From NCBI GenBank assembly GCA_937934275.1, contig CALHAM010000060.1, positions 1-64,000 of the forward strand: a stretch of 64,000 nt of DNA. Direction: 5' to 3'. The notes below the pieces were generated by a model that saw nothing but the letters and a program-made list of their open reading frames with translations, was not told where the DNA came from and made no database searches. Made by a program: the position numbers and the translations under genes. Of this stretch, positions 1-64,000 are shown piece after piece (the first letter of the stretch is position 1; each line of letters begins with the position of its first letter). The DNA comes from an uncultured Saprospiraceae bacterium. Its GTDB lineage: Bacteria > Bacteroidota > Bacteroidia > Chitinophagales > Saprospiraceae.

Positions 1-598
1 CGGCCCCAAAGGCATCGGCGCCCTATACGTAAGCCGAAAAAACCCGCGCGTCAAAGTGACGGCCCAAATCGACGGCGGCGGTCATGAGCGCGGCATGCGT
101 TCGGGTACGCTCAACGTTCCCGGCATTGTGGGCTTTGGCAAGGCCGCCGAAATCGCCCGCCAAAGCATGGGCGAAGAAGCGGAACGACTGCGCCGCCTGC
201 GCGACAAGTTGGAAAATGCTCTGTTGCAGTTGGAAGAGACGCAGGTCAATGGCTCGCGTGAACACCGCATGCCACACGTTACCAACATTTCCTTCAAGCA
301 CGTTGAGGGCGAAGGGCTAATGATGACCTTCAACCAAAACATCGCCGTCTCCTCAGGGTCAGCCTGCACCTCTGCTTCGCTGGAGCCTTCTTACGTACTG
401 GTCGCCATGGGTTTGGGCGACGACTTAGCCCATTCGTCCATCCGCTTCTCGCTCGGACGCTTTACCACGGAGGAAGATGTGGTCTTCGCCATCGAAGCCG
501 TCACCAAGGGCGTTAACCACATGCGCGAAATCAGCCCAATTTGGGAAATGTACAAAGAGGGTATTGACCTGAGTAAAATTGAATGGGCCGCTCATTGA
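1..598 (+). CDS. iscS: Cysteine desulfurase IscS, C-terminal part (cut by window start)
   Basis: PLP enzyme that takes sulfur from cysteine and hands it to the IscU scaffold. The reading frame is open from base 2, so the N-terminal half, including the PLP lysine, lies outside the window. The visible part begins with the conserved GPKGIGALY stretch, continues with [12 protein letters not shown], and holds the mobile catalytic-cysteine loop [10 protein letters not shown]. These motifs and the following iscU and iscA make the IscS assignment firm. A gap of about 155 bases separates it from iscU; I see no convincing promoter there. Confidence 0.93.
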
Positions 599-753
599 AA
601 AACTGATCGTCTATGCCACTACAAAGCCCGCCCGACCCTATTTCTGCGCTCCTATACCGGATCGTCTATTTCGTACGAGGGCTATGGTATCGCTTCACGA
701 AAAAGGTAAAGCATTAACCCTGTCTTTTAACAACATAAGAATACTGCAGTCCT

Positions 754-1182
754 ATGGCATACAGCAATAAAGTTCTCGACCACTTCCAAAATCCGCGCAA
801 CGTCGGCGTTTTAGACAAGAACAAGAAAAACGTGGGCACCGGCTTAGTGGGTGCTCCGGAGTGCGGCGACGTTATGCGCCTGCAAATCGAAGTTGACGAA
901 GAGACGGGCGTCATCCGCGATGCCAAGTTCAAAACTTTCGGTTGTGGCTCGGCCATCGCCTCCTCGTCGCTGGCTACCGAATGGCTAAAGGGCAAAACCA
1001 TCGAAGAAGCCCTAACCATCGACAACATGGACATTGTGGAAGAGCTGGCCTTGCCGCCGGTGAAGATCCACTGCTCCGTGTTGGCGGAAGATGCCATAAA
1101 AGCTGCCATTGAAGACTACAAGCGCAAAAATGGTCTCTTAGAAGAGGCTAGTCAAACTTCTCAGCAAGTCGTAGACGCTTAA
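754..1182 (+). CDS. iscU: Fe-S cluster assembly scaffold IscU
   Basis: Scaffold on which the [2Fe-2S] cluster is built from IscS sulfur before transfer to apo-proteins. It has 142 residues, slightly longer than the usual ~128 because of a C-terminal tail rich in Ser/Gln. The three cluster-ligand cysteines are present (about C37 in APECGDV, C64 in FGCGSA, C107 in KIHCSV), with the conserved Asp39 and His106. The N-terminus AYSNKVLDHFQNPRNVG is typical. It sits between iscS and iscA. No hscB, hscA or fdx follows, so the chaperone step is encoded elsewhere or absent. Confidence 0.96.
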   Translation: MAYSNKVLDHFQNPRNVGVLDKNKKNVGTGLVGAPECGDVMRLQIEVDEETGVIRDAKFKTFGCGSAIASSSLATEWLKGKTIEEALTIDNMDIVEELALPPVKIHCSVLAEDAIKAAIEDYKRKNGLLEEASQTSQQVVDA

Positions 1183-1185
1183 ATT

Positions 1186-1512
1186 ATGATTTACGTATCC
1201 GATAGTGCCAAGGCAAAGATTGCCGAAATCCGCGCTGCCAGCGGCATAGGCGACGATTACTTCCTCCGCGTGAGTGTGGTGTCGGGTGGGTGCTCGGGCC
1301 TATCGTACAAGTTGGACTTTGACAACGAATACAGACCTAACGATCAGGTTTTTGAAGACAACGGCGTCAAAGTGGTTACCGACCTGAAAAGTTTTCTTTA
1401 TCTATTCAACACCACTTTGGAATTCTCCGGTGGTCTCAACGGCAAGGGCTTTCATTTCAACAACCCCAATGCCACGCGCACCTGCGGCTGTGGGGAGAGT
1501 TTTGCCGTTTGA
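1186..1512 (+). CDS. iscA: A-type Fe-S carrier protein (IscA/ErpA-like)
   Basis: Small A-type carrier thought to accept clusters from IscU and deliver them, or iron, to target proteins. It has 108 residues, the normal size. The ligand cysteines lie at about C36 (SGGCSGLSY) and in the C-terminal CGCGESF (C100, C102). It starts three bases after the iscU stop, so it is almost certainly co-transcribed. IscA, ErpA and SufA are hard to tell apart by sequence; the position after iscU favours IscA. Confidence 0.9.
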   Translation: MIYVSDSAKAKIAEIRAASGIGDDYFLRVSVVSGGCSGLSYKLDFDNEYRPNDQVFEDNGVKVVTDLKSFLYLFNTTLEFSGGLNGKGFHFNNPNATRTCGCGESFAV

Positions 1513-1541
1513 TCTTGCCTGAGTGGAAGGATAAAAATCGG

Positions 1542-1580
1542 AGGCAGTCATTGGCTTTTCTACAGGGCCAATGGTTGCCT
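1542..1580 (+). terminator. Hairpin downstream of iscA, possible terminator
   Basis: Two stacked perfect stems: AGGCA (1542-1546) with TGCCT (1576-1580), and CATTGGC (1549-1555) with GCCAATG (1567-1573), separated by a symmetric 2x2 internal loop. The apical loop is 11 bases. It lies 30 bases after the iscA stop and before the sigma-factor gene. There is no clean T-run after it, so it may be a weak terminator, an mRNA 3' end stabiliser or part of the sigma-factor leader. Confidence 0.4.
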
Positions 1581-1699
1581 ATTGTTGCCTCAAAGAGCAC
1601 AGGACCGGTTAGACCCAGCAAATAGATGTTTTTTGTCTAAGTAAGCAGCGCTTGTGCTTTTCTCTTCGTTCCTTTGACGATGGCGTACGCAGACATCTC

Positions 1700-2299
1700 A
1701 TGAATATCGCCTGGGCCTTGAGTTTTTCTGAAAACGATTTGCTGGCAGCACTCGCTCGGCAGGAGCGCGTGGCGCAACAAGCCCTCTATGAACAGCACTA
1801 CAGCAAAATGATGGGCATTTGCCTGCGCTATGCCAGTTCTCGCGATGAAGCCTTAGATCTCTTACACGAAAGCTTCATTAAGATTTTTCAGAACATCCAT
1901 CGCTATCAACCCAACACATCACTGGTCGGATGGATGCGCACCATTGTGATCAACACTTGCATTGACCACCACCGCCGAAATGCCCGTCGTCGGACCGAAG
2001 ATCTGGAAGAAGTGCAGGGTTTTTCTGCTGCCGAACCAGACGCCCTTAGCCGCTTGAGCGAAAAAGAAATCCTCGATGCCATACAGCGCCTATCCCCCGT
2101 GTATCGGGCCGTATTTAACCTGTACGTCGTTGAGGGATATTCACATAAGGAAATTGCCGAAGCCCTTCGAATTACGGAAAGCACCTCGCGGAGCAACCTC
2201 CTAAAAGCGCGCTGTAAGCTACAGGAGTACCTCAGCGGCTGCCAGACGGCTGCAGATAACCAGCCTGCCAAAGACCAGCATACTTCCGAAACAGCATGA
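1700..2299 (+). CDS. ECF-family RNA polymerase sigma-70 factor (copy A)
   Basis: Alternative sigma factor that would direct RNA polymerase to a small regulon. I chose the ATG at 1700 (199 residues), where homology begins, rather than the longer open frame. Region 2 spans about residues 25-95 (ALYEQHYSKMMGICLRYA, then the DEALDLLHESFIKIF stretch) and region 4 about 120-172 (SPVYRAVFNLYVVEGYSHKEIA, a helix-turn-helix, then TSRSNLLKAR). Its stop overlaps the next start by four bases (ATGA), so the two are translationally coupled, as for sigma/anti-sigma pairs. It is paralogous to the factor at 52330. Confidence 0.92.
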   Translation: MNIAWALSFSENDLLAALARQERVAQQALYEQHYSKMMGICLRYASSRDEALDLLHESFIKIFQNIHRYQPNTSLVGWMRTIVINTCIDHHRRNARRRTEDLEEVQGFSAAEPDALSRLSEKEILDAIQRLSPVYRAVFNLYVVEGYSHKEIAEALRITESTSRSNLLKARCKLQEYLSGCQTAADNQPAKDQHTSETA

Positions 2300-3663
2300 G
2301 CGAGCGACATTTTGACCGAATAATAAAAGAGGTATTGGACAACCTTAACCCTACCTACGACCCAGCGACGTGGGAGGCTCTCGAGCGTCGTTTAGACGCT
2401 CAACCCAACGATGCGCCAACAGCAGCCGATAATGCCGCTTGGGAGATCGACATTCGTCAACGACTGGCACACCTCTCTGCTCCTTATGACACTGCTGCTT
2501 GGCAACTTCTGTTTGCTAAAATGCGCCTGCGGAAACAGCGACAAAGATTCGTGTACGGCGCCAAGGCCTTGGAAGCCGTCCTGATCTTACTCCTAATTTT
2601 TCTAAGGTACGGAAACCTCACCCATTCGCCCGCTCCTCCCAGTCTTCCGCCCTCTGCTTCGGCCGTTGTTCAGAGCCTCGAAGGCCTTCTGCCGTCGAAA
2701 TCCTTATCCTCCGGAGCCTTCTCAGAGAAGTTGCCCCCTCCTCGGTCGAACTCAATCGGAACAGGGCTAACTGCAGAGGTACCTCCTCGCAGGCTAAGCG
2801 ACGCCGTCGGACCAGAGGCTGTCGATAAGGAGTGGCCAGAGCAGCCTTCAATGCCGCCCGTTGAGTTAGCTCTGGCAGGCCAAGATTCATCGCCAACGCA
2901 TGCCCTATCTCCGTTGCCCCTGCGAATGCCAGAGCCGCTGTCTTGGCCTATTTTTGCCGTTGTTGTAGAGCCGCTGCCTCCATTAGCCGAGCGACCTAAA
3001 GCCATCGCTTCAGAGCAGCGAGTCCACCTGTTAGCAGCTGCCGTATTGCAGTCTAATCACATTCATTGGCCCCTTACCCGACAAGTCGTGCCAGGAGCCG
3101 GCTTTTCTTTACGCGCCGAACATCAAGGAGACCGCTGGGCCTGGGGGGCAGGAATGGAGTATACCCACTTGGCGTTTGCCCCACCACACGCCGAGCGCAT
3201 CTTTCAAGGAACCCCGCAAACCGGATATTACGGGGTCTTCTTAGCTCAAGTGAACGCCGATATGCTTCTCTTGCCACTTGCAGTATCGCGCTATTTGTGG
3301 GGAACCAACCGCTGGAAGACGTGGATAACGGGCGGCCTCACGGCTCACCTTGCGCTCGATAAAGCGTACGACTACAACTATGTCTACCACCCGCCCGGTC
3401 AGCTGCCGCCAACACAGGCAGACCCCAACGCTCAACCGCATCTGTTGGAGCGCGGTCGAGGCCTGTTAGAGGGAGGTAGCCTGTCCTCCAACGCCTATGT
3501 ATCCGCCGACTTAGGGCTTCGCTGGCAATACCGTGCCTCCGAAAGCCGATTCGCTTGGTGTATTCAGCCGCTTTACCGCAGAGGACTGACACCTGGTATC
3601 AGCCCCGGTCGTGAGCGGCTTCACACTTGGGCGTTACATTTGGGGCTTCGAATCACCCCTTAG
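2296..3663 (+). CDS. Putative dual membrane-spanning anti-sigma factor (Dma-like), copy A
   Basis: 455 residues with a layout that would bridge the cell envelope. A cytoplasmic N-terminus carries a tandemly repeated motif: PTYDPATWEALERRL at 19-33 and APYDTAAWQLLFAKM at 62-76. One hydrophobic helix follows (about 86-104), then a Pro/Ser-rich stretch of about 130 residues (108-235), then about 210 residues of alternating aromatic/polar segments that resemble a small outer-membrane barrel (242-455). It is coupled by ATGA overlap to an ECF sigma gene. In Bacteroides, single-chain proteins of this layout are anti-sigma factors (Dma). Direct homology is inferred from architecture, not shown. An inner-membrane protein with a periplasmic sandwich domain is the alternative. 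Confidence 0.65.
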   Translation: MSERHFDRIIKEVLDNLNPTYDPATWEALERRLDAQPNDAPTAADNAAWEIDIRQRLAHLSAPYDTAAWQLLFAKMRLRKQRQRFVYGAKALEAVLILLLIFLRYGNLTHSPAPPSLPPSASAVVQSLEGLLPSKSLSSGAFSEKLPPPRSNSIGTGLTAEVPPRRLSDAVGPEAVDKEWPEQPSMPPVELALAGQDSSPTHALSPLPLRMPEPLSWPIFAVVVEPLPPLAERPKAIASEQRVHLLAAAVLQSNHIHWPLTRQVVPGAGFSLRAEHQGDRWAWGAGMEYTHLAFAPPHAERIFQGTPQTGYYGVFLAQVNADMLLLPLAVSRYLWGTNRWKTWITGGLTAHLALDKAYDYNYVYHPPGQLPPTQADPNAQPHLLERGRGLLEGGSLSSNAYVSADLGLRWQYRASESRFAWCIQPLYRRGLTPGISPGRERLHTWALHLGLRITP

Positions 3664-3743
3664 ACGTGCCAAGGCATTTAGGCGTTCTGAGCGAGCGTGC
3701 CGCTTTGAAATCGAACATGACCAGCAAATTGGGGGTAATGTTG

Positions 3744-3751
3744 TACTTTTG
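3744..3751 (+). promoter_or_regulatory. Candidate Bacteroidota -7 box (TACTTTTG) for the Fur-family gene
   Basis: The octamer fits TAnnTTTG and ends 19 bases before the ATG at 3771. It lies downstream of two in-frame upstream ATG codons (3717 and 3738), which argues for the 3771 start. I see no TTG at the usual 17-21 base spacing, so the -33 element would be weak. Confidence 0.45.
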
Positions 3752-3770
3752 CCCAACATCCGCACACGTA

Positions 3771-4295
3771 ATGCCCGCAGCACGCGATCAGGAAGGCATC
3801 CTAAAAGAAGTCCTCAATATCTTCTCGGCCCATTTGGCCGAACGCGGCCTGCGTCGAACTCCCGAGCGCTTTGCCATCTTGAAAGAGATCTACCGCCGCT
3901 CCGACCATTTCGACGCCGAAGCCCTTTATATTCACATGAAAAACAGCAACTATCGCGTTAGTAGAGCTACCGTTTATAATACTTTGGAGCTCCTCACTGC
4001 GTGCGACCTGGTCAAAAAACACCAATTTGGAAAAAACTTAGCGCAATATGAAAAATCTTACGGCTACAAGCAGCACGACCACGCTATTTGTGTGCATTGT
4101 GGGCGCGTAGTCGAATTTTGCGACCCCCGCATTCAGCAAATCAAAGACATGGTCGGTGAACTACTCGATTTTCAGATCACGCATCACTCGCTCAATCTCT
4201 ATGGGGTTTGCCAATCCTGCCAAAAAGAAATCGAGCAGGGCATTATTCGACAGCAGCCGAGCCATTCCGACAACGAACCCGGATGGGGGGACTGA
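3771..4295 (+). CDS. Fur-family metal- or peroxide-responsive transcriptional regulator
   Basis: 174 residues from the ATG at 3771. The N-terminal winged helix includes GLRRTPERFAILKEI and the recognition-helix stretch VSRATVYNTLELL (about 63-75). The C-terminal dimerisation half has two CxxC pairs (CVHC at about 107-110, CQSC at about 147-150) for a structural zinc, and a His-rich site (KQHDHAICVHC, then THHSLNLYG). Whether it senses iron, zinc, manganese or peroxide cannot be told from the sequence. It stands directly before the ribosomal cluster but has its own candidate promoter, and rpsJ has a separate one. Confidence 0.88.
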   Translation: MPAARDQEGILKEVLNIFSAHLAERGLRRTPERFAILKEIYRRSDHFDAEALYIHMKNSNYRVSRATVYNTLELLTACDLVKKHQFGKNLAQYEKSYGYKQHDHAICVHCGRVVEFCDPRIQQIKDMVGELLDFQITHHSLNLYGVCQSCQKEIEQGIIRQQPSHSDNEPGWGD

Positions 4296-4335
4296 GGCGA
4301 TCTCCATTTTTTTCGAAAAAACATTGTAAATAGGC

Positions 4336-4367
4336 TTGCTGAAACCCAAAAAGGGTTTTTACCTTTG
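4336..4367 (+). promoter_or_regulatory. Promoter of the S10 ribosomal cluster
   Basis: TTG at 4336-4338 and TACCTTTG at 4360-4367, spaced 21 bases, match the Bacteroidota sigma consensus TTG-N(17-23)-TAnnTTTG. Transcription would start near 4373, leaving a leader of about 60 bases before rpsJ. This is the best two-part promoter in the window. Confidence 0.7.
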
Positions 4368-4436
4368 CAGCCGCTTTTGGAGGCGAGGCGCATTCTCGTT
4401 ACAGCAAGAGCAAAAATCTTTATTGTTTAACAGGTT

Positions 4437-4745
4437 ATGAATCAAAAAATTCGCATCAAGCTTCGGTCTTACGACTATAATCTGGTGGACAAGTCCACGG
4501 AAAAGATTGTCAAGACCGTGCGTGCGAGTGGGGCCGTTGTTTCTGGGCCGATTCCGCTGCCTACTGAGAAAGAAGTGTTTACTGTGTTGCGCTCGCCACA
4601 TGTGAACAAGAAATCTCGGGAGCAGTTCCAGTTGCGTACCCACAAGCGCCTTATTGAAATTTACACACCCACGCAAAAAACGGTGGATGCGCTTTCCAAA
4701 TTAGAACTCCCGAGCGGCGTTGACATCCAAGTCAGGCTGGTCTAG
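4437..4745 (+). CDS. rpsJ: 30S ribosomal protein S10
   Basis: Component of the 30S head; in many bacteria it also works with NusB in antitermination. It is 102 residues, full length, with the N-terminal [10 protein letters not shown] motif and C-terminal [11 protein letters not shown]. It is the first gene of the cluster. The usual upstream rpsL-rpsG-fusA genes are not adjacent; a Fur-type gene is there instead. A 204-base gap follows. Confidence 0.97.
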
Positions 4746-4949
4746 TTAGGCGCACCTATCGTTTCAATCAAATAAGACGGGTCTTTCCGGTCGGCGTCAA
4801 AGTACCCTTCCGCGCAGCGAATAAGGGCAACTGGTGTCACCGAAAGCGGTCCAGTGCGAGGGACGACGCTTTTTGCATTTTAACCCAGCGCACCTCGGGA
4901 TCAAAAAAGCAGACACAAACCAATCGTTCAAACATTAAAATAAACTACT
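4746..4949 (+). promoter_or_regulatory. Structured rpsJ-rplC spacer, candidate cis-regulatory RNA
   Basis: Most spacers in this cluster are under 70 bases; this one is 204 and has no good ORF. Reading 5' to 3', hairpins can form at 4776-4798 (GACG/CGTC), 4805-4827 (CCCTT/AAGGG) and 4830-4855 (ACTGG/CCAGT enclosing ACCG-AAAG-CGGT). Then comes GACGACGCTTTTTG (4862-4875), an attenuator-like T-run. L4 or another r-protein could bind such a leader, as happens in other phyla, but I recognise no known motif. Confidence 0.35.
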
Positions 4950-5570
4950 GTGAACGGTCTGATTGGCAAAAAAATAGGCATGACCAGCATCTACGACAAG
5001 AGCGGCAAGAACGTCGCTTGCACGATCATAGAGGCGGGTCCGTGCGTAGTTACCCAAGTTCGGGACGAACAAAAAGATGGTTATTCAGCCCTGCAGTTGG
5101 CCTATGGCGAGCGCAAGGAGTCGAAGACGCCTAAAGCTATGCGCGGCCATTTTGCAAAAGCGGGTGCTGACCCTATGCGCATCCTTAGAGAGTTTCGCAA
5201 CATGACGCTCAACAAATCGCTGGGCGACGAGGTAACCGTTCAAGAAGTCTTTCAAGAAGGCGACAAAGTCAATGTTGTCGGCACCTCGAAAGGGAAAGGC
5301 TTTCAGGGCGTAGTTAAACGCCACGGTTTTGGCGGCGTTATGCAGCAGACCCACGGCCAGCACAACCGCCTGCGCGCTCCCGGTTCTTTGGGCAACTCTT
5401 CTTTTGCCTCCAAAGTCGTAAAAGGTATGCGCATGGCCGGTCATATGGGCAATCAGCGCGTTAAAGTGCGCCGCTTGGAGGTACTCAAAGTTATGCCCGA
5501 ACACAACCTGCTGCTCATCAAAGGCGCAGTGCCCGGTCACAAAGGCGCTTACGTCATCATTGAAAAGTAA
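4950..5570 (+). CDS. rplC: 50S ribosomal protein L3 (GTG start)
   Basis: Binds 23S rRNA early and reaches toward the peptidyl-transferase centre. It is 206 residues. The start must be the GTG at 4950, because [11 protein letters not shown] is the invariant L3 N-terminus. The long loop motif [20 protein letters not shown] is intact. A GTG start after a long structured spacer could lower its translation relative to neighbours. Confidence 0.96.
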
Positions 5571-5585
5571 AAACGGCCTCGAAAT

Positions 5586-6212
5586 ATGAGACTTGAAGTA
5601 TATAATATACGAGGTGAAAGCACCGGGCGCACAGTTGAGCTGCCCGAAGAAATCTTTGGCATTCAGCCTCACGAGCACAGTGTATGGCTCGATGTGAAGC
5701 GTTATCTCAACGCCCAGCGTCAAGGCACGCACAAATCCAAAGAGCGCAGTGAAATTAGCGGCTCTACGCGTAAATTACACCGCCAAAAAGGCACTGGAGG
5801 GTCGCGTAAAGGCGACATCAACAACCCCTTGTTCCGAGGTGGTGGCCGCGTCTTTGGCCCGCGCCCGCGCAATTACGACATTCACGTCAACGCCAAGGTC
5901 AAACAGCTGGCTCGCCGCAGTGCCTTGTCGGCTAAAGCCCAAAGTGGCCGCATCGTCGTCGTGGAAGATTTTACGCTCGAACAGCCTCGAACGAAAGACT
6001 TTCTCGCCATTCTGAATGCCCTTCAGGTAGCCGACAAAAAGCCACTCACGGTCTTGCCCGACTACAACAAGACGCTTTACCTATCGTGCCGAAACATCCC
6101 AAAGGCCGACATCGCTCCTGCGCAAGACCTCAATACCTATCGCATCCTGCGCGCCGGCGCCCTCGTGCTGACGGAAAGCGCTATTGACAAACTTAAAGTC
6201 ATCTGTGAGTAG
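5586..6212 (+). CDS. rplD: 50S ribosomal protein L4
   Basis: Lines the peptide exit tunnel. It is 208 residues. The tunnel-loop region carries [17 protein letters not shown] and [11 protein letters not shown]. In other bacteria L4 also represses its own operon. It starts 15 bases after rplC and ends two bases before rplW. Confidence 0.96.
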
Positions 6213-6214
6213 CC

Positions 6215-6514
6215 ATGGCCAAGCAAATCTTGATAAGACCCGTCCTCACCGAAAAATCTACAAGGCTAACCGATAAGCGCAACACTTATGTGTTTGTCGT
6301 TGGGCGAGATGCCAATAAGTTGGAAATCAAAAAAGCAGTAGAGGACATGTTTAACGTCGCTGTAGAGCGCGTCAATACGGCCATCATGCCCGGCAAACCC
6401 AAGACGCGCAGTACTCGCACTACCATCGTTCGCGGTCGCAAATCGCCCTATAAAAAGGCCTTCGTAACCTTGGCTATGGGCGAAACTATAGATATCTTCG
6501 GAGAAGTCGAATGA
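6215..6514 (+). CDS. rplW: 50S ribosomal protein L23
   Basis: Sits at the tunnel exit, where trigger factor and SRP dock. It is 99 residues with the RPVLTEKS N-terminus and an internal basic loop (KPKTRSTRTTIVRGRK) typical of the family. It begins two bases after the rplD stop, so it is translationally coupled. Confidence 0.96.
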   Translation: MAKQILIRPVLTEKSTRLTDKRNTYVFVVGRDANKLEIKKAVEDMFNVAVERVNTAIMPGKPKTRSTRTTIVRGRKSPYKKAFVTLAMGETIDIFGEVE

Positions 6515-6567
6515 CCCACCATTAGCCACTTCCTATTATTCTAGTTGGATACAAATAAGGCAAAGTA

Positions 6568-7404
6568 ATGGCAGTAAAAAAATACAACCCGCTCACTCCG
6601 GGTTTGCGCTTTCGAGTAGACGTCGCCAGGACAGAGCTGACCAAAGGAGCTAAGCCCGAAAAATCGCTGCTCCTGACTCTGCGCAATACCGGCGGACGCA
6701 ACAACGACGGACGTCGCACCATGCGCTATCGCGGCGGAGGACACAAGCGGCGCTATCGCATCATTGATTTCAAACGCGACCGCGAGAACGAACCCGCCGT
6801 CGTCGAGTCCATACAATACGACCCCTATCGCACGGCCTTTATCGCACTGGTCAAGTACCCCGACGGTGAAAAGCGCTACATTTTGGCGCCTCAAGGCATC
6901 CAAGTAGGCCAGCAAATACTTTCTGGCCGTGGTGTGCCGCCCGAGAACGGCAACTGCCTGTACTTATCGGAAGTACCCTTGGGCGCCTTTGTGCACAACA
7001 TTGAGATGCACCCCGGTGCGGGCGGCATGTTAGTGCGCAGCGCCGGTACGAGTGCCATTATGCTCGGGCGCGAAGACCGCTACGCCGTATTGAAAATGCC
7101 CTCTGGTGAAGTGCGCCGCATTTTGCTGACGTGCAAAGCTACCATTGGCACGGTCAGCAACGCCGACCACAACTTGGAGGTGCTGGGTAAAGCCGGTCGC
7201 AGCCGCTGGCGCGGACGCCGTCCACGCACCCGCGCCGTAGCCATGAACCCCATCGACCACCCCATGGGCGGTGGCGAAGGGCGGGCTTCTGGCGGCCATC
7301 CGCGTTCGCGCAAAGGCCTCAAAGCCAAAGGCGCTAAGACGCGCAATCGCAAGAAACAGTCCAACGCCCTCATCATCAGCCGGCGCAAGACCACCAACAA
7401 ATAA
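6568..7404 (+). CDS. rplB: 50S ribosomal protein L2
   Basis: Primary 23S rRNA binder needed for subunit joining and peptidyl transfer. It is 278 residues, full length. The signature GRNNDGRRTMRYRGGGHKRRYR and the C-terminal NPIDHPMGGGEGRASGGHP (with the functionally important His) are intact. Confidence 0.97.
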   Translation: MAVKKYNPLTPGLRFRVDVARTELTKGAKPEKSLLLTLRNTGGRNNDGRRTMRYRGGGHKRRYRIIDFKRDRENEPAVVESIQYDPYRTAFIALVKYPDGEKRYILAPQGIQVGQQILSGRGVPPENGNCLYLSEVPLGAFVHNIEMHPGAGGMLVRSAGTSAIMLGREDRYAVLKMPSGEVRRILLTCKATIGTVSNADHNLEVLGKAGRSRWRGRRPRTRAVAMNPIDHPMGGGEGRASGGHPRSRKGLKAKGAKTRNRKKQSNALIISRRKTTNK

Positions 7405-7439
7405 GCATTGGCTCCCTTTATCGAAAACTCGCATAACCT

Positions 7440-7706
7440 ATGCCTCGATCGCTTAAAAAAGGACCTTACGTTCATCACGCTTTGATGGAGAAAATCATCA
7501 AGGCCAAGCAAAGCAATAGACGCCAGGTCATCAGAACTTGGAGCCGCGCCTCCATGATTATTCCCGATATGGTGGGCGAAACTATCGCCGTACACAACGG
7601 TAAAACCTTCATTCCCATCCTCATCACCGAGAACATGGTCGGCCACAAATTGGGCGAGTTTGCACCTACCCGCAACTTCCGCGGCCACGCCGGTAACAAA
7701 AAGTAA
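7440..7706 (+). CDS. rpsS: 30S ribosomal protein S19
   Basis: 30S head protein that forms the A-site finger bridge with S13. It is 88 residues, starting [14 protein letters not shown] and ending [16 protein letters not shown]. Its TAA stop shares a base with the next ATG (TAATG), so it is directly coupled to rplV. Confidence 0.97.
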
Positions 7707-8116
7707 TGCCAACAACTATGGAAGCCGTAGCCAAATTGCGCAATTGTCCTATGTCGCCCCGTAAAATGCGTCTGGTGGCCGACAACATCCGAGGAAAGCG
7801 CGTTACCGACGCTTTTAGCATCCTGCGTTATACCAACAAAGAAGCCGCGGTGTGGCTCGAAAAACTGCTTCTTTCGGCCGTCAGTAACTGGCAGCAGAAA
7901 GCAGAGGTAGACAACTCAGACGAATTCGACCTTTACATCAAAACTATCTTCGTAGATCCGGGCGGCATCGTCTATCGCTTCTTGCCCGCCCCCCAAGGGC
8001 GCGCCTACCGAGTCCGTAAGCGCCGCAACCACGTTACCCTCGTCATCGAAAATCGGGTACCGTTGCCTTCTGAACTCACACCGGAAGAAGAAGAAACCGT
8101 CGAAAGCGAAGCATAA
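7706..8116 (+). CDS. rplV: 50S ribosomal protein L22
   Basis: Its long hairpin lines the exit tunnel. It is 136 residues, longer than the ~110 of E. coli because of an acidic C-terminal tail ([13 protein letters not shown]). [19 protein letters not shown] and the loop [20 protein letters not shown] mark the family. It overlaps rpsS by one base. Confidence 0.96.
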
Positions 8117-8165
8117 GAAAAAAAAGCGCTGCAAGCAAACACCAATCGCTTACATATACCGGCAA

Positions 8166-9023
8166 ATGGGTCAAAAAACAAATCCAATCGGCAATCGCTT
8201 AGGCATCATCCGCGGCTGGGACTCCAACTGGTTCGCTGATAAAGACTATGCCCTCAAGGTCGTTGAAGACGAAAAAATTCGCGCCTACTTGCGCGCTCGT
8301 CGCCCTAAAACCGTAGCGGCCGATCCGCGCGAGCGCAACAAGCCTTTCCAGAACGGCATTAGCCGCATAGTGATCGAGCGCACACTCCGCCGAGTAACCG
8401 TAACGGTACACACCAGCCGCCCAGGCATCATCATCGGCAAAGGCGGCAAGGAAGTGGACCTCATCAAAGAAGAGCTTAAATTACTCACGGGCAAAGACGT
8501 CCAAATCAACATCGCCGAAGTGCGCAAGCCTGAATTGGATGCCAACATCGTAGCCGAACAGATAGCTAAGCAAATCGAAGCACGCGTCAACTTCCGCCGC
8601 GCCATTAAGACGGCTATCCAAAGCACCATGCGCGCTGGCGCCGAAGGCATCAAAATCCGCATCAGTGGGCGTTTAGGCGGTGCCGAAATTGCGCGCAGCG
8701 AAGAATACAAGGAAGGACGTACGCCTTTACACACTTTTCGGGCCGACATAGACTACGCCTTGGGCGAAGCCCTGACGGTGTACGGTAAAATCGGCATCAA
8801 AGTGTGGCTCTTCCGCGGCGAAATACTTCAGAAGCGCGAGCTGACCCCCTTCATAGAAACCGAAAGCCAAGACAATCGTCGTTCCGAGCGCGGTGAGCGC
8901 CGCGGTGCAGGCCGCTCCGAGCGTGGAAGTGGCGATCGTGAACGTCGCAGCGGGGGCCGTAGCGAACGCCGTGGGGGCGAACGCCGCAACAGTGGCGAAG
9001 GCGGTGAGCGCCGGCGCCGTTAA
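8166..9023 (+). CDS. rpsC: 30S ribosomal protein S3 with long basic tail
   Basis: mRNA-entry protein of the 30S subunit with a KH domain: [16 protein letters not shown] carries the GxxG loop. It is 285 residues; the conserved fold ends near residue 235. The last ~50 residues are a low-complexity Arg/Gly/Ser/Glu repeat ([19 protein letters not shown] and similar units), roughly 50 longer than E. coli S3. The same kind of tail, with different sequence, occurs on L17 of this cluster. Confidence 0.96.
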
Positions 9024-9052
9024 AGTCCTTACACCTCCTCAACGGAAAAGCT

Positions 9053-9060
9053 TATCTTTG
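9053..9060 (+). promoter_or_regulatory. Candidate internal -7 box (TATCTTTG) before rplP
   Basis: TATCTTTG fits TAnnTTTG and is followed by GCAGC, as at the main S10 promoter. It lies in the 106-base rpsC-rplP gap, 69 bases before the rplP ATG. No clear -33 TTG is at the expected distance. It may give a secondary transcript for the rplP-onward half of the cluster. Confidence 0.45.
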
Positions 9061-9129
9061 CAGCCCTTTGGATAAACCAGCCTTATAAGCACTACAACAG
9101 ACCGCTCATCTTCTTAAACGATCCACACG

Positions 9130-9549
9130 ATGCTTCAGCCAAAACGTCAGAAATATCGGAAGCAACATAAAGGCCGCAACAGAGGTATCGCCTACAAAGG
9201 CGGCTCTATTGCCTTCGGTACCTTCGGCCTTAAGGCGATGGAACACTCCCGCATCACCAGCCGTCAAATTGAGGCGGCCCGCGTAGCGCTTACGCGCAAC
9301 ATGAAGCGCGAAGGGAAAGTCTGGATACGCATCTTCCCCGATAAACCCATTACCTCAAAACCCGCTGAAGTGCGTATGGGTAAAGGTAAAGGTGCCCTCG
9401 ATCACTATGTGTGCGAAGTACAACCCGGGCGGGTACTCTTTGAAGTAGAGGGCGTAAGCCGAGATCTTGCCTACGAATCACTGCGCAAGGCTGCGCAAAA
9501 ATTGCCCATCCTGTGCAAGATGGTTACTCGTCACGACTACGAAGGATAA
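9130..9549 (+). CDS. rplP: 50S ribosomal protein L16
   Basis: Organises the A-site tRNA elbow region of the 50S subunit. It is 139 residues, with N-terminal [18 protein letters not shown] and the family stretch [25 protein letters not shown]. It follows the longer rpsC-rplP gap. Confidence 0.97.
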
Positions 9550-9589
9550 TAAATACTCGAAAGGCCTACATCTACATCTGCTGAACGCT

Positions 9590-9850
9590 ATGGCGAAAGA
9601 AAAATTAGCACTGGAAAACTTAGAAATCGGCGACCTACACAACCGCATCAAAGCGATGCAGGACGAATATCTTCGCTTAAAATTCGAGCATGCTTCGCGC
9701 GGTTTGGCCAACCCCATGGAACTGCGCCGCCTGCGTCGCGATATAGCGCGCTACCACACCGAAGTACGCCGACGTGAGTTAGCAGCCATGTCGCCCGACG
9801 AACTGGCCATGCGCACCAAACTCGTCGCTCGCCGGCGCCGTCAGCGTTAA
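9590..9850 (+). CDS. rpmC: 50S ribosomal protein L29
   Basis: Two-helix protein near the tunnel exit. It is 86 residues from the ATG at 9590; the open frame extends upstream but the extension overlaps rplP and is not L29-like. The Bacteroidota form has a longer N-terminus than the ~63-residue E. coli protein. The core LRLKFEHASRGLANPMELRRLRRDIARY is recognisable. Confidence 0.93.
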   Translation: MAKEKLALENLEIGDLHNRIKAMQDEYLRLKFEHASRGLANPMELRRLRRDIARYHTEVRRRELAAMSPDELAMRTKLVARRRRQR

Positions 9851-9892
9851 AATCATTCTTCTTGACTTAATTACATCGCACTCACTTCTGAC

Positions 9893-10156
9893 ATGGAAGG
9901 AACTGTTAGAAAACTCCGCAAACAAAAAATAGGCGTTGTGGTGTCCACCAAGATGAATAAGACCATCTCTGTATTGGTAGAGCGCCGCCTCATGCACCCG
10001 CTGTATGGCAAGTTCGTTAAGCGCTCCAAAAAATTCATGGTGCACGACGAAGAAAACACCTGTAATGTCGGAGACAAAGTACGCATCATGGAAACTCGAC
10101 CGCTCAGCCGACACAAGCGCTGGCGCTTGGTCGAAATCATAGAACGCGCAAAGTAA
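9893..10156 (+). CDS. rpsQ: 30S ribosomal protein S17
   Basis: OB-fold primary binder of 16S rRNA. It is 87 residues. [19 protein letters not shown] and the ending [20 protein letters not shown] are diagnostic. Confidence 0.97.
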
Positions 10157-10208
10157 CCCTCGATAAGCAGCTCTCAGTGCTCGTTTATCGCTTAAAGATA
10201 CATCCATC

Positions 10209-10574
10209 ATGATCCAGCAAGAATCTCGTCTGAACGTAGCCGATAACTCCGGCGCTAAAGAAGTGCTGTGTATTCGAGTGCTCGGAAGCACCCGGCAGCG
10301 CTACGCTAGTGTAGGCGACAAGATTGTGGTGACGGTCAAAGACGCCACACCCGGCGGTATAAAAAAAGGCACCGTCTCCAAAGCCGTTATCGTTCGCACG
10401 CGCAAGGAAGTCCGCCGTAAAGATGGTTCCTACATACGCTTTGACGACAACGCCGTAGTGTTGCTCAATGCTGCCGATGAGCCGCGAGGCACCCGCATTT
10501 TTGGGCCAGTAGCTCGCGAACTTCGCGACAGAAACTACAGCCGTATCGTCTCGTTGGCTCCTGAAGTGCTTTAA
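10209..10574 (+). CDS. rplN: 50S ribosomal protein L14
   Basis: Interface protein contacting 16S rRNA h14 and the docking site of RsfS. It is 121 residues, full length. Motifs are [18 protein letters not shown], the loop [17 protein letters not shown], and the ending IVSLAPEVL. Confidence 0.98.
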
Positions 10575-10598
10575 ACACATTACAATCCTTGCAGAAAA

Positions 10599-10940
10599 AT
10601 GGCAACAAAATCAAATACTAAACGTCACAAGCCTAAATTGCACGTTCGCACGGGCGACACCGTGATGGTCATTGCCGGCGACGACAAGGGCAAGACGGGT
10701 ACTGTGCTTCAGGTCTTTCCAGACAAGATGCGCGCTATCGTCGAAGGGGTCAACATTGTGTACAAACACGTGAAAGCCACTGCTGAGCAAGAAGGCGGCA
10801 TTCAAGAGATGTCAGCCCCCGTGCACGTGTCCAACTTGATGCTCCTCGATCCTAAGACAGGTGAGCCTACGCGTATTGGCCGCCGTTTAGAGAACGGCAA
10901 GCTCGTGCGCTATTCCAAAAAAACTGGTAATATCCTCTAA
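10599..10940 (+). CDS. rplX: 50S ribosomal protein L24
   Basis: KOW-domain protein that nucleates 50S assembly. It is 113 residues. The KOW motif ([20 protein letters not shown]) and [10 protein letters not shown] are clear. It ends two bases before rplE. Confidence 0.96.
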
Positions 10941-10942
10941 AG

Positions 10943-11491
10943 ATGGCATACGTAGTTCGTCTTAAAGAAAAATATCGCAAAGAAGTCGTGCCGGCGCTCA
11001 TGCAGCAGTTTGGCTACAAAAACACCCTGCAGGCTCCTCGGTTGGTAAAAATATGCCTCAATCAGGGCGTGGGCGAAGCCACAGGCGATAAAAAACTCAT
11101 AGATAACGCCTTAGCCGAAATGACCCTGATTGCCGGACAAAAAGCCGTAGCCACCCGTGCGCGCCGCTCAGTATCCAACTTCAAACTGCGCGAAGGCATG
11201 CCCATCGGAGTGCGCGTTACACTGCGCGGCGACCGCATGTACGAGTTTTTGGACCGACTGATTCACGTCGCTTTGCCTCGTGTGCGCGACTTCCGCGGCA
11301 TCAACGACAAATCCTTCGACGGCCGCGGCAACTACAACATGGGCCTTACCGAACAAATCGTTTTTCCCGAAATTGATTTGGAGAAGGTGTCGCGCGTCAC
11401 AGGTATGGACATCACATTTGTCACTACCGCCAAAACTGATGCCGAAGCCCTGGCCCTACTCAAGGCTTTGGGTCTTCCCTTCAAAAAATAA
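10943..11491 (+). CDS. rplE: 50S ribosomal protein L5
   Basis: 5S rRNA-binding protein that contacts P-site tRNA. It is 182 residues. [11 protein letters not shown] near the N-terminus, then [19 protein letters not shown] and the C-terminal [11 protein letters not shown] are typical. Confidence 0.97.
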
Positions 11492-11526
11492 ATTCTCGAC
11501 GCTCCTCCAATCCTTGCATATTTACT

Positions 11527-11796
11527 ATGGCAAAAAAATCTATCATCGCTCGCGAACGTAAACGCGCCCGCTTAGTAGCCAAATACGCCGATCTGCGCAA
11601 ACGCCTTAAAGAAGCCGGCGACTACGAAGCGCTCGACAAACTACCGCGCAACGCTAGCCCCGTGCGCCAACACAATCGCTGCATGCTTACCGGGCGCCCC
11701 AGAGGCTACATGCGTCGCTTTGGCCTGTGTAGAGTCAAATTTCGCGAGATGGCATTGGAAGGAAAAATCCCGGGCGTAACCAAAGCTTCCTGGTAA
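11527..11796 (+). CDS. rpsN: 30S ribosomal protein S14 (zinc-independent form)
   Basis: 30S head protein near the A site. It is 89 residues, the long zinc-free type: the CxxC pairs of the short form are missing, with single cysteines in [20 protein letters not shown]. Its position between L5 and S8 is standard. Confidence 0.96.
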
Positions 11797-11847
11797 TCTT
11801 AATGGGCCTACCGCCTTATTGCACCACCACTCAACTCTTGCAACAAT

Positions 11848-12258
11848 ATGCACGTTACCGATCCGATAGCAGATTACCTCACCCGCATTCGCAACGCGCA
11901 AATGGCGGGGCATCGCATCGTGGAAATACCCGCATCCAAGCTGAAAAAACGCATCACCGAAATCTTGTACGACCAAGGGTACATTCTTAAATACGCTTTT
12001 GAAGATACCCACCCCGAATACAAACAGGGGGTTATCAAAATTGCACTCAAGTACGACCCCGTTACCAAGAAGCCCGTCATCCGCGAGCTAGTGCGCCTTA
12101 GCCGACCCGGCCTTCGCAAATTCGCTGGCGTCTCCGAAATTCCGCGCATCATCAACGGCCTGGGCATCTTGATCCTCTCTACCTCAAAAGGCGTGATGAC
12201 CGACAAACAAGCGCGCGAACACAACGTGGGCGGAGAAATGCTCTGCTACGTATATTGA
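11848..12258 (+). CDS. rpsH: 30S ribosomal protein S8
   Basis: Central-domain 16S rRNA binder; in E. coli it also represses the spc operon. It is 136 residues. DPIADYLTRIRNAQMAGH, then the C-terminal STSKGVMTDKQAREHNVGGE, is diagnostic. I could not see an S8-binding-like element in the L24-L5 spacer, which is only two bases. Confidence 0.97.
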   Translation: MHVTDPIADYLTRIRNAQMAGHRIVEIPASKLKKRITEILYDQGYILKYAFEDTHPEYKQGVIKIALKYDPVTKKPVIRELVRLSRPGLRKFAGVSEIPRIINGLGILILSTSKGVMTDKQAREHNVGGEMLCYVY

Positions 12259-12294
12259 TACAACGACATTCTTTTAACCGAACCATCACACGCC

Positions 12295-12855
12295 ATGTCT
12301 CGGATTGGTAAATTGCCGATACCCTTACCTCCTAAGGTGGAAGTAAGCATCGCTTCCGATAACACTGTCACCGTCAAAGGCCCAAAAGGTACTCTGACGC
12401 GTAAATTTGATCCCGACATTAAGATTCAAATGGAAGCCGGACAAATTTTAGTCACTCGTCCGACCGACCAAAAGCGCCACCGTTCGCTCCACGGCCTATA
12501 TCGCGCCTTGCTCAACAACATGGTTAAAGGCGTTAGCGAAGGCTTCCAAAAAGAAATGCAGATTGTAGGTGTCGGCTTTCGCGTGGAAAACCAAGGTAAC
12601 TTGGTAACCTTCTCTCTGGGCTATTCGCACCCGGTAGTCTTCGCCATTCCGCCCGAAATTAAGGTAACGACGGCTATGGAGAAAGGCTCGCCGCCCTCCA
12701 TTCGCTTAGAGTGCCACGACAATGAGCTGCTCGGCCAAGTTTGTGCCAAAATACGCTCCTTCCGTAAGCCAGAGCCTTACAAAGGCAAGGGCATTATGTT
12801 CAAAGGCGAAGTGATCCGCCGCAAAGCCGGCAAAACCGCTGGAGGTAAGAAGTAA
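12295..12855 (+). CDS. rplF: 50S ribosomal protein L6
   Basis: Two-domain protein near the sarcin-ricin loop and factor-binding site. It is 186 residues. It begins SRIGKLPIPLPPKVEV and has the C-terminal signature KPEPYKGKGIMFKGE. Confidence 0.97.
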   Translation: MSRIGKLPIPLPPKVEVSIASDNTVTVKGPKGTLTRKFDPDIKIQMEAGQILVTRPTDQKRHRSLHGLYRALLNNMVKGVSEGFQKEMQIVGVGFRVENQGNLVTFSLGYSHPVVFAIPPEIKVTTAMEKGSPPSIRLECHDNELLGQVCAKIRSFRKPEPYKGKGIMFKGEVIRRKAGKTAGGKK

Positions 12856-12917
12856 CGGCTCGCATTCGAATCATCTTTTCCGGTCGGCAATCGGAATAAA
12901 CTTATACGACAATAGCA

Positions 12918-13268
12918 ATGAAACGCACGCGACAAGAAAACAGAAAGCGCATCCACCTGCGCATTCGCAAAAAGATTATAGGCACTCCTCAGCGCCCGCG
13001 CTTGAGTGTGTACCGCTCCAATAAAGACATCTATTGCCAAGTGATCGATGACACTCGAGGGCACACTTTGGCGGCAGCTTCTTCGCGCGAGCTGAACGGA
13101 GCTAGCGGGACTAAAACCGAAAAAGCCTACCAAGTGGGCAAGCTCATCGCCGAAAAAACTAAAGCCTGTGGCATCGAAGCCGTAGTGTTCGACCGCGGTG
13201 GCTATCTGTACCACGGGCGCGTCAAAGCGCTGGCCGAAGGCGCGCGCGAAGGCGGCCTAAATTTTTAA
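12918..13268 (+). CDS. rplR: 50S ribosomal protein L18
   Basis: 5S rRNA binder in the central protuberance. It is 116 residues. [20 protein letters not shown] and the C-terminal [20 protein letters not shown] are standard. Confidence 0.97.
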
Positions 13269-13308
13269 CCTTCATTACCAGGCACAACATCAACGCGATA
13301 GCTAAACA

Positions 13309-13830
13309 ATGGCGAAGCAAGAAGCAGAAAAAGTAAAAGTTTCCGAAGTTTCCGAACTAAAGGAAAAGCTCGTCTCTCTCAACCGCGTGGCTAAAGTAAC
13401 CAAAGGCGGACGCACGTTCAGCTTCTCTGCCGTGGTAGTGCTGGGCGACGGCCAAGGCACCATTGGGCATGGCTTGGGCAAAGCCCGTGAAGTTCAAGAG
13501 GCCATCGGTAAAGCCATAAAAGACGCGGAGAAAAACCTCATTCGCGTTCCCATCATTAACGGCACTATTCCACACGAGGCCTACGGTAAGTACGGCGCAG
13601 GGCGCGTGTTTATCAAGCCCGCCGCTCACGGTACGGGAGTTATTGCGGGTGGCGCTATGCGCGCTGTGCTGGAAATGGCTGGTGTTCAGGACGTGTTGGC
13701 CAAAGCCATCGGCTCGTCCAATCCGCACAATGTGGTCAAAGCCACCATCAAAGCCCTGCAAAGCCTGCGTAGCCCGGCCGAAGTAGCCCGCCAACGCGGT
13801 ATCTCTATGGAAAAACTGTTCAATGGCTAA
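13309..13830 (+). CDS. rpsE: 30S ribosomal protein S5
   Basis: Fidelity and mRNA-helicase protein at the entry channel. It is 173 residues. The double-stranded-RNA-type N-domain ([20 protein letters not shown]) and the C-domain ([19 protein letters not shown]) are complete. rpmD starts four bases after it. Confidence 0.97.
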
Positions 13831-13833
13831 ACC

Positions 13834-14013
13834 ATGAGTAAGCTGAAAATCACCCTGGTAAAAAGCCCCATCGATCGTTCTAAACGGCAGAAAGCCACTT
13901 TAGTAGCCTTAGGCTTTCATAGAGTGAATCAGACGGTCGAACACGACGACACACCGCAAATACGCGGTATGCTTCGCAAAGTGGAGCACTTAGTGCAGAT
14001 ACAGTCTCATTAA
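13834..14013 (+). CDS. rpmD: 50S ribosomal protein L30
   Basis: 59-residue small 50S protein, normal size for L30. It reads [20 protein letters not shown], then the helix with TLVALGF, and ends [14 protein letters not shown]. It lies in the conserved rpsE-rpmD-rplO order, three bases after the rpsE stop. Confidence 0.95.
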
Positions 14014-14042
14014 TCCGCAAACCTTTCTTCGAGCAAAAAGCA

Positions 14043-14489
14043 ATGGAACTCGGAAATCTACGCCCGGCTCCCGGGTCAGTCAAAACGCGCAAGCGAATCG
14101 GTCGCGGCCCAGGTTCGGGCTTAGGCGGCACGTCGACGCGCGGCCATAAAGGCGACAAATCGCGCAGCGGTGCTCGCCTAAAGCGCAACTTTGAAGGCGG
14201 ACAGACGCCCATGCAGCGCCGCCTACCTAAACGCGGCTTCAAGAACATCAACCGCGTAGAGTACGTCGCCCTCAACCTCGATCGCTTGCAACAGCTGGTC
14301 GAGCAGACGGGTCAAACGACCTTCGACGTGCCCACGCTGGTCGCTTTAGGTGTCATGCGCGACGGAGACAAAATCAAAGTGCTGGGCCGCGGCGCCCTTT
14401 CCGCCAAAGTTGAACTGACCGTTCACGCAACTTCGGCCAAAGCTAAGAGCGCCATCGAAGCCCTTGGCGGCACCATTCAACTCGTCTAA
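14043..14489 (+). CDS. rplO: 50S ribosomal protein L15
   Basis: Late-assembly 50S protein. It is 148 residues. The Gly/Arg-rich N-terminal extension (KRIGRGPGSGLGGTSTRGHKGDKSRSG) and the C-terminal ALGGTIQLV are typical. It ends 16 bases before secY. Confidence 0.97.
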   Translation: MELGNLRPAPGSVKTRKRIGRGPGSGLGGTSTRGHKGDKSRSGARLKRNFEGGQTPMQRRLPKRGFKNINRVEYVALNLDRLQQLVEQTGQTTFDVPTLVALGVMRDGDKIKVLGRGALSAKVELTVHATSAKAKSAIEALGGTIQLV

Positions 14490-14505
14490 AATTCAGGTCT
14501 GGCGC

Positions 14506-15870
14506 ATGAAACTTATCACCGTTATCAAGAATATCTGGAGCATCCAGGAACTGCGCGAGCGCATACTGTTCACGCTTTTGCTCATCTTGGTCTATCGCGT
14601 CGGGACTTTCATCGTTCTTCCGGGCGTAGTTCCCGCTGCCTTAGAGCGCGCCGCTTCCAATCGGAGCGCCAACGACCTGTTGGGCTTGATCAACGTCTTT
14701 ACGGGTGGCGCCTTCGACAACGCGGCCATCTTTGCCTTGGGCGTCATGCCCTATATTACAGCGTCGATTATTGTACAGTTGTTGGGCTTTGCTGTGCCCT
14801 ACTTTCAGCGCCTCCAAACCCGCGAAGGGGAAAGTGGCCGTAAGCGCCTCAACCAAATTACCCGTCTACTCACAGTAGCCATCACACTCGTGCAAGGTGG
14901 CGGCTATCTGCAACTGGTCTCTAGCCTGCCGGGAGCGGTCTCTCCCGATGTCCCACAAGGCCTGTTTTGGTTCTCCAACATCATCATCCTGACCGCAGGA
15001 ACGATATTCTGTATGTGGTTGGGCGAGCGCATCACCGACAAAGGCATCGGCAACGGCATCTCGCTGATTATCATGGTAGGTATTATCGCTCGACTGCCTC
15101 AGGCTTTTGTCTTTGAATTTCAAAAGCTGTTTGGCGACAACCAGCTGCTCCTGTTCTTTGTTGAGCTGGCTTTCTTTTTCGCCATCGTGATGCTGACGGT
15201 GCTGGTTATTCAGGGCGTCCGCCGCATACCTATCCAATTTGCTAAGCGTATGGTCGGGCGCACTGGCGGCGGTCTGCCTCAGGCGAGTGCTCGCGACTAC
15301 TTGCCGCTTAAGGTCAACTCCGCTGGCGTCATGCCCATCATTTTTGCTCAGGCGCTGATGTTCTTGCCGGCTACCGCCCTTCAATACTTTGCCGGTGCCG
15401 ATGCTCGAGGTGTAGGCCTGCGCACGTTCAACGATATTTACTCCCTCGGCTACAATGCGGTATTCTTTATCCTCATCGTGGTTTTCACGTATGTATATAC
15501 CGCCTTGATGATAAACCCGACCAACTACGCCGAATATTTAAAGCGCAGCAATGGATTCATTCCGGGTGTAAAACCCGGGGAGCCTACTGCGGCATACATC
15601 GATACCATCATGACGCGCATTACCTTGCCTGGCGCCATTTTCCTCGGTGCCATCGGCATCTTGCCTTCCGTAGCTGCATCGCTGGGGGTCAACCAGCAAT
15701 TTGCCCTTTTCTTCGGTGGCACCACTCTCCTCATCATGATCGGTGTAGCTTTGGATACGCTTCAGGTAATAGAAAGCTATTTGCTCACTAAAAAGTACGA
15801 TGGCCTGATTAAGTCGGGTCGCATCCAAGGGCGAACCACCCAAGGGCTTCAGATTGGTCAACCGCAATAA
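14506..15870 (+). CDS. secY: Preprotein translocase subunit SecY
   Basis: Channel of the Sec translocase in the inner membrane. It is 454 residues from the ATG at 14506; an upstream in-frame ATG overlaps rplO and adds a non-SecY stretch. About ten membrane segments are visible. The N-terminus IWSIQELRERILFTLLLILVYR, the plug-region GVMPYITASIIVQLL, the loop around RRIPIQFAKRMVG and the C-terminal YLLTKKYDGLIKSGRI are all family features. Confidence 0.96.
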   Translation: MKLITVIKNIWSIQELRERILFTLLLILVYRVGTFIVLPGVVPAALERAASNRSANDLLGLINVFTGGAFDNAAIFALGVMPYITASIIVQLLGFAVPYFQRLQTREGESGRKRLNQITRLLTVAITLVQGGGYLQLVSSLPGAVSPDVPQGLFWFSNIIILTAGTIFCMWLGERITDKGIGNGISLIIMVGIIARLPQAFVFEFQKLFGDNQLLLFFVELAFFFAIVMLTVLVIQGVRRIPIQFAKRMVGRTGGGLPQASARDYLPLKVNSAGVMPIIFAQALMFLPATALQYFAGADARGVGLRTFNDIYSLGYNAVFFILIVVFTYVYTALMINPTNYAEYLKRSNGFIPGVKPGEPTAAYIDTIMTRITLPGAIFLGAIGILPSVAASLGVNQQFALFFGGTTLLIMIGVALDTLQVIESYLLTKKYDGLIKSGRIQGRTTQGLQIGQPQ

Positions 15871-15889
15871 GTGACATACCCCGACTTTT

Positions 15890-16756
15890 ATGGGCTTTTT
15901 TAGCAGCACGGCGCAAGGCAAAAAGATTTATCACAAAACCGATGAGGAAGTGGAACTCATGCGTGCCGCTAATCTCATCGTGTCTAAAACCTTGGCGCAC
16001 GTTGCTACTTTACTCAAGCCTGGAGTAACGGGTAAAGCCTTAGACAAAGCGGCCGAAACTTTTATCCGAGACCTCGGCGGCCGCCCTGCCTTTAAAGGCT
16101 ACAACGGCTTCCCAGCTTCGCTGTGCATCTCGTACAACGATATTGTTGTGCACGGCATTCCGAGTAGCCGCGAGTTTCGAGAGGACGATATCGTCTCCGT
16201 AGACTGCGGAGTAGAATGGCAAGGCTACTACGGCGACGCTGCTTTTACCTTCGCTTTAGGCGCTGTTCCTCAGCCAACTCTTGAACTGTTAGAAGTTACC
16301 TATGCTTCGCTGTATCGCGGCATCGAACAAGCCATCGTGGGCAAACGCATCGGCGACATTGCCTTTGCTATTCAGCATTACTGCGAGCGCGAACATCCGT
16401 ATACTGTGGTGCGCGAACTGGTTGGTCACGGCATCGGGCGTTCCTTGCACGAAGAACCTGAAGTGCCTAATTACGGCAAACGCGGCCAAGGCCTGCTCCT
16501 TCAAGACGGCCTCACCTTAGCTATCGAACCCATGGTCAATATGGGACGCCGCGAGGTCTATCAGAGCGACGACGGCTGGACGATACATACCCGTGACGGC
16601 AAACCTAGCGCTCATTTCGAGCACTCGGTTGCTGTACGCAAGGGCCAAGCTGATGTTCTCTCCACCCATGAGTTTATTCATGAGGCGATAAAAAATAATC
16701 CGAACTTGAAAACAGTTTCGCCGAAAAGTGAGAACTTTGCAGCCCAAAAAAATTAA
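15890..16756 (+). CDS. map: Type I methionine aminopeptidase
   Basis: Removes the initiator methionine from new proteins. It is 288 residues. The metal ligands are in place: two Asp in VDCGVEWQGYYGDAAFTF, His in ELVGHGIGRSLHEEP, Glu in LAIEPMVNMG and Glu in HFEHSVAV. The gene follows secY directly; adk, which lies between them in many bacteria, is missing here. The C-terminal ~25 residues are a non-conserved tail. Confidence 0.95.
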   Translation: MGFFSSTAQGKKIYHKTDEEVELMRAANLIVSKTLAHVATLLKPGVTGKALDKAAETFIRDLGGRPAFKGYNGFPASLCISYNDIVVHGIPSSREFREDDIVSVDCGVEWQGYYGDAAFTFALGAVPQPTLELLEVTYASLYRGIEQAIVGKRIGDIAFAIQHYCEREHPYTVVRELVGHGIGRSLHEEPEVPNYGKRGQGLLLQDGLTLAIEPMVNMGRREVYQSDDGWTIHTRDGKPSAHFEHSVAVRKGQADVLSTHEFIHEAIKNNPNLKTVSPKSENFAAQKN

Positions 16757-16765
16757 TGTCGGAGT

Positions 16766-16984
16766 ATGCCTAAAGATGATTTGATACGTCAAGATGGAGT
16801 GGTGACGGAGGCGCTTGCCAACGCTTCCTTCCGCGTTCGTCTGGAAAATGACCACGTCATCCTGGCAACCATTTCCGGCAAAATGCGCATGCATTACATT
16901 CGCATTCTACCCGGCGACAAAGTTTCCGTTGAAATGTCTCCCTACGACCTAACCCGAGGACGCATCGTTTATCGCTATAAGTAA
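16766..16984 (+). CDS. infA: Translation initiation factor IF-1
   Basis: OB-fold factor that blocks the A site during initiation. It is 72 residues, full length. [20 protein letters not shown] and the ending [13 protein letters not shown] are diagnostic. It follows map by nine bases. Confidence 0.97.
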
Positions 16985-17023
16985 TTCGCCATTCAAACCG
17001 TTACTGCATCACAAGGAGTTGTC

Positions 17024-17140
17024 ATGAAAGTCAAGCCGTCCGTTAAGAAGCGCTCCGCCGATTGCAAAATAGTGCGTCGGAAAGGCCGCATTTACGTTAT
17101 TAACAAGAAAAATCCAAAGTTCAAGCAACGCCAAGGATAA
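17024..17140 (+). CDS. rpmJ: 50S ribosomal protein L36 (zinc-less form)
   Basis: 38 residues, beginning [20 protein letters not shown] and ending NPKFKQRQG. Of the four zinc ligands of classical L36 (three Cys, one His) only one Cys remains (C14), so it cannot hold zinc in the usual way. This zinc-less form is normal for Bacteroidota. The AAGGAG seven bases before the ATG is a strong Shine-Dalgarno match, rare in this phylum. Confidence 0.93.
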
Positions 17141-17213
17141 GCAACCTGATAAAGCAGAGGTGTAGATGAACTTTAAAACTATACATCAACCACTTACGTA
17201 AAGAACAACACAT

Positions 17214-17591
17214 ATGGCACGTATTGCTGGTGTAGACTTGCCACGAAACAAAAGAGGGCTGATTGGGCTTACCTATATATACGGCATAGGCCGATCAACG
17301 GCAAAATCTATTCTAGAGAAAGCGGGTATTGACATCAATGCCAAGATTGACCAGTGGACCGACGAAAACATTAAGACGGTTGCACGCATCATCAGCGAGG
17401 AGTATAAAACTGAAGGCCAGCTGCGTGCAGAGGTTCAAATGAGCATCAAGCGCCTGATGGATATTGGCTGTTACCGCGGACTTCGGCACCGCAAAGGTCT
17501 TCCGGTACGCGGCCAGCGCACCCGCACAAACGCCCGCACGCGCAAAGGCAAGCGCAAAACGGTGGCTAATAAGAAAAAGGCAACTAAGTAA
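17214..17591 (+). CDS. rpsM: 30S ribosomal protein S13
   Basis: 30S head protein that forms intersubunit bridges and contacts P-site tRNA. It is 125 residues. [23 protein letters not shown], a helix-hairpin-helix, and the basic ending [19 protein letters not shown] are typical. Confidence 0.97.
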
Positions 17592-17677
17592 TATCTGAGA
17601 ACTACTACATAGAGAGGCGACAGCCTAAGTTGTGTATAGGCCTCTTTGTGTTGATTACCTACATCACGTTTCTTCCA

Positions 17678-18070
17678 ATGGCAAAAGCGGCATCTAAAAA
17701 AGTAGTTAAGCGTAAGGTAAAAGTTACGCCGGAAGGCATGGCTTACATCCAATCGAGCTTTAATAACATCATAGTAACCATCACGAACAAGCACGGTGAA
17801 GTGGTGTCATGGTCTTCTGCGGGCAAGTCGGGTTTTCGAGGTTCTAAAAAAAATACTCCCTACGCTGCCCAAGTATCGGCCACAGACGCTGCAAAAGCAG
17901 CCTTTGATGCTGGCATCCGCACCGTTGAGGTTTATGTGAAAGGCCCCGGATCGGGACGTGAAGCGGCTATTCGCGCCATAGACCAAGCCGGTTTGAAAGT
18001 ATCGGTCATTCGCGACGTTACGCCTTTACCGCACAACGGATGTCGCCCACCTAAGCGCCGTCGCGTATAA
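17678..18070 (+). CDS. rpsK: 30S ribosomal protein S11
   Basis: 30S platform protein near the mRNA exit. It is 130 residues from the ATG at 17678. The longer frame adds a hydrophobic stretch with no S11 match. [34 protein letters not shown] and the ending [15 protein letters not shown] mark it. Confidence 0.96.
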
Positions 18071-18117
18071 AAAAATTTCTACAATTATAAACTTACTGCC
18101 GTTAAGACACCTCAACA

Positions 18118-18732
18118 ATGGCTCGTTATACTGGACCTATCACCAAAAAAGCCCGCGCATTTGGCGACCCCATCTTCGGATACGACAAAAGCTTCGAGCG
18201 CCGCAAGTATCCGCCTGGTCAACACGGCCTGAGCAAACGCCGAAAAGCGCGCTCAGACTATGCGCTTCAGCTGGCTGAAAAACAAAAAGCCAAGTATACT
18301 TATGGCATTTTGGAGCGGCAGTTCCGGCGTATTTTCCACAACGCCACCCGCCGTCACGGCGTAACAGGCGAAGTATTGTTGCAGCTGTTGGAATCTCGTT
18401 TAGATAATACCGTCTTTCGGCTCGGTATTGCTCCAACACGCCGAGGAGCTCGCCAGTTGGTTAGTCATCGCCACATTACCGTCAACGGCCGTGTGGTCAA
18501 TATTCCTTCCTACACCCTAAAGCCTGGCGATGTGGTGGCCGTGCGTTCGCGCTCTAAAGGGTTAGATGTCATCACTACTCATGCCGGAGCCAAAACGAGC
18601 GACGTCCGCCGCTATCCGTGGTTAGAGTGGAACCCCGACAAAATGGAAGGTATCTTCCTCACGCTTCCGCAGCGCGACCAAATCCCCGAAAAAATCAATG
18701 AGCAGTTGATCGTTGAACTCTATTCTAAGTAG
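18118..18732 (+). CDS. rpsD: 30S ribosomal protein S4
   Basis: Primary 16S rRNA binder and fidelity protein. It is 204 residues. The S4 RNA-binding domain ([39 protein letters not shown]) is complete. The N-terminal Cys-type zinc site of some S4 proteins is absent. Confidence 0.97.
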
Positions 18733-18837
18733 CGCTACTCTTGTTGGGTTGCCGCCGAAACACATGCTAGCGCGCTGCCCAACGATGTGTTTCGCATTTC
18801 CTATCACTTTAGCCTCTTACCTTCTTTTCGTCAGAAT

Positions 18838-19842
18838 ATGAACATTCTCACCTTTCAAAAACCCGATAAAATCCTTCTTCAGAAAGCGACCGAATTCGAA
18901 GGTACGTTTGAGTTCAAACCATTAGAGCCGGGTTTTGGTCAAACGATTGGCAATTCGTTGCGCCGAGTGCTGCTGTCTTCGCTCGAAGGCTATGCTATCA
19001 GCGCAGTGCGGATTGGCGGTGTTGACCACGAATTCTCGACCATAAAAGGCGTGGTCGAAGACGTGGTAGACATTGTGCTCAACCTCAAACAAGTGCGCAT
19101 CAAACCCATTGTCGCAGACGAAAAGTTTCAGTCTGAAAAGATCTATTTGACGATTAGCGGACGCGAAGAGTTTCGGGCTGGGCACATTGAAGAGTTCAAC
19201 AACGTCTTTCGCGTGCTCAACCCCGACCAACTAATCTGCCGCATGGAGCCGTTCGTAACCTTGGAGATGGAGCTGACCATCACTAAAGGACGCGGCTATC
19301 AACCCGCAGAAGACGTATCGCCCAAGGACGCTATTATCGGTGTTATTCCTATCGACGCCATCTATACCCCCATCAAAAATGTAGCTTATCGGGTCGAAAA
19401 TACGCGCGTAGGCCAACGAACAGACTACGAAAAGCTTACTATTGACATTAAAACAGACGGCGCCATACACCCCGAAGTAGCCTTGCGCGAAGCGAGTCGA
19501 ATCCTTATTCAGCACCTGATGATTATCACTGACGATAACATCACCTTCGATACTCCCATACAAGACAAAAGCCCCGACGTGGACGAACACGTCCTGCAAA
19601 TGCGACGCCTGCTCAAAACCTCGCTGGAAGACCTTGACCTCAGCGTGCGCGCCTACAACTGCCTGAAAGCAGCCAAAATAAATACCCTCGCCGACTTAGT
19701 GCGCTACGACACCCAAGAACTGCTTAAATTCAGGAATTTCGGTAAAAAATCGCTGGTCGAAATCGAAGAGCTCCTTCAGGAAAAGGGCCTAACCTTTGGC
19801 ATGGATCTCTCCAAATATCGCTTAGAAGAAGCTACAGAATAA
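18838..19842 (+). CDS. rpoA: DNA-directed RNA polymerase alpha subunit
   Basis: Assembly platform of RNA polymerase and contact point for upstream DNA and activators. It is 334 residues from the ATG at 18838. The N-terminal dimer domain has EPGFGQTIGNSLRRVLLSSLEG. After an acidic linker, the C-terminal domain (about 270-325) has LDLSVRAYNCLKAAKINTLADLV and FGKKSLVEIEELL, the helix-hairpin-helix fold. A longer in-frame start (18787) is non-conserved. Confidence 0.97.
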   Translation: MNILTFQKPDKILLQKATEFEGTFEFKPLEPGFGQTIGNSLRRVLLSSLEGYAISAVRIGGVDHEFSTIKGVVEDVVDIVLNLKQVRIKPIVADEKFQSEKIYLTISGREEFRAGHIEEFNNVFRVLNPDQLICRMEPFVTLEMELTITKGRGYQPAEDVSPKDAIIGVIPIDAIYTPIKNVAYRVENTRVGQRTDYEKLTIDIKTDGAIHPEVALREASRILIQHLMIITDDNITFDTPIQDKSPDVDEHVLQMRRLLKTSLEDLDLSVRAYNCLKAAKINTLADLVRYDTQELLKFRNFGKKSLVEIEELLQEKGLTFGMDLSKYRLEEATE

Positions 19843-19934
19843 TAAACCACACACTTTTTTTATCAAGCGTAGTAACTGTAGAGCGGAGCTAACTCCTGCC
19901 CCAGTGCTACCACGCAAAAACGGTATTCTACACC

Positions 19935-20474
19935 ATGCGTCACGGAGATAAAGTAAACAACCTCGGCCGAACCGCCGAACACCGCCGCGCCCTGTTGGCC
20001 AACCTAGCCAACGCCCTCATCGAGCACAAACGCATTGTGACTACCTTAGCCAAAGCTAAGGCCCTGCGTCGCTTTATTGAGCCGCTCGTAACGCGCGCCA
20101 AAGAAGACAAAACGCACAACCGCCGGATAGTCTTCCGCTATCTGCAGAACAAAAATTCGGTCAAAGAACTCTTCGGAAACATCATCCCTGTGGTTAACGA
20201 CCGTCCGGGAGGCTATGTCCGCGTGATTCGGCTAGGCTTCCGTCGGGGCGATGGTGCCGAAACAGCCCTCATTGAGTTTGTGGACTTTAACAAAGACTAC
20301 AACATCAACGAGGGTAAAGAGAGGAGGAAGGTCAAGAAAACTCGCCGCGGCTCGCGCAAGGGCCGCTCAGCTGCTGCCGAAATCCCTTCGGCGGAGCAGC
20401 AGTCTGCCGAAGCCTCTGCCCAAGCACCAGCGGGTGCGTCCGAAACCGCCGAGACCCGAAAAGAAGAAGCCTAG
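19935..20474 (+). CDS. rplQ: 50S ribosomal protein L17 with extended C-terminus
   Basis: Last gene of the cluster. It is 179 residues against ~120-130 usually. The core starts [24 protein letters not shown] and ends near ALIEFVDFN. The last ~55 residues are a basic then Ala/Glu/Ser-rich low-complexity tail ([16 protein letters not shown], then acidic). Such tails occur on L17 in several Bacteroidota. A strong terminator follows. Confidence 0.95.
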
Positions 20475-20496
20475 TCTTTGGGTAAAAAGAAGTGCG

Positions 20497-20540
20497 AAAT
20501 ACTCGAGCCACTTCCCGACAAGGAAGTGGCTCGAGTATTT
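20497..20540 (+). terminator. Rho-independent terminator of the ribosomal cluster
   Basis: A perfect 19-bp inverted repeat (20497-20515 with 20522-20540; arms AAATACTCGAGCCACTTCC and its complement) with a 6-base loop. The right arm runs straight into a T-stretch. It is the strongest hairpin in the window. Being symmetric, it could also stop the convergent minus-strand transcript that ends at 20644. Confidence 0.88.
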
Positions 20541-20643
20541 TTAGACGCTCAGGCTTTCCTACCCTCCGGGAAGGCTGTAAAACGCGTTGGTTCAAAAAAG
20601 ACTATTGCCAAGCGGTGAATCGGGTGTCCCTCTTCAAGAACGC

Positions 20644-20790
20644 TTAAGAAAAAATGCCGCGTGCCAATAGCCACGGTAAGATGAGCCAAAGCAGTCCCTT
20701 CAGTAGAAAAAATAAAAAGCCCCAAAAACCCAGCTTCTTCACCCACTGCAGTGCTCTGCTGCGTTGAGACATCCTCGTTTCTGTACCCAT
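20644..20790 (-). CDS. Small single-helix membrane protein
   Basis: 48 residues with a basic, polar N-terminus (MGTETRMSQRSRALQWVKK) and one strong hydrophobic helix, GFWGFLFFLLKGLLWLILPW. Small proteins with a GFLFFLLKGL-type helix recur in Bacteroidota; no function is known to me. Its ATG shares a base with the stop of the upstream monooxygenase gene (TGATG), which fixes the start and indicates coupled translation. An internal Met at residue 7 is the alternative. Confidence 0.7.
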   Translation of the reverse strand: MGTETRMSQRSRALQWVKKLGFWGFLFFLLKGLLWLILPWLLARGIFS

Positions 20791-21119
20791 CAGTCTGTAA
20801 TTATCTCATAGGTTTTGAAGACAGATACCATTGGGGGCTTTTGTCCGCTTTCCTTGGCCCGATGTAAATCGGCAAAACCTCGTTTGTGCCCTTCTAAAAA
20901 TTCAGGCGAATTGGTCCAGGTTTTGAAATCTTCCTCGCTATCCCAATGGCTTACCACTAAATAAGGCTCGCCTTCTCCCTTTGGTTTTAGAACGGACATA
21001 AAACGGAACCCCGGCATGCGGTCAATAGCCCGCGCACGGCTTCGAAACAAATCCTCAAAACGCGAGGCATAGCCTGGCTCGCATGTGATGTAATTGATGG
21101 CGACAAAACCTTTGCTCAT
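20790..21119 (-). CDS. Antibiotic-biosynthesis-monooxygenase-fold protein (HmoA/IsdG-like)
   Basis: 109 residues forming one ABM ferredoxin-like domain. FVAINYITCEPGYASRFEDLF carries an Asn at the position used by haem-degrading IsdG/HmoA proteins. SHWDSEEDFKTWTNSPEF and GHKRGF give the conserved Trp and a His that could ligate haem. Haem degradation is a reasonable inference, but many ABM proteins have other substrates. It is coupled to the small membrane protein downstream. A candidate promoter lies 34 bases upstream. Confidence 0.78.
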   Translation of the reverse strand: MSKGFVAINYITCEPGYASRFEDLFRSRARAIDRMPGFRFMSVLKPKGEGEPYLVVSHWDSEEDFKTWTNSPEFLEGHKRGFADLHRAKESGQKPPMVSVFKTYEIITD

Positions 21120-21153
21120 TTTTGCGTTTATTTAGATTGATTTAATACAAGGT

Positions 21154-21161
21154 CAAAGGTA
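21154..21161 (-). promoter_or_regulatory. Candidate -7 box (TACCTTTG) for the ABM gene
   Basis: The minus strand reads TACCTTTG, a full match to TAnnTTTG, 34 bases before the ATG at 21119. No TTG is found at the -33 position. Confidence 0.45.
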
Positions 21162-21217
21162 GAGAGGTTTGGTTAATCGGCTGGCCGTTAACATAAAAAA
21201 AATACTAGCAGGTGCTC

Positions 21218-22426
21218 TCATCTTTGAAGCGCCTGTTCGAAATCAGCGATGATGTCAACCGGGTTTTCGATGCCTACGGAGACGCGTATTAGGCCATCGC
21301 TGATGCCGTTTTGGCGGCGCAACTCGGCCGGAACGTTGAGGTGCGACGAAGAGGCGGGGTGTAACACGAGTGTATCTACATCGCCAAGTGTTGGTGCTAA
21401 AGAGCAGAACCGGAGGCGATTGACGCAATTTAGAGCGGCCTCGAAGCCTCCTTTGAGCTCAAAGCTGAGCATAGCGCCGAAGCCTCCGTGCATTTGCTTT
21501 TGAGCCACACCGGCATCGGGGTGGGAGGGGAGTCCGGGGTAGTTGACATGGGCTACGGCGGGGTGTTGCGCCAAATGTTGGGCCAAGGCCAGAGCGTTGG
21601 TACAGTGGCGCTCCATGCGCAGCGCCAGCGTTTTGAGACCATTGTGTGCGAGCCAGGCTTCGAAGGGCGAGCAATTGGTACCGGTCAATTTGACGGCGCG
21701 CCATACGCGCTGACGCATAAGATCGGCGTCGCGACCGATGACGACGCCAGCAATACTGTTTCCGTGTCCATTGAGGAATTTAGTGGCTGAGTGAACGATG
21801 AAGTCGGCTCCAAAGGCGAAGGGCTGTTGCAGGAGCGGCGTAGCAAAGGTATTGTCTACCGCGAGCCAAGCGCCGTACTGGTGGGCCAGTTGAGCAACAG
21901 CCTCCAAGTCTATGCAGGCGAGTGTCGGATTAGCCGGAGTTTCTGCATAGACCATTCGAATGCGCGGATGAGTGCGCAGCGTCTGTTCTACTCGCTCGAG
22001 GTCGCGCAGGGGAACGAAATGGACCTCTATACCCAAGGGATGGAAGATGTCGGTGAGCAACTCTGTCGTTCCCCCATACAGATTGCCCTGGGTAAGGATT
22101 TGGTCGCCGTTTTGAAGCAACCCCAGCAGTAATGCCGAAATGGCAGACATCCCGGAAGAAGTCATTACACCGTAGGCCTCGATGCCTAGCCCAAGAGCCT
22201 CTAAATCTGCGATCTTCTGAGCAACAGCGTCTGTCGTGGGATTTCCGTAGCGACTGTAGGTGTGGGCTGTGGCTGGGTTGCGAAACACTTCGACACACTC
22301 GTCTAAATTTTCAAAAGCGAATGACGACGTAGCATAGATGGGTAAAATGTGCGGTGCTGTAGTGCGTTTTTCCGCTCGTTCTTTGGCTACTAACGAGTCT
22401 GGATGCATGAATGGCTGAAATGTCAT
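21218..22426 (-). CDS. Cys/Met-metabolism PLP-dependent enzyme (cystathionine gamma-synthase/lyase family)
   Basis: 402 residues. The PLP lysine is in HSATKFLNGHGNSIAG. YSRYGNPTTDAVAQKIADLE, GNLYGGT (substrate/PLP loop) and the C-terminal GDVDTLVLHPASSSH and RVSVGIENPVDIIADF are family hallmarks. Members act as O-acetyl/succinylhomoserine sulfhydrylase, cystathionine gamma-synthase or methionine gamma-lyase; the sequence alone does not separate these. It is transcribed divergently from the S41 protease gene with a 180-base spacer. I see no SAM riboswitch. Confidence 0.88.
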   Translation of the reverse strand: MTFQPFMHPDSLVAKERAEKRTTAPHILPIYATSSFAFENLDECVEVFRNPATAHTYSRYGNPTTDAVAQKIADLEALGLGIEAYGVMTSSGMSAISALLLGLLQNGDQILTQGNLYGGTTELLTDIFHPLGIEVHFVPLRDLERVEQTLRTHPRIRMVYAETPANPTLACIDLEAVAQLAHQYGAWLAVDNTFATPLLQQPFAFGADFIVHSATKFLNGHGNSIAGVVIGRDADLMRQRVWRAVKLTGTNCSPFEAWLAHNGLKTLALRMERHCTNALALAQHLAQHPAVAHVNYPGLPSHPDAGVAQKQMHGGFGAMLSFELKGGFEAALNCVNRLRFCSLAPTLGDVDTLVLHPASSSHLNVPAELRRQNGISDGLIRVSVGIENPVDIIADFEQALQR

Positions 22427-22577
22427 GGTGATATGCGCTGTTTTTTTGCTGAGAAAATACTTTTTTCACAAGCGGGCCGCTGTTTGAAGCAAAAGCTGTA
22501 AAAGGAAGGGATCTGAGAGATTTTGGACAGCAGAAGTCGTGCAAAAATGCGCAACACAATGGCCGATAGGACAAGTG

Positions 22578-22585
22578 TATTTTTG
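22578..22585 (+). promoter_or_regulatory. Candidate -7 box (TATTTTTG) for the S41 protease gene
   Basis: TATTTTTG matches TAnnTTTG and lies 25 bases before the ATG at 22611. That supports this ATG over the earlier in-frame ATG at 22539, which lies upstream of the box. Confidence 0.5.
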
Positions 22586-22610
22586 CACTCTACTACAAAG
22601 CCCATTCTTC

Positions 22611-24236
22611 ATGTCCGCACCTACAACACTGCAAAGCCGGCTTCCGATCATTTTGGCCGCCGTATTGGCGCTAGGTATGTTTATTGGCCAGCAGTTGCCG
22701 CGCTACAGCGGCCATTTATGGATAGCACCAGCGGCCTATCGCCTTTCGGCAGCGCGCGGTCCGCTTGAAGAGATCCTCCGCTATATTGAGGCTCGGTATG
22801 TGGACTCCGTTGATGTGGCACAGTTGCAAGAGGAGGCTATCCATCACTTGCTAGCGCAGCTCGACCCGCACTCGGCTTACCTTTCTCCGGAAGAAGTGAG
22901 CTTAGAGGAAGAAATGATGACTGGGAGTTTTGAAGGCATTGGGGTGGAGTTTTTGATCATTAAAGATACTATACAGGTTGTCTCGGTTATTTCGGGCGGA
23001 CCTTCGGAGCGGGCAGGGCTTTTAGCCGGAGATAAAATCATGTCGGTGGGCGACTCGCTCCTGTCGGGCAGGGGCATCACCAATGCCGAAGTCATACGCC
23101 GTTTGCGCGGGCCAAAGGGAAGTGCTGTGCGCATTGGCGTGTTGCGCGGGCGCGAGGAAAAGCTGCGTTACTTCACAGTGGAGCGCGACGTCATTCCGGT
23201 GCACAGCGTAGATGCTGCTTATATGCTTGACGAGCAGACGGGTTACATCAAGATTAATCGCTTCAGCGCTACAACTCAGCAGGAGTTTATGGAAGCTTTG
23301 GAGCGCTTAGTTGAGCAAGAGGGCATGAAGCACTTAGTGCTCGACTTGCGCGGCAATCCGGGTGGCTACCTGACCGAAGCGACGGAGTTGTTAAGCCAGT
23401 TTTTTCCCAAGGGCAAGCTCTTAGTGTACACGGAAGGGCGGAGCGAGCCTCGGCAGGAGTATAAAAGCCATGGCCGTATTCGATTCGACATTGCTAATCT
23501 CGCCGTCTTAGTAGACGAAGGCTCTGCCTCAGCCAGCGAAATCGTCGCGGGCGCCCTGCAGGATCACGATCGCGGCTGGGTCATTGGGCGGCGCACCTTT
23601 GGAAAGGGCCTAGTCCAAGCCGAATACCCCATCAGCAACGGCGGCGCTCTGCGTCTGACGACATCGCGCTATTACACGCCCAGTGGGCGCTGCATCCAGC
23701 GCGCTTACAAAGATGATCCCGACTACGATGGCGAACTGCAACGTCGGCTAAACAATGGCGAGCTGACCGACTCAGCAGCTCAAAAACTGACCGATACCAC
23801 CCGCTATTTCACAGGGATAGGGCGTATCGTCTACGGAGGCGGAGGTATTATGCCCGACATCTTCATCCCGGCAGATACTTCCTTCCTCAACGATTACTAC
23901 CTGCAAGTACTGCCCTATCTTTCCTCATTCGCCGCTCGATGGCTTTCGGAGCAAAAACAGCGGCAAATGCCTACCGATCTCACCTCGTTTGTCCGTCAGT
24001 ATGTAGTTCCTGGTGACCTGACCCGCCAACTAGCAGACTACGCCGCTGCACAAGGCGTGCGCTTCGACAAGGCCCAATGGGAGCGCTGCCGCCGCGAACT
24101 GCAGCGGCAACTGAAGGCACATCTCGCCCGACAACGCTTCAGCCAGGAAGGCTATTACCGCGTCCTCAACGACGATGACCCCGCTGTGGAAAAAGCCCGC
24201 CAATTACTGCGCAGCCAGGGAGCACCGCGCCGCTGA
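22611..24236 (+). CDS. Carboxy-terminal processing protease, S41 family with PDZ domain
   Basis: Periplasmic serine protease that trims or degrades proteins from their C-termini. It is 541 residues from the ATG at 22611. One N-terminal membrane helix or signal (LPIILAAVLALGMFIG) is followed by a PDZ domain (about residues 85-170, GIGVEFLIIKDTIQVVSVI through PSERAGLLAGDKIMSV) and the S41 domain. The Ser-Lys dyad is visible: Ser in DEGSASASEIVAGAL and Lys in RRTFGKGLVQ. A ~150-residue C-terminal extension is typical of Bacteroidota CtpA/Prc-like proteins. Confidence 0.92.
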   Translation: MSAPTTLQSRLPIILAAVLALGMFIGQQLPRYSGHLWIAPAAYRLSAARGPLEEILRYIEARYVDSVDVAQLQEEAIHHLLAQLDPHSAYLSPEEVSLEEEMMTGSFEGIGVEFLIIKDTIQVVSVISGGPSERAGLLAGDKIMSVGDSLLSGRGITNAEVIRRLRGPKGSAVRIGVLRGREEKLRYFTVERDVIPVHSVDAAYMLDEQTGYIKINRFSATTQQEFMEALERLVEQEGMKHLVLDLRGNPGGYLTEATELLSQFFPKGKLLVYTEGRSEPRQEYKSHGRIRFDIANLAVLVDEGSASASEIVAGALQDHDRGWVIGRRTFGKGLVQAEYPISNGGALRLTTSRYYTPSGRCIQRAYKDDPDYDGELQRRLNNGELTDSAAQKLTDTTRYFTGIGRIVYGGGGIMPDIFIPADTSFLNDYYLQVLPYLSSFAARWLSEQKQRQMPTDLTSFVRQYVVPGDLTRQLADYAAAQGVRFDKAQWERCRRELQRQLKAHLARQRFSQEGYYRVLNDDDPAVEKARQLLRSQGAPRR

Positions 24237-24306
24237 TCAACAGGATGCTGTAAGCTAAAAATTTGCCCTACTTTCGCTGCCGCTAACACCAAAATGAGGT
24301 TTGATT

Positions 24307-24429
24307 ATGCACATGAAAAAAATAAAAATAAATGGCTGGCGCCTCTTTTTATGGGCTTTGGTGATAGGACTAATGGTTTTGGAAGCCTGTAGCCTCTTTA
24401 AACCTAAGTGCGACTGTCCTAAGTTTTAA
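24307..24429 (+). CDS. Very small putative lipoprotein
   Basis: 40 residues: a basic start (MHMKKIKINGWR), a hydrophobic core (LFLWALVIGLMVL), and EAC as a plausible lipobox ending at Cys28. The mature part would be only 13 residues, CSLFKPKCDCPKF, with two more cysteines in a CDC motif. Tiny lipoproteins ending in C-D-C-P-K recur in Bacteroidota as unannotated ORFs; I know of no function. It stands 70 bases after the S41 protease and before the pyruvate-kinase-like gene. Confidence 0.6.
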   Translation: MHMKKIKINGWRLFLWALVIGLMVLEACSLFKPKCDCPKF

Positions 24430-24471
24430 TGCCCTCAGGTTCCGTAGAACCAACGGCTAAGTGTGTGCAGT

Positions 24472-25974
24472 ATGCAAAAGGCCAATTCCCTGCGGGAGGC
24501 GCTCCTCGCACTTCGAGCGGATATGCTCCAAGTGGAGGAGGAGTACAAGTCACAACTCAAAAGAGTGCATCCTCGGCAGCGCATCAGTGCTCGCAATCTG
24601 TTGCATTATTTGTCTTTGCGCTGCCACGACTTGCGCGATCTGCAAGACGATTTGCATATGGCTGGCCTGTCTTCTTTAGCCAGTTGCGAAAGCCACGCTC
24701 TTAGCCAAGTGGAGGCTGTTCTGCAGCATTTAGGCAGTGACCACACAGAAGGGACTTTCTGTACTTTTCCCATCGCCATGCGCTTGCTGCAACAACGGGC
24801 TACGGCGCTTTTTGGGCGGAAAGAGAACCCGCACATTCCGCATCTGATGGTAACGTTCGACACAGCGATGGCCGAAGACTATGCCTCTGTAAAGGCTTTG
24901 TTGTTGGCAGGTATGAATGTAGCCCGCATCAACTGTGCCCACGACGGTCCGGAGGTATGGCTGGCGATGATCCGCCACGTGCGCAAGGCTGCGCGTGCTA
25001 CCGGAAGGTCCTGCAAAGTGTATATGGACTTGGCGGGTCCTAAAATTCGCACAACCCTGCCGGCTAAAGGCCGTAAAAAGGGTCGGTTGAAAGTGCGCGA
25101 GAACGAATGCTTCCTGCTAACTGACGCCAAGGTCGAGGTGTCGCCCGAAACTAAAGCCGTCGGCTGTACCATGCCTGGTATTGTAGCGGCACTTCGCCCG
25201 GGCGATCGGGTCCTCATCGACGATGGCCTCTATGAGGCTGTTGTGGAGAAAGCCAACGGTCCTGTAGCTACGCTCCGCTTGATGCGTGCCTCTGCCCAAA
25301 AGCCGCGCATCAAACCTGAAAAAGGCATCAACTTTCCCGATACGAACCTGCCCGTAACCAGCCTGACCGAGTATGATCGTTCCGTCATTCCCTTTGCTAC
25401 CCAGTACGCCGATCTGATTGGCTTTTCCTTCGTACAACGCGTCGAGGAGATAGCCGAACTTCAGGTCCTACTGCGACAGCAGAGCAACAAACCACTGCCC
25501 ATTGTGCTCAAGATGGAAACTTTTGACGCCGTGCAGAATCTGCCTTCGCTGCTGTTGCAAGGAATGCACGAGGCCGTCTTTGGCGTCATGATTGCGCGCG
25601 GCGATTTGGCCGTAGAGATCGGCTTCGAGCGCCTGAGTGAAATCCAAGAGGAAATCCTGTGGCTATGCGAAGCCGCTCATACGCCTGTTATTTGGGCCAC
25701 ACAAGTACTCGAAACTCAGGCAAAAAGCGGCGTGGCCACGCGCTCCGAACTCACTGATGCCGCACGCGCGGCTCACGCTGAATGCGTCATGCTCAACAAA
25801 GGGCGCTATTTGTTAGCGGTGTTAGACTCTTTGCGCGACATCCTTCATCGCAGCGGAGGCCATCACCTCAAAAAGCGCTACATTTTCCGACCCCTGGCCA
25901 TTGCTGAGCACTTTTTTCGAGTAACGCACGTGCCCGGAAGCTCGGCCAGAAGCCAAGGCCGAAAAACTCATTGA
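24472..25974 (+). CDS. Pyruvate-kinase-like protein with N-terminal helical extension, no C-domain
   Basis: 500 residues from the ATG at 24472 (a GTG at 24463 is possible). Residues 1-120 are a helical extension (RNLLHYLSLRCHDLRDLQDDL, GLSSLASCESHALSQ) seen in a divergent subgroup of pyruvate kinases. The TIM-barrel part keeps AGMNVARINCAHD (146-158), VYMDLAGPKIR, the catalytic Lys in VLKMETFD, and MIARGDLAVEIGFE with TQVLE. The usual MLSGETA is replaced by MLNKGRY, and the regulatory C-domain is missing. Whether it makes ATP from phosphoenolpyruvate is doubtful. It is convergent with the SulP gene. Confidence 0.82.
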   Translation: MQKANSLREALLALRADMLQVEEEYKSQLKRVHPRQRISARNLLHYLSLRCHDLRDLQDDLHMAGLSSLASCESHALSQVEAVLQHLGSDHTEGTFCTFPIAMRLLQQRATALFGRKENPHIPHLMVTFDTAMAEDYASVKALLLAGMNVARINCAHDGPEVWLAMIRHVRKAARATGRSCKVYMDLAGPKIRTTLPAKGRKKGRLKVRENECFLLTDAKVEVSPETKAVGCTMPGIVAALRPGDRVLIDDGLYEAVVEKANGPVATLRLMRASAQKPRIKPEKGINFPDTNLPVTSLTEYDRSVIPFATQYADLIGFSFVQRVEEIAELQVLLRQQSNKPLPIVLKMETFDAVQNLPSLLLQGMHEAVFGVMIARGDLAVEIGFERLSEIQEEILWLCEAAHTPVIWATQVLETQAKSGVATRSELTDAARAAHAECVMLNKGRYLLAVLDSLRDILHRSGGHHLKKRYIFRPLAIAEHFFRVTHVPGSSARSQGRKTH

Positions 25975-26005
25975 GCATTGGCAGCATTCGGTGCCCTAAG
26001 CATCG

Positions 26006-27676
26006 CTATGCACTGATGGGAAGTTTATCGGTGGGAATTTGACCCACTGGCGATGATTCGAATAGCTTTCGAATCGGATCGTCTACAGCAAGCGTCTCAC
26101 AGTGTACAAAATCCGCATCGCCGATTTTGTAGCGCTCGTGGAAGCCTCGCAACGCCACGCGGATGTTCTTGATAGGCGCCTTTACGGAGGCAAAATCGCG
26201 GATGATTTCCAGCACATCGAAGTCGATGTAGGCCGTGTCGGAGGCATCGATGAGCACGTTGGAGCCTTCAGGCAAGTGGTCGAGTGTGCGCTTAATGCTC
26301 GCTTTGTTTAAGAAAGACACTTCTTGCGATAGACGCACGCGAATAAGGTCCCCTTCGTGGTATTCCTCTCGGTGAAAATAGTAGGAGTTTTTGAGGTTGC
26401 CGTATAGGATGGCAAAAGCGCTGACGCCCAAGCCAACAAATACGCCAGTGAGGAGGTCCGTCAACACGATGCATACTACCGTGATGATAAAGGGCCACCA
26501 TTGATACTTGCCATAGCTCCACATTTTCTTGAAGATAGAAGGCTTAGCCAACTTATAGCCCACTACTAAGAGTACGGCCGCTAAGGCCGATAAAGGGATT
26601 AGGTTGAGGAGGTGCGGAATGGTGATAACGCTTACCAGCAAGAAGCTTCCGTGCAAGATGGTGGACATTTTGGTGCGTGCGCCCGCGCTGACGTTGGCCG
26701 AGCTGCGCACAATTACCGAGGTGATGGGTAAACCGCCAATGAGACCAGAAACCATGTTGCCAATGCCCTGGGCGCGCAGTTCCGTATTGGGGTTAGTAGT
26801 GCGCTTAAACGGGTCTTCACGGTCCATAGCCTCTATGCACAGCAAAGTTTCAATAGACGCTACAGCACATAAGGTCAGGGCTATCGTGTACACCTTCGGG
26901 TTGTTCCAAGCTGAAAAGTCGGGAAGGGTAAAAATGTTTACAAACTCTGACAGGCTGTTGGCCTGCGGGATTTTTACCAAGTGCTCAGGGCCGATGATCC
27001 AGGCCTCTAAACCCGCAGCTGTAAAAGCCGCATTCATCAACACCCCCACTACTACGGCCACCAAAGCCGCCGGAATTAAGCCCAAGAATCGCTTTACAGC
27101 CGGCCTTTCACCTATAATTAAGATAGCCAGCCCTACCAACGACACCGCAGTGGCACCCGGATGGACGTACTGCATCAGCGCGTCCCAAAAAAGGGTAAAG
27201 GTCGTCTCTCCATTGGGGCCTACAAAAGATACGCTGCCCTCCGCTTCCTTGTCGTAGCCCAAGGCGTGTGGCACCTGCTTCAAGATAATGATAACGCCGA
27301 TGCCTGTCAACATACCTCTGATGACACTGGAAGGGATGAAGTCAGCGATCCCTCCCGCTCTGAATAGCCCTAAGGCTAACTGAAGCGCACCGGCTAACAC
27401 TACGCTCAATAGAAAAACCTCAAAACTATTTAACTGCTGAATGGCCATAAGTACGATAGCCGTTAGCCCCGCTGCTGGGCCGCTGACGCTCGTATGCGAA
27501 TTACTGAGTGTACCTATCACAAGACCACCCACAATGCCGGCAATCATTCCTGAGAATAGCGGTGCACCCGAGGCCAAGGCGATGCCTAAGCACAGCGGCA
27601 ATGCCACTAAAAACACGACAATGGAGGCCGGCAAATCGTATCTTAAGTTGACTAAGTATTTTTTTAGCGCGTTCAT
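26006..27676 (-). CDS. SulP-family anion transporter with STAS domain
   Basis: Inner-membrane permease for sulfate, bicarbonate or another inorganic anion. It is 556 residues. It starts DLPASIVVFLVALPLCLGIALASGAPLFSG, the SulP signature, and has about 10-12 hydrophobic helices. The C-terminal STAS domain (about 440-530) includes SFLNKASIKRTLDHLPEGSNVLIDASDTAYIDFDVLEIIRDF. Bicarbonate is a common substrate of this subgroup, but no carbonic anhydrase gene is next to it. Confidence 0.9.
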   Translation of the reverse strand: MNALKKYLVNLRYDLPASIVVFLVALPLCLGIALASGAPLFSGMIAGIVGGLVIGTLSNSHTSVSGPAAGLTAIVLMAIQQLNSFEVFLLSVVLAGALQLALGLFRAGGIADFIPSSVIRGMLTGIGVIIILKQVPHALGYDKEAEGSVSFVGPNGETTFTLFWDALMQYVHPGATAVSLVGLAILIIGERPAVKRFLGLIPAALVAVVVGVLMNAAFTAAGLEAWIIGPEHLVKIPQANSLSEFVNIFTLPDFSAWNNPKVYTIALTLCAVASIETLLCIEAMDREDPFKRTTNPNTELRAQGIGNMVSGLIGGLPITSVIVRSSANVSAGARTKMSTILHGSFLLVSVITIPHLLNLIPLSALAAVLLVVGYKLAKPSIFKKMWSYGKYQWWPFIITVVCIVLTDLLTGVFVGLGVSAFAILYGNLKNSYYFHREEYHEGDLIRVRLSQEVSFLNKASIKRTLDHLPEGSNVLIDASDTAYIDFDVLEIIRDFASVKAPIKNIRVALRGFHERYKIGDADFVHCETLAVDDPIRKLFESSPVGQIPTDKLPISA

Positions 27677-27695
27677 AAATAAGGATATTATTTTT

Positions 27696-27711
27696 TTTGA
27701 CAGAAGTCAAA
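27696..27711. promoter_or_regulatory. 16-bp perfect palindromic site upstream of the SulP gene
   Basis: TTTGAC-AGAA-GTCAAA, a perfect inverted repeat with a 4-base centre, lies 20-35 bases before the SulP ATG at 27676. It is placed where a repressor or activator could act on the start region. It is not followed by a T-run in either direction that would make it a terminator. Confidence 0.3.
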
Positions 27712-27781
27712 CAAGAAAATAGTCCATGCTGACTACAGCATGTACTAAGCACAACCAAAAAGCTGAAATAGAGTGGGAGAG

Positions 27782-28129
27782 TTAGAAGTTGCCGTCGGGC
27801 GGAGGAGACAATATCAACCGATGGGCGCAGGGATTCGCATCCTCATCTTCTGCCCTGTGGGCAGTACGACGCTGGGCAGGGTTCAAGCCCAGTAGTATCA
27901 GGTAGGAAAAATCGCTGTAAAGATGCTTGACCTCTTCCTCTAAAGAGTTGTTTTGAGGTAAGAGGGGGAAATCTTCTCTTTCTTCTTCGTTTGTATTGCC
28001 CTGCTGTGCCCCTGCAGTCGCCAATGGCAGAGGCGCCATTAGCCACAGGCGGCTCATATCGCAAAATAAGAGACATGCAACCAAGCTCAGAAGATGGATA
28101 TGACCTCGAAGACTACCTTTGTTGTGCAT
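27782..28129 (-). CDS. Hypothetical exported protein
   Basis: 115 residues, no family recognised. The N-terminus (HIHLLSLVACLLFCDMSRLWLMAPLPLATAGA) reads as a signal peptide with a possible cleavage after AGA. The mature part is short, first acidic (NTNEEEREDFPLL), with one amphipathic segment (LEEEVKHLYSDFSYLILLGL) and a basic C-terminus. It lies between the SulP gene and a divergent oxidoreductase. The gene could be real but small and fast-evolving; an overlapping shorter frame on the same strand (27843-28076) is less likely. Confidence 0.5.
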   Translation of the reverse strand: MHNKGSLRGHIHLLSLVACLLFCDMSRLWLMAPLPLATAGAQQGNTNEEEREDFPLLPQNNSLEEEVKHLYSDFSYLILLGLNPAQRRTAHRAEDEDANPCAHRLILSPPPDGNF

Positions 28130-28181
28130 AGGTATTGCAAAGGTCTTACTTTTATCTTAAACGAACACGCAAGTTCTACTA

Positions 28182-29162
28182 ATGAATGTATTAGAATTGC
28201 AACAACTAGGTCAGCCGCTTGTTCTGAGAGGGCGCGAGATACCCGAAGAGACCGCTAGTACCGCTGTAGTGCGCTTGTATGCTGCCGCCCTCAATCATCG
28301 CGACTACTGGATCAGCCAAGGGCAGTATGCTCAGATTCGCCTCCCGGCTGTTTTGGGCAGCGATGGAGCGGGCGAGTGGAAGGGGCAGCCCGTTGTGATC
28401 TATCCGGCGTTGGATTGGGGCGACAATCCCGCCATGCCGGGGCGCGCTTTTCGCGTCTTAGGCATGCCCGAAGACGGCACGTTTGCCGAATATATTCGCG
28501 TACCGCGTGCGAACTTATTTCCTAAACCGGAGCATTTGTCATGGGAGCAGGCTGCGGCTTTGCCTTTGGCCGGCCTTACGGCCTATCGAGTCTTGTTTTC
28601 TCGTTGTCGGCTGCAAGCGGGCGAGCGCGTCCTCATCACAGGCATTGGCGGTGGTGTGGCGCTCATGGCGTGTCAGTTGGCCCTAGCGGCGGGTGCGGAG
28701 GTGTTCGTTACTTCCGGCTCTGAAGAGAAAATTCAGCGAGCGATTCAATTGGGAGCAAAGGGCGGCGTTAACTATCGCACACCCGACTGGCACAAGCAAT
28801 TGCGCGAAACGGCTGGAGGTTTCGACGTCGTCGTTGACTCGGCGGGCGGCGATGCTTTTTCTTTGCTCCCTAACTTATGCCATACGGGCGCGCGCATAGG
28901 CATCTATGGCGGCGGCTTGGGAAAAATTAACGGCCTCAGCCCACAGGTCATCTTCTGGAAGCAAATCAGCCTTCACGGCTCCAGTATGGGATCACCTCAG
29001 GAGTTTGAGCAGATGCTTCACTTCGTGCAACAGCATCGCATCGCACCTGTTGTGGACACCGTTTTTCCGTTGTCCGAAGGCAATAATGCCCTTAAGCGCT
29101 TAGCCGCCGGAGAGCAATTCGGCAAAATTGTGCTTACCATTAACGGCCGCGTCGCAACTTAG
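28182..29162 (+). CDS. Zinc-independent alcohol dehydrogenase/quinone reductase-like protein (MDR family)
   Basis: 326 residues, NAD(P)H-dependent medium-chain reductase. The N-terminal GroES-like fold has ALNHRDYWISQGQYAQIRLPAVLGSDGAGE. The Rossmann fold has GERVLITGIGGGVALMACQLALAAGA. The structural-zinc Cys cluster and the catalytic-zinc Cys/His pattern are absent, which places it with quinone- or enoyl-reductase-like members. Substrate unknown. A 72-residue membrane protein follows. Confidence 0.85.
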   Translation: MNVLELQQLGQPLVLRGREIPEETASTAVVRLYAAALNHRDYWISQGQYAQIRLPAVLGSDGAGEWKGQPVVIYPALDWGDNPAMPGRAFRVLGMPEDGTFAEYIRVPRANLFPKPEHLSWEQAAALPLAGLTAYRVLFSRCRLQAGERVLITGIGGGVALMACQLALAAGAEVFVTSGSEEKIQRAIQLGAKGGVNYRTPDWHKQLRETAGGFDVVVDSAGGDAFSLLPNLCHTGARIGIYGGGLGKINGLSPQVIFWKQISLHGSSMGSPQEFEQMLHFVQQHRIAPVVDTVFPLSEGNNALKRLAAGEQFGKIVLTINGRVAT

Positions 29163-29213
29163 CGCTTCATTTGCTTTCAAGTTGAAAAAGACAAACTGCT
29201 TTAAAGTAGTACC

Positions 29214-29432
29214 ATGACAAAGCGTATTCTTGCTCTGCCGCTCCGCATCGTGTTGGTTTTCGGCGCATTTGTAGGCATGCAGTATTTTATCCCGTACTAC
29301 TTCCTAGTTGGTGGCGGTTTGATAGCCGGCATTTTTACATACTTAACCAGTAACGACCGCCCCCTCGCTTACGGCTTACTGGCCGGCAGTGTACTTTTTG
29401 GCGTATTCGCCTACGTATACGGAACGGTCTGA
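29214..29432 (+). CDS. Small hypothetical membrane protein
   Basis: 72 residues with about three short hydrophobic segments (IVLVFGAFVGMQYFIPYYFLVGGG, GIFTYLTS, and GLLAGSVLFGVFAYVYGTV) and a basic start (MTKRILALPLR). No family recognised. It is 51 bases downstream of the reductase gene, so it is likely co-transcribed. Confidence 0.7.
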   Translation: MTKRILALPLRIVLVFGAFVGMQYFIPYYFLVGGGLIAGIFTYLTSNDRPLAYGLLAGSVLFGVFAYVYGTV

Positions 29433-29442
29433 GCGCGCCTAT

Positions 29443-30054
29443 TCAATGGCCATCACCCATAGAAGGACTGAAGCTGCCAAAGCGCAGCGTAATCCCCCAA
29501 GTGAGGCTGTCGAAATCACCTGGAAGCGCATAGCCGCCCAGACCCTGTATGCCGCTTACCCAACGATAGCCGACTTGACCGGCTAATCGGAACCATTTGA
29601 GCACGTTAAGCTCCACACCTACCTCCGGAACAACAGCGAAAACGGGGTCGTTGAATCCTCGGGTACTCGATTGCTCGCGCGGCACCAAGGAGATCGCTCC
29701 CCAACCCAATTTGAGCGAACTGTAGGGGTGAATGACCCGGTGTGTCGGATACGCAACACCCAGCCAAAGCCCACCTAAGCCGAGACTGAACTCGTGCTCT
29801 ACTCCTTGAACAAACCGACGGCCAAAAACCTCTCCCTGGCCAAAACCACCAATGAAAAAATGCCCAGCTACGACGCCGCCTCCGCCGCCTGCCCCCTGAC
29901 CTACGTCGCCGGCACCGCGGCTCGACACCCAAAAAGGCCCCCCAAAACCGCCTGTGATGCGCATGTGTCCCAAAAGCGTCTTTTCTTCTTGGGCAAAGAC
30001 GGCACTAGCTGCCCCCAGGAAGAGCAGAATCATAGAGAAAAAGGTCTGTTTCAT
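29443..30054 (-). CDS. Outer-membrane beta-barrel-like protein
   Basis: 203 residues with a clear signal peptide (MKQTFFSMILLFLGAASAVFAQ). The mature protein is rich in glycine and aromatic residues, with alternating strand-like segments (FRLAGQVGYRWVSG, SLTWGITLRFGSF) expected of an 8-stranded barrel. A very Gly-rich stretch (about 45-75) is odd. It is probably a small porin-like or structural barrel; no specific role visible. It is convergent with the 72-residue gene. Confidence 0.72.
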   Translation of the reverse strand: MKQTFFSMILLFLGAASAVFAQEEKTLLGHMRITGGFGGPFWVSSRGAGDVGQGAGGGGGVVAGHFFIGGFGQGEVFGRRFVQGVEHEFSLGLGGLWLGVAYPTHRVIHPYSSLKLGWGAISLVPREQSSTRGFNDPVFAVVPEVGVELNVLKWFRLAGQVGYRWVSGIQGLGGYALPGDFDSLTWGITLRFGSFSPSMGDGH

Positions 30055-30172
30055 AATTGCGTGTTTTGAGATAAAGTTGACACCATAATTACTTTATTGC
30101 GCTAAGTTTTTATTCCTATGGGGTCTTCAAGTAAGTGCCCATGCACTGGGATGAACAGCAGTTCAGCCCTGT

Positions 30173-30269
30173 AGTAGGGTGTAACTGGATTCCCTGCCAG
30201 CACAAAATAAAATGTGCTGGTTTTCTTTGGGCGTTTCCCGCAAGACACCCTACTTTTAAGGCGTAGTAG
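30173..30269 (+). promoter_or_regulatory. Structured leader candidate upstream of the metzincin gene
   Basis: AGTAGGGTGT (30173-30182) pairs perfectly with ACACCCTACT (30245-30254). Inside is a terminator-like hairpin, CCAGCACA/TGTGCTGG (30197-30204 with 30213-30220), followed by TTTTCTTT. CTACT at 30250-30254 could instead pair with AGTAG at 30265-30269, giving two exclusive folds. No plus-strand gene ends nearby, so this is a leader or a small RNA, not an ordinary terminator. No known class recognised. Confidence 0.35.
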
Positions 30270-30321
30270 ATTCATAATCCTTAGGCAGCATATTTTAGAT
30301 CACTTGAAAACATATCTTCCT

Positions 30322-32415
30322 ATGCGCGCTCTGTTTTTAACTATTTACAGTCTTCTCGCCTTCTCGCTCCAAGCCCAATTGTATGAGCTTCCGTTTGCAG
30401 AGCCCTTCCAACGCGCTGCCGTTGTTGTAGAAGGGCGCGTTATCGCTCAACAGTCTATGTGGGACAATGGCCGGCGCAACATTTACACGGTGAATCTCGT
30501 CGAAGTAGCACGAGTGTACAAAGGCCACCACTACGTAGATAAGTACTTAAATGTCGTGACCCTCGGCGGCAGGGTTGGCAACGAAATGCAACTCGTTTCT
30601 GAGTCAGTTCAGTACAACGTCGGGGATCATGGGCTTTTTTGTCTAATTTTAGGGGCGTATGACCTACCCATCAGCCCTATTTGGGAGAACTACGGCTCGC
30701 CACACGGCTTCTTCTATTACGATGGGCAAACTTACGCTGTCGATCATCCTTTTCATTCGTTCGAGAGCGTCTCGGCTTTCCGTCAGCGCGTAGAGGCGTT
30801 GCTGGGACGGGCACAAATTATCGTCCCCGATGAGCGGTTAGACCGCCCCATTGTCGAACGCGTGATGCCGTCCATTAGCTCCTTTACGCCCACCTCTATC
30901 AGTGCAGGCACGGGCGACGTGCTGACCATCAGCGGCAGTGGCTTCGGTTCTGCTCCTGGTTCTGTGCGCTTCATCAATTCCAATACAGGGTCGGCTTTCG
31001 ACGTGGACGCTTCGGACATTACGAGTTGGTCGAATACGGAAATCACGGTCGTGGTGCCCTCCACCACTGCGGTGGGCGGTTGTGCAGGCACCGGCCCTAT
31101 TACCGTTGTGGACGCGAGCAGCAACACCGCCACTAGTACTACCAACCTGACCGTTACGTTTGCTTACACGAATTTTTTGTTTAGCGGCAACAAAACCGGC
31201 GCCAAATTGGCCGATGTAAACGGCCTTGGAGGTCTTACGTATACGTTTAGCACAACCTTGTGCACCAGTTCGCAGCAAGATGCCGTTAACGCCATCGGAC
31301 GTGCCTTGCGCGAGTGGCGCTGCGTTTCCGGGGTAAACTGGAGGCTAAGTACTAGCACAACGACCGTCAACTCCGAGGCAAGCGACGGCATCAGTGTCAT
31401 CACCTACGACGTAGGTACTCCCCTGCCCGGCGGGGTCTTAGGCCGAGCCACAAGCCGCTACAATGCCTGCTTTAGCGGAGGGAACTTCCACTGGCGCGTC
31501 AATGAGATAGACATCAACATGCGCCAGACCGGTGTAACCTGGTACTTCTGCGACAATTCCACAGTGCCCAGTGGCCACTACGACTTTCAGAGTGTGGCTT
31601 TTCACGAATTTGGCCACGGCCACCAGTTGGGGCATATTGTAGATAACACAGCCGTGATGCACCGTTCTATTGGGCCGGCGCAAGCCCGCCGCGTGCTCAA
31701 CACCAACGAGGAGGCGGGTGCCAACTATGTTATGGGCTTGCCTGCCAACCCTTGTGGCCCAGGCGCTATGACCCCGCTCTCGCATCCGGCCTGCTTAAGC
31801 TTGACGCCGCCCAGCGACTGCAACAGTGCTGGCTCTTGCACTGCTCCGCTACCGGTGGAACTCGTTGCCTTTACGGCTCAAGCCACCGACGGTGGTGTAC
31901 GGCTGAAGTGGGAAACGGCCACTGAACGCAACAACGACTTCTTCACGCTCGAGCGCTCTACGGACGCCGAACGCTTCCAGCTGGTAGGGCGGGTACGCGG
32001 CGCTGGCAATTCGGCCGAGCTCAGGCAGTACGAATTCTTGGATGCTACCCCGCAGCCTGGGCTAAACTACTATCGCCTTTGGCAAACGGACTACGACGGA
32101 AGGGCCACCCTATTGCGAACGGTTAGCGTCCTCTACAGCGACGAGTTGGGCGCCGAGGCCTTGCGAGTCTTTCCTAACCCATGGGTGAGCGACCAGCTGC
32201 ACTTAGAGCTGAGCAGCCACTTGGCGGGCAGCAGTGCCGAAATCGTGCTTTTCGACGCTCTTGGGCGCGAAGCTGCGCGTCAAGCCGCTGTTGCCCAGGC
32301 CTATGTCTCGGTTGATTTAGCCGCCCATCACCTATCGCCCGGTATCTACGTTCTTTGCCTTTGGCTCCCCGAGCAGCGCGCGTGGCTTGGCCCCGTCCGC
32401 GTATGGAAGCCCTAA
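30322..32415 (+). CDS. Secreted metzincin metalloprotease with TIG domain and T9SS sorting domain
   Basis: 697 residues from the ATG at 30322, where a signal peptide begins (MRALFLTIYSLLAFSLQAQ). An N-terminal region of ~180 residues is followed by an IPT/TIG domain (about 182-275, SSFTPTSISAGTGDVLTISGSGFG). The protease domain carries HEFGHGHQLGH at 428-438: His 428, 432 and 438 bind zinc, Glu429 is the catalytic base, and AVMH is a Met-turn. The usual Gly of HExxHxxGxxH is shifted by two. The C-terminal ~85 residues (VFPNPWVSDQLHLEL to the end) are a type A sorting domain for type IX secretion, so the protein is exported to the surface or medium. Confidence 0.88.
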   Translation: MRALFLTIYSLLAFSLQAQLYELPFAEPFQRAAVVVEGRVIAQQSMWDNGRRNIYTVNLVEVARVYKGHHYVDKYLNVVTLGGRVGNEMQLVSESVQYNVGDHGLFCLILGAYDLPISPIWENYGSPHGFFYYDGQTYAVDHPFHSFESVSAFRQRVEALLGRAQIIVPDERLDRPIVERVMPSISSFTPTSISAGTGDVLTISGSGFGSAPGSVRFINSNTGSAFDVDASDITSWSNTEITVVVPSTTAVGGCAGTGPITVVDASSNTATSTTNLTVTFAYTNFLFSGNKTGAKLADVNGLGGLTYTFSTTLCTSSQQDAVNAIGRALREWRCVSGVNWRLSTSTTTVNSEASDGISVITYDVGTPLPGGVLGRATSRYNACFSGGNFHWRVNEIDINMRQTGVTWYFCDNSTVPSGHYDFQSVAFHEFGHGHQLGHIVDNTAVMHRSIGPAQARRVLNTNEEAGANYVMGLPANPCGPGAMTPLSHPACLSLTPPSDCNSAGSCTAPLPVELVAFTAQATDGGVRLKWETATERNNDFFTLERSTDAERFQLVGRVRGAGNSAELRQYEFLDATPQPGLNYYRLWQTDYDGRATLLRTVSVLYSDELGAEALRVFPNPWVSDQLHLELSSHLAGSSAEIVLFDALGREAARQAAVAQAYVSVDLAAHHLSPGIYVLCLWLPEQRAWLGPVRVWKP

Positions 32416-32423
32416 GTGCGCGC

Positions 32424-32912
32424 TTAGGAGCGTATTTTTTGCTCGATGAGCGTGGTGGAGTAGCCTTCCACAAAGGGAAGGCTTAGCACTTGCCCACCGC
32501 GCGTCAACACCACAGAAGCGCCAACGATTTGCTCAGGTGCCCAATCACCGCCTTTGACCAGAACATCGGGTTCGAGTGCCTCTATGAGACGAAGTGGGGT
32601 GTCTTCGTCGAAGACAACGACTGCATCCACCACTTGCAAGGCGGCCAGGGCATGGGTGCGCGTGGTCTCGTCGTTGATGGGGCGGCGCGGTCCTTTGAGG
32701 CGGCGCACCGAATCGCTACTGTTGAGTCCTACCACTAAGCGGTCGCCAAAGTCGCGCGCTTGCGCTAAATAGCAAATGTGACCATAATGCAGCAGGTCAA
32801 AACAGCCGTTGGTGAACACGATGCGCTCGCCGACAGCACGCCATTCTTGGATGCGTTGGAGCAGTAAATCGAGTGTGCAGATCTTCTGGCGGAGGCGCGT
32901 TAGGCTATCCAT
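32424..32912 (-). CDS. rfaE2: D-glycero-beta-D-manno-heptose 1-phosphate adenylyltransferase (HldE C-domain type)
   Basis: Forms ADP-heptose for lipopolysaccharide core synthesis. It is 162 residues, the stand-alone nucleotidyltransferase domain without the kinase domain. VFTNGCFDLLHYGHICYLAQA contains the HxGH catalytic motif, and INDETTRTHALAALQVVDAV and DVLVKGGDW are family motifs. Its start overlaps the end of the upstream flippase-like gene by eight bases, so the two are co-translated. Confidence 0.9.
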   Translation of the reverse strand: MDSLTRLRQKICTLDLLLQRIQEWRAVGERIVFTNGCFDLLHYGHICYLAQARDFGDRLVVGLNSSDSVRRLKGPRRPINDETTRTHALAALQVVDAVVVFDEDTPLRLIEALEPDVLVKGGDWAPEQIVGASVVLTRGGQVLSLPFVEGYSTTLIEQKIRS

Positions 32913-33972
32913 AGGGCGAGATTTCTCTGGCTGCGGCAGAGCGGTTGAGCAGGGGTAACAACACTAAAGCCAACAAACCGCCCAGTACATTGTAAAAAAT
33001 TTGCACTGCAAAAAAGGTAATGTTGGCGTATGAGAAAGCATCGTCGCTGCGAACGGCGTATAGCGCCAGCCCTGCCATAGCCAAAGCATGGAACGACCCC
33101 ATGCCGCCCGGCGAAGGAATAACAAAACCTAACGTACCGAACACAAACACCATTAGCGTTGCTCCCCAATCTAAGTGCGACGTCGGGCCGAAAGCCCTGA
33201 GGCTGAACCACGTCTGTAGGTAAAACATGACCCAAATGCCCAATGAACAGGCTAAAAATACACTTGCGCGCTTCAGTCGAAAGACACTGCGCAACCCCTC
33301 TAAAAAGCCCACTATCAGGCCAGCTATTTTTTTGAAAAAGGTCAGGCGTTCTATTTTTGAGCGGAAGAACCACAACACAGCGCCCCCAGAAGCCAAAACG
33401 CCCCCAGCAGCCCAAAAGGCCGGGCTTTGCCACAGCGGCGTTTCTGAGCGGCGACTGTGCTGCAAAAACGCCCAGAGCGTATCGCCCTCCCACAAAAAAG
33501 CCAGCCCTACGAACAGCGCCAAACACACCATATCCATGAGCCGGTCAATGACCAAGGTGCCCATGACGCGCTCGACGGGTATGCGCTCGTAGCGCGCCAG
33601 TGCCCCAGCACGCACTACTTCGCCCAGGCGCGGCAAGCCGAGATTGGCAAAATAGCCCAGTACGATCGTCCAAAACGCATTGCTCAACTGCGCCCGATAG
33701 CCCATAGGCTCTAACAGCACCAGCCAACGCCAGGCGCGCAGCAGAATGCTGATGGTAAACGCCGCCCAGACTAACACCATCCAGCCCAAGTGAACACTAG
33801 AAAAATCGGACATCAGCTTATCCAGCAAACGACATTCCTGAGCCGGAATGCCGTCTAGGCGGCATTGTTCCTGGTAAGCGGCATTTTGATGTCGAAACAC
33901 CAGCGCCAGCAGCAATACGCCAATGCCGAAAAACAGCAGAAAGCGGAGGGCCTTTTTCCATGCGGAGGTCAT
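32905..33972 (-). CDS. Flippase-like integral membrane protein (UPF0104/LPG synthase membrane-domain family)
   Basis: 355 residues with seven or eight membrane helices, from LLFFGIGVLLLALVF to NVLGGLLALVLLPLL. GYFANLGLPRLGEVVRAGALARYERIPVERVMGTLVIDRLMD is the family signature (lysylphosphatidylglycerol synthase TM region/AglD). Such proteins are linked to lipid or lipid-linked sugar translocation; the substrate is not predictable. Overlap with rfaE2 suggests an envelope role. Confidence 0.85.
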   Translation of the reverse strand: MTSAWKKALRFLLFFGIGVLLLALVFRHQNAAYQEQCRLDGIPAQECRLLDKLMSDFSSVHLGWMVLVWAAFTISILLRAWRWLVLLEPMGYRAQLSNAFWTIVLGYFANLGLPRLGEVVRAGALARYERIPVERVMGTLVIDRLMDMVCLALFVGLAFLWEGDTLWAFLQHSRRSETPLWQSPAFWAAGGVLASGGAVLWFFRSKIERLTFFKKIAGLIVGFLEGLRSVFRLKRASVFLACSLGIWVMFYLQTWFSLRAFGPTSHLDWGATLMVFVFGTLGFVIPSPGGMGSFHALAMAGLALYAVRSDDAFSYANITFFAVQIFYNVLGGLLALVLLPLLNRSAAAREISPYG

Positions 33973-34004
33973 CGGAAGCTCTCAGGTCTTTTTGATTGAG
34001 CGAG

Positions 34005-34012
34005 CAAAGATA
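34005..34012 (-). promoter_or_regulatory. Candidate -7 box (TATCTTTG) for the flippase-rfaE2 pair
   Basis: The minus strand reads TATCTTTGC, a full TAnnTTTG match 32 bases before the ATG at 33972. No -33 TTG is apparent. Confidence 0.45.
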
Positions 34013-34080
34013 AGCCGCGATTGTGGGCGAGCTGGACGCCTCCGTCCGGTGTAAAAGGAAAAGAAGCCGCGCTCATTGGC

Positions 34081-35451
34081 TCACAAGGTTTTTAGGTATT
34101 CGATGATGGCTCGGCGCTCCTCGTCGCTGAGGCGGTCGCCAAAAGTGTGGCCGCTGTTGCCATAGCCGGGTAGGGTAGTGTCGTATGTTCCTGGCGAAGA
34201 GGGTTTCTCTTCAGTGCGATAGCGCCAGCCCAACCGCTCGGGGTCGTAGTCGCTGTTGTCGAAGGAGCGGCGCCAGTATTTGGGCCGCTGGGCGCTATTG
34301 AGCAAATCAGCCACTGTAGGCACAGAGCCGTTGTGCAAATAAGGAGCAGTGGCCCAGATGCCGTCTAAGGGAGGTGCGATGTAGCCGGAGGTGGGCCGCA
34401 GCTCACCCTTGTAAGGCCCCTGGGCAAACCAGCTGCGGTTGTACCAGGTGTGGTACTCCGGATATTTCTGGTACGCTTGGGCCAGTAGCGGGTCCGTGCC
34501 AATGCGACTCAGCTCGACAACGCGATTGGGGTAAGTGGGCTGTTGGCCATAGGTCCCGTGGCATTTGGAGCAATTCTTCTCGAAAACCATTTTGCCTTTG
34601 GCTGCCAAGGGGGTGTCGATGGCAAATGGGTATGGGGGCGGTTGGAGGGTGCGTATCCAGGCGATGACATTTACCAAATGGCTATCTACGCGGCGCGCTT
34701 CGGCGCTGTCGGCCATCGTCAGCATGGCTGAGGCAGAGGAGAGGCGGGCAAAGTCGCCTCGGCCTAGAGCGTTGTAGTAGAGTGCATGCTTTTTTTTCAG
34801 TAGCCACCAGGCGGGCACATCCGTGGGCACGACCTGCACAGGCAATGAGAACTGGGGGGAATCTATCCAGGTTAGGTCTTCAGCTCGGCGGTGGGCGGCC
34901 AAAACAGCAAAGATTTTATCGGCAGGGTTAGGGCCGCGCACCTGAGTCCGGATATACGGGGCGAGCGCTTTTTGGCTTCGACTAAAAGGCAAATAAGCCT
35001 CCCATTCAGGAGAGTTTTTGCCGAAACGCATTTCTACAGCTCGGTCGAACAGTGCTGACGGCGCGGGCTGGGTGTAGTCGGAGGTATTGTTCCCTAGCCC
35101 GATGATGAGCTGCCCATTGAGGCGTTCGGCGTGACAGGTCAGACACGTCGGTGCCGCCACCTTGACACCGTTGGGCGCTTCAACGGCGTTAAACATATAC
35201 GGAAGCCCCTGACTGTCGCCTGTGCGGCCCAACTCATCGGCGTTTTCTCCTGAGAGGGTCTGGAATAGCGACAGCGGAATGCCCGAACGCACTACGTCGC
35301 CATAGAGCAAGTAGCGATAGCCAGCTTCCGGGTCGCCGGTGCGCTGTGCCGTAGGCGGTATGTCGAAATAGCCCTCCTCTTCCCGCAGGACAAACTGGCT
35401 TGCGAAAAAGCCGATGAGGAGCAAAAGCAACCCGCAGAAAGCGCGACGCAT
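34081..35451 (-). CDS. Exported di-haem c-type cytochrome (RoxA/di-haem peroxidase-like)
   Basis: 456 residues. A signal or anchor helix (FCGLLLLLIGFFASQFVL) is followed by two covalent haem sites, CLTCH (near residue 99-103) and CSKCH (near 294-298). The C-terminal part has GYIAPPLDGIWATAPYLHNGSVPTVADLL, the stretch conserved in RoxA-type and related periplasmic di-haem proteins. It could be a peroxidase, an oxygenase or an electron carrier. It is shorter than RoxA (~650). It probably acts in the periplasm. Confidence 0.83.
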   Translation of the reverse strand: MRRAFCGLLLLLIGFFASQFVLREEEGYFDIPPTAQRTGDPEAGYRYLLYGDVVRSGIPLSLFQTLSGENADELGRTGDSQGLPYMFNAVEAPNGVKVAAPTCLTCHAERLNGQLIIGLGNNTSDYTQPAPSALFDRAVEMRFGKNSPEWEAYLPFSRSQKALAPYIRTQVRGPNPADKIFAVLAAHRRAEDLTWIDSPQFSLPVQVVPTDVPAWWLLKKKHALYYNALGRGDFARLSSASAMLTMADSAEARRVDSHLVNVIAWIRTLQPPPYPFAIDTPLAAKGKMVFEKNCSKCHGTYGQQPTYPNRVVELSRIGTDPLLAQAYQKYPEYHTWYNRSWFAQGPYKGELRPTSGYIAPPLDGIWATAPYLHNGSVPTVADLLNSAQRPKYWRRSFDNSDYDPERLGWRYRTEEKPSSPGTYDTTLPGYGNSGHTFGDRLSDEERRAIIEYLKTL

Positions 35452-35491
35452 AAGCCTGTAATCTCTCTATTTTTTTCTACCTACGTGGCGA

Positions 35492-35499
35492 CAAAGCTA
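35492..35499 (-). promoter_or_regulatory. Candidate -7 box (TAGCTTTG) for the di-haem cytochrome gene
   Basis: The minus strand reads TAGCTTTG, a full TAnnTTTG match 40 bases before the ATG at 35451. The -33 element is not clear. Confidence 0.42.
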
Positions 35500-35573
35500 A
35501 GAACTGCGCCAGAGTATCTCTGTATCGTATCCTTTGCTCTTTGAGCAATCCGTTCACTGGGCTGCTGAAGGGC

Positions 35574-36404
35574 TTAAAGTTTCTGTAGTTGCAGCATTTC
35601 CCGGTTCTCAAGATACGGAGAGCGCGTGCGCCGCAGGAGAAACTTTTCGCCTTCCGCGGTGCTGATGGTGGCGCCCTCCTGCCAGGGCTTGCCGCTGTGC
35701 AAAGCTTCTCGGGCGGCGTCGTACAAAATGGCGTGCGCCTCTGCTAACGCCTTAGTGGTGCGTACAATTTCGAGGTCCAGCATGCCAAAGTCGTCTAACC
35801 CGTATGTGTAAGCACAGCTGAGGCCGTCCACTTGGAACATGCCGAAATAGACCCAGCAGTACAGCGGCAATTCGCCGCGGTCCATTTGGCGGGCGGCCTC
35901 CAGGAAGAAATCGCGCGAGTGCAGCAGGTAGTGGCGCGGCAAATAGATGCCGTAGGCGCGCGAGCTCTCTAACACGGCAGCGGCTACGCGCGTATACGCC
36001 TTGTAGACCGCCACGGGTGTTTGGCCCACACCCACCACGGCAAGGGTAAGTTGGGCTTGATGGCGCGGAGCGTCTTGGCGTGCTGTACCCCACAACCAAG
36101 CGCCTTCCGCCGCCGAGCGTACCTCCGTAAGAGCCATGGGATAGCCGACATACTGTAAGACAACGGTGATGCCACCCCAGTATAGCGTCATCTTCTTGTC
36201 GCCTAATTGAAACGAGTCGGCGGCAAACCCCCAATCCTTGCGCAGGATCGGCACAAGCGCACGAAAATCGGGCACCTTGGCCTCGCGCAGCAGAATCACC
36301 CCCGAAACGGTGCGCACCGATGCCGACGTAGGCCCTGTTTGGGCAAACGCCGCCGGAGCCACATAGAGGAAAATGAGCAAAAGAAAACTAATGGTTCTAA
36401 ACAT
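35574..36404 (-). CDS. DUF4261-family protein with signal peptide
   Basis: 276 residues from the ATG at 36404, which begins a signal peptide (MFRTISFLLLIFLYVAPAAFAQ). The rest matches the DUF4261 pattern as I remember it: ILLREAKVPDFRALVPILRKDWG, the middle AQLTLAVVGVGQTPVAVYKAY, ESSRAYGIYLPRHYLLHSRDFF, LPLYCWVYFGMF and CAYTYGLDDFGMLDLEIV. DUF4261 proteins are usually cytoplasmic and sometimes linked to polymorphic toxin or immunity settings; an exported one is unusual. Function unknown. A structured non-coding region precedes it. Confidence 0.75.
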   Translation of the reverse strand: MFRTISFLLLIFLYVAPAAFAQTGPTSASVRTVSGVILLREAKVPDFRALVPILRKDWGFAADSFQLGDKKMTLYWGGITVVLQYVGYPMALTEVRSAAEGAWLWGTARQDAPRHQAQLTLAVVGVGQTPVAVYKAYTRVAAAVLESSRAYGIYLPRHYLLHSRDFFLEAARQMDRGELPLYCWVYFGMFQVDGLSCAYTYGLDDFGMLDLEIVRTTKALAEAHAILYDAAREALHSGKPWQEGATISTAEGEKFLLRRTRSPYLENREMLQLQKL

Positions 36405-36439
36405 AAAAAGCGGTTTCTGGTAAAATGCTGGTGAAGTGT

Positions 36440-36586
36440 ATAACCACAAAAAACCAAAACGGGCTTCATCTACGAGACGCTCCTTATCAGAGTCTCGGCC
36501 TTCGCACCCATAGGTGACAGCAAAAGCCCCTCCGCCCTCGGATTTTTACCGGGAGCCTCCCCTGTGCGTCTCGGCCCAAAAAAACC
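36440..36586 (-). promoter_or_regulatory. Structured leader RNA candidate with cobalamin-riboswitch-like core
   Basis: On the minus strand the ends pair through CGAGACGC (36566-36573) and GCGTCTCG (36473-36480), 8 bp. Inside come CAGGGGAGGC (36555-36564), a CCCGG-TAAAAAT-CCGAGGG stem-loop (36535-36553), GCTTTTGCTG (36518-36527) that can pair back to CAGGGGAGGC with wobbles and one mismatch, a CACC/GGTG hairpin (36505-36516), GAAGGC, and GATGAAGCCC. The order resembles the cobalamin riboswitch core (CAGGGAA, GGTGNAAATCC, CTGTAA, GGGAAGG, GAAGCCAG), but the B12-box end CAGGAGACCTGCC is not present. It lies between the NSS small-subunit gene and the DUF4261 gene. Confidence 0.4.
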
Positions 36587-36730
36587 TTATCCACCTCGCG
36601 GGAAGTTAGCCTTCTCCTCATCTACCTCGTCGGGAGGACCCGAGCGCAGCACCCGCCAAAAGAAATAACCGGCCATCGCGATGACGACGCCGTTGGCCAA
36701 AAGCATGGTTATCAATGCAGCCGTTTTCAT
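36587..36730 (-). CDS. Small subunit of an NSS transporter (MetS-like)
   Basis: 47 residues from the ATG at 36730: MKTAALITMLLANGVVIAMA begins the single membrane helix, followed by GYFFWRVLRSG and an acidic tail. It lies ten bases downstream of the NSS symporter gene. This matches the MetP-MetS arrangement of actinobacterial methionine/alanine importers, where the small subunit is required. A longer in-frame start overlaps the symporter and is not membrane-like. Identity rests on size, helix and context. Confidence 0.7.
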   Translation of the reverse strand: MKTAALITMLLANGVVIAMAGYFFWRVLRSGPPDEVDEEKANFPRGG

Positions 36731-36740
36731 AATTGAGCCA

Positions 36741-38339
36741 TTAGTCGTTGCGAATAACAGGAATGTAGCCCTCGCGCTTTCGCTTGCGGTCGGCCAGCCA
36801 GACAAGGTAGGCAATGAAGGCAAATACCGCGACCAACAGCCAGCGCGAGGCGTTGACGAAAAGGTGCTTTTTCTTTAACTCGGCAATTTCTACAGGGTCA
36901 GTAGCCTTTTCAAGAGCCGCATAAATGTCCTTGTTGGCTATTTTGGCCAAAATACCCCCTTCACCTAGCAGACTTCCCACAAACACAATGATCAGAATGA
37001 TGGGCGTGATATACTTGATGATATACTTATAAGCAATCGGTACACGGATGTCGGCATTGCGCGTGATTTCAGCCCAGCCCTTGTCCATGCCAAAAATCCA
37101 GGCAAACAAAATGATTTCCAGCATCGCAAAAACCACCAGCGACACTGAGCCGGCCCAGTAGTCGTATTCATCAAAGACACCGTATTGGAAAAAGAATACC
37201 GTTGGGGCGCCCAACAACAGCGTTAGCCCGCCAAAGACCCAGGCGGCGTGCTCGCGCTTCCAGCCAAACTCGTCGCGCAAAAAACCCATGACCGGTGTGC
37301 CCATAGCCAACGACGAGGTGATGCCCGCAAAGAATAGCAGCCCAAACCAGGCCATGCCCGCTAGCGCCGCCAAAATAGGGCCCCACTGCTGGAATAAGTA
37401 CGGCAACGTGCGAAAACCTAGGCCCAACCCCCCGGTCTGCGTCATCTCGATGACGCGCTCTACGCCTAAATAGCCCACCGAAATGGGAATAAGGATGGCC
37501 GCGCCTAGCACTACTTCTACAAACTCGTTCATCCAGCCGGCCGACATGGCGTTGAGCGCCACGTCGTCGCGTTGCCGCAAGTACGAGGCGTAGCACTGAA
37601 TGCTCCCCATCCCTACCGATAAGGTAAAAAACACCTGACCAGCGGCCGCTAGCCAAACCTTAAAGTCCCAGATGGAGTCAAATTGAGGCGTCCACAGGAA
37701 GTTTAGGCCTTCCGTACCCGGGTAAATGGCTCCGTCTACGCCCTCTTTTAGCGTGATGCCGCGAATGGCTAAGAAAATGCCGAAAAAAATCAACATCGGC
37801 ATGCCAACCTTCGCCGCTACCTCTACCCCACCCGCTAAACCGCGGGAGAGTATCCACGTATTAAGCAGTAGGCAAATCAGCCAAAAGACAATCGGTTCCG
37901 CTGTGCCCAAGCTCACGTAGTCGGTGAACATTTGGCTCACAGCCATACTATCATAGCCAGTAAAGGCTCCCGATACCGAACGCCAAACGTACGCCAGCGT
38001 CCAGCTCTCTAAGTAACAGTAATAGGCTGCTACTGCCAAGTTGGTGAAAATGCCGAATACTCCCACGTATTTCCACAGCGCGCGCCCGCCGCTGATGTTG
38101 TTTAGAATAAAAGGCGTCGAGTGATCGCCATACTTGCCGCCATAGCGCCCCATGCTCCACTCTACAAACAACAGCGGCAAACCCATCAGCAAAAAACAAG
38201 TCAAGTATGGGATGATGAAAGCACCGCCGCCATTTTGAATGGCCTGAGCCGGAAAGCGCAAGAAGTTACCTAAACCTACGGCATTACCCGCCATAGCGAG
38301 CACTAAGCCAACGCGAGAGCCCCAGTTCTCTTTGCTCAT
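36741..38339 (-). CDS. NSS-family sodium-dependent symporter
   Basis: 532 residues, about 12 membrane helices, inner membrane. NWGSRVGLVLAMAGNAVGLGNFLRFPAQAIQNGGGAF is the first helix with the sodium-site residues of the LeuT fold, and FFTLSVGMGSIQCYASYL is helix 6. Substrates of the family are amino acids or other small amines. The small downstream ORF suggests a MetP/MetS-like amino-acid importer. The C-terminus has an extra ~60-residue region between the last helices. Confidence 0.88.
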   Translation of the reverse strand: MSKENWGSRVGLVLAMAGNAVGLGNFLRFPAQAIQNGGGAFIIPYLTCFLLMGLPLLFVEWSMGRYGGKYGDHSTPFILNNISGGRALWKYVGVFGIFTNLAVAAYYCYLESWTLAYVWRSVSGAFTGYDSMAVSQMFTDYVSLGTAEPIVFWLICLLLNTWILSRGLAGGVEVAAKVGMPMLIFFGIFLAIRGITLKEGVDGAIYPGTEGLNFLWTPQFDSIWDFKVWLAAAGQVFFTLSVGMGSIQCYASYLRQRDDVALNAMSAGWMNEFVEVVLGAAILIPISVGYLGVERVIEMTQTGGLGLGFRTLPYLFQQWGPILAALAGMAWFGLLFFAGITSSLAMGTPVMGFLRDEFGWKREHAAWVFGGLTLLLGAPTVFFFQYGVFDEYDYWAGSVSLVVFAMLEIILFAWIFGMDKGWAEITRNADIRVPIAYKYIIKYITPIILIIVFVGSLLGEGGILAKIANKDIYAALEKATDPVEIAELKKKHLFVNASRWLLVAVFAFIAYLVWLADRKRKREGYIPVIRND

Positions 38340-38506
38340 GTGCGAAAATCGTTTTGTTTTTAGGTGTCAAAAAAGAAAGAGCGCATGTTTTCCAGCGGGA
38401 AAGATAGAGCGATGTCAGAAAGCTGAGCACAAAAAACTTTCGGTGCATTCCCCAAGTAGAGGCCTTAACGTTCATCCAATGCCCAGCAGTAGTTTTGGGT
38501 CAGGGT

Positions 38507-39691
38507 TCAAAGTAAGCGCTTGACGGTGGCATCGCTGCTCAAACGCCCCTCAGGGGTCAGGCCGCTCAACAGGAGGATGCCCGGCTTTTTGCCCGGCTCG
38601 AAGCTGCCCAGCACATCGTCAAAACCCAGGGCTTGTGCGCCGTTGAGCGTAGCCCAGCGCAGCAGGGCCTCAAAGGGCACATAGCTTTGGTAGCGCGCAA
38701 TAGTTTTCATTTCCTCTAGTACCGACAGCTGCCAGTTCGACGTCAGACTGTCGGTGCCGATGGTCAGGCGGGCGTCGGTTTCCAGAAAATAGCGGTAGTT
38801 CGGCAGGCGGTTCTCGATGTAGAGGTTTGCATTCGGGCAGGTGGCCCAAAACACATGGGCACTCCAAGCCTGTGCTGCGCGAATATCGTCAGCAGTCGTC
38901 AGGGTGTTATGAACGAACAAGGTGCGCTGCCGCGGATCTAAGTGCTGTAAGGCGAAGTGAATGGATGTCTGCCCAGTTGGCTCGAAGGCGCTTAGGTCAA
39001 TGCCAAAACGCCCGTAGAAGTCGTAGAAGCCGCCTTTTCCATATAAAAAGAGATCATTTTCGTCTTGGGTCTCTTGGTTATGGATGCTTACCGTTACGGA
39101 CCGGCCTGCGTTGGCTTGAGCGATTTTCTGGAAAAGCGTTGGGCTAACGCTGTAGGGCGCATGCGGTACGAGTGCCTTGCGACAATTGTGGGCTTCAGGC
39201 GCCGCCTCGTACACCGGCATCCAATCGCACATAGCTTTCTCGGCACCCTCGTCTTGAAGGAAGTCAAACAGTTCTACGAAGGTGTAGTAGTGTAGGCGCC
39301 CCTTTTCTTTGATAGTAAAAGTGTCGGTCGTGTTGGAGATGTCGCCCACGGCGATGATGCCGTTGTTGAGCATTTCCCTTTCGGCACGTTCGATGGCCTC
39401 AGCGATGACTTCGGGCGGGAAGTTGCGCTTGGTCACCACGTCGGTGATAAAGGGAATGAGGCCGGTACCCGTGTTGACAAGGCCTTTCATATGCGAAAGT
39501 TCCAGATGGCAGTGCGTGTTTACCAATCCGGGCACGAGAGCACCGTTGAAGTGCTGGACTGATGTCGGGTCGTGGTCGGCTAATCGTTCAATAGCGAGAA
39601 TACGGCCCTCGGCATCGGTAATGAGAACGCCGTTCTCTACAGGGGCGGAGGAGACAGGGTAAATGCGCTCGGCGGCAAGTTTTCGAATCAT
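38507..39691 (-). CDS. Amidohydrolase-superfamily deaminase, possible aminofutalosine deaminase
   Basis: 394 residues, metal-dependent TIM-barrel hydrolase. Metal and catalytic residues: HCHLELSHMKG (HxH), VPHAPYSVS, SIHNQET, FVHNTL and the Asp in IGTDSLTSN. It is of the ATZ/TRZ or cytosine-deaminase-like subgroup, which includes 6-aminodeoxyfutalosine deaminase (MqnX). The futalosine-pathway gene mqnC lies 1.3 kb away, with one gene between, on the opposite strand. A role in menaquinone synthesis is an inference; guanine or other base deaminase activity is possible. Confidence 0.72.
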   Translation of the reverse strand: MIRKLAAERIYPVSSAPVENGVLITDAEGRILAIERLADHDPTSVQHFNGALVPGLVNTHCHLELSHMKGLVNTGTGLIPFITDVVTKRNFPPEVIAEAIERAEREMLNNGIIAVGDISNTTDTFTIKEKGRLHYYTFVELFDFLQDEGAEKAMCDWMPVYEAAPEAHNCRKALVPHAPYSVSPTLFQKIAQANAGRSVTVSIHNQETQDENDLFLYGKGGFYDFYGRFGIDLSAFEPTGQTSIHFALQHLDPRQRTLFVHNTLTTADDIRAAQAWSAHVFWATCPNANLYIENRLPNYRYFLETDARLTIGTDSLTSNWQLSVLEEMKTIARYQSYVPFEALLRWATLNGAQALGFDDVLGSFEPGKKPGILLLSGLTPEGRLSSDATVKRLL

Positions 39692-39727
39692 GAACGAAGA
39701 CAGACAGCGTAGTTTGAGCAGGGGGTA

Positions 39728-40765
39728 CTAACCAGGAATATCGTCTGGCGGCTTGTTAGTGCTCTGAAAAATTGGCGGTGCGGGCGGCGCCTTGCGCAAC
39801 ACGCTCGCCTCCGGCTGAGTGAGTACAGGAGCTGGCGGCATTCCAACTGCCGTGCTCCCGCCGGTGCGCGAGGAAAGGTTGCCGCGGAAATTGACCAACT
39901 GCTTCAGCAGGTCGTACCAAAACTTAGCGCCCAAAGAGATAGCTAGGGCCGTTGTAAGCCAGCCCACCAATTTGAGAAACCACCAGTTAATGCGCTCTTC
40001 GTCGGAAGGCCATTTTACTTCGCTCCACCCGATGCCTAACGGCGAGCGCAGGGCGCCAATATTTTTGCTGATCAATGAGTCCATACGCGCCCGAGCTGCT
40101 TGCAGGTCGGGGTTGGTGAGCGCTTCGCCCAAATCGCCGGGCGCAGGCTGGGTCTGCACATATTGTGCGGCTGCGTCGGCGAGGAAATCGCGGAAGGCCG
40201 CATTGGTGCTTAGCGAGGAGTAGATGTTTACCACGTCTACATTGAAGATGACGGCTATCAAGAACCCAATAAAAATAAGCCAGCTTCGAATGTTGTTGAC
40301 ATACCACTCAGAGGCCCGCTCCATAACCTCGTTGTACCACTCTTCTACTTTCATGCGAAAGCGCTCCAGGTCGCCCTGCGCCTCTTGGTACAAAAAGATG
40401 AGCACCTGCTTGAGGCGCCCTTCCGGCAACTGTTCTAAGGCCTCTTTAATGTCTCCACCTTCGTAAATGCGGGTTTGGTCCAGCAAAATGCCGGAAAAGG
40501 TACTTGGGCGAAGGTAAGAAGGAGGCAGCGTCTTGGGCCGCAAAAAGCGCAAGAAAGACGCCTTTTCGCCCATTTGCTTGTAATAAGGGTGTTGGGTAAA
40601 GCCCTCAGCAAGGGCATCGCCAAGCATGCTGCGAAGCGCATTGACCAGGTTCTTGCCGCGCAGCGTCAGCAAGCCCGATATCACCTCCATCACCGTAGTG
40701 GCCAGCAAACTAAAAAGCAGCAGGACGAAAACGATGCCGATGATGATGGAAAGCAGGCTAAACAT
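39728..40765 (-). CDS. Hypothetical membrane protein
   Basis: 345 residues. There is an N-terminal helix (LLSIIIGIVFVLLLFSLLATTVMEVISG), a ~140-residue soluble helical part (GRLKQVLIFLYQEAQGDLERFRMKVEEWYNEVMERAS), a second helix (SWLIFIGFLIAVIFNVDVV), and a third near residue 275 (LVGWLTTALAISLGAKFWYDLL). A proline-rich tail follows. I recognise no named family. Proteins of this layout occur in Bacteroidota without known function. A -7 box precedes it. Confidence 0.7.
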   Translation of the reverse strand: MFSLLSIIIGIVFVLLLFSLLATTVMEVISGLLTLRGKNLVNALRSMLGDALAEGFTQHPYYKQMGEKASFLRFLRPKTLPPSYLRPSTFSGILLDQTRIYEGGDIKEALEQLPEGRLKQVLIFLYQEAQGDLERFRMKVEEWYNEVMERASEWYVNNIRSWLIFIGFLIAVIFNVDVVNIYSSLSTNAAFRDFLADAAAQYVQTQPAPGDLGEALTNPDLQAARARMDSLISKNIGALRSPLGIGWSEVKWPSDEERINWWFLKLVGWLTTALAISLGAKFWYDLLKQLVNFRGNLSSRTGGSTAVGMPPAPVLTQPEASVLRKAPPAPPIFQSTNKPPDDIPG

Positions 40766-40802
40766 AGTGGTATTGTGTTTTCGGTCTCTTCGATACAGGC
40801 AG

Positions 40803-40810
40803 CAAACTTA
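40803..40810 (-). promoter_or_regulatory. Candidate -7 box (TAAGTTTG) for the 345-residue membrane protein
   Basis: The minus strand reads TAAGTTTGC, a full TAnnTTTG match 37 bases before the ATG at 40765. Confidence 0.42.
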
Positions 40811-40977
40811 CAGCGTGATTGGCGCTTCAGCCGAATAAATTCCTTACAGGAGTACGCACTGTGAAAGTTGTTTTCAAGGCATTTTTCAGACGACTACGTG
40901 CAAAAGTATCCATGCTGTGGGGTATTTCGCCAAGACGGCAAGCGCTTCGAATACTCGGAGTGCAAACCTCCGAGGTT

Positions 40978-40985
40978 TATCTTTG
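40978..40985 (+). promoter_or_regulatory. Candidate -7 box (TATCTTTG) for mqnC
   Basis: Full TAnnTTTG match ending 38 bases before the ATG at 41024. Its position supports that ATG rather than the in-frame ATG at 40868, which lies upstream of the box. Confidence 0.5.
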
Positions 40986-41023
40986 TTCCACAGCCGACGC
41001 AAATTTGCGCACACGCAACCACT

Positions 41024-42178
41024 ATGACTGCATCATCACAAATTGCCGACTTGCTGCACCGTGCACTCCGCTTGGAATGGCTCACTCCAGAAGAAGGCGT
41101 TTTCCTCTTCGAACAAGCCTCTACTGCAGACCTGATGTACGTGGGTAACCAGCTGCGCCAGCACCACGTACCCGGCCGCACGGTTACCTGGATCATCGAC
41201 CGAAACGCCAACACGACCAACGTCTGCATTGCCAATTGCAAGTTCTGCAACTTCTATCGCCGACCCGGCCACGAGGAAGCCTACATCACTACCTTAGAGG
41301 AATACAAACAAAAAATTGAAGAAACCTTTGCTTTTGGCGGCGAGCAACTGCTGTTGCAAGGAGGACATCACCCCGAACTAGGCCTCGACTATTACACTCG
41401 CCTCTTTCGGGAGCTAAAATCCCTTTACCCGACCCTGAAACTACACGCCCTTGGTCCGCCCGAAGTGGCGCACATCTGTAAACTAGAGGGCATGAGCCAC
41501 TACGCAGTGCTCAGCGCGCTCAAAGAGGCCGGGTTAGACTCTCTACCCGGTGCTGGCGCCGAAATCCTCAATGACCGCGTGCGGCGCCTTATCTCAAAAG
41601 GTAAATGCGGCGCCCAAGAATGGCTCGACATCATGCGCGCCGCCCATCAGCTGCGCCTGACCACCTCCGCCACTATGATGTTTGGCCACATCGAAACCAA
41701 CTTAGAGCGCATGGAGCACTTCGCCGCCATTCGCCAGGTGCAGTCTGAAAAGCCCGCCGATGCTAAGGGCTTTATTGCCTTCATCCCTTGGCCCTTTCAA
41801 GATGAGGATACTATCCTGAAAAAACTCAAGCGTGCGCGCAACGCCGTCACAGGAGATGAATACGTGCGCATGATCGCCATGAGTCGCATCATGCTGCCCA
41901 ACATCGTCAACGTACAAGCCTCCTGGCTTACGGTGGGCAAACAGGTCGCCCAAGTGTGCCTGCATGCCGGTGCCAATGATTTTGGCAGTATTATGATCGA
42001 AGAAAACGTGGTCTCGGCAGCCGGTGCTCGCTTCCGATTTACGGCCGATGGCATCCAGCGCGCCATCCGAGAGGCGGGCTTTGAGCCGCGTCTGCGCAAC
42101 CAACAGTACGAATTTCGCGAACTGCCTGACAATATCCGTCAGCAAGAGCTGGATAGAGCTGTTCTGGTTGTTGATTGA
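41024..42178 (+). CDS. mqnC: Cyclic dehypoxanthine futalosine synthase (radical SAM)
   Basis: Radical-SAM enzyme that cyclises dehypoxanthine futalosine in the futalosine route to menaquinone. It is 384 residues. The cluster motif CIANCKFCNF (CxxxCxxC) follows RTVTWIIDRNANTTNV. LLQGGHHPELGLDYYTRLF, SLPGAGAEILNDRVRRLISKGKC and TTSATMMFGHIET match MqnC rather than MqnE, and GANDFGSIMIEENVVSAAG is the C-terminal signature. The other mqn genes are not adjacent, apart from a possible deaminase at 38507. Confidence 0.92.
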   Translation: MTASSQIADLLHRALRLEWLTPEEGVFLFEQASTADLMYVGNQLRQHHVPGRTVTWIIDRNANTTNVCIANCKFCNFYRRPGHEEAYITTLEEYKQKIEETFAFGGEQLLLQGGHHPELGLDYYTRLFRELKSLYPTLKLHALGPPEVAHICKLEGMSHYAVLSALKEAGLDSLPGAGAEILNDRVRRLISKGKCGAQEWLDIMRAAHQLRLTTSATMMFGHIETNLERMEHFAAIRQVQSEKPADAKGFIAFIPWPFQDEDTILKKLKRARNAVTGDEYVRMIAMSRIMLPNIVNVQASWLTVGKQVAQVCLHAGANDFGSIMIEENVVSAAGARFRFTADGIQRAIREAGFEPRLRNQQYEFRELPDNIRQQELDRAVLVVD

Positions 42179-42237
42179 ACAGAAAGCACACCCGCTTCAA
42201 TGCCCACAGGCTTCTGACAAGCGAGCCATCGCCTTCG

Positions 42238-42654
42238 CTACGTTTGCGGAGGCCGAGCCTCGCGCAATTGCTCCACTAAGGCCTGCACTTCCTGTAGCGA
42301 TTTTCCGCGAAAATCGGCAAAGCGATATTCCGGGTAGTGCGCTCGCAGATAGAGAATATAGTCGCGCCGCGTAGGCTCAGCCGGTAGTGCCGCCGGTATG
42401 TCTTCCATTTCCACAATGTAGTAACCCTCGCGCTCGAAAGCCGCCAACATTAGCTCTGTCGGCTCTTCTACGTGGCAAAACTGGCATCTCGAGGCATCCA
42501 GATGAGCATCCGAAAAGCCCCGCCGAGCTAAGTATTGGCGTCCGTAGGTGCATACTGTGTCGAAGTTAGAGGCTGCTTCCGGCACCAAGATATCGAAGTG
42601 CAACGTGGTGCCATCCGGCTGGCGAAAATAGGTATCCCAAACAGCGACTTTCAT
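42238..42654 (-). CDS. DUF2024-family protein
   Basis: 138 residues from the ATG at 42654, which opens the conserved MKVAVWDTYFRQPDGTTLHFDILVPE. CQFCHVEEPTEL provides a CxxCH-like motif, possibly metal-binding rather than haem, since there is no signal peptide. The C-terminal ~45 residues (RRDYILYLRAHYPEYRFADFRGKSLQEVQALVEQL) extend past the usual domain. Function unknown. It is convergent with mqnC. Confidence 0.8.
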   Translation of the reverse strand: MKVAVWDTYFRQPDGTTLHFDILVPEAASNFDTVCTYGRQYLARRGFSDAHLDASRCQFCHVEEPTELMLAAFEREGYYIVEMEDIPAALPAEPTRRDYILYLRAHYPEYRFADFRGKSLQEVQALVEQLREARPPQT

Positions 42655-43032
42655 CTTTCTGAGCAAAGGTGGTGTGTTGAAGGGAAAATGCGCAAGAAAA
42701 AGGCGCACAGCTTCATCGTTTTGTCAAGAAATGAGTTCCGTTGATTTCCTTATAAAACAATACCATACTCACTGAAAACCCTACGGCATGTACTCCTTAT
42801 TGGGCGCGTATATTTTGTTGTCACCTGTTGAACATCTTGTTTGCCCATGGAGAAAAATCTGTTAAACGGAATACCCTAAGAAAGCCGAGCAAATGGCTGC
42901 TGCTCACTTTTAGAACTCTTAAGGGGGCCTGTATCCGATTGGTTACTTCTACCCTGTTCGAACGCTCGATACAGGGTGGCTGAGTTTTTGCGAAACAGCA
43001 AACCCATGCACGAGTGAAGGCTTCCGGTCGCC
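42655..43032. other. 378-base intergenic region with a hairpin, no gene seen
   Basis: No frame here has protein-like composition; the minus-strand frame 42821-43051 lacks any recognisable feature. A strong hairpin lies at 42951-42977 (ACCCTGT-TCGA-ACGC-TCGA-T-ACAGGGT), 55 bases after the stop of the minus-strand gene at 43033. It could end that transcript, although no T-run follows on the minus strand; on the plus strand GAGTTTTTG follows. Confidence 0.5.
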
Positions 43033-46000
43033 TCACTGCCCACAAACGCACTTCGCCTGGAGGCAGGTGTGCTGAATGCCGGCGCCGTTGATCTCGCTGC
43101 CGGGCAACTCGAACCAGAACGGCTCGCGTTTGCGCGGTGTTGGCGCGATTTCGTTGAGTGTATCGGCGTCGTGAAGGCGACCATTGACCATGACATAGCG
43201 GATGAATTCGGTATTTCGGATGTTTTCCAGCGGGTTTTTATCTAACACGATAAGGTCGGCCAATTTACCGGGGGTGAGAGAGCCGATTTCGCGCTCCATG
43301 CCGAGGTATTGGGCGCCGTGAAGGGTAGCACAGCGAAGGGCCTCCAGAGGGGTCATGCCGCCTTGGGCGAGCATCCACAGTTCCCAGTGGGCGGCCAACC
43401 CCTGCAATTGGCCATGAGAGCCTAAGTTGATGCGAATGCCGGCATCGAGCATCTTTTTGAGTTGGCGGCTGACGAGGAGGTGGCCGTTTTCGTATTCCTC
43501 CTCTGGAATCATGGTTCGGTGGCGGGCGCGCTGATTAAGGATGTGGCGCGGAGTGAAGCGCAGCAAGCGCTCTTTTTTCCAGATGTCCTCTTTCTGATAG
43601 AAGTAATATTCGCCGTTGACGGCGCCGTAGCAAACGACGAGGGTGGGCGTGTTGTGGGCTTGAGTGCTGCGCCAAAATTGAATGACGTCGTTGTAAATAG
43701 GCGCTACCGGTAGGTTGTGTTCCACTCCGGTGTGTCCGTCGGCCACTTGGTTGAGGTTGTGGTAGAAGAAAGAGCCGCCTTCGGGCACGACGAGCATGCC
43801 CAACTCGCGGGCAGCGGCGATGATTTGTTGGCGCTGGTCGCGGCGCGGTTGGTTGTAGCTTTTGACCGAGAAAGCGCCCCAGGCTTGAGTGCGTCTCAGA
43901 GCGCTGCGGGCATCGTCGAGGCTATTGACTGGCGCTTTAAAGTCGCCATCGGCTCCGTACAGGATGGTGCCGGTGCTGAATAAGCGCGGCCCTACCATGC
44001 GACCGCTGCGAAGCATTTCGGCATTGGAGAAGGCCATTTCCGTGTTCACCGAGGGGTCGTGCATGGTGGTGACGCCGTAGGCTAAATTAGCGTAGTATTC
44101 CCATTGCTTTTGCGGATTAAGGCCATGGCGAAAGTTGCCCGAGTGTGCATGCACATCCACAAAGCCGGGTAAGATGGTTTTGCCACGGCCATCGATGCGG
44201 TGGCCCGAGCGCGCCTTAGCTTGCAGAGCGAGGTTTTTGCGCCATTCGGCCATGGTGCCCACGAAAACAATGCGATTGTTTTCGACGGCCAGGGCGCCGT
44301 TTTCAATGATGCGATCGCCTTCCATTGGGATGATGCGCGCATTTTCAAACGCAATAAAGCCCTTCGGCTGGTCGGCTTCGAGCACAAGGCCAATTTTCTG
44401 GCCAAAGGCAGGCAATGGCGGCAGACTGTCAGGAGCCTCGGGCAGAAAGGAAAAGCGCTCCGCAAGGTCTATGGCGAAGTATTCGTCGCCGAGGGTGTAG
44501 AACACTTTTCTGCTGTCGGCGCTCCAGTGCAGGTTGTAGCCGGCGTCGTTAGAAATAAGACTGACTGGGAAGGCTTTGGTGTCGGCGCTGAGGTCCAAGG
44601 TTTGCCCAGCAGGCGGCCAGGCGCATACGTAGGCCTTGTGCAGTTCGGTGAAGGCTAACCACCGACCGTCGGGGGAGGGCACCCACTGATTGACGTATTT
44701 GCTTTTGAACCATTCGCGCCGATCTTGACCGTTAAGGTCGAAGGAGACGAATTTTTTATCTAATGCTCCGAACAGATAGCCTCCGGTGTGCACGTAGATG
44801 CGCGTGCCGTCGTGGTTAAAGCGCGGGTTTTCGCCTTCATCGGTAATAAAATGCAGGGTGTCGGGTTGCCTTAGGTCCAGGTAGTAAATACCTGGCTTTT
44901 CTATTTTTGAGATGCCCAGTTCATCGTCGCCATCTTGGAAGCGAAATGCGATGCGCTGGCCGTCGGGCGAATATCGGGGCGTTCGGAAGATGCCACCGCG
45001 CACGGGAATTTGCTCAGGTCGGCCGTCGGCGAGGCGCACTTGCCATAAAGCGCCGCCCAAAACGTCGTTCCAAGTAACGAAGACAACCTTTTGCCCATCG
45101 GGCGAGATATCCGGTTCAAATTCGAGCATGTCTGGATTGGTGGCTTCTGCATCTGCGAAAAGGCAGCGGCCATACGGGCCTCGAATGAGCGGCTCGGGTG
45201 TGCCGTCGGGCAGGGCTTTTCGATACAGTTTGCCGGCGGCGTTGAAGACGAGCGTCTGACCGTCGGGGCTGGTGATAGCGTGCCGAATGGCGCGAGCGGT
45301 AAACGCCGGCTCGAAGACGCGGTTTTCGAAGCGCACCGTTTCGGCCACGCGTGTGCTGACGGTACAGCGGAAGGTAATGTCGCGCACAGCAAGGTGTTGG
45401 CGTTCGCTTAGGCGTTTGAGGTCGAAGTCAATGCGGCGGATTTTGCCGCCAGCCCAGATGACGATGCTGCGCGCAGAGCTGCCGGCAGATACAGGCATCC
45501 AGGCATAGCCCGGATAGACGCCGAAGATAGTCCAAGCTTCTTGCTGGTCCTTGTCTAATCCCCTGTAAAGAGGATACTCTTTGCCGGTGGCGAGTTCGCG
45601 CACAAAGAGGACCGATTGGGTGTCCTCGCGGCGCACAAAGGCGAGCCATTGGCCGTCGGGGCTGATTTGCGGTCGGCAGGCTCCGCCTGAGCCTCCGGTT
45701 ACCGTAGTTACTTTTCCCGTCTGACGGTCGTAGCGCCGGATGGCAAAGATCTGCTTAAGCGGGTCTTTATTGTATTGGAAAAATCCGCCCCCGTAGAGGT
45801 CCTCGCTGAAGTAGATGTAGCGCCCGTCAGGGCTGACCGATGGCTCGTTGACGTCTTGTTGGTCGTTTTTTCGCTTGGTGAGCTGTACGCCCTCACCGCC
45901 GGAGAGGTGATAGAGCCAAATTTCCCCCGCTCCCAGCGATCGAGTGCTGGTAAAGTGCTTGCGCGCTACAAAGTATTGTCCATCGGGCATCCAGGCGGGG

Positions 46001-46407
46001 TTGTTAAGCAGGCGAAAGGTTTCTTTCGTGACTTGGCGTGCTTCAGAGCCGTCGGCATTCATGACCCAGATGTTGTCGCCGCCGCCGGCATCGGAAGTAA
46101 AGAGAATCTGGCGCCCGTCGGGCGAAAAACGCGGCTGTACCTCCCAGGCTAATCCTGAACGCAGGCAACGCGCCTCGCCACCCGAAATGGGAATCGCATA
46201 AATATCGCCCAACAGGTCAAAGACAACCGTCTGACCGTCGGGACTGACGTCTACGTTCATCCATGTGCCCTCTGTGGTGATGAACGACACCTCCCGGAGC
46301 GGAATGCCTTCCGGAGCCGAAACCTCCCACTTCTCTTTGTCGGCCTGGGCTTGCAGGCTAACAGCAAGCAAAATGACAGCAATCGAGCAGAGCAACAAGC
46401 GCTTCAT
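43033..46407 (-). CDS. Exported TolB-like propeller plus amidohydrolase fusion protein
   Basis: 1124 residues from the ATG at 46407, where a signal peptide starts (MKRLLLCSIAVILLAVSLQAQ). About residues 30-690 are repeated PD40/WD40-type propeller units, with at least eight SPDGQ-like turns. About 700-1110 form an imidazolonepropionase-type amidohydrolase: VDVHAHSGNFRHG (HxH metal site), SVKSYNQPRRDQ (Lys), GVEHNLPV, and RINLGSHGQLQG near the end, where a GTDS motif would be expected. Likely a periplasmic or exported metal-dependent hydrolase, perhaps peptidase-like. The substrate is unknown. Confidence 0.88.
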   Translation of the reverse strand: MKRLLLCSIAVILLAVSLQAQADKEKWEVSAPEGIPLREVSFITTEGTWMNVDVSPDGQTVVFDLLGDIYAIPISGGEARCLRSGLAWEVQPRFSPDGRQILFTSDAGGGDNIWVMNADGSEARQVTKETFRLLNNPAWMPDGQYFVARKHFTSTRSLGAGEIWLYHLSGGEGVQLTKRKNDQQDVNEPSVSPDGRYIYFSEDLYGGGFFQYNKDPLKQIFAIRRYDRQTGKVTTVTGGSGGACRPQISPDGQWLAFVRREDTQSVLFVRELATGKEYPLYRGLDKDQQEAWTIFGVYPGYAWMPVSAGSSARSIVIWAGGKIRRIDFDLKRLSERQHLAVRDITFRCTVSTRVAETVRFENRVFEPAFTARAIRHAITSPDGQTLVFNAAGKLYRKALPDGTPEPLIRGPYGRCLFADAEATNPDMLEFEPDISPDGQKVVFVTWNDVLGGALWQVRLADGRPEQIPVRGGIFRTPRYSPDGQRIAFRFQDGDDELGISKIEKPGIYYLDLRQPDTLHFITDEGENPRFNHDGTRIYVHTGGYLFGALDKKFVSFDLNGQDRREWFKSKYVNQWVPSPDGRWLAFTELHKAYVCAWPPAGQTLDLSADTKAFPVSLISNDAGYNLHWSADSRKVFYTLGDEYFAIDLAERFSFLPEAPDSLPPLPAFGQKIGLVLEADQPKGFIAFENARIIPMEGDRIIENGALAVENNRIVFVGTMAEWRKNLALQAKARSGHRIDGRGKTILPGFVDVHAHSGNFRHGLNPQKQWEYYANLAYGVTTMHDPSVNTEMAFSNAEMLRSGRMVGPRLFSTGTILYGADGDFKAPVNSLDDARSALRRTQAWGAFSVKSYNQPRRDQRQQIIAAARELGMLVVPEGGSFFYHNLNQVADGHTGVEHNLPVAPIYNDVIQFWRSTQAHNTPTLVVCYGAVNGEYYFYQKEDIWKKERLLRFTPRHILNQRARHRTMIPEEEYENGHLLVSRQLKKMLDAGIRINLGSHGQLQGLAAHWELWMLAQGGMTPLEALRCATLHGAQYLGMEREIGSLTPGKLADLIVLDKNPLENIRNTEFIRYVMVNGRLHDADTLNEIAPTPRKREPFWFELPGSEINGAGIQHTCLQAKCVCGQ

Positions 46408-46433
46408 AAATACTGAAACAAATAAGTAGGCGG

Positions 46434-46441
46434 CAAACATA
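46434..46441 (-). promoter_or_regulatory. Candidate -7 box (TATGTTTG) for the propeller-amidohydrolase gene
   Basis: The minus strand reads TATGTTTG, a full TAnnTTTG match 26 bases before the ATG at 46407. It supports this start over an upstream in-frame start at 46440. Confidence 0.45.
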
Positions 46442-46490
46442 GGTAATTAGTGGCGATTACCGCACGCACTCATTTGAACCCAACTATCGC

Positions 46491-47162
46491 CTACCAGTAG
46501 GAGCGAATAGGGAACCGTCTGACCAACGCTGCCGTGTCGGACGTCGGCTGTGCCTCGAAGCGCTCGCCGTACCACAGCAGCACTTCGGCAGTCTCTTCGG
46601 TTATTTGCCGCACCTCGTGGTCATGATTTGTAAGAAGGCTATACTGAATGACTCGTCGCACGATGTCCCGGTCGCCATCGTCGTCGTAGTCCAACAGCCA
46701 GCTTCCAACGAGCATTTGGCCACTTTCGCCTCCATACCATTCGGCCAACGTGTGCCGAGCGGTGAACACCCGCTTGCGCCGATTGTATAGTAATAGAGAA
46801 ATGTGCTTGAACCACAATTGCTGGATATACACTACGCAAGCCTCTACATTTAGGCTCAGCGAAAAGCGCCGCAGCCCCCAAATGCGATCAACTCCACCAG
46901 CCTCAGCCACGTATGCGATCTCCTGTAATAGGGCAGAGTCCAACACACTGAAAAATAGCGCCGCTGGTATTGAGTCTCCAACAGGGTCTGGGTCGTTTTC
47001 GCCTGGTACCTCCACGCGCAGCGTATCAGGGATGGCTAGAGGAGCGAAGAAGGCTAGGAAATCAGCCTGACCTGGTGCAGATGGGGTAGGGCTTTGGCAG
47101 GCGACTGTCAACGACAGAACGCAAGCCAGGATAGCTGGGTAATTGTGGAGTGTGTAGTGCAT
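46491..47162 (-). CDS. Putative lipoprotein, possibly from a leaderless mRNA
   Basis: 223 residues from the ATG at 47162. MHYTLHNYPAILACVLSLTVAC ends in a good lipobox (TVAC), followed by QSPTPSAPGQ, so a lipid-anchored exported protein is likely. The mature part holds DYDDDGDRD, an Asp-rich turn like calcium-binding repeats of FG-GAP or EF-hand type. No family recognised. A TACCTTTG -7 box ends only five bases before the ATG, so the transcript would have almost no 5' leader. Confidence 0.72.
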   Translation of the reverse strand: MHYTLHNYPAILACVLSLTVACQSPTPSAPGQADFLAFFAPLAIPDTLRVEVPGENDPDPVGDSIPAALFFSVLDSALLQEIAYVAEAGGVDRIWGLRRFSLSLNVEACVVYIQQLWFKHISLLLYNRRKRVFTARHTLAEWYGGESGQMLVGSWLLDYDDDGDRDIVRRVIQYSLLTNHDHEVRQITEETAEVLLWYGERFEAQPTSDTAALVRRFPIRSYW

Positions 47163-47166
47163 GGAG

Positions 47167-47174
47167 CAAAGGTA
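47167..47174 (-). promoter_or_regulatory. -7 box (TACCTTTG) immediately before the lipoprotein ATG
   Basis: The minus strand reads TACCTTTGCTCCATG: a full TAnnTTTG match, with the start codon beginning five bases after the box. Transcription normally starts a few bases after this box, which puts it at or next to the A of the ATG. Confidence 0.45.
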
Positions 47175-47379
47175 TAGACACAGGAACGGGAGCACTCCGG
47201 AATATGACACTCTGCCAACTGCGGCTTGACGCCATTGCTTTGGATGGGCGCAATGTTTTTCTCTGTGATGAGGCTTCCCTTACCTCTCGCAGGATGTCCG
47301 CTCTAACATCATATTCTGGTATTTAAAAAGCCAGATGCAGTAAGGCCTCATTTCTCTTTGTCTAAATTTTAAACAAAAA

Positions 47380-48171
47380 ATGATGGTGAGTACTGTCATT
47401 TTATGGGCCCAAAGCCACCGCTTATGGGCGATAGGTCTTTTCATTTTACTGAAAGCACTAGTAAGTTTTTTGGCGTTTCATGGTGGCGTAGCGGCAGCGA
47501 TGATGAGCTACATCCTACCTGCCGATCCGATAGGATGGTTCCTAGGTGTGTTGGCACTTTTCGTTGCGTGGACCTATCCACCGAAGGCCCTGAAGAATCG
47601 CTTAGGCCGTGAAGCCTTCTACTATCGCCGTAAGGCGGCAGATTTTGCCCTGGTCGTGATATGTACGGCCCTTTGGTTCCTGCTCGGCAACCGTATCTCG
47701 GCGCCTCTGCTTTCAACAATTGCTCAGAGCGACACTTCCTCTGTAATGTCAACGGGTCCTGTTGTGCTTGGAATGTTGCCTAAGGGCGAAAACCCGGCTA
47801 CGCTCAAGCCCACAAGATCTGACGAGAGAACAGCAAAAACACGCACGATTAAACAAAGGTGGAATAACTTTAAGCTTAATCTGGTCGCTAAAGCGGTAAA
47901 TAGAGTAGAACGGGTTCTGGCCAGCGTCGCTAGTGACCACAAAGAGCCATTGGAGGTAGTGGTGTTTAGAATTCTACTCACCCTGCTTGCCATAGCCCTT
48001 TTCGGAGCCATCCTTTATGGAATTGCTGTACTCTCCTGCATGCTGGCGTGCAATGGCGCAGACTCGCTAGCGGTCCTCCTTTTAGCCATAGGAGGTACAG
48101 TGGGCGATATTTTCTTGTTAGTATATCTATTGAAGGTCATATTCAAGAAACGAGAACATCCTAACCCCTGA
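47380..48171 (+). CDS. Hypothetical multi-pass membrane protein
   Basis: 263 residues. There are about five hydrophobic segments: LWAIGLFILLKALVSFLAF, IGWFLGVLALFVAWTY, ADFALVVICTALWFLLG, then after a basic, charged middle stretch (about 135-185) ILLTLLAIALFGAILYGIAVLSC and AVLLLAIGGTVGDIFLLVYLL. No family recognised. It stands alone between minus-strand genes; I see no clear promoter in the 217-base upstream gap. Confidence 0.65.
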   Translation: MMVSTVILWAQSHRLWAIGLFILLKALVSFLAFHGGVAAAMMSYILPADPIGWFLGVLALFVAWTYPPKALKNRLGREAFYYRRKAADFALVVICTALWFLLGNRISAPLLSTIAQSDTSSVMSTGPVVLGMLPKGENPATLKPTRSDERTAKTRTIKQRWNNFKLNLVAKAVNRVERVLASVASDHKEPLEVVVFRILLTLLAIALFGAILYGIAVLSCMLACNGADSLAVLLLAIGGTVGDIFLLVYLLKVIFKKREHPNP

Positions 48172-48199
48172 GAAAAACGGGAAAACTCCTTAAAAGAGA

Positions 48200-48841
48200 C
48201 TAGACGTTGCCCCGTTTTAGTTGTTCCGACTCTACAAAATGCTTTCCACGTAAGTTAGCGTGTGCTAAGGTGATAAGGGCCGCCGCTACCTGGTCGGCAT
48301 GAATGCCTCGGTATCGCGGTGGGATGAGGGGACGGAAGAGCCGCTCCAGTGCGATGCCGATGCGCTCCCCCATGCGAAATTCGGCGCGTTTGCCCAGGAG
48401 CAGGGATGGTCGGGCGGAGATGAAGGTCTCAAAGCCCAAGGCCGCCAATTGCTGTTCCAGTTCGCCTTTCATGCGCAGGTAGAATGAAGGTGAGCGGGCG
48501 TTGGCACCTACCGACGAGACCAGAAGGTATTGCCGCACGCCGTTGGTATGCGCGATATGCCCAAGGGTTAGCGGATACTCCACATCCACGCGGTATTGAG
48601 CGGCTTTCGAGCCGGCCTTGCGCCGCGTTGTGCCTAAGGCGCAATAAAGGTCATCGGCACGCACGACTTCCGGGTCGGGGTGCTCGAAGTCAAACACGAT
48701 GGAGCGCAGCTTCGGGTGTGCTGTGGTTAGCGGGCGGCGCGTCAGGGTTACTACGGTGTCGTAATGCGGGTCGTCGAGTAAGCGCTGGAGCAGATGCTGG
48801 CCGACCAAGCCTGTAGCGCCGAGGAGAAGAGCGGTTTTCAT
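48200..48841 (-). CDS. NAD(P)-binding Rossmann-fold protein (atypical SDR, HTATIP2-like)
   Basis: 213 residues from the ATG at 48841. The dinucleotide motif GATGLVGQHLLQRLL is at the N-terminus, then VVTLTRRPL, DDLYCALGTTRRKAGSKAAQYRVDVEY and LLVSSVGANARSPSFYLRMKGELEQQLA, where a catalytic Tyr-x-x-x-Lys pattern (YLRMK) is present. It is like the NAD(P)-binding oxidoreductases related to HTATIP2/YbjT. No known substrate. Confidence 0.85.
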   Translation of the reverse strand: MKTALLLGATGLVGQHLLQRLLDDPHYDTVVTLTRRPLTTAHPKLRSIVFDFEHPDPEVVRADDLYCALGTTRRKAGSKAAQYRVDVEYPLTLGHIAHTNGVRQYLLVSSVGANARSPSFYLRMKGELEQQLAALGFETFISARPSLLLGKRAEFRMGERIGIALERLFRPLIPPRYRGIHADQVAAALITLAHANLRGKHFVESEQLKRGNV

Positions 48842-48894
48842 CGTCAATTCATTTTGAGAAAAATACGAGGCGGCAGTGAGCGTAAAACAAAGCG

Positions 48895-51800
48895 CTATTC
48901 CACAAACTCAATGACCTCTTTTTTGTCTAAGCCCCATCGGGCCAGCCAAGTGTCAAAAAGCGCATACACCACCGGCACGAAGATAAGCGACAGAAACATC
49001 GAAGAACTTAGGCCGCCGATAATGGCCCAAGCCAGGCCGACTTTCCAGGCCGAGCCAGCGCTGGTGGACAGGGCCAGCGGCAACAAGCCGATGATCATAG
49101 AGATGTTTGTCATGAGTACGGGCCGGAAGCGCAGTTTGGTGGCCTGCAAGAGGGCTTGCGTGAGGCCCATGCCGCGCTGTTTGAGGTGGTTGGCAAAGTC
49201 TACGACCAAAATGGCGTTTTTGCCGACCAAGCCAACCAGCATCAGCAGCCCTAACCCGGTGAATACGCTGAGATTTTGCTGGGCCAGCGCCATGGCTAAA
49301 AAAGCACCGATGACCGACAGCGGAATAGAAAGCAAGACTACGAAGGGATACATCCAGTTGTCGTAGAGGGCTACCATGACTAGGTACACCAGCACCAGAG
49401 AGGCCCATAAAGCGAAGCCTATAGAGCCAATGCTTTCCTCTTGCCGCCGCAGTTCGCCGCCGAACTGATAGTGCGCCCCGGCAGGTGGTCGCAGGGCCAT
49501 CACTTTCGCCTTCACTTCGCGGGCTACTGTGCCAGTGGGCCGACCAATGACGGATGCTGAGAACTGCACCGAGGGTAGGCGGTCGCGGCGCTCTAGGCGC
49601 GTCGGCCCAAAGCCCTCGCGCACCTCAGCAAATTGGCGAATAGCCACGGGCACCCCCAGGGGATTGACAATCGTCAGGTTGCGGATGTCTTCGGCACTGC
49701 GCCGGTCAAAGGCATCTAAGGCTATGCGTATGGGGTATTCGTTGGTTCCGTCGCGAAAGCGGGCATCGGTGTTGCCGCTAAAAGCGGTCTGAAGGGTTAG
49801 GCCCAGTTGGGCCATTGTCAGCCCGTATTCAGCCATGCGCTGACGGTTGACCACGACCTGCACCTCTGGGTTGCCCGTCTCTACGCTGGGCGTTATTTCT
49901 ACGCATCCAGGCACACTTGCCATGACGCGCATCACCTCCTCAGACATAGCCAACAAGCTGTCTAAGTCAGGGCCATTGAGGCGCACTTCTATAGGCGCAA
50001 ACGATAGGCCCAAAATGTCAATGGGATTGGCGCGGATTTTTGCGCCGGCAACGGTTTCCTCTAGCTTCAGCTTCGTCCGTCGTGCAAATACATCCGTCGA
50101 GATGGCACGTGGATGTGGATAGGGCGCCAACTGAACCAAGATTTCCCCTATGTACGGCGCGTTGAGGCCAAAAGACTTGGTAGAGGTACCCACTGTAGAG
50201 AATAGTCGCTCTACGTGCTTCTGCTGGCGCAGCCACTCCTCTACCTGCCGCATTACAGCATCCGTCTGAGCCAGCGAGGCTGTTTTGGGCAGTTCTATCT
50301 CAATGAGGAATTCCCCGCGTTCTCCCGACTCGATAAAAGCATTGCCTATAAATCCCGACGTTACCAACCAGCCAGCGCCAGCGCCTAAAAGCCCCATGAG
50401 TAACAGCACACTTGCCTTCGTTTTCCAGCTGCGCAACGCCCAACGCAGCGCCAATACAAACGCATTGGCTAAGCGATCTAAAAAAGCCTCGAAGTGCAGC
50501 ACCAAACGCCCAGCCCAATTTCGCCCCTCAAAGCGGTGCAACTTGCCCACGCGCGAGGCCAACCAAGGCACTAATGTGAACGAGACCAACAACGACATCA
50601 GTGTGGCGACCAACACTGTCATGCAAAATTGGCGCAGTAGGTTGGGTACAAGTCCCGTCGTAAAAATGATGGGCAAAAAAACTACCACGTCCACCAGGGT
50701 AATGCTGATGGCCGTAAAACCGATCTCTTGTCGTCCATCGTAAGCCGCCTGCACGCGGTTCTTGCCCATCTCCAAGTGGCGATAAATGTTCTCAATGACC
50801 ACAATAGCATCGTCAACCAAAATGCCGATAGACAGCGACAAGCCCAGCAGTGACATCATGTTGAGCGAATAGCCCGCTAGCTTCATCATCACAAACGTGC
50901 TGATGATGGAAGTCGGAATGGACACCAATACAATGGCCGCATTGCGCAAGCTGTGCAAGAACAACAGCATGACTAACGCCACCAACACTACGGCCATAAG
51001 CAGATCGTGGATGACGGCGTCTGTCGCCTGGCGGATGAACACCGTTGCGTTAGAGACAACTTCAAACCGCAGTCCTTCTCGTTGGTAGCTTTGTTCCAAT
51101 TGCGCCATCTTTTTCAATAGTAGACGGCTCATCTCTACGGCATTGGCATCGCCCTGTTTGCGCACCTCCAAAGCCAAGGTAGGTTCGCCGTTGACTCGGC
51201 TAAAAGCTTCTGGTTCGCGTGTGCCGTCTTGCACGTCGGCGATGTCGGACAAATAGATTAAACCGCCTTGGCGCGAACGCCCTACCACCAAGCGGCGCAG
51301 CTCCTCTAGCGTGCTGATCTTGCCCGCCAGTCGAATGCGCACCTGTGTATCGCCGCTGACCACTTTACCCGTAGGAAACTCTAAGTTCGAGGCCTGAATA
51401 ACTTGCGCCACCTGAAGCAACGACAACCCATATTGCTCCAGCCGCGAGCGGCTGACGTTCACCCGCACTTCGCGCATCTCGCCGCCCAAGATGCTGATTT
51501 GGGCCACTCCACGCACTTGCGTCAACTCCGGTAGTAATCGGTTCTTCACCATATCGTAAAACTCCGCTCCGGCCAAATGAGAGCGCACCGCAATGCGCAT
51601 GACGGGCAGCTCCGAAAGCGCAAACTTGTTGACAACTGGCGGACGCACCTCCCGCGGAAGATTGGGCAAAATCTGATTGAGCCTGCGCTGCAATTCCTGC
51701 ACCGCCCAGTCTAAATCCGTCTCCTGACTCAGCTCCAGCGCAATGAAGCATACGCCTTCATTTGAGCCTATTTGAATGAGCTGTACGCCTTCTAACGAAG

Positions 51801-52014
51801 CAACTACGTCTTCTAAAGGGCGCGCTACAGCATTTTCCACCTCCGCTGGCGAGGCTCCAGGGTAAACAGCCATCAAAGTAATAACAGGTGGATCGAACTT
51901 GGGCACCATCTCTATGGGCAGGCTCAGATAACTAGCAATGCCCATAAACATTAGCACGGCAAATACGACGATCACCAACGAGGGACGACGTATGGAAAGG
52001 GCGGTCAGATTCAT
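48895..52014 (-). CDS. RND-family efflux transporter, inner-membrane pump (AcrB/HAE1-like)
   Basis: 1039 residues from the ATG at 52014. NLTALSIRRPSLVIVVFAVLMF is the first helix. SIGILVDDAIVVIENIYRHL is the helix-4 motif with the two proton-relay Asp, typical of drug or lipophilic-compound exporters, and GLVGKNAILVVDFANHLKQRGM is the helix-10 counterpart. Twelve helices and two large periplasmic loops are present. The membrane-fusion and TolC partners usually encoded alongside are not adjacent. The flanking genes are a reductase and an ECF sigma factor. Confidence 0.93.
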   Translation of the reverse strand: MNLTALSIRRPSLVIVVFAVLMFMGIASYLSLPIEMVPKFDPPVITLMAVYPGASPAEVENAVARPLEDVVASLEGVQLIQIGSNEGVCFIALELSQETDLDWAVQELQRRLNQILPNLPREVRPPVVNKFALSELPVMRIAVRSHLAGAEFYDMVKNRLLPELTQVRGVAQISILGGEMREVRVNVSRSRLEQYGLSLLQVAQVIQASNLEFPTGKVVSGDTQVRIRLAGKISTLEELRRLVVGRSRQGGLIYLSDIADVQDGTREPEAFSRVNGEPTLALEVRKQGDANAVEMSRLLLKKMAQLEQSYQREGLRFEVVSNATVFIRQATDAVIHDLLMAVVLVALVMLLFLHSLRNAAIVLVSIPTSIISTFVMMKLAGYSLNMMSLLGLSLSIGILVDDAIVVIENIYRHLEMGKNRVQAAYDGRQEIGFTAISITLVDVVVFLPIIFTTGLVPNLLRQFCMTVLVATLMSLLVSFTLVPWLASRVGKLHRFEGRNWAGRLVLHFEAFLDRLANAFVLALRWALRSWKTKASVLLLMGLLGAGAGWLVTSGFIGNAFIESGERGEFLIEIELPKTASLAQTDAVMRQVEEWLRQQKHVERLFSTVGTSTKSFGLNAPYIGEILVQLAPYPHPRAISTDVFARRTKLKLEETVAGAKIRANPIDILGLSFAPIEVRLNGPDLDSLLAMSEEVMRVMASVPGCVEITPSVETGNPEVQVVVNRQRMAEYGLTMAQLGLTLQTAFSGNTDARFRDGTNEYPIRIALDAFDRRSAEDIRNLTIVNPLGVPVAIRQFAEVREGFGPTRLERRDRLPSVQFSASVIGRPTGTVAREVKAKVMALRPPAGAHYQFGGELRRQEESIGSIGFALWASLVLVYLVMVALYDNWMYPFVVLLSIPLSVIGAFLAMALAQQNLSVFTGLGLLMLVGLVGKNAILVVDFANHLKQRGMGLTQALLQATKLRFRPVLMTNISMIIGLLPLALSTSAGSAWKVGLAWAIIGGLSSSMFLSLIFVPVVYALFDTWLARWGLDKKEVIEFVE

Positions 52015-52329
52015 CGCTACTTGTGCCAAATACGGCTTTAGGCGGCAAAACTAAGGCGAGTGCAGCCCTATCAATAAAAAAGTACTGATTTCATCGGCAC
52101 GCCGCCATATTCTCGCGTCTCAGCTGGCTTTACCAAGACCCAACATAGCTTACTTGTGGCTTACTGTTGGTTCAAAAACTTAGGCAAGGCAAGACCTCTC
52201 GCTCAAACCTTTTTCATTCACAATAACCTCGCTGGTGCCATTGTCAAATGTTTAGGATGCTCTATCCTTGTGGGGACTTGCGCACCAAGGCGCCACACGC
52301 CGCGCAACGTTGTGACCTATCCAGGCGTA
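52015..52329. other. 315-base divergent intergenic region between RND pump and ECF sigma copy B
   Basis: On the minus strand TAGTTTTG (52046-52053) is a -7 box 31 bases before the RND ATG. On the plus side the sigma reading frame stays open upstream to 52156, but that extension is not sigma-like. I see no TAnnTTTG box on the plus strand, so the sigma-factor promoter may be of another class, possibly self-recognised. Confidence 0.5.
52046..52053 (-). promoter_or_regulatory. Candidate -7 box (TAGTTTTG) for the RND pump gene
   Basis: The minus strand reads TAGTTTTGC, a full TAnnTTTG match 31 bases before the ATG at 52014. Confidence 0.42.
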
Positions 52330-52893
52330 ATGATAGATAAATACAAAGACGACGAAAACAAGATAGGCGATCTGCTTCGCCAATGTAGGCAGCGCAAGCA
52401 GAGCGCTCAACATCAGCTGTTCCAAATTTTTTACAACTATGCCATGAGCATCGCTCGGCGCTATGTGAGCAATACTGAAACGGCAGAGGAAGTGGTCAAC
52501 GATGCTTTTTTTAAGGTCTTTACTAAGATTGATTTATACGAAGAAAGCCTACCCTTTCGCTTTTGGCTGCGCCGCATCGTCATCAACACCGCTATTGACC
52601 GCTTGCGCGGCACCCTCAAAACACACGAAAGCAGTACACACTACGAGCAGCAAGCGCTTGTCATAGAAAGCAGTGTTGTAGAAGACCTTACGCGCGAGCA
52701 GATTTTAGCGGCACTCGATCGCCTACCACCGGCCTATCGGACGGTCTTTAATCTCTTTGTCGTCGATGGCTTTTCTCACGAGGAAATTGCCCAAATGTTG
52801 AACATCAGCTCAGGAACCTCCAAATCAAACTTAGCACGTGCCCGACAGCACTTGCGCGCTTTGTTTTCTGACGATTTTGAATTCAAAAAGTAG
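52330..52893 (+). CDS. ECF-family RNA polymerase sigma-70 factor (copy B)
   Basis: 187 residues from the ATG at 52330. Region 2 has QHQLFQIFYNYAMSIARRYVSNTETAEEVVNDAFFKVF and the start of its DNA-contact helix LPFRFWLRRIVINTAIDRLR. Region 4 has PPAYRTVFNLFVVDGFSHEEIAQMLNISSGTSKSNLARARQHL. It is clearly paralogous to the factor at 1700, sharing YRxVFNLxVVxGxSHxEIA and TSxSNLxxAR. Two bases separate it from the trans-envelope protein gene that follows. Confidence 0.92.
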   Translation: MIDKYKDDENKIGDLLRQCRQRKQSAQHQLFQIFYNYAMSIARRYVSNTETAEEVVNDAFFKVFTKIDLYEESLPFRFWLRRIVINTAIDRLRGTLKTHESSTHYEQQALVIESSVVEDLTREQILAALDRLPPAYRTVFNLFVVDGFSHEEIAQMLNISSGTSKSNLARARQHLRALFSDDFEFKK

Positions 52894-52895
52894 TT

Positions 52896-54065
52896 ATGCG
52901 TGATTTAGACAAGTACCTAGCTGACCGCCTTAACGAGGAGAGCGCATTTTCAGGGCGGGAAGCCAACTGGCGAATGCTGACTTATCGCTTAGAAGCTGCC
53001 GCCGCACGGCACGCCCTCGCGCGCTGGCAAGTGGCCGCCAGCGTCCTCTTGCTGAGTTTCTTAATGGCCAGCGGGTCGGCCTATTGGTTTTACCGAGAAA
53101 GTGAGGCAAGAGCTGCCCAGTGGGCGGAAGCTGCAGCATTAATGGAAACTACTCTATCAAAGACAGCGGCGCCTTTAGCTGTGGTTGTGCCCCAAAAAAT
53201 GCGCTCAGCACCCCCTGATAGATCCTTTGCTAGGCCTGAGCGCGACCTACTTCTCCCTCTTCCCGTCTTGCTGCCTTCTAAGGCCACTCCGCTCCCCGTT
53301 GTACTCATGGCAGAGCCCACTGTGGACGATGCGCCTACCGCCGAAGCAAGCGCGGCCAAGGTGCTGCCCTTCCTTCATCCGAGAGATTGGCAACCGCTGC
53401 AATACCTCCCTCCGCCCATCCCTCATCCAACTTTTGCTCCGCGCCGCCGCGGAAGCCGTTTGTGGATAGGCCTGCAAGGTACGGTAGGCACCCCTGAGCC
53501 ACGCCCTGGCATCTCCTTGCTCCAAGGTGCTGGCGTGGGCGTAGAATACCGCGCTTTCGGTCAGTTGTGGCTCACTGCCTCCGCCGACTGGCTGGCTTAC
53601 GATGTGCAACACTCCGATTACCTACCTGCAGCATTCTACCGGGAAAATCCGCCCAAGGCGTTCAAGATTATCCTCGGAAAGCCCCCCGCTCCTTACCCAC
53701 TCTACAATGTGGTGGCCAACCAACGCCTGCGCTTGTGGAGCACTGGTTTGCGCTATCGCATTCCGGTGCATTTCTGGTTGCGCCCCTCCGTTCACGTAGC
53801 CCACACTTGGGCAGACGTCTCGCCAGCGGTTTATAACTACACCTTTGTGGACACCCTGCCCGGAACGCCGCCCAAAACAGTATCCTTCTCTTCGGCACAG
53901 TCCACTTCGGCCTATTCCGTCCGAGGCTTGTGGCGCTTTGGCCTCGCACTGGAGCGCGAAACCGACGAGTGGGCCTTCCGATTGGGTATCAGCCGTCAAG
54001 CTGCTTTTCGATCCGATTTCTACGATACTTGGCTGGTGCAAGGCGGCATCTGGTACAAGTGGTAA
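52896..54065 (+). CDS. Putative dual membrane-spanning anti-sigma factor (Dma-like), copy B
   Basis: 389 residues, same plan as the gene at 2296. There is a short cytoplasmic part (1-45) with one motif, FSGREANWRMLTYRLE, then a membrane helix at about 46-66 (QVAASVLLLSFLMASGSAYWFY). A Pro/Ala-rich linker covers about 67-185. About 200 residues of strand-like segments follow (LWIGLQGTVG, AGVGVEYRAFGQLWLTASADW, LWRFGLALER, WAFRLGISRQ), ending in YKW, an aromatic end as in outer-membrane barrels. The N-terminal motif is single here but doubled in copy A. Overall sequence similarity between the two is low outside this layout. Confidence 0.65.
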   Translation: MRDLDKYLADRLNEESAFSGREANWRMLTYRLEAAAARHALARWQVAASVLLLSFLMASGSAYWFYRESEARAAQWAEAAALMETTLSKTAAPLAVVVPQKMRSAPPDRSFARPERDLLLPLPVLLPSKATPLPVVLMAEPTVDDAPTAEASAAKVLPFLHPRDWQPLQYLPPPIPHPTFAPRRRGSRLWIGLQGTVGTPEPRPGISLLQGAGVGVEYRAFGQLWLTASADWLAYDVQHSDYLPAAFYRENPPKAFKIILGKPPAPYPLYNVVANQRLRLWSTGLRYRIPVHFWLRPSVHVAHTWADVSPAVYNYTFVDTLPGTPPKTVSFSSAQSTSAYSVRGLWRFGLALERETDEWAFRLGISRQAAFRSDFYDTWLVQGGIWYKW

Positions 54066-54088
54066 GGCCCCCTTCGCCACAGGTGCAT

Positions 54089-54096
54089 TATCTTTG
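54089..54096 (+). promoter_or_regulatory. -7 box (TATCTTTG) just before scpB
   Basis: Full TAnnTTTG match with only seven bases before the ATG at 54104. The transcript would have a leader of zero to three bases. It also marks 54104 as the scpB start. Confidence 0.45.
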
Positions 54097-54103
54097 TGCG
54101 GCC

Positions 54104-54706
54104 ATGGATGTTCTTAAACAACACATTGAAGCCCTGATTTTTGTGTCGCCACAGCCTATCGCCATCGCCGACATGCGAGCGGCGCTCACAGAGGCCTTGC
54201 AAAGCGAAATCACCGATGGCGATATCTGGCAGGCCATCGCCCAACTGCGCGAGCAGTATCAGGCTCCCCAGTATGCCTTCGAATTGGTCGAAATCGCCGG
54301 TGGCTTCCAGTTTATGACTAAAGGCGCTTACCATCGCACCGTAGCTTCTTACTTGCGCCAAACCGCGCGGCGTCGCTTGTCGCAGGCCGCGCTGGAAACA
54401 CTGGCCATCATCGCTTACAAACAGCCCGTTACTAAGAGCGAAATAGAAGCCATTCGCGGCGTCAACTGCGACTATGCCTTGCAAAAACTTTTGGATAAAG
54501 AACTTGTTGCCATCGTCGGACGTAGTGAAGGCCCTGGGCGCCCTCTCCTGTACGGCACTTCTGAGAAGTTCATGGACTATTTAGGCATCAAGCACCTGAA
54601 TGACTTGCCCAAACTCCAAGACTTTAAGGAAATCGAAAACTCGGTTGGGCAACCGCTCGACACCTTAGAGGCGCCCACCTCCGAATCTATTCACCGCGAA
54701 AATTAA
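54104..54706 (+). CDS. scpB: Segregation and condensation protein B
   Basis: Winged-helix partner of SMC and ScpA in chromosome segregation. It is 200 residues from the ATG at 54104 (LKQHIEALIFVSPQPIA). LSQAALETLAIIAYKQPVTKSEIEAIRGVN and LVAIVGRSEGPGRPLLYGTSEKF are diagnostic. scpA is not in the window. The longer open frame upstream overlaps the Dma-like gene and is not used. It is followed closely by DUF2480. Confidence 0.94.
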   Translation: MDVLKQHIEALIFVSPQPIAIADMRAALTEALQSEITDGDIWQAIAQLREQYQAPQYAFELVEIAGGFQFMTKGAYHRTVASYLRQTARRRLSQAALETLAIIAYKQPVTKSEIEAIRGVNCDYALQKLLDKELVAIVGRSEGPGRPLLYGTSEKFMDYLGIKHLNDLPKLQDFKEIENSVGQPLDTLEAPTSESIHREN

Positions 54707-54712
54707 CCGGCC

Positions 54713-55243
54713 ATGGAACAAAGGGCACTGGTCAATCGCGTCGCGCAAAGCGGCCTCATCACCCTCGACTTAGAGACCTTTTACCCCGAAGGCGAAATCA
54801 TCGCCTTCGACCTAAAGGACTACCTGTTTATGGGCCTCATTCTCAAAGAAAAGGATTTCCGAGAGGCGCTCAAGACACACGACTGGACGCAGTATGCGGG
54901 CAAGAATGTGGCGGTCTTCTGCTCGGCCGACGCCATTATTCCTATGTGGGCTTACATGTTGGTGGCCACTCACGCCGCTCCTCACGCGCGCGATGTCTTT
55001 CAGGGTCGACCCGAACAGTTTGTAGAGGCGGCGTTTCTGAAAAAAATCGCCGCCTTAGACCTCACGCCTTACGAAGGTAAGCGCTTAGTCGTCAAAGGGT
55101 GTAGCGATCGACCCATACCTCCGTCGGCCTATGTAGAAATTGCACGCCGCCTACAGCCCATCGCTTTAAGCATTATGTTCGGCGAGCCGTGCTCTACCGT
55201 TCCTATCTACAAGCGCCCTATTCAGGCCACTCTTCAACCTTAA
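54713..55243 (+). CDS. DUF2480-family protein
   Basis: 176 residues, a Bacteroidota-specific family of unknown function. NRVAQSGLITLDLETFYPEGEIIAFDLKDYLFMGLILKEKDFR and SADAIIPMWAYMLVATH are its conserved parts, and KGCSDRPIPPSAYVEI carries a conserved Cys. It lies six bases after scpB, a common neighbourhood in the phylum. Confidence 0.85.
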   Translation: MEQRALVNRVAQSGLITLDLETFYPEGEIIAFDLKDYLFMGLILKEKDFREALKTHDWTQYAGKNVAVFCSADAIIPMWAYMLVATHAAPHARDVFQGRPEQFVEAAFLKKIAALDLTPYEGKRLVVKGCSDRPIPPSAYVEIARRLQPIALSIMFGEPCSTVPIYKRPIQATLQP

Positions 55244-55255
55244 ATCTGTGCTCTT

Positions 55256-56161
55256 ATGGTGAACCGCACCTTGCTCATTCTGAATATCCTCTTAGCCCTG
55301 GGTCTGGTGGGCATCTTTTTACTTTCGTTTAAGGGCAATGAAGGCGGGGGAGGTTTCCCTGCGCCACCGCAAACCATTCGCTCCATTGACCTGAACAAGG
55401 ACTACGACTTTTGCGGAGAAAAGTTCCCTATGAACAACTTCGATGTGCGCCAACGGCTCGATGCAGAGCTGTTGCGCAACGTGTATTTTCACTCTTCTAC
55501 CCTTTTGGCGCTTAAACGGGCCAATGCGCTCTTTCCGGTCATCGAACCCATTTTGAAGGAAGAAGGCGTGCCCGAAGATTTGAAATACCTGGCTGTAGCC
55601 GAAAGCAACCTAAGCAATGCTATCTCGCCTGCCGGCGCGCGCGGCGTTTGGCAATTTATGAAAAGCGCTGCCGAGCAGTATGGCCTCGAAGTGAACGACG
55701 AAGTGGATGAGCGCTACCATCTGGAAAAAGCCACCCGAGCCGCCTGCCGCTACCTACTTCGCCAAAAAGAGCTGCTCGGCAGCTGGGTGCTGGCTGCGGC
55801 CGCCTACAACGGTGGTCCAGCGCGCATCAGCACGGAGATGAAAAACCAGCGCGCCCGCTCTTTCTTCGACCTCAATTTAGCCGCCGACGAGACAATGCGC
55901 TATCCCTTCCGGATTGTCGCCCTAAAAGAAGTCATGCAAAACCCGGAATACTACGAGTATCGCATCGAAAAAGACCACCTCTACGACCCATTGCCGCCCT
56001 ACAAAGTAGTGAAAGTGGATGGCCCGGTGAACAGCTGGGCCGACTTTGCCGCTGAACACGGCGTGTCGTACCGCATGTTCAAGCTGTACAACCCTTGGCT
56101 GATCGACAACAAACTCACCAACAAAGCGCGCAAAATCTACGAAGTGCGCATACCGCGTTAA
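55256..56161 (+). CDS. Membrane-anchored lytic transglycosylase (MltD/SLT-like)
   Basis: Cleaves peptidoglycan glycan strands with release of anhydro-muropeptides. It is 301 residues. One N-terminal helix (LLILNILLALGLVGIFLLSF) is followed by the SLT domain with catalytic Glu116 in KYLAVAESNLSNAISPAGARGVWQFM. AAAYNGGPARI is the conserved C-terminal part of the fold. The last ~55 residues (YKVVKVDGPVNSWADFAAEHGVSYRMFKLYNPWL) look like a LysM-type wall-binding repeat. Confidence 0.92.
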   Translation: MVNRTLLILNILLALGLVGIFLLSFKGNEGGGGFPAPPQTIRSIDLNKDYDFCGEKFPMNNFDVRQRLDAELLRNVYFHSSTLLALKRANALFPVIEPILKEEGVPEDLKYLAVAESNLSNAISPAGARGVWQFMKSAAEQYGLEVNDEVDERYHLEKATRAACRYLLRQKELLGSWVLAAAAYNGGPARISTEMKNQRARSFFDLNLAADETMRYPFRIVALKEVMQNPEYYEYRIEKDHLYDPLPPYKVVKVDGPVNSWADFAAEHGVSYRMFKLYNPWLIDNKLTNKARKIYEVRIPR

Positions 56162-56175
56162 TTGCCTCATTTACT

Positions 56176-56742
56176 ATGGCCTACACCGAGTCCAATATGT
56201 TGCCTTTGGGCACTCCAGCTCCAGACTTTCAACTTCCTGAGCCTGCCACGGGGCGCATAATCAGCCTTAGAGACATCGCCGCCGATGCTCGCGCCACCGT
56301 GGTGATGTTTTTGTGCAATCACTGTCCTTACGTGCTTTACGTCAACCCCGAAATTGTACGTATAGTGGAGGAGTATCGGCCTAAAGGCGTCGCTTTTGTG
56401 GGCATCAACAGCAACGATGCCCAAGCCTACCCTGAGGACGCTCCGGAGCGAATGCCCGCACACGCTAAGGCCGTAGGGTATACCTTCCCTTATCTTTACG
56501 ACGAAACTCAGGAGGTTGCTCGCGCTTACGATGCAGCTTGTACCCCCGACTTTTATGTATTCGACGCAGACTTGAGACTCGTCTATCGAGGCCAATTAGA
56601 CAGCAGTCGGCCTAAGCGCAATCCTATTCCGCCCACGGGTGAAGACCTGCGTGCCGCCTTGGATGCCGTGCTGCAGGGGCTGCCAGTACCTGCCCAGCAG
56701 CGTCCCAGCGGCGGATGCAACATCAAGTGGCGGGCAGCTTAA
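56176..56742 (+). CDS. Thioredoxin-family protein (AhpC/TSA-like redoxin)
   Basis: 188 residues from the ATG at 56176. LPLGTPAPDFQLPEPATGR and VVMFLCNHCPYVLYVNPEI, with a CNHC redox pair, are the redoxin core. VAFVGINSNDAQAYPEDAPERM and AACTPDFYVFDADLRLVYRGQLDSSRP complete it. There is no signal peptide, so it is cytoplasmic. It resembles the Bacteroidota redoxins often annotated as thioredoxin family with a DSSRP motif; the partner is unknown. Confidence 0.88.
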   Translation: MAYTESNMLPLGTPAPDFQLPEPATGRIISLRDIAADARATVVMFLCNHCPYVLYVNPEIVRIVEEYRPKGVAFVGINSNDAQAYPEDAPERMPAHAKAVGYTFPYLYDETQEVARAYDAACTPDFYVFDADLRLVYRGQLDSSRPKRNPIPPTGEDLRAALDAVLQGLPVPAQQRPSGGCNIKWRAA

Positions 56743-56772
56743 CCTTGCACCCTCTAACTCTTTAGGCTCAAC

Positions 56773-59700
56773 TCAGAGCATTGCTTTGAGCCAAGCTACG
56801 CCACACAGCGGCGAGGCGTGCTCTTGTTCTTCTGCCCGGACAAAGAAGTAGACATCTTGCCGCTTCTTGCTTACAGGCCAAGCTTTTCGGTTGAGTTCAA
56901 GCGTAATTTCTGCGAGGCCACCTCCCGTACCCGAAGAGGGCAAGGGAGCAGTGGCCGCCAATGGCCCGTCGGGGCTGCCAAGGCGCAACTCCATGCGCCC
57001 TCGACCGCTGTGGTTGCGCGCAGGGGAGGTTTCTACCGCTAAGGAAAAGCCCTTTAGCCCTTGTGGGTCAATGTTCTTGAGCATGAAGAAGTCGTTCGCC
57101 CGCATTTCGCATAGGCGGACGGTCGCGTTGTTGAGCGGGCGCTCATATACCTTTATCCCCTTGGCGAGGCTATCGACGGCAGTGATGTTGAATTGAGCGG
57201 GCCGCAGCCATACGAGCGCTTCGGCGGTTTGCGGGGGCAACGAGGGCGCTCCTCGGTCGGTGTAGCGCGCATAAAGCACGTACTTCCTTGGTGCTTGTCC
57301 GAAGGAAGAGGTTTGGGACACAAGCGTTCCGCATCCGAAAGGCTGTTTAGGCGGTTCGTTGAGGCTTAGGATCCAGCGCACCATGTCCGCAATGTCGGCT
57401 TTAGCCAGCTGAGGGTGTGCGCTCATGGCCACCTCTCCCCAAACCCCCTTGCCGCCTTTTAGGATTTTTTCGATTAAATAATCTAACGCTTTGGGATCGC
57501 CCTGATAGCGTCGGGCGACGTCCTGATATGCCGGGCCGTTCACCTTTCGCTCTACGGCATGACAGCTGCGGCAATCGGACTCATTCACCAGTTTTTGCCC
57601 GCGAGCGATGGGGGCCTCTGTGGGTGGATTTGTGCGTTTGGGAGGGCGTTTGAAGGCAGCGCCTTCGGGCCAGACGCCTACAAACACCTCGACATCGGTG
57701 GGCAAAATGCGGCCATCGGCCAGCGAGCCATCTTCAGGGTCCGAGACATGCAGCGCATACTTAAGGGTATCGCCTGGGCGATAGAAGGAGCCATTTTTGC
57801 CCGAAAAAAGCCATTCCACTAAAGGCGGTTGGTTGGTGGGCTGGGTTTGGGCAACCTCGTCGGTATGCGAGTCGTTGCGTACGTAGTCAATGCGACTTAA
57901 GCAGGCGTCGGGGTTAGCTGTAAACCATTCCGTGCCGTATTCAAGTACCCACAAGGAGCCATTTTTGTCGATCAGCATGTCAATAGGGCGGCCGAGCCGT
58001 ACGTTGGCAGCTACGGGCTGCATACCTACGTATTGGTCGAGCGAGTCCAGTTCGACGGCCATGATCCAGTTGCGCATCCATTCGTAGATGAGGATTTTGC
58101 CGTCGAAGCGCTTGGGCAATCGCGTTTGAGGAGGGTATTCGTCGCAATAGTAAGCTGGCCCGCCCATGGCGCAGCGCGTGCCGTTGAGCAAGAGAGGAAA
58201 CAGCTCACTGCTTTTGAAGGGATACCAAATGATGGGCGGCTGCGCGGGCGGCAAATAGCGGTCGCCCGTATTGTTAGGCGAGTTGTTTTCGGGCTTCTCT
58301 GGTCGGAAGTACGGTCCGGAAACGCCAGTCGCATAATCGTATTGACGATAGGGTAGGTTAGGCCCTACGCAGTAGGGCCAGCCGTAGAAGCCGGCGCGGC
58401 GAGCGATGTTGATCTCGTCGTAACCTTCGGGGCCGCGTAGGCTATCGGCTACGCCAGCATCTGGGCCGGGTTCGCCCCAGATGAGCAAGCCGCGTCGGTG
58501 GTCAATATCCATGCGGAAAGGGTTGCGGCAGCCCATGATGTAGATTTCGGGTCGGCCTCGGCCCCACCACCTTTGGGCGCGCTGCGGATAGTCAGCGGCA
58601 ATGGCCGCTGGAGGCTGCTTGCGCTTCGGATAGGCAATGCCTTCCCACGCTGGGTCTCGTAGGAGGTCATGAGCACCGCAGTACATGCGCACGTCTTCGT
58701 CGATGTAGAGATTGCCCGCTGGGCATAGGTACGAGCCATCAGGCAGCGGCTTAATGCGCAGGATTTTGCCGCGCAAATCCATCGAATTAGCCGCTGATTT
58801 CTGGGCATCGTACTGTTTTTTATCGAGGCGTGCATCAATGGCAGCATAGCCGTCGCCGTAGTGATTGGTATTATCGCCCGTGGCCAGATAGAGGAAGCCC
58901 TGTTTATCGAAGCGAATGCAGCCGGCCGCGTGTAGGGTTTTCAGGTCGCGGTCGGTGGGTACCTCCAAAATCACTTGCTCGGTTTCGAGGTGAAGTATGT
59001 CGTCTTTAAACATGAAGCGCGACAGGCGGAGGGCGTTGTTATGCGGCTTTTTTGCCGGTGCATAATAGAGGTATATCCAGTGATTTTCTTCCCATTTCGG
59101 GTCAACGGCTATGCCGAGTAGGCCTTCCTCGTTTTTGTAAAACACTTCGAGCTCGGCTATCTTGTTCAGCTGCCCGTCGGCCGGGTTATAGCTTTTAAGC
59201 GCACCGCGGCGCTCTACGAAAAGGATTTTGCCATTGGGCAGTAGCGCCATAGACATTGGCTCATAGAGGTTACAAGCAACCGACGTTTTGACAAAGCCGC
59301 TTTCAGTTTCTTGGCTGGCTTGAAAAGGCCGGTGCTCGCCTAGGGCAATGGGCTTGCCCACGCCAATGGCATACCGGAGGCCGCCCTCTAAGTGTTGTAA
59401 AAAGGCCGGCTCGCTGTAGGAAGCTGTCGTGTGGCCCATAACCGTGACGAAGGTGCGTCCGCCGTCGAACTCGCGATACCAGCTCACCGGATGAAAAGCG
59501 CCCATTTTACCGCCGGTACAACTACTCTCTTCCAGTGAAATCAACACGTGAAGGTCGGGCAGCACATTTTTCAGGTTCATCCATTCGTCGGTGCGCATCC
59601 ATGCGTGCTCCAGATGCGTTGTGGCGGGGTGTTCGCTGTCGAATACCGTCAGCAAAGCCTCCTGTTTGGGCATAAGGCCGTCGTATTCAGCGCCCACCAA

Positions 59701-60084
59701 TTGTCGATACCAGGGCCAGCTGTGCTCTGTATCTATGGCAGTGTAAACGCCTACAAAGCCGCCACCACTTTGAATGAAGCGTTCGAAAACGACCTCTTGT
59801 GTTGGGGCCAAGACGTCGCCCGCCGTCAGGAGGAACACTACGGCAGCGTATTGGCTGAGGTTTTCTTCCGTAAAATCTTCACCCCACTCCGTGGCGTCGG
59901 TTGCCCAGCCGTTGCGCGCGCAGATTTGCTGCACTGCCTCCATGGCTGCCGGCAGGCATTCGTGGGCGTAGAATTCGGTTTTGTGGAAAATTAGCACGCG
60001 TGGGCGATTATCTGAGGTACGGCATCGCCAGCTGAGCAGCAAAAGCGAGATTAAAAAGAGGATGGTGTAAGAAAGCTTCCGCAT
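56773..60084 (-). CDS. Exported ThuA / PQQ-type sugar dehydrogenase / cytochrome c fusion
   Basis: 1103 residues. There is an N-terminal signal (KLSYTILFLISLLLLSW). A ThuA-like trehalose-utilisation domain (about 28-245) includes SGGGFVGVYTAIDTEHSWPWYRQLVGA. A glucose/sorbosone-dehydrogenase propeller (about 265-745) follows, with SMALLPNGKILFVERRGALKSY and CAMGGPAYY. Then come a PKD-like segment (about 750-815), a cytochrome c domain with CRSCH (about 838-842), and a carbohydrate-binding-like C-terminal domain (about 950-1100). It likely oxidises sugars with electrons passed to the haem. No adjacent electron acceptor is encoded. Confidence 0.9.
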   Translation of the reverse strand: MRKLSYTILFLISLLLLSWRCRTSDNRPRVLIFHKTEFYAHECLPAAMEAVQQICARNGWATDATEWGEDFTEENLSQYAAVVFLLTAGDVLAPTQEVVFERFIQSGGGFVGVYTAIDTEHSWPWYRQLVGAEYDGLMPKQEALLTVFDSEHPATTHLEHAWMRTDEWMNLKNVLPDLHVLISLEESSCTGGKMGAFHPVSWYREFDGGRTFVTVMGHTTASYSEPAFLQHLEGGLRYAIGVGKPIALGEHRPFQASQETESGFVKTSVACNLYEPMSMALLPNGKILFVERRGALKSYNPADGQLNKIAELEVFYKNEEGLLGIAVDPKWEENHWIYLYYAPAKKPHNNALRLSRFMFKDDILHLETEQVILEVPTDRDLKTLHAAGCIRFDKQGFLYLATGDNTNHYGDGYAAIDARLDKKQYDAQKSAANSMDLRGKILRIKPLPDGSYLCPAGNLYIDEDVRMYCGAHDLLRDPAWEGIAYPKRKQPPAAIAADYPQRAQRWWGRGRPEIYIMGCRNPFRMDIDHRRGLLIWGEPGPDAGVADSLRGPEGYDEINIARRAGFYGWPYCVGPNLPYRQYDYATGVSGPYFRPEKPENNSPNNTGDRYLPPAQPPIIWYPFKSSELFPLLLNGTRCAMGGPAYYCDEYPPQTRLPKRFDGKILIYEWMRNWIMAVELDSLDQYVGMQPVAANVRLGRPIDMLIDKNGSLWVLEYGTEWFTANPDACLSRIDYVRNDSHTDEVAQTQPTNQPPLVEWLFSGKNGSFYRPGDTLKYALHVSDPEDGSLADGRILPTDVEVFVGVWPEGAAFKRPPKRTNPPTEAPIARGQKLVNESDCRSCHAVERKVNGPAYQDVARRYQGDPKALDYLIEKILKGGKGVWGEVAMSAHPQLAKADIADMVRWILSLNEPPKQPFGCGTLVSQTSSFGQAPRKYVLYARYTDRGAPSLPPQTAEALVWLRPAQFNITAVDSLAKGIKVYERPLNNATVRLCEMRANDFFMLKNIDPQGLKGFSLAVETSPARNHSGRGRMELRLGSPDGPLAATAPLPSSGTGGGLAEITLELNRKAWPVSKKRQDVYFFVRAEEQEHASPLCGVAWLKAML

Positions 60085-60383
60085 AGACTAATTTATCATT
60101 CGATGCTCGGAATTTTTCCCAAAAGCGTGCCGTTTTTTCGAACGAGCAATAAAAAAAGCCGCTAGAGCACTTTCGTGTCCAGCGGCTAATAAACCCCAAA
60201 AAACCAAATGAAAACTATTCTTAAAAGCAGCCTTTGCCGCTCTTTTTTGCTATTTGCAGGACAAATGTAAGATGGTTTAAACAGTTCGTGCAAGATTTTG
60301 GACAAAAAAAAATTTAAAAAAAATCAACAGCCAGATGTGGAAAAGTTAAAGGATGGATTTAAAAAATTGATAATCAGCGTTTT
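60085..60383. other. 299-base AT-rich intergenic region
   Basis: It contains the hairpin at 60157-60187, a minus-strand TACATTTG box (60262-60269), and a 20-residue plus-strand ORF (60208-60270) with a signal-like start (MKTILKSSLCRSFLLFAGQM). The ORF starts after AAACCCCAAAAAACCAA. There are A-runs at about 60304-60330. No full gene is supported. Confidence 0.5.
60157..60187 (-). terminator. Terminator-like hairpin between pabB and the ThuA fusion gene
   Basis: AGCCGCT (60157-60163) pairs with AGCGGCT (60181-60187), with further inner pairs and a TTTC loop. On the minus strand it is followed by TTTTTTT, as in a rho-independent terminator for the pabB operon. It lies 70 bases before the ThuA-gene ATG, so it could also act as an attenuator if the TACATTTG box at 60262 is used. 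Confidence 0.6.
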
Positions 60384-61733
60384 TTAAGTGTTCAGGCTTT
60401 TTTGCAAAGCTTCCAACTTCACCAGGCATTCTTCATACTCCTCTTGTGGTTTTGAGTCAAAAACGATGGCGCTGCCTACATGGCAAGAGACGTAGCCGGC
60501 GCTGGCGCGGTAGAGAATGCTTCGGATGACGACGTTAAAGTCGAAGTCACCTTCTGGCGAGAAGTACCCTACAGCGCCGGAGTATAATCCGCGGCGGGTG
60601 TGCTCGTAATGCTCAATTAATTTCATGGCTTGAATTTTAGGCGCTCCTGTCATGCTTCCCATCGGGAAGGCGTCGCGCAGGGCGGCGAAGGGTGAGGCCT
60701 CTGGCGCCAGTACACCGGAGATGGTCGAGATCATCTGATGCACTGTAGGGAAGGTGTAGATTCCGAAAAGTTCTTCGACGACGACGCTGCCCGGCAGGCA
60801 ATGGCGCGCCAGGTCGTTGCGCACTAAGTCTACGATCATGGCGTTTTCGGCGCGCTCCTTTTCGCTGTAGCGGAGGGTTTGGCGCAATTGGTCATCTATC
60901 TTGGGGTTGGTCGAGCGGCGGCGCGTACCTTTAATGGGCTGTGAGAACAGTTGTTGCCCTCTTTTGGCTAGAAAGCGCTCAGGGCTGGCGCACATTAGGT
61001 AGCGGTCGTGCCAGCGCAAGAAAGCGGAGAAAGGCGCAAGTGCGCGAGCGTTGAGTTGTTCGAATACATCCAGCGGTTCTAGGCGGGTCTCTTCGGCGTA
61101 GAACTCTTGACATAAATTAACTTCATAGACCTCACCGGCGGCAATATGCTCTCGCAGAGCGGCGACCGCTTCTAGGTAGTGGCGTTGGCTCATGCGCGGG
61201 TTCAGCAAAACGCTTGTTTGCTGGCGAGTGGTGGTTGGGCGGTGTTGCGGCACCTCCTTAAATACAGCTTCTGGCGAGGAGGCTATCGAGTGGATCTCTA
61301 CCACATGCTCTGCAGAGGGGGCAGCAGGGCGGATGCCAATGACGATTTCGGGCCGAAAAAAATACAGATCGGGCAGGGCGATGCCGTCGGGATGATGCGA
61401 GTGTAGCGCCTCGACTTCATTTTTCAAGTCATAGCACAGGAAGCCAAACAGCCAGTCGCGGTGTTGGTTGTAGAAGGACTGTAGTTGGCTAAAGGCAGCA
61501 CCGCTTTCAGCAGATAAGGCATCGGAAACTCCGACGGCAAGCAAGCATTCCCACTGGGTTTGGCGCCAATAGGGTAGGGCAGTGGCTTGGTTTTTAATGG
61601 GCAGGGCGCTGGCGCTGTTGCTGTCGAGATACAGGCTCACCGGGAAAGTTTTTGCCCACGCGCGCAGCGAGCGCTTGAACGCCTCCACGTCAGAGACAGA
61701 AAAAAGCGCTGTGTTTCTTTTCTCACTGCTCAT
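60384..61733 (-). CDS. pabB: Aminodeoxychorismate synthase component I / anthranilate synthase component I family
   Basis: 449 residues, chorismate-using enzyme for p-aminobenzoate (folate) synthesis. AAGEVYEVNLCQEFYAEE, the SPERFLAKRGQQLFSQPIKGTRRR active-site stretch, AENAMIVDLVRNDLARHC and FPMGSMTGAPKIQAMKLIEHYE are conserved. FPMGSMTGAPK with an absent TrpE tryptophan-binding LLES motif favours PabB over TrpE. Its start overlaps the end of the ATL gene by 11 bases. No glutaminase partner is adjacent. Confidence 0.87.
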   Translation of the reverse strand: MSSEKRNTALFSVSDVEAFKRSLRAWAKTFPVSLYLDSNSASALPIKNQATALPYWRQTQWECLLAVGVSDALSAESGAAFSQLQSFYNQHRDWLFGFLCYDLKNEVEALHSHHPDGIALPDLYFFRPEIVIGIRPAAPSAEHVVEIHSIASSPEAVFKEVPQHRPTTTRQQTSVLLNPRMSQRHYLEAVAALREHIAAGEVYEVNLCQEFYAEETRLEPLDVFEQLNARALAPFSAFLRWHDRYLMCASPERFLAKRGQQLFSQPIKGTRRRSTNPKIDDQLRQTLRYSEKERAENAMIVDLVRNDLARHCLPGSVVVEELFGIYTFPTVHQMISTISGVLAPEASPFAALRDAFPMGSMTGAPKIQAMKLIEHYEHTRRGLYSGAVGYFSPEGDFDFNVVIRSILYRASAGYVSCHVGSAIVFDSKPQEEYEECLVKLEALQKSLNT

Positions 61734-62058
61734 TTTCTACTTCTTCTATATCGGTGGGTTGCCAGAAGCGCTGCTCGAAATCCACGATGCGATTGTCCAC
61801 GATGGGTACGCCTTCGCTTTCCAGCAGTTGCTGCATTAGAGTGGGCGTAGAGAAATGTAGCCGGCCCGTGAGCTCGCCCTTTCGATTGACGACGCGATGG
61901 GCGGGCACGTTAGCGGTGCCGAAGCTGTGGTTGAGGGCCCAGCCCACCATGCGAGCCGAGCCGAGGGCGAGGTAGTCGGCAATGGCGCCGTAGGTAGTTA
62001 CGCGGCCACGTGGGATGCGGCGGGTTACGGCGTATACTCTTTCTATGTAGTTGCTCAT
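61723..62058 (-). CDS. Alkyltransferase-like protein (ATL) of the MGMT family
   Basis: 111 residues, the DNA-binding half of O6-methylguanine methyltransferase. IPRGRVTTYGAIADYLALGSARMVGWAL is the helix-turn-helix region. In the active-site motif PCHRV the Cys is replaced: PAHRVV, so it cannot accept an alkyl group. ATL proteins bind alkyl-guanine and pass the lesion to nucleotide excision repair. It is transcribed with osmC and pabB; overlap with pabB is 11 bases. Confidence 0.88.
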   Translation of the reverse strand: MSNYIERVYAVTRRIPRGRVTTYGAIADYLALGSARMVGWALNHSFGTANVPAHRVVNRKGELTGRLHFSTPTLMQQLLESEGVPIVDNRIVDFEQRFWQPTDIEEVENEQ

Positions 62059-62070
62059 GCTTTGGGGTGC

Positions 62071-62472
62071 TCACCAGACGAATTCCACCTGCTGTGTGAT
62101 GTCCGGATGTAGGCTTAGGGCCACAGGGCAAGTGTGCGCGATGTGGCGGAGCAGTGCTTTATCGGCGTCCGAGTAGTTGTTGGGCGGCATGAAAAGCCGA
62201 ATTTCTACTCGTGCGATGCGGCGCGGGTCGGCCGCCATGACTTTAGTTACTTCGGCGCGCGCTCCGTCGATGCTAATGCCGCGCTCGCGCACGCGCATGC
62301 CCATGATGGTGAGCATACAACTGGCTAATGATACAGCGCATAGGTCAGTGGGCGAAAAAGCCTGGCCTTTACCTTGGTTGTCGGGAGGGGCGTCGGTGTT
62401 TATCTGCACGCCTGAAAGGGTGTGAGTGAGGGTGCAGCGCAAGTCGCCGTCGTAGGTTACAGCAGCTGTCAT
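62071..62472 (-). CDS. OsmC-family redox protein
   Basis: 133 residues, organic-peroxide or stress-related thiol peroxidase fold. The two catalytic cysteines are in LASCMLTIMG and AHTCPVALSL, and DNQGKGQAFSPTDLCAVSLASC is the family motif. Arg and Glu of the usual catalytic network are in RERGISIDGARAEVTK. It heads a minus-strand run with ATL and pabB, 12 bases before the ATL gene. Confidence 0.88.
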   Translation of the reverse strand: MTAAVTYDGDLRCTLTHTLSGVQINTDAPPDNQGKGQAFSPTDLCAVSLASCMLTIMGMRVRERGISIDGARAEVTKVMAADPRRIARVEIRLFMPPNNYSDADKALLRHIAHTCPVALSLHPDITQQVEFVW

Positions 62473-62594
62473 GTTTTTTTGAAGGCAAAATAAAGGGCTG
62501 GTTCGATTCTGTTAGATGTTTTTCGGGCCAACTACTGCAAAGAAGTTAGCCTCGTAGGTTTTGGTTTTCTTTACAGCGGATTTACGCACGTAAG

Positions 62595-64000
62595 ATGCCT
62601 TTGCAAATGGTCGTAGCGACGCTGCGGCGTGTTGCCCGCTCAAGCGAGCGCTGGTTGTGGTTACTGGTTTTGCTGGCCGGAGCATTTGCTTGGCTAGCGG
62701 TTGTTCAGGACGATCCCTTTTTTTGGGATACGGTGCAGTTGGGCAGTAAGCACGCCCATTTTTTCCACGACAATGGGTTGCGCTGGTTGGTGTTGCCGCA
62801 GGAGATAGACAGCGGTCATCCACCTGTATTTGGGTATTATCTGGCATGGATATGGTGGTGGTGGGGTAAGACCCTTGCTGTTAGCCATTGGGCGATGTTG
62901 CCTTTTGTAACAGGTTCGGTAGTGTTGTTGTTTCGCTTAGGAGAGCGCATAGGTGGCTCGGGCCGGTATGGTGCTGGGTTGGTGTTGTTGGCCGCTGCTG
63001 ACCCTGTGCTGGCGGCGCAGAGTGGGTTGGTTGGGCCAGACATGGCGCTGTTTTTCTTCTTTTTGTTGGCGGTGTGGTCGCTGTGGGGGCGCCGGCCGTG
63101 GTGGGCGGCAGCAGGAGTGTTCGGGCTGTGTGCGGTGAGTTTACGCGGTATGATGACGGCAGTAGGGTTGTTGCTTTGGCAGCTGTACTTGCGTGGGTCA
63201 GCTGGCGTAGGGAAGGGCAGTCCGGGGAAGGAGGAATTTTTTAGTCGCCAAACATTGCTAGAAGGCGAGGCTGGGGCGATGCAATTGGCCGCCTATGTGA
63301 GAGGTTTTTACCGATGGGTGCTTGGGCTTAAGCCCGGCTCGTTGCGCTGTGGTTGGGTTTTCTTGCCCGGCTTTGCCTTTGCCCTTTGGTTTTTGTGGTG
63401 GCACCGACAGGCTGCAGGCTGGACGGGCTTCCACGCCGGCTCGCCCTGGGCGCCGGCCTTCGAGCCAGCGCGCGGAGTGGAGGCGTTGCGCAACGCTGTC
63501 GTCTTGGGCTGGCGCTGGGCCGATTTCGGGCGCCTCTTCGAGTGGTTCGGGTTGATCGCCTTGTGGTCAGCCCTGCCCAAAGGGCGCCGATGGGCAGCTA
63601 TGCATCCCTGGTTGGCTCTGCTCTTTTGCTTGCTCCTGGTTCTTTCGCCATCGGCGCTTTTCTATCAAAATCTTTCGGCGCATCGATACTTTTTGCCTGG
63701 GTTCGGAGCATTGCACCTGCTGGTCTGGCAGGGCATATGCACCGCTCCTATGGCTGATGTTCGCCGCTGGGCGATCGCTGCAGGGGTTGTTTTGGGGTTG
63801 GCCTCCGGAAACTTCTGGCTGTATCCCCATGGGGTGGCCATGGGATGGGACGCTACGCTGGCACATCGGCCCTATCACGCGCTACGAGCCGCAGCCGTTC
63901 AGTTTTTGGAAAAAGAAGGCATCTCGTTGGAGCGCGTCGGAACGGCCTTCCCCAATCGCAATACGGGTGAGCACCTCTTGCTCGACGGAGACAACCGCCT
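62595..64000 (+). CDS. Glycosyltransferase-39-like integral membrane protein (cut by window end)
   Basis: Open frame from the ATG at 62595 to the window edge, at least 468 residues. RWLWLLVLLAGAFAW is the first helix. The loop DDPFFWDTVQLGSKHAHFFHDNG resembles the catalytic Asp loop of dolichol-phosphate-mannose/ArnT-like transferases, followed by DSGHPPVFGYYLAW. At least nine hydrophobic helices follow, among them SVVLLFRLGERIGG and DMALFFFFLLAVWSLW. It would transfer a sugar from a lipid carrier at the inner membrane. It is divergent from osmC. It has no stop codon in the window. Confidence 0.78.
   Translation, partial: MPLQMVVATLRRVARSSERWLWLLVLLAGAFAWLAVVQDDPFFWDTVQLGSKHAHFFHDNGLRWLVLPQEIDSGHPPVFGYYLAWIWWWWGKTLAVSHWAMLPFVTGSVVLLFRLGERIGGSGRYGAGLVLLAAADPVLAAQSGLVGPDMALFFFFLLAVWSLWGRRPWWAAAGVFGLCAVSLRGMMTAVGLLLWQLYLRGSAGVGKGSPGKEEFFSRQTLLEGEAGAMQLAAYVRGFYRWVLGLKPGSLRCGWVFLPGFAFALWFLWWHRQAAGWTGFHAGSPWAPAFEPARGVEALRNAVVLGWRWADFGRLFEWFGLIALWSALPKGRRWAAMHPWLALLFCLLLVLSPSALFYQNLSAHRYFLPGFGALHLLVWQGICTAPMADVRRWAIAAGVVLGLASGNFWLYPHGVAMGWDATLAHRPYHALRAAAVQFLEKEGISLERVGTAFPNRNTGEHLLLDGDNR

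Follow-up and report, generated by a model that had tools for sequence, protein, structure and literature searches.

Near one end of the window, as we call the whole 64,000-nucleotide stretch analysed here, the gene of an ECF sigma factor runs into that of a 455-residue protein; the pair is termed module A. This arrangement raises two questions. First, how would such a partner hold and release a sigma factor? Second, what would the released sigma factor transcribe? The analysis yielded a gene pair, a predicted architecture, a repeat array, a conserved promoter-like motif and, in the window's genus, a conserved RNA behind that motif (Table 1). We consider it likely that module A is a Dma-type sigma switch of a Saprospiraceae-like bacterium, tethered to the outer membrane, autoregulated and equipped with an sRNA arm. 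The anti-sigma factor would be anchored twice, by an outer-membrane barrel and by one inner-membrane helix, with a disordered tether between them, and an array of two-helix repeats, two in the module A protein (copy A), would hold the ECF sigma factor in the cytoplasm. A disturbance at the outer membrane would be passed on through the tether to the helix and would free the sigma factor, a release mechanism that we infer. Free sigma factor would then transcribe its own operon from GCAGC-N17-CGTT, which would amount to autoregulation, and would also fire a limited number of further sites, the most consistent being that of a ~100-nt RNA, which would provide the response with a post-transcriptional branch.

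Table 1. Module A features, with window positions, strand and the evidence for each.
Feature	Position	Strand	Evidence
ECF sigma factor, 199 aa	1700..2299	+	Pfam r2/r4; sigma70-ECF superfamily match
Partner, predicted Dma-type anti-sigma factor, 455 aa	2296..3663	+	ORF, family profile, AlphaFold2, structure comparison
Cytoplasmic repeat 1, residues 1-36, W26	2296..2403	+	repeat HMM 58.0 bits; helices 3-16, 23-34
Cytoplasmic repeat 2, membrane-proximal, residues 44-77, W69	2425..2526	+	repeat HMM 38.5 bits; invariant column
Inner-membrane helix, residues ~85-107	2548..2616	+	hydropathy, alignment
Disordered proline-rich periplasmic tether, residues ~110-241	2623..3018	+	pLDDT <50 mostly; length kept, sequence not
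8-stranded OmpA-like outer-membrane barrel (predicted), residues 242-455	3019..3660	+	AlphaFold2, structure comparison
Predicted autoregulatory ECF promoter GCAGC-N17-CGTT	1645..1670	+	motif common to sigma-gene upstream regions

The sigma gene and its predicted envelope-spanning partner

The sigma protein matched Pfam Sigma70_r2 (residues 29-97) at 3.9e-16 and Sigma70_r4_2 (residues 123-173) at 2.4e-15, and scored 93.8 bits with the sigma70-ECF superfamily model, the cut-off of which is 42.9. Regions 2 and 4 are present and a region 3 match is absent from those listed by the Pfam scan, as in ECF sigma factors. The two ORFs overlap through ATGA, just as the sequence-only reading had stated. 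By tblastn, a partner match was found in 50 of 51 compared loci, and the sigma gene lies immediately upstream in all 50. The window holds two ECF sigma factors, one in module A and the other in module B.

Pfam and NCBIfam gave no match to the partner up to E 1; this includes the FecR domain, the mark of a FecR/PupR-type cell-surface signalling anti-sigma factor. The fold of the partner was predicted with AlphaFold2 from a 50-row family alignment, with helices at residues 3-16, 23-34, 44-59 and 66-109. The top 19-mer in hydropathy (mean 2.22) starts at residue 85 and is preceded by 12 residues of which 6 are basic; these basic residues before the single membrane helix support an N-in orientation. 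Within the helix, the position of K90 is K or R and that of E93 is E in 50 of 50 rows. The tether that follows has pLDDT <50 over residues 121-148, 150-224 and 231-238, and proline accounts for 20% of residues 110-240. Its length (112-217 residues across the 50 rows) is kept and its sequence is not, the mean identity being 13% vs 33-39% for the other parts of the partner.

Eight strands are predicted across residues 242-453, with ten-residue pLDDT means mostly of 91-98 and loops down to 64. The top structural matches of this model are the integral outer-membrane barrels OmpA (Z 18.7, 173 aligned, 3.7 Å), NspA (Z 18.3, 155 aligned, 2.9 Å) and OmpW. The order proposed from the sequence runs from an N-terminus in the cytoplasm through one membrane helix and a proline-rich linker to a barrel-like C-terminus; hydropathy and AlphaFold2 bear it out, and the 455-residue protein, folded alone, is predicted to end in an OmpA-type barrel. 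Might the partner instead be an inner-membrane anti-sigma factor whose C-terminus is a soluble periplasmic β-barrel? A barrel fold by itself tells nothing of location, but the resemblance is to integral outer-membrane proteins and none of the 50 rows has a tether shorter than 112 residues; we regard such a protein as very improbable. The predicted fold of the partner shows the Dma (dual membrane-spanning anti-sigma) architecture, and the chain would be inserted in both membranes.

The cytoplasmic repeat array and the sigma factor

The N-terminus of copy A carries the motifs YDPATW (W26) and YDTAAW (W69), each belonging to a YDxAxW repeat of ~31 residues with two helices and one conserved tryptophan. 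The sequence-only reading had taken the tandem motif for an oddity of copy A. This was mistaken: the tandem YDxAxW is not peculiar to copy A, because the repeat occurs 1-7 times across 232 sigma/partner pairs, copy A included. A repeat HMM, built from the partner family and scoring both motifs of the window protein, counted two repeats, the commonest state, in 124 of 233 unique pairs, three in 55, one in 27, four in 17, five in 8 and seven in 1; module B of the window is the sole pair with none. The membrane helix shifts by ~36 residues per extra repeat (slope 35.7, r 0.89).

The HMM comparison with anti-sigma families that the same reading had proposed for the N-terminus brought up none of them among the best 25 of the 37 Pfam families matched by 36 N-termini; DUF7734 matched 6 of the 36 (best 1.5e-6). 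CnrY was not among the solved structures matched by the N-terminus profile. The top matches there were de novo TIM barrels (2e-5 and 2e-4), judged to be a coincidence with designed repeats.

Does this array contact the sigma factor? Covariation was scored by adding up the five strongest couplings between sigma factor and repeat, and in the larger set (N 205, Neff 142) it was compared with ten controls, a small number, of which nine were made by random re-pairing and the tenth by a neighbour swap. The last repeat scored 1.021 (controls 0.576-0.741) and the first 0.842 (controls 0.592-0.721), so that both exceed ten of ten controls and the membrane-proximal repeat is the strongest. The earlier claim that the N-terminus holds the sigma factor is supported only indirectly, by the pairing in 50 of 50 loci and by both repeats in the larger set, but the first repeat could not be separated from the controls in the smaller set. 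These sequence data are consistent with sigma binding by the repeats, and the reading of two sigma-binding sites is possible.

The sigma factor could also be bound by the membrane-proximal repeat alone, the other copies being spacers or binding another partner. The strongest sigma couplings fall on the last repeat in both covariation sets, one-repeat relatives exist, and W69 is invariant in the 50-row alignment with W26 nearly so; the latter difference is tempered by the one-repeat proteins included in that alignment, and both tryptophans are invariant among the 36 N-termini. On the other hand, the first and last copies in 107 two-repeat proteins conserve the same positions (D4, L11, W23, a hydrophobic residue at 26 and R/K29), the tryptophan being kept in 106/107 first and 107/107 last copies, and the first repeat likewise covaries with the sigma factor in the larger set. 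We give this alternative real weight, though we doubt it, and prefer binding by the array. A bolder version of the latter, which we think unlikely, is a polyvalent sigma rack: each repeat would hold one sigma factor, the 1-7 repeats would set the number held and released per sensor, and release would fire a dedicated sRNA, in a Bacteroidota counterpart of sigma-E and its sRNAs run by one envelope-spanning chain. With one sigma factor held per repeat, the number of repeats would act as a natural gain control.

The joint fold of the sigma factor and the partner N-terminus had a mean pLDDT of 69 and a pTM of 0.56. From this low-confidence fold, sigma2 and sigma4 together were compared with SigW-RsiW (5wuq; 155 aligned, 5.3 Å), CnrH-CnrY (4cxf; 151 aligned, 6.1 Å), RNA-polymerase-bound sigma-E (6jbq; 158 aligned, 25.9 Å) and 7qh5, a sigma crystal not titled as an anti-sigma complex (152 aligned, 4.9 Å). 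The sigma factors of the two anti-sigma complexes give a better fit than 6jbq does, but since 7qh5 fits as well as they do, the comparison decides nothing.

The predicted promoter and a candidate sRNA

The -35 element GCAGC (1645-1649) and the -10 element CGTT (1667-1670) of the predicted promoter lie 29 nt ahead of the sigma start codon. Exact GCAGC-N17-CGTT occurs in 116 of 193 sigma-gene upstream regions, compared with 8-11 for the top dyad of three shuffled sets, and 56 of the 193 score no higher than the best shuffled region. Genome-wide, strict sites numbered 10, 7, 10 and 9 in four genomes vs 1, 4, 2 and 3 for the reversed pattern; the excess is just modest in G010 (7 vs 4), and many strict sites fall within ORFs. 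The motif is probably an autoregulatory ECF promoter, presumably recognised by the module A sigma factor. Might a different ECF sigma factor of the same specificity own both the promoter and the RNA, with module A just one of its targets? Genomes of such bacteria can hold several ECF factors, two in the window alone, and recognition by the module A sigma factor is a prediction. However, the 116 regions precede module A-type sigma genes, the motif is absent upstream of module B, and among the ORFs printed downstream of the ten strict sites in the window's genome, judged without a profile scan of the others, a sigma gene is found at module A only. We find foreign ownership of the promoter improbable and retain autoregulation.

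A conserved, terminator-ended element of ~100 nt, newly noticed here as a candidate sRNA, stands behind the same motif in the window's genus. RNA models were built without the promoter letters, and the upstream motif was then checked at further core-bearing loci; it was present at 26 of 26 in the genus (9/9 and 17/17), the shuffle expectation being 0.005 per 17 regions. The link is weaker in other genera, with the exact motif at one of eight core loci and, by eye, GACAGC-N16/17-CGTT at three more. In the window's own genome the fold of this RNA is barely more stable than those of its shuffles (z -1.03, with -2.23 and -2.63 for two relatives), and in 4 of 13 a pair of the stem is lost to a break or a gap. 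No Rfam family reached its gathering score in the window; a search of 8 loci up to E 0.5 gave nothing at four RNA loci and one sub-threshold match at L366. The exact other-genus core was not found in IMG/VR, and target sites by core complement, one mismatch allowed, were fewer than in the reversed control in four of four genomes.

The element might be a transcribed leader or attenuator of the downstream gene, or a bidirectional terminator, rather than a trans-acting sRNA. Several relatives have a same-direction signal-peptide gene downstream (two that were scanned are M28 peptidases), and at the two nearest-genome loci examined a convergent gene, C-N hydrolase-like, ends at the RNA hairpin. 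Yet the downstream genes vary by lineage (convergent C-N hydrolase-like, other-strand FabH-like, M28-like and RibF-like, by eye), and the motif, core and hairpin are kept although these genes change; we rate a leader, attenuator or bidirectional terminator as rather unlikely. The preferred reading is that the element would be the candidate sRNA arm of the sigma switch. As the sigma/partner pair shares its predicted promoter with the candidate sRNA, the pathway is testable.

Relation to known systems and distribution

CnrY, the short anti-sigma factor of CnrH, is a helical cytoplasmic sigma clamp; to our knowledge, it lacks both tandem repeats and a barrel. The N-terminus of module A would likewise be a short helical sigma clamp, but one with repeats, in a chain with a predicted barrel. 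Sigma-E is autoregulated. We know of no outer-membrane part in RseA, whereas a single module A chain would span the envelope. Sigma-E of enterobacteria with its sigma-E-dependent sRNAs resembles our model in joining an envelope-linked ECF sigma factor to an RNA output driven by that factor's own type of promoter (PMC1804206). Should the mRNAs of outer-membrane proteins be targets of the module A RNA, control of the envelope by an ECF sigma factor plus sRNA would exist in one more phylum, run by sensor hardware of another kind.

Dma proteins were described from Bacteroides, with roles still poorly understood. According to the available text (PMC13088901), Dma1/Dma2 (Dma2 being BT_1558) with Das1/Das2 of Bacteroides thetaiotaomicron have a sigma-binding N-terminus, a transmembrane helix, a long disordered tether, a C-terminal β-barrel and an adjacent ECF21-family sigma gene. 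Module A likewise has a helix, a long disordered tether, a C-terminal β-barrel, an adjacent ECF sigma gene and a Bacteroidota host; the likeness is one of architecture, and the sigma factor here is assigned at the level of ECF. Unlike in that description, the host is Saprospiraceae-like and the N-terminus is a variable-copy repeat array. Dma3 of B. thetaiotaomicron is, in the same partial source, also a tethered sigma switch with a C-terminal barrel, but its sigma domain is fused whereas that of module A is a separate gene. What module A would add to the Dma-type architecture is the promoter-like sequence, the candidate output RNA and the variable array at the presumed sigma-binding end. An open-access literature search found neither a Dma repeat array nor an ECF-dependent sRNA in Saprospiraceae. 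The SM6 sigma-ECF promoters of Flavobacterium psychrophilum have, like that of module A, a CGT box at -10, and their regulon too includes an ECF/anti-sigma gene pair; they are linked to T9SS genes, and the accessible portion of that report describes no RNA of the module A type (PMC9723704).

Neighbouring genes, inspected at 56 loci, did not reveal the signal sensed. A function drawn from iron-sulphur or Fur neighbours was rejected: the three Fe-S genes occur at 5/56 loci, which come from three relatives (two are represented twice), and the Fur-like gene occurs at 1/56. A glucosaminidase neighbour was likewise rejected as a co-regulated target, as GCAGC-N16-18-CGTT faces the sigma gene in 18 of 18 such loci; GCAGC-N16-CGTT faces the glucosaminidase too in 2 of the 18. 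A search of IMG/VR for relatives of module A gave 7 stretches that fitted a search pattern, and none was confirmed. The cultured relative Phaeodactylibacter xiamenensis carries the module. Our results indicate that nearly every sampled genome of the Saprospiraceae-like family has the Dma-type architecture, the partner family profile being matched at E<=1e-3 in 196 of 199 of them, as well as in 167 of 295 class genomes, and at the stricter 1e-40 in 320 of 398 family genomes.

Architecture of the partner protein and its likeness to Dma proteins

The 455-residue partner of the ECF sigma factor in module A, for which no Pfam or NCBIfam match was found up to E 1, was modelled by AlphaFold2 from a family alignment of 50 rows (mean pLDDT 75.2, pTM 0.55 for the whole protein). 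The model consists of N-terminal helices (residues 3–16, 23–34, 44–59 and 66–109), the last of which continues into the membrane helix. A linker follows, with pLDDT under 50 for most of its length (121–148, 150–224 and 231–238), and then eight strands between residues 242 and 453, with ten-residue pLDDT means mostly of 91–98 and loops down to 64. Compared with solved structures, residues 230–455 match OmpA with a Z of 18.7 (173 aligned residues, 3.7 Å) and residues 238–455 match NspA with a Z of 18.3 (155 aligned residues, 2.9 Å). The anatomy proposed in the sequence-only reading, with an ATGA overlap, a membrane helix, a linker and a barrel-like C-terminus, is borne out, the predicted barrel being eight-stranded. 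Among 192 sigma/partner pairs, 19 share exactly ATGA and 116 show some form of overlap, with start codons picked by rule.

Six of the 12 residues preceding the hydrophobic 19-mer are basic, which places the N-terminus inside. The partner would be inserted in both membranes. The stretch from the membrane helix to the barrel is 112–217 residues long in the 50 rows (median 134) with a mean pairwise identity of 13%, the corresponding values being 34% for the N-terminus, 39% for the membrane helix and 33% for the barrel. Since its length is kept and its sequence is not, this stretch behaves like a tether. The inner-membrane helix opens with K-x-x-E (residues 90–93, positions 2563–2574), an unusual charge near the membrane; position 90 is K or R, and position 93 is E, in 50/50 rows.

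The Dma proteins, dual membrane-spanning anti-sigma proteins of Bacteroides, are described as having an N-terminal sigma-binding domain, a transmembrane helix, a long disordered tether and a C-terminal barrel, next to an ECF21 sigma gene (PMC13088901). Module A shares this domain order, its sigma binding being predicted, and the analogy drawn earlier is a good one: module A is classed here as working like a Dma protein and is very probably a member of the family.

Features of module A, module B and candidate regulon members (coordinates in the window, or in the named locus, L, of the window's genome)
Feature	Coordinates	Strand	Size	Remarks
Class-V aminotransferase (NifS/IscS-like, cut at window start), NifU_N and Fe-S_biosyn genes	56-1512			before module A; Pfam
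GCAGC-N17-CGTT motif copy	1645-1670			
ECF sigma gene, module A	1700-2299		199 aa	Pfam regions 2 and 4
Partner gene, module A	2296-3663		455 residues	ATGA shared with sigma gene
FUR-family gene	~3750-4295			after module A; Pfam
Module B, ECF sigma ORF and partner	52156-54065		partner 389 aa	second sigma/partner pair
Candidate ECF-dependent RNA	L354:2110-2210	minus	~100 nt	other contig; conserved U/G-rich core and terminator hairpin
Wzz-like gene	L356:746-1870	minus		GCAGC-N17-CGTT site conserved in one relative
Small lipoprotein-like gene	L351:1495-1905	minus		GCAGC-N17-CGTT site conserved in one relative

The N-terminal repeat array and its predicted contact with the sigma factor

The tandem motif of the N-terminus (YDPATW with W26 as its last residue, YDTAAW with W69) is kept in orthologues of the partner and represents a two-helix repeat of about 31 residues with the consensus KAFDKIIKEKLENLEVPYDPAHWDLLEQRLD. 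Repeats were counted in 233 unique sigma/partner pairs (312 minus copies, close relatives still included), picked by resemblance to the family of module A and not at random. Each HMM domain scoring above 5 bits was taken as a repeat, a rule by which weak copies could be overlooked or counted too often. One repeat was found in 27 pairs, two in 124, three in 55, four in 17, five in 8, seven in 1 and none in 1, the last being module B. The start of the membrane helix shifts by 35.7 residues per repeat (r 0.89), and the same positions are kept in both copies of 107 two-repeat proteins. The earlier view that copy A stands out by its tandem motif was wrong: the array is variable, two repeats being found in 124/233 pairs, and a variable array is of more interest than a motif peculiar to one copy. 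The repeat domain has no convincing relative among solved structures or in Pfam.

Does this array touch the sigma factor? Couplings between the two proteins were estimated by pseudolikelihood for paired sequences having at least two repeats, with nine random re-pairings and one nearest-neighbour swap as controls. In a first set of 170 pairs the last, membrane-proximal repeat stood above all ten controls and the first repeat did not. A second, larger set of 205 pairs (Neff 142) gave top-five coupling sums of 1.021 for the last repeat (controls 0.576–0.741) and 0.842 for the first (controls 0.592–0.721). Sigma residues L52, H90 and E176 are among the top pairs with the last repeat, and I128 and Q27 couple recurrently with both repeats; part of the coupling between Q27 and the last repeat is retained when neighbours are swapped (0.145 versus 0.116). 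These statistics, against ten controls, support a predicted contact of the sigma factor with the first and the last repeat, the membrane-proximal one having the firmer support. The sigma factor and the N-terminus were also folded as a single chain, obtained by reading through the intergenic stop codons of relatives; the fold has a mean pLDDT of 69 and a pTM of 0.56.

A promoter-like motif and a candidate small RNA

A GCAGC-N17-CGTT dyad is present in 116 of 193 regions of 220 bases upstream of the sigma genes, whereas in three shuffled sets the top count of any dyad was 8–11, and by weight matrix 137/193 regions score above the best shuffled sequence. Of the 56 regions below it, the 40 listed include loci truncated by contig ends and other-family relatives with GGCAACC and CGTC. 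The latter pair lies upstream of the sigma gene at L132, L134, L148, L150 and other loci outside the family, and is possibly a sister promoter specificity in other families of the class. Allowing one mismatch, the motif is no commoner across the window than chance (30 versus 28.3 expected), so the copy of module A is credible only through conservation. Because this copy lies 29 bases upstream of the ATG at 1700, that codon is favoured over the in-frame TTG at 1652 as the sigma start. The position of the motif upstream of the sigma gene and its CGTT −10 form imply autoregulation, in which the sigma factor of module A would recognise the motif. The motif resembles in this the sigma-ECF motif of Flavobacterium psychrophilum, which has a CGT −10 box and covers an ECF/anti-sigma pair (PMC9723704).

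In the window's genome (G000) and relatives G010, G018 and G035, stricter motif sites number 10, 7, 10 and 9, and reversed-pattern control sites 1, 4, 2 and 3, respectively; several strict sites per genome are attributable to chance, as many fall within ORFs. Sites found ahead of the same gene in two genomes precede a Wzz-like gene (a match at E 3.9e-4 that falls below the family's cut-off) and a small ORF with a lipoprotein-like ORF giving no Pfam hit. One site is conserved in all four genomes. It is flanked by two genes on the reverse strand (TrmH-like and a C-N hydrolase, judged by eye) and is followed by about 100 nt at 89% mean column identity, holding a GC hairpin and a T run, while the 17-nt spacer within the motif is variable.

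An RNA model built without the promoter letters matched 35/60 genomes at E≤0.05. In 26 further loci read, the motif lies 21–47 nt upstream of the match in 9/9 that bear the conserved core and in 0/17 that lack it. A 13-sequence model scored at least 59 bits in 31/41 genomes of the genus; below these the best score was 40.9. Leaving out G024 and the four source genomes, which had been found via the motif, the motif precedes 17/17 new loci in these strong genomes, against 0.005 per 17 regions in shuffles. Across the family sample 14/198 genomes match at E≤1e-4, and 8 of 12 weaker loci read, all 8 of other genera, carry the core; one of the 8 has the exact motif and three more have GACAGC-N16/17-CGTT by eye. 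The motif–RNA link is firm inside the genus and weaker outside it.

No reading frame is kept in the candidate RNA, since its core T run varies from 5 to 8. Three stem pairs are changed on both sides and one is broken or gapped in 4/13 sequences; relative to shuffles the RNA of the window's genome folds little better (z −1.03), two relatives giving −2.23 and −2.63. Rfam gave no match at the four source loci, and a search by complementarity yielded no target. The RNA may alternatively be the leader of a downstream gene, as a signal-peptide gene follows it in several relatives, an M28 peptidase in both that were scanned. Searches of an open-access library brought up no mention of a repeat array, a promoter motif or an sRNA for this family. 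The promoter-like motif and candidate RNA turn the structural resemblance into a testable pathway.

Distribution and gene neighbourhood

A single-protein search at E≤1e-3 matched 55/100 related genomes, i.e. 55/61 in the host's family versus 0/39 in the other families of the order. With a family profile, 196/199 sampled family genomes match at E≤1e-3 and 320/398 at the stricter 1e-40; across the class 167/295 match at E≤1e-3, many of them partially. The partner was matched by tblastn at 50 of 51 compared loci, with the sigma gene directly upstream in all 50, and the remaining locus matches by profile.

Module B has no GCAGC-N17-CGTT upstream and no repeat scored by the HMM; besides a C-terminal region, its partner has a single W motif, NWRMLTYRLE. 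The three Fe-S genes hold their place beside module A in three relatives only. In 18/38 loci (L036 and 17 others) a glucosaminidase gene on the reverse strand, matching PF01832 in the single case scanned, lies ahead of the sigma gene, starting 1.6–2.0 kb ahead of the partner ORF in 17 of them and 6 kb in one.
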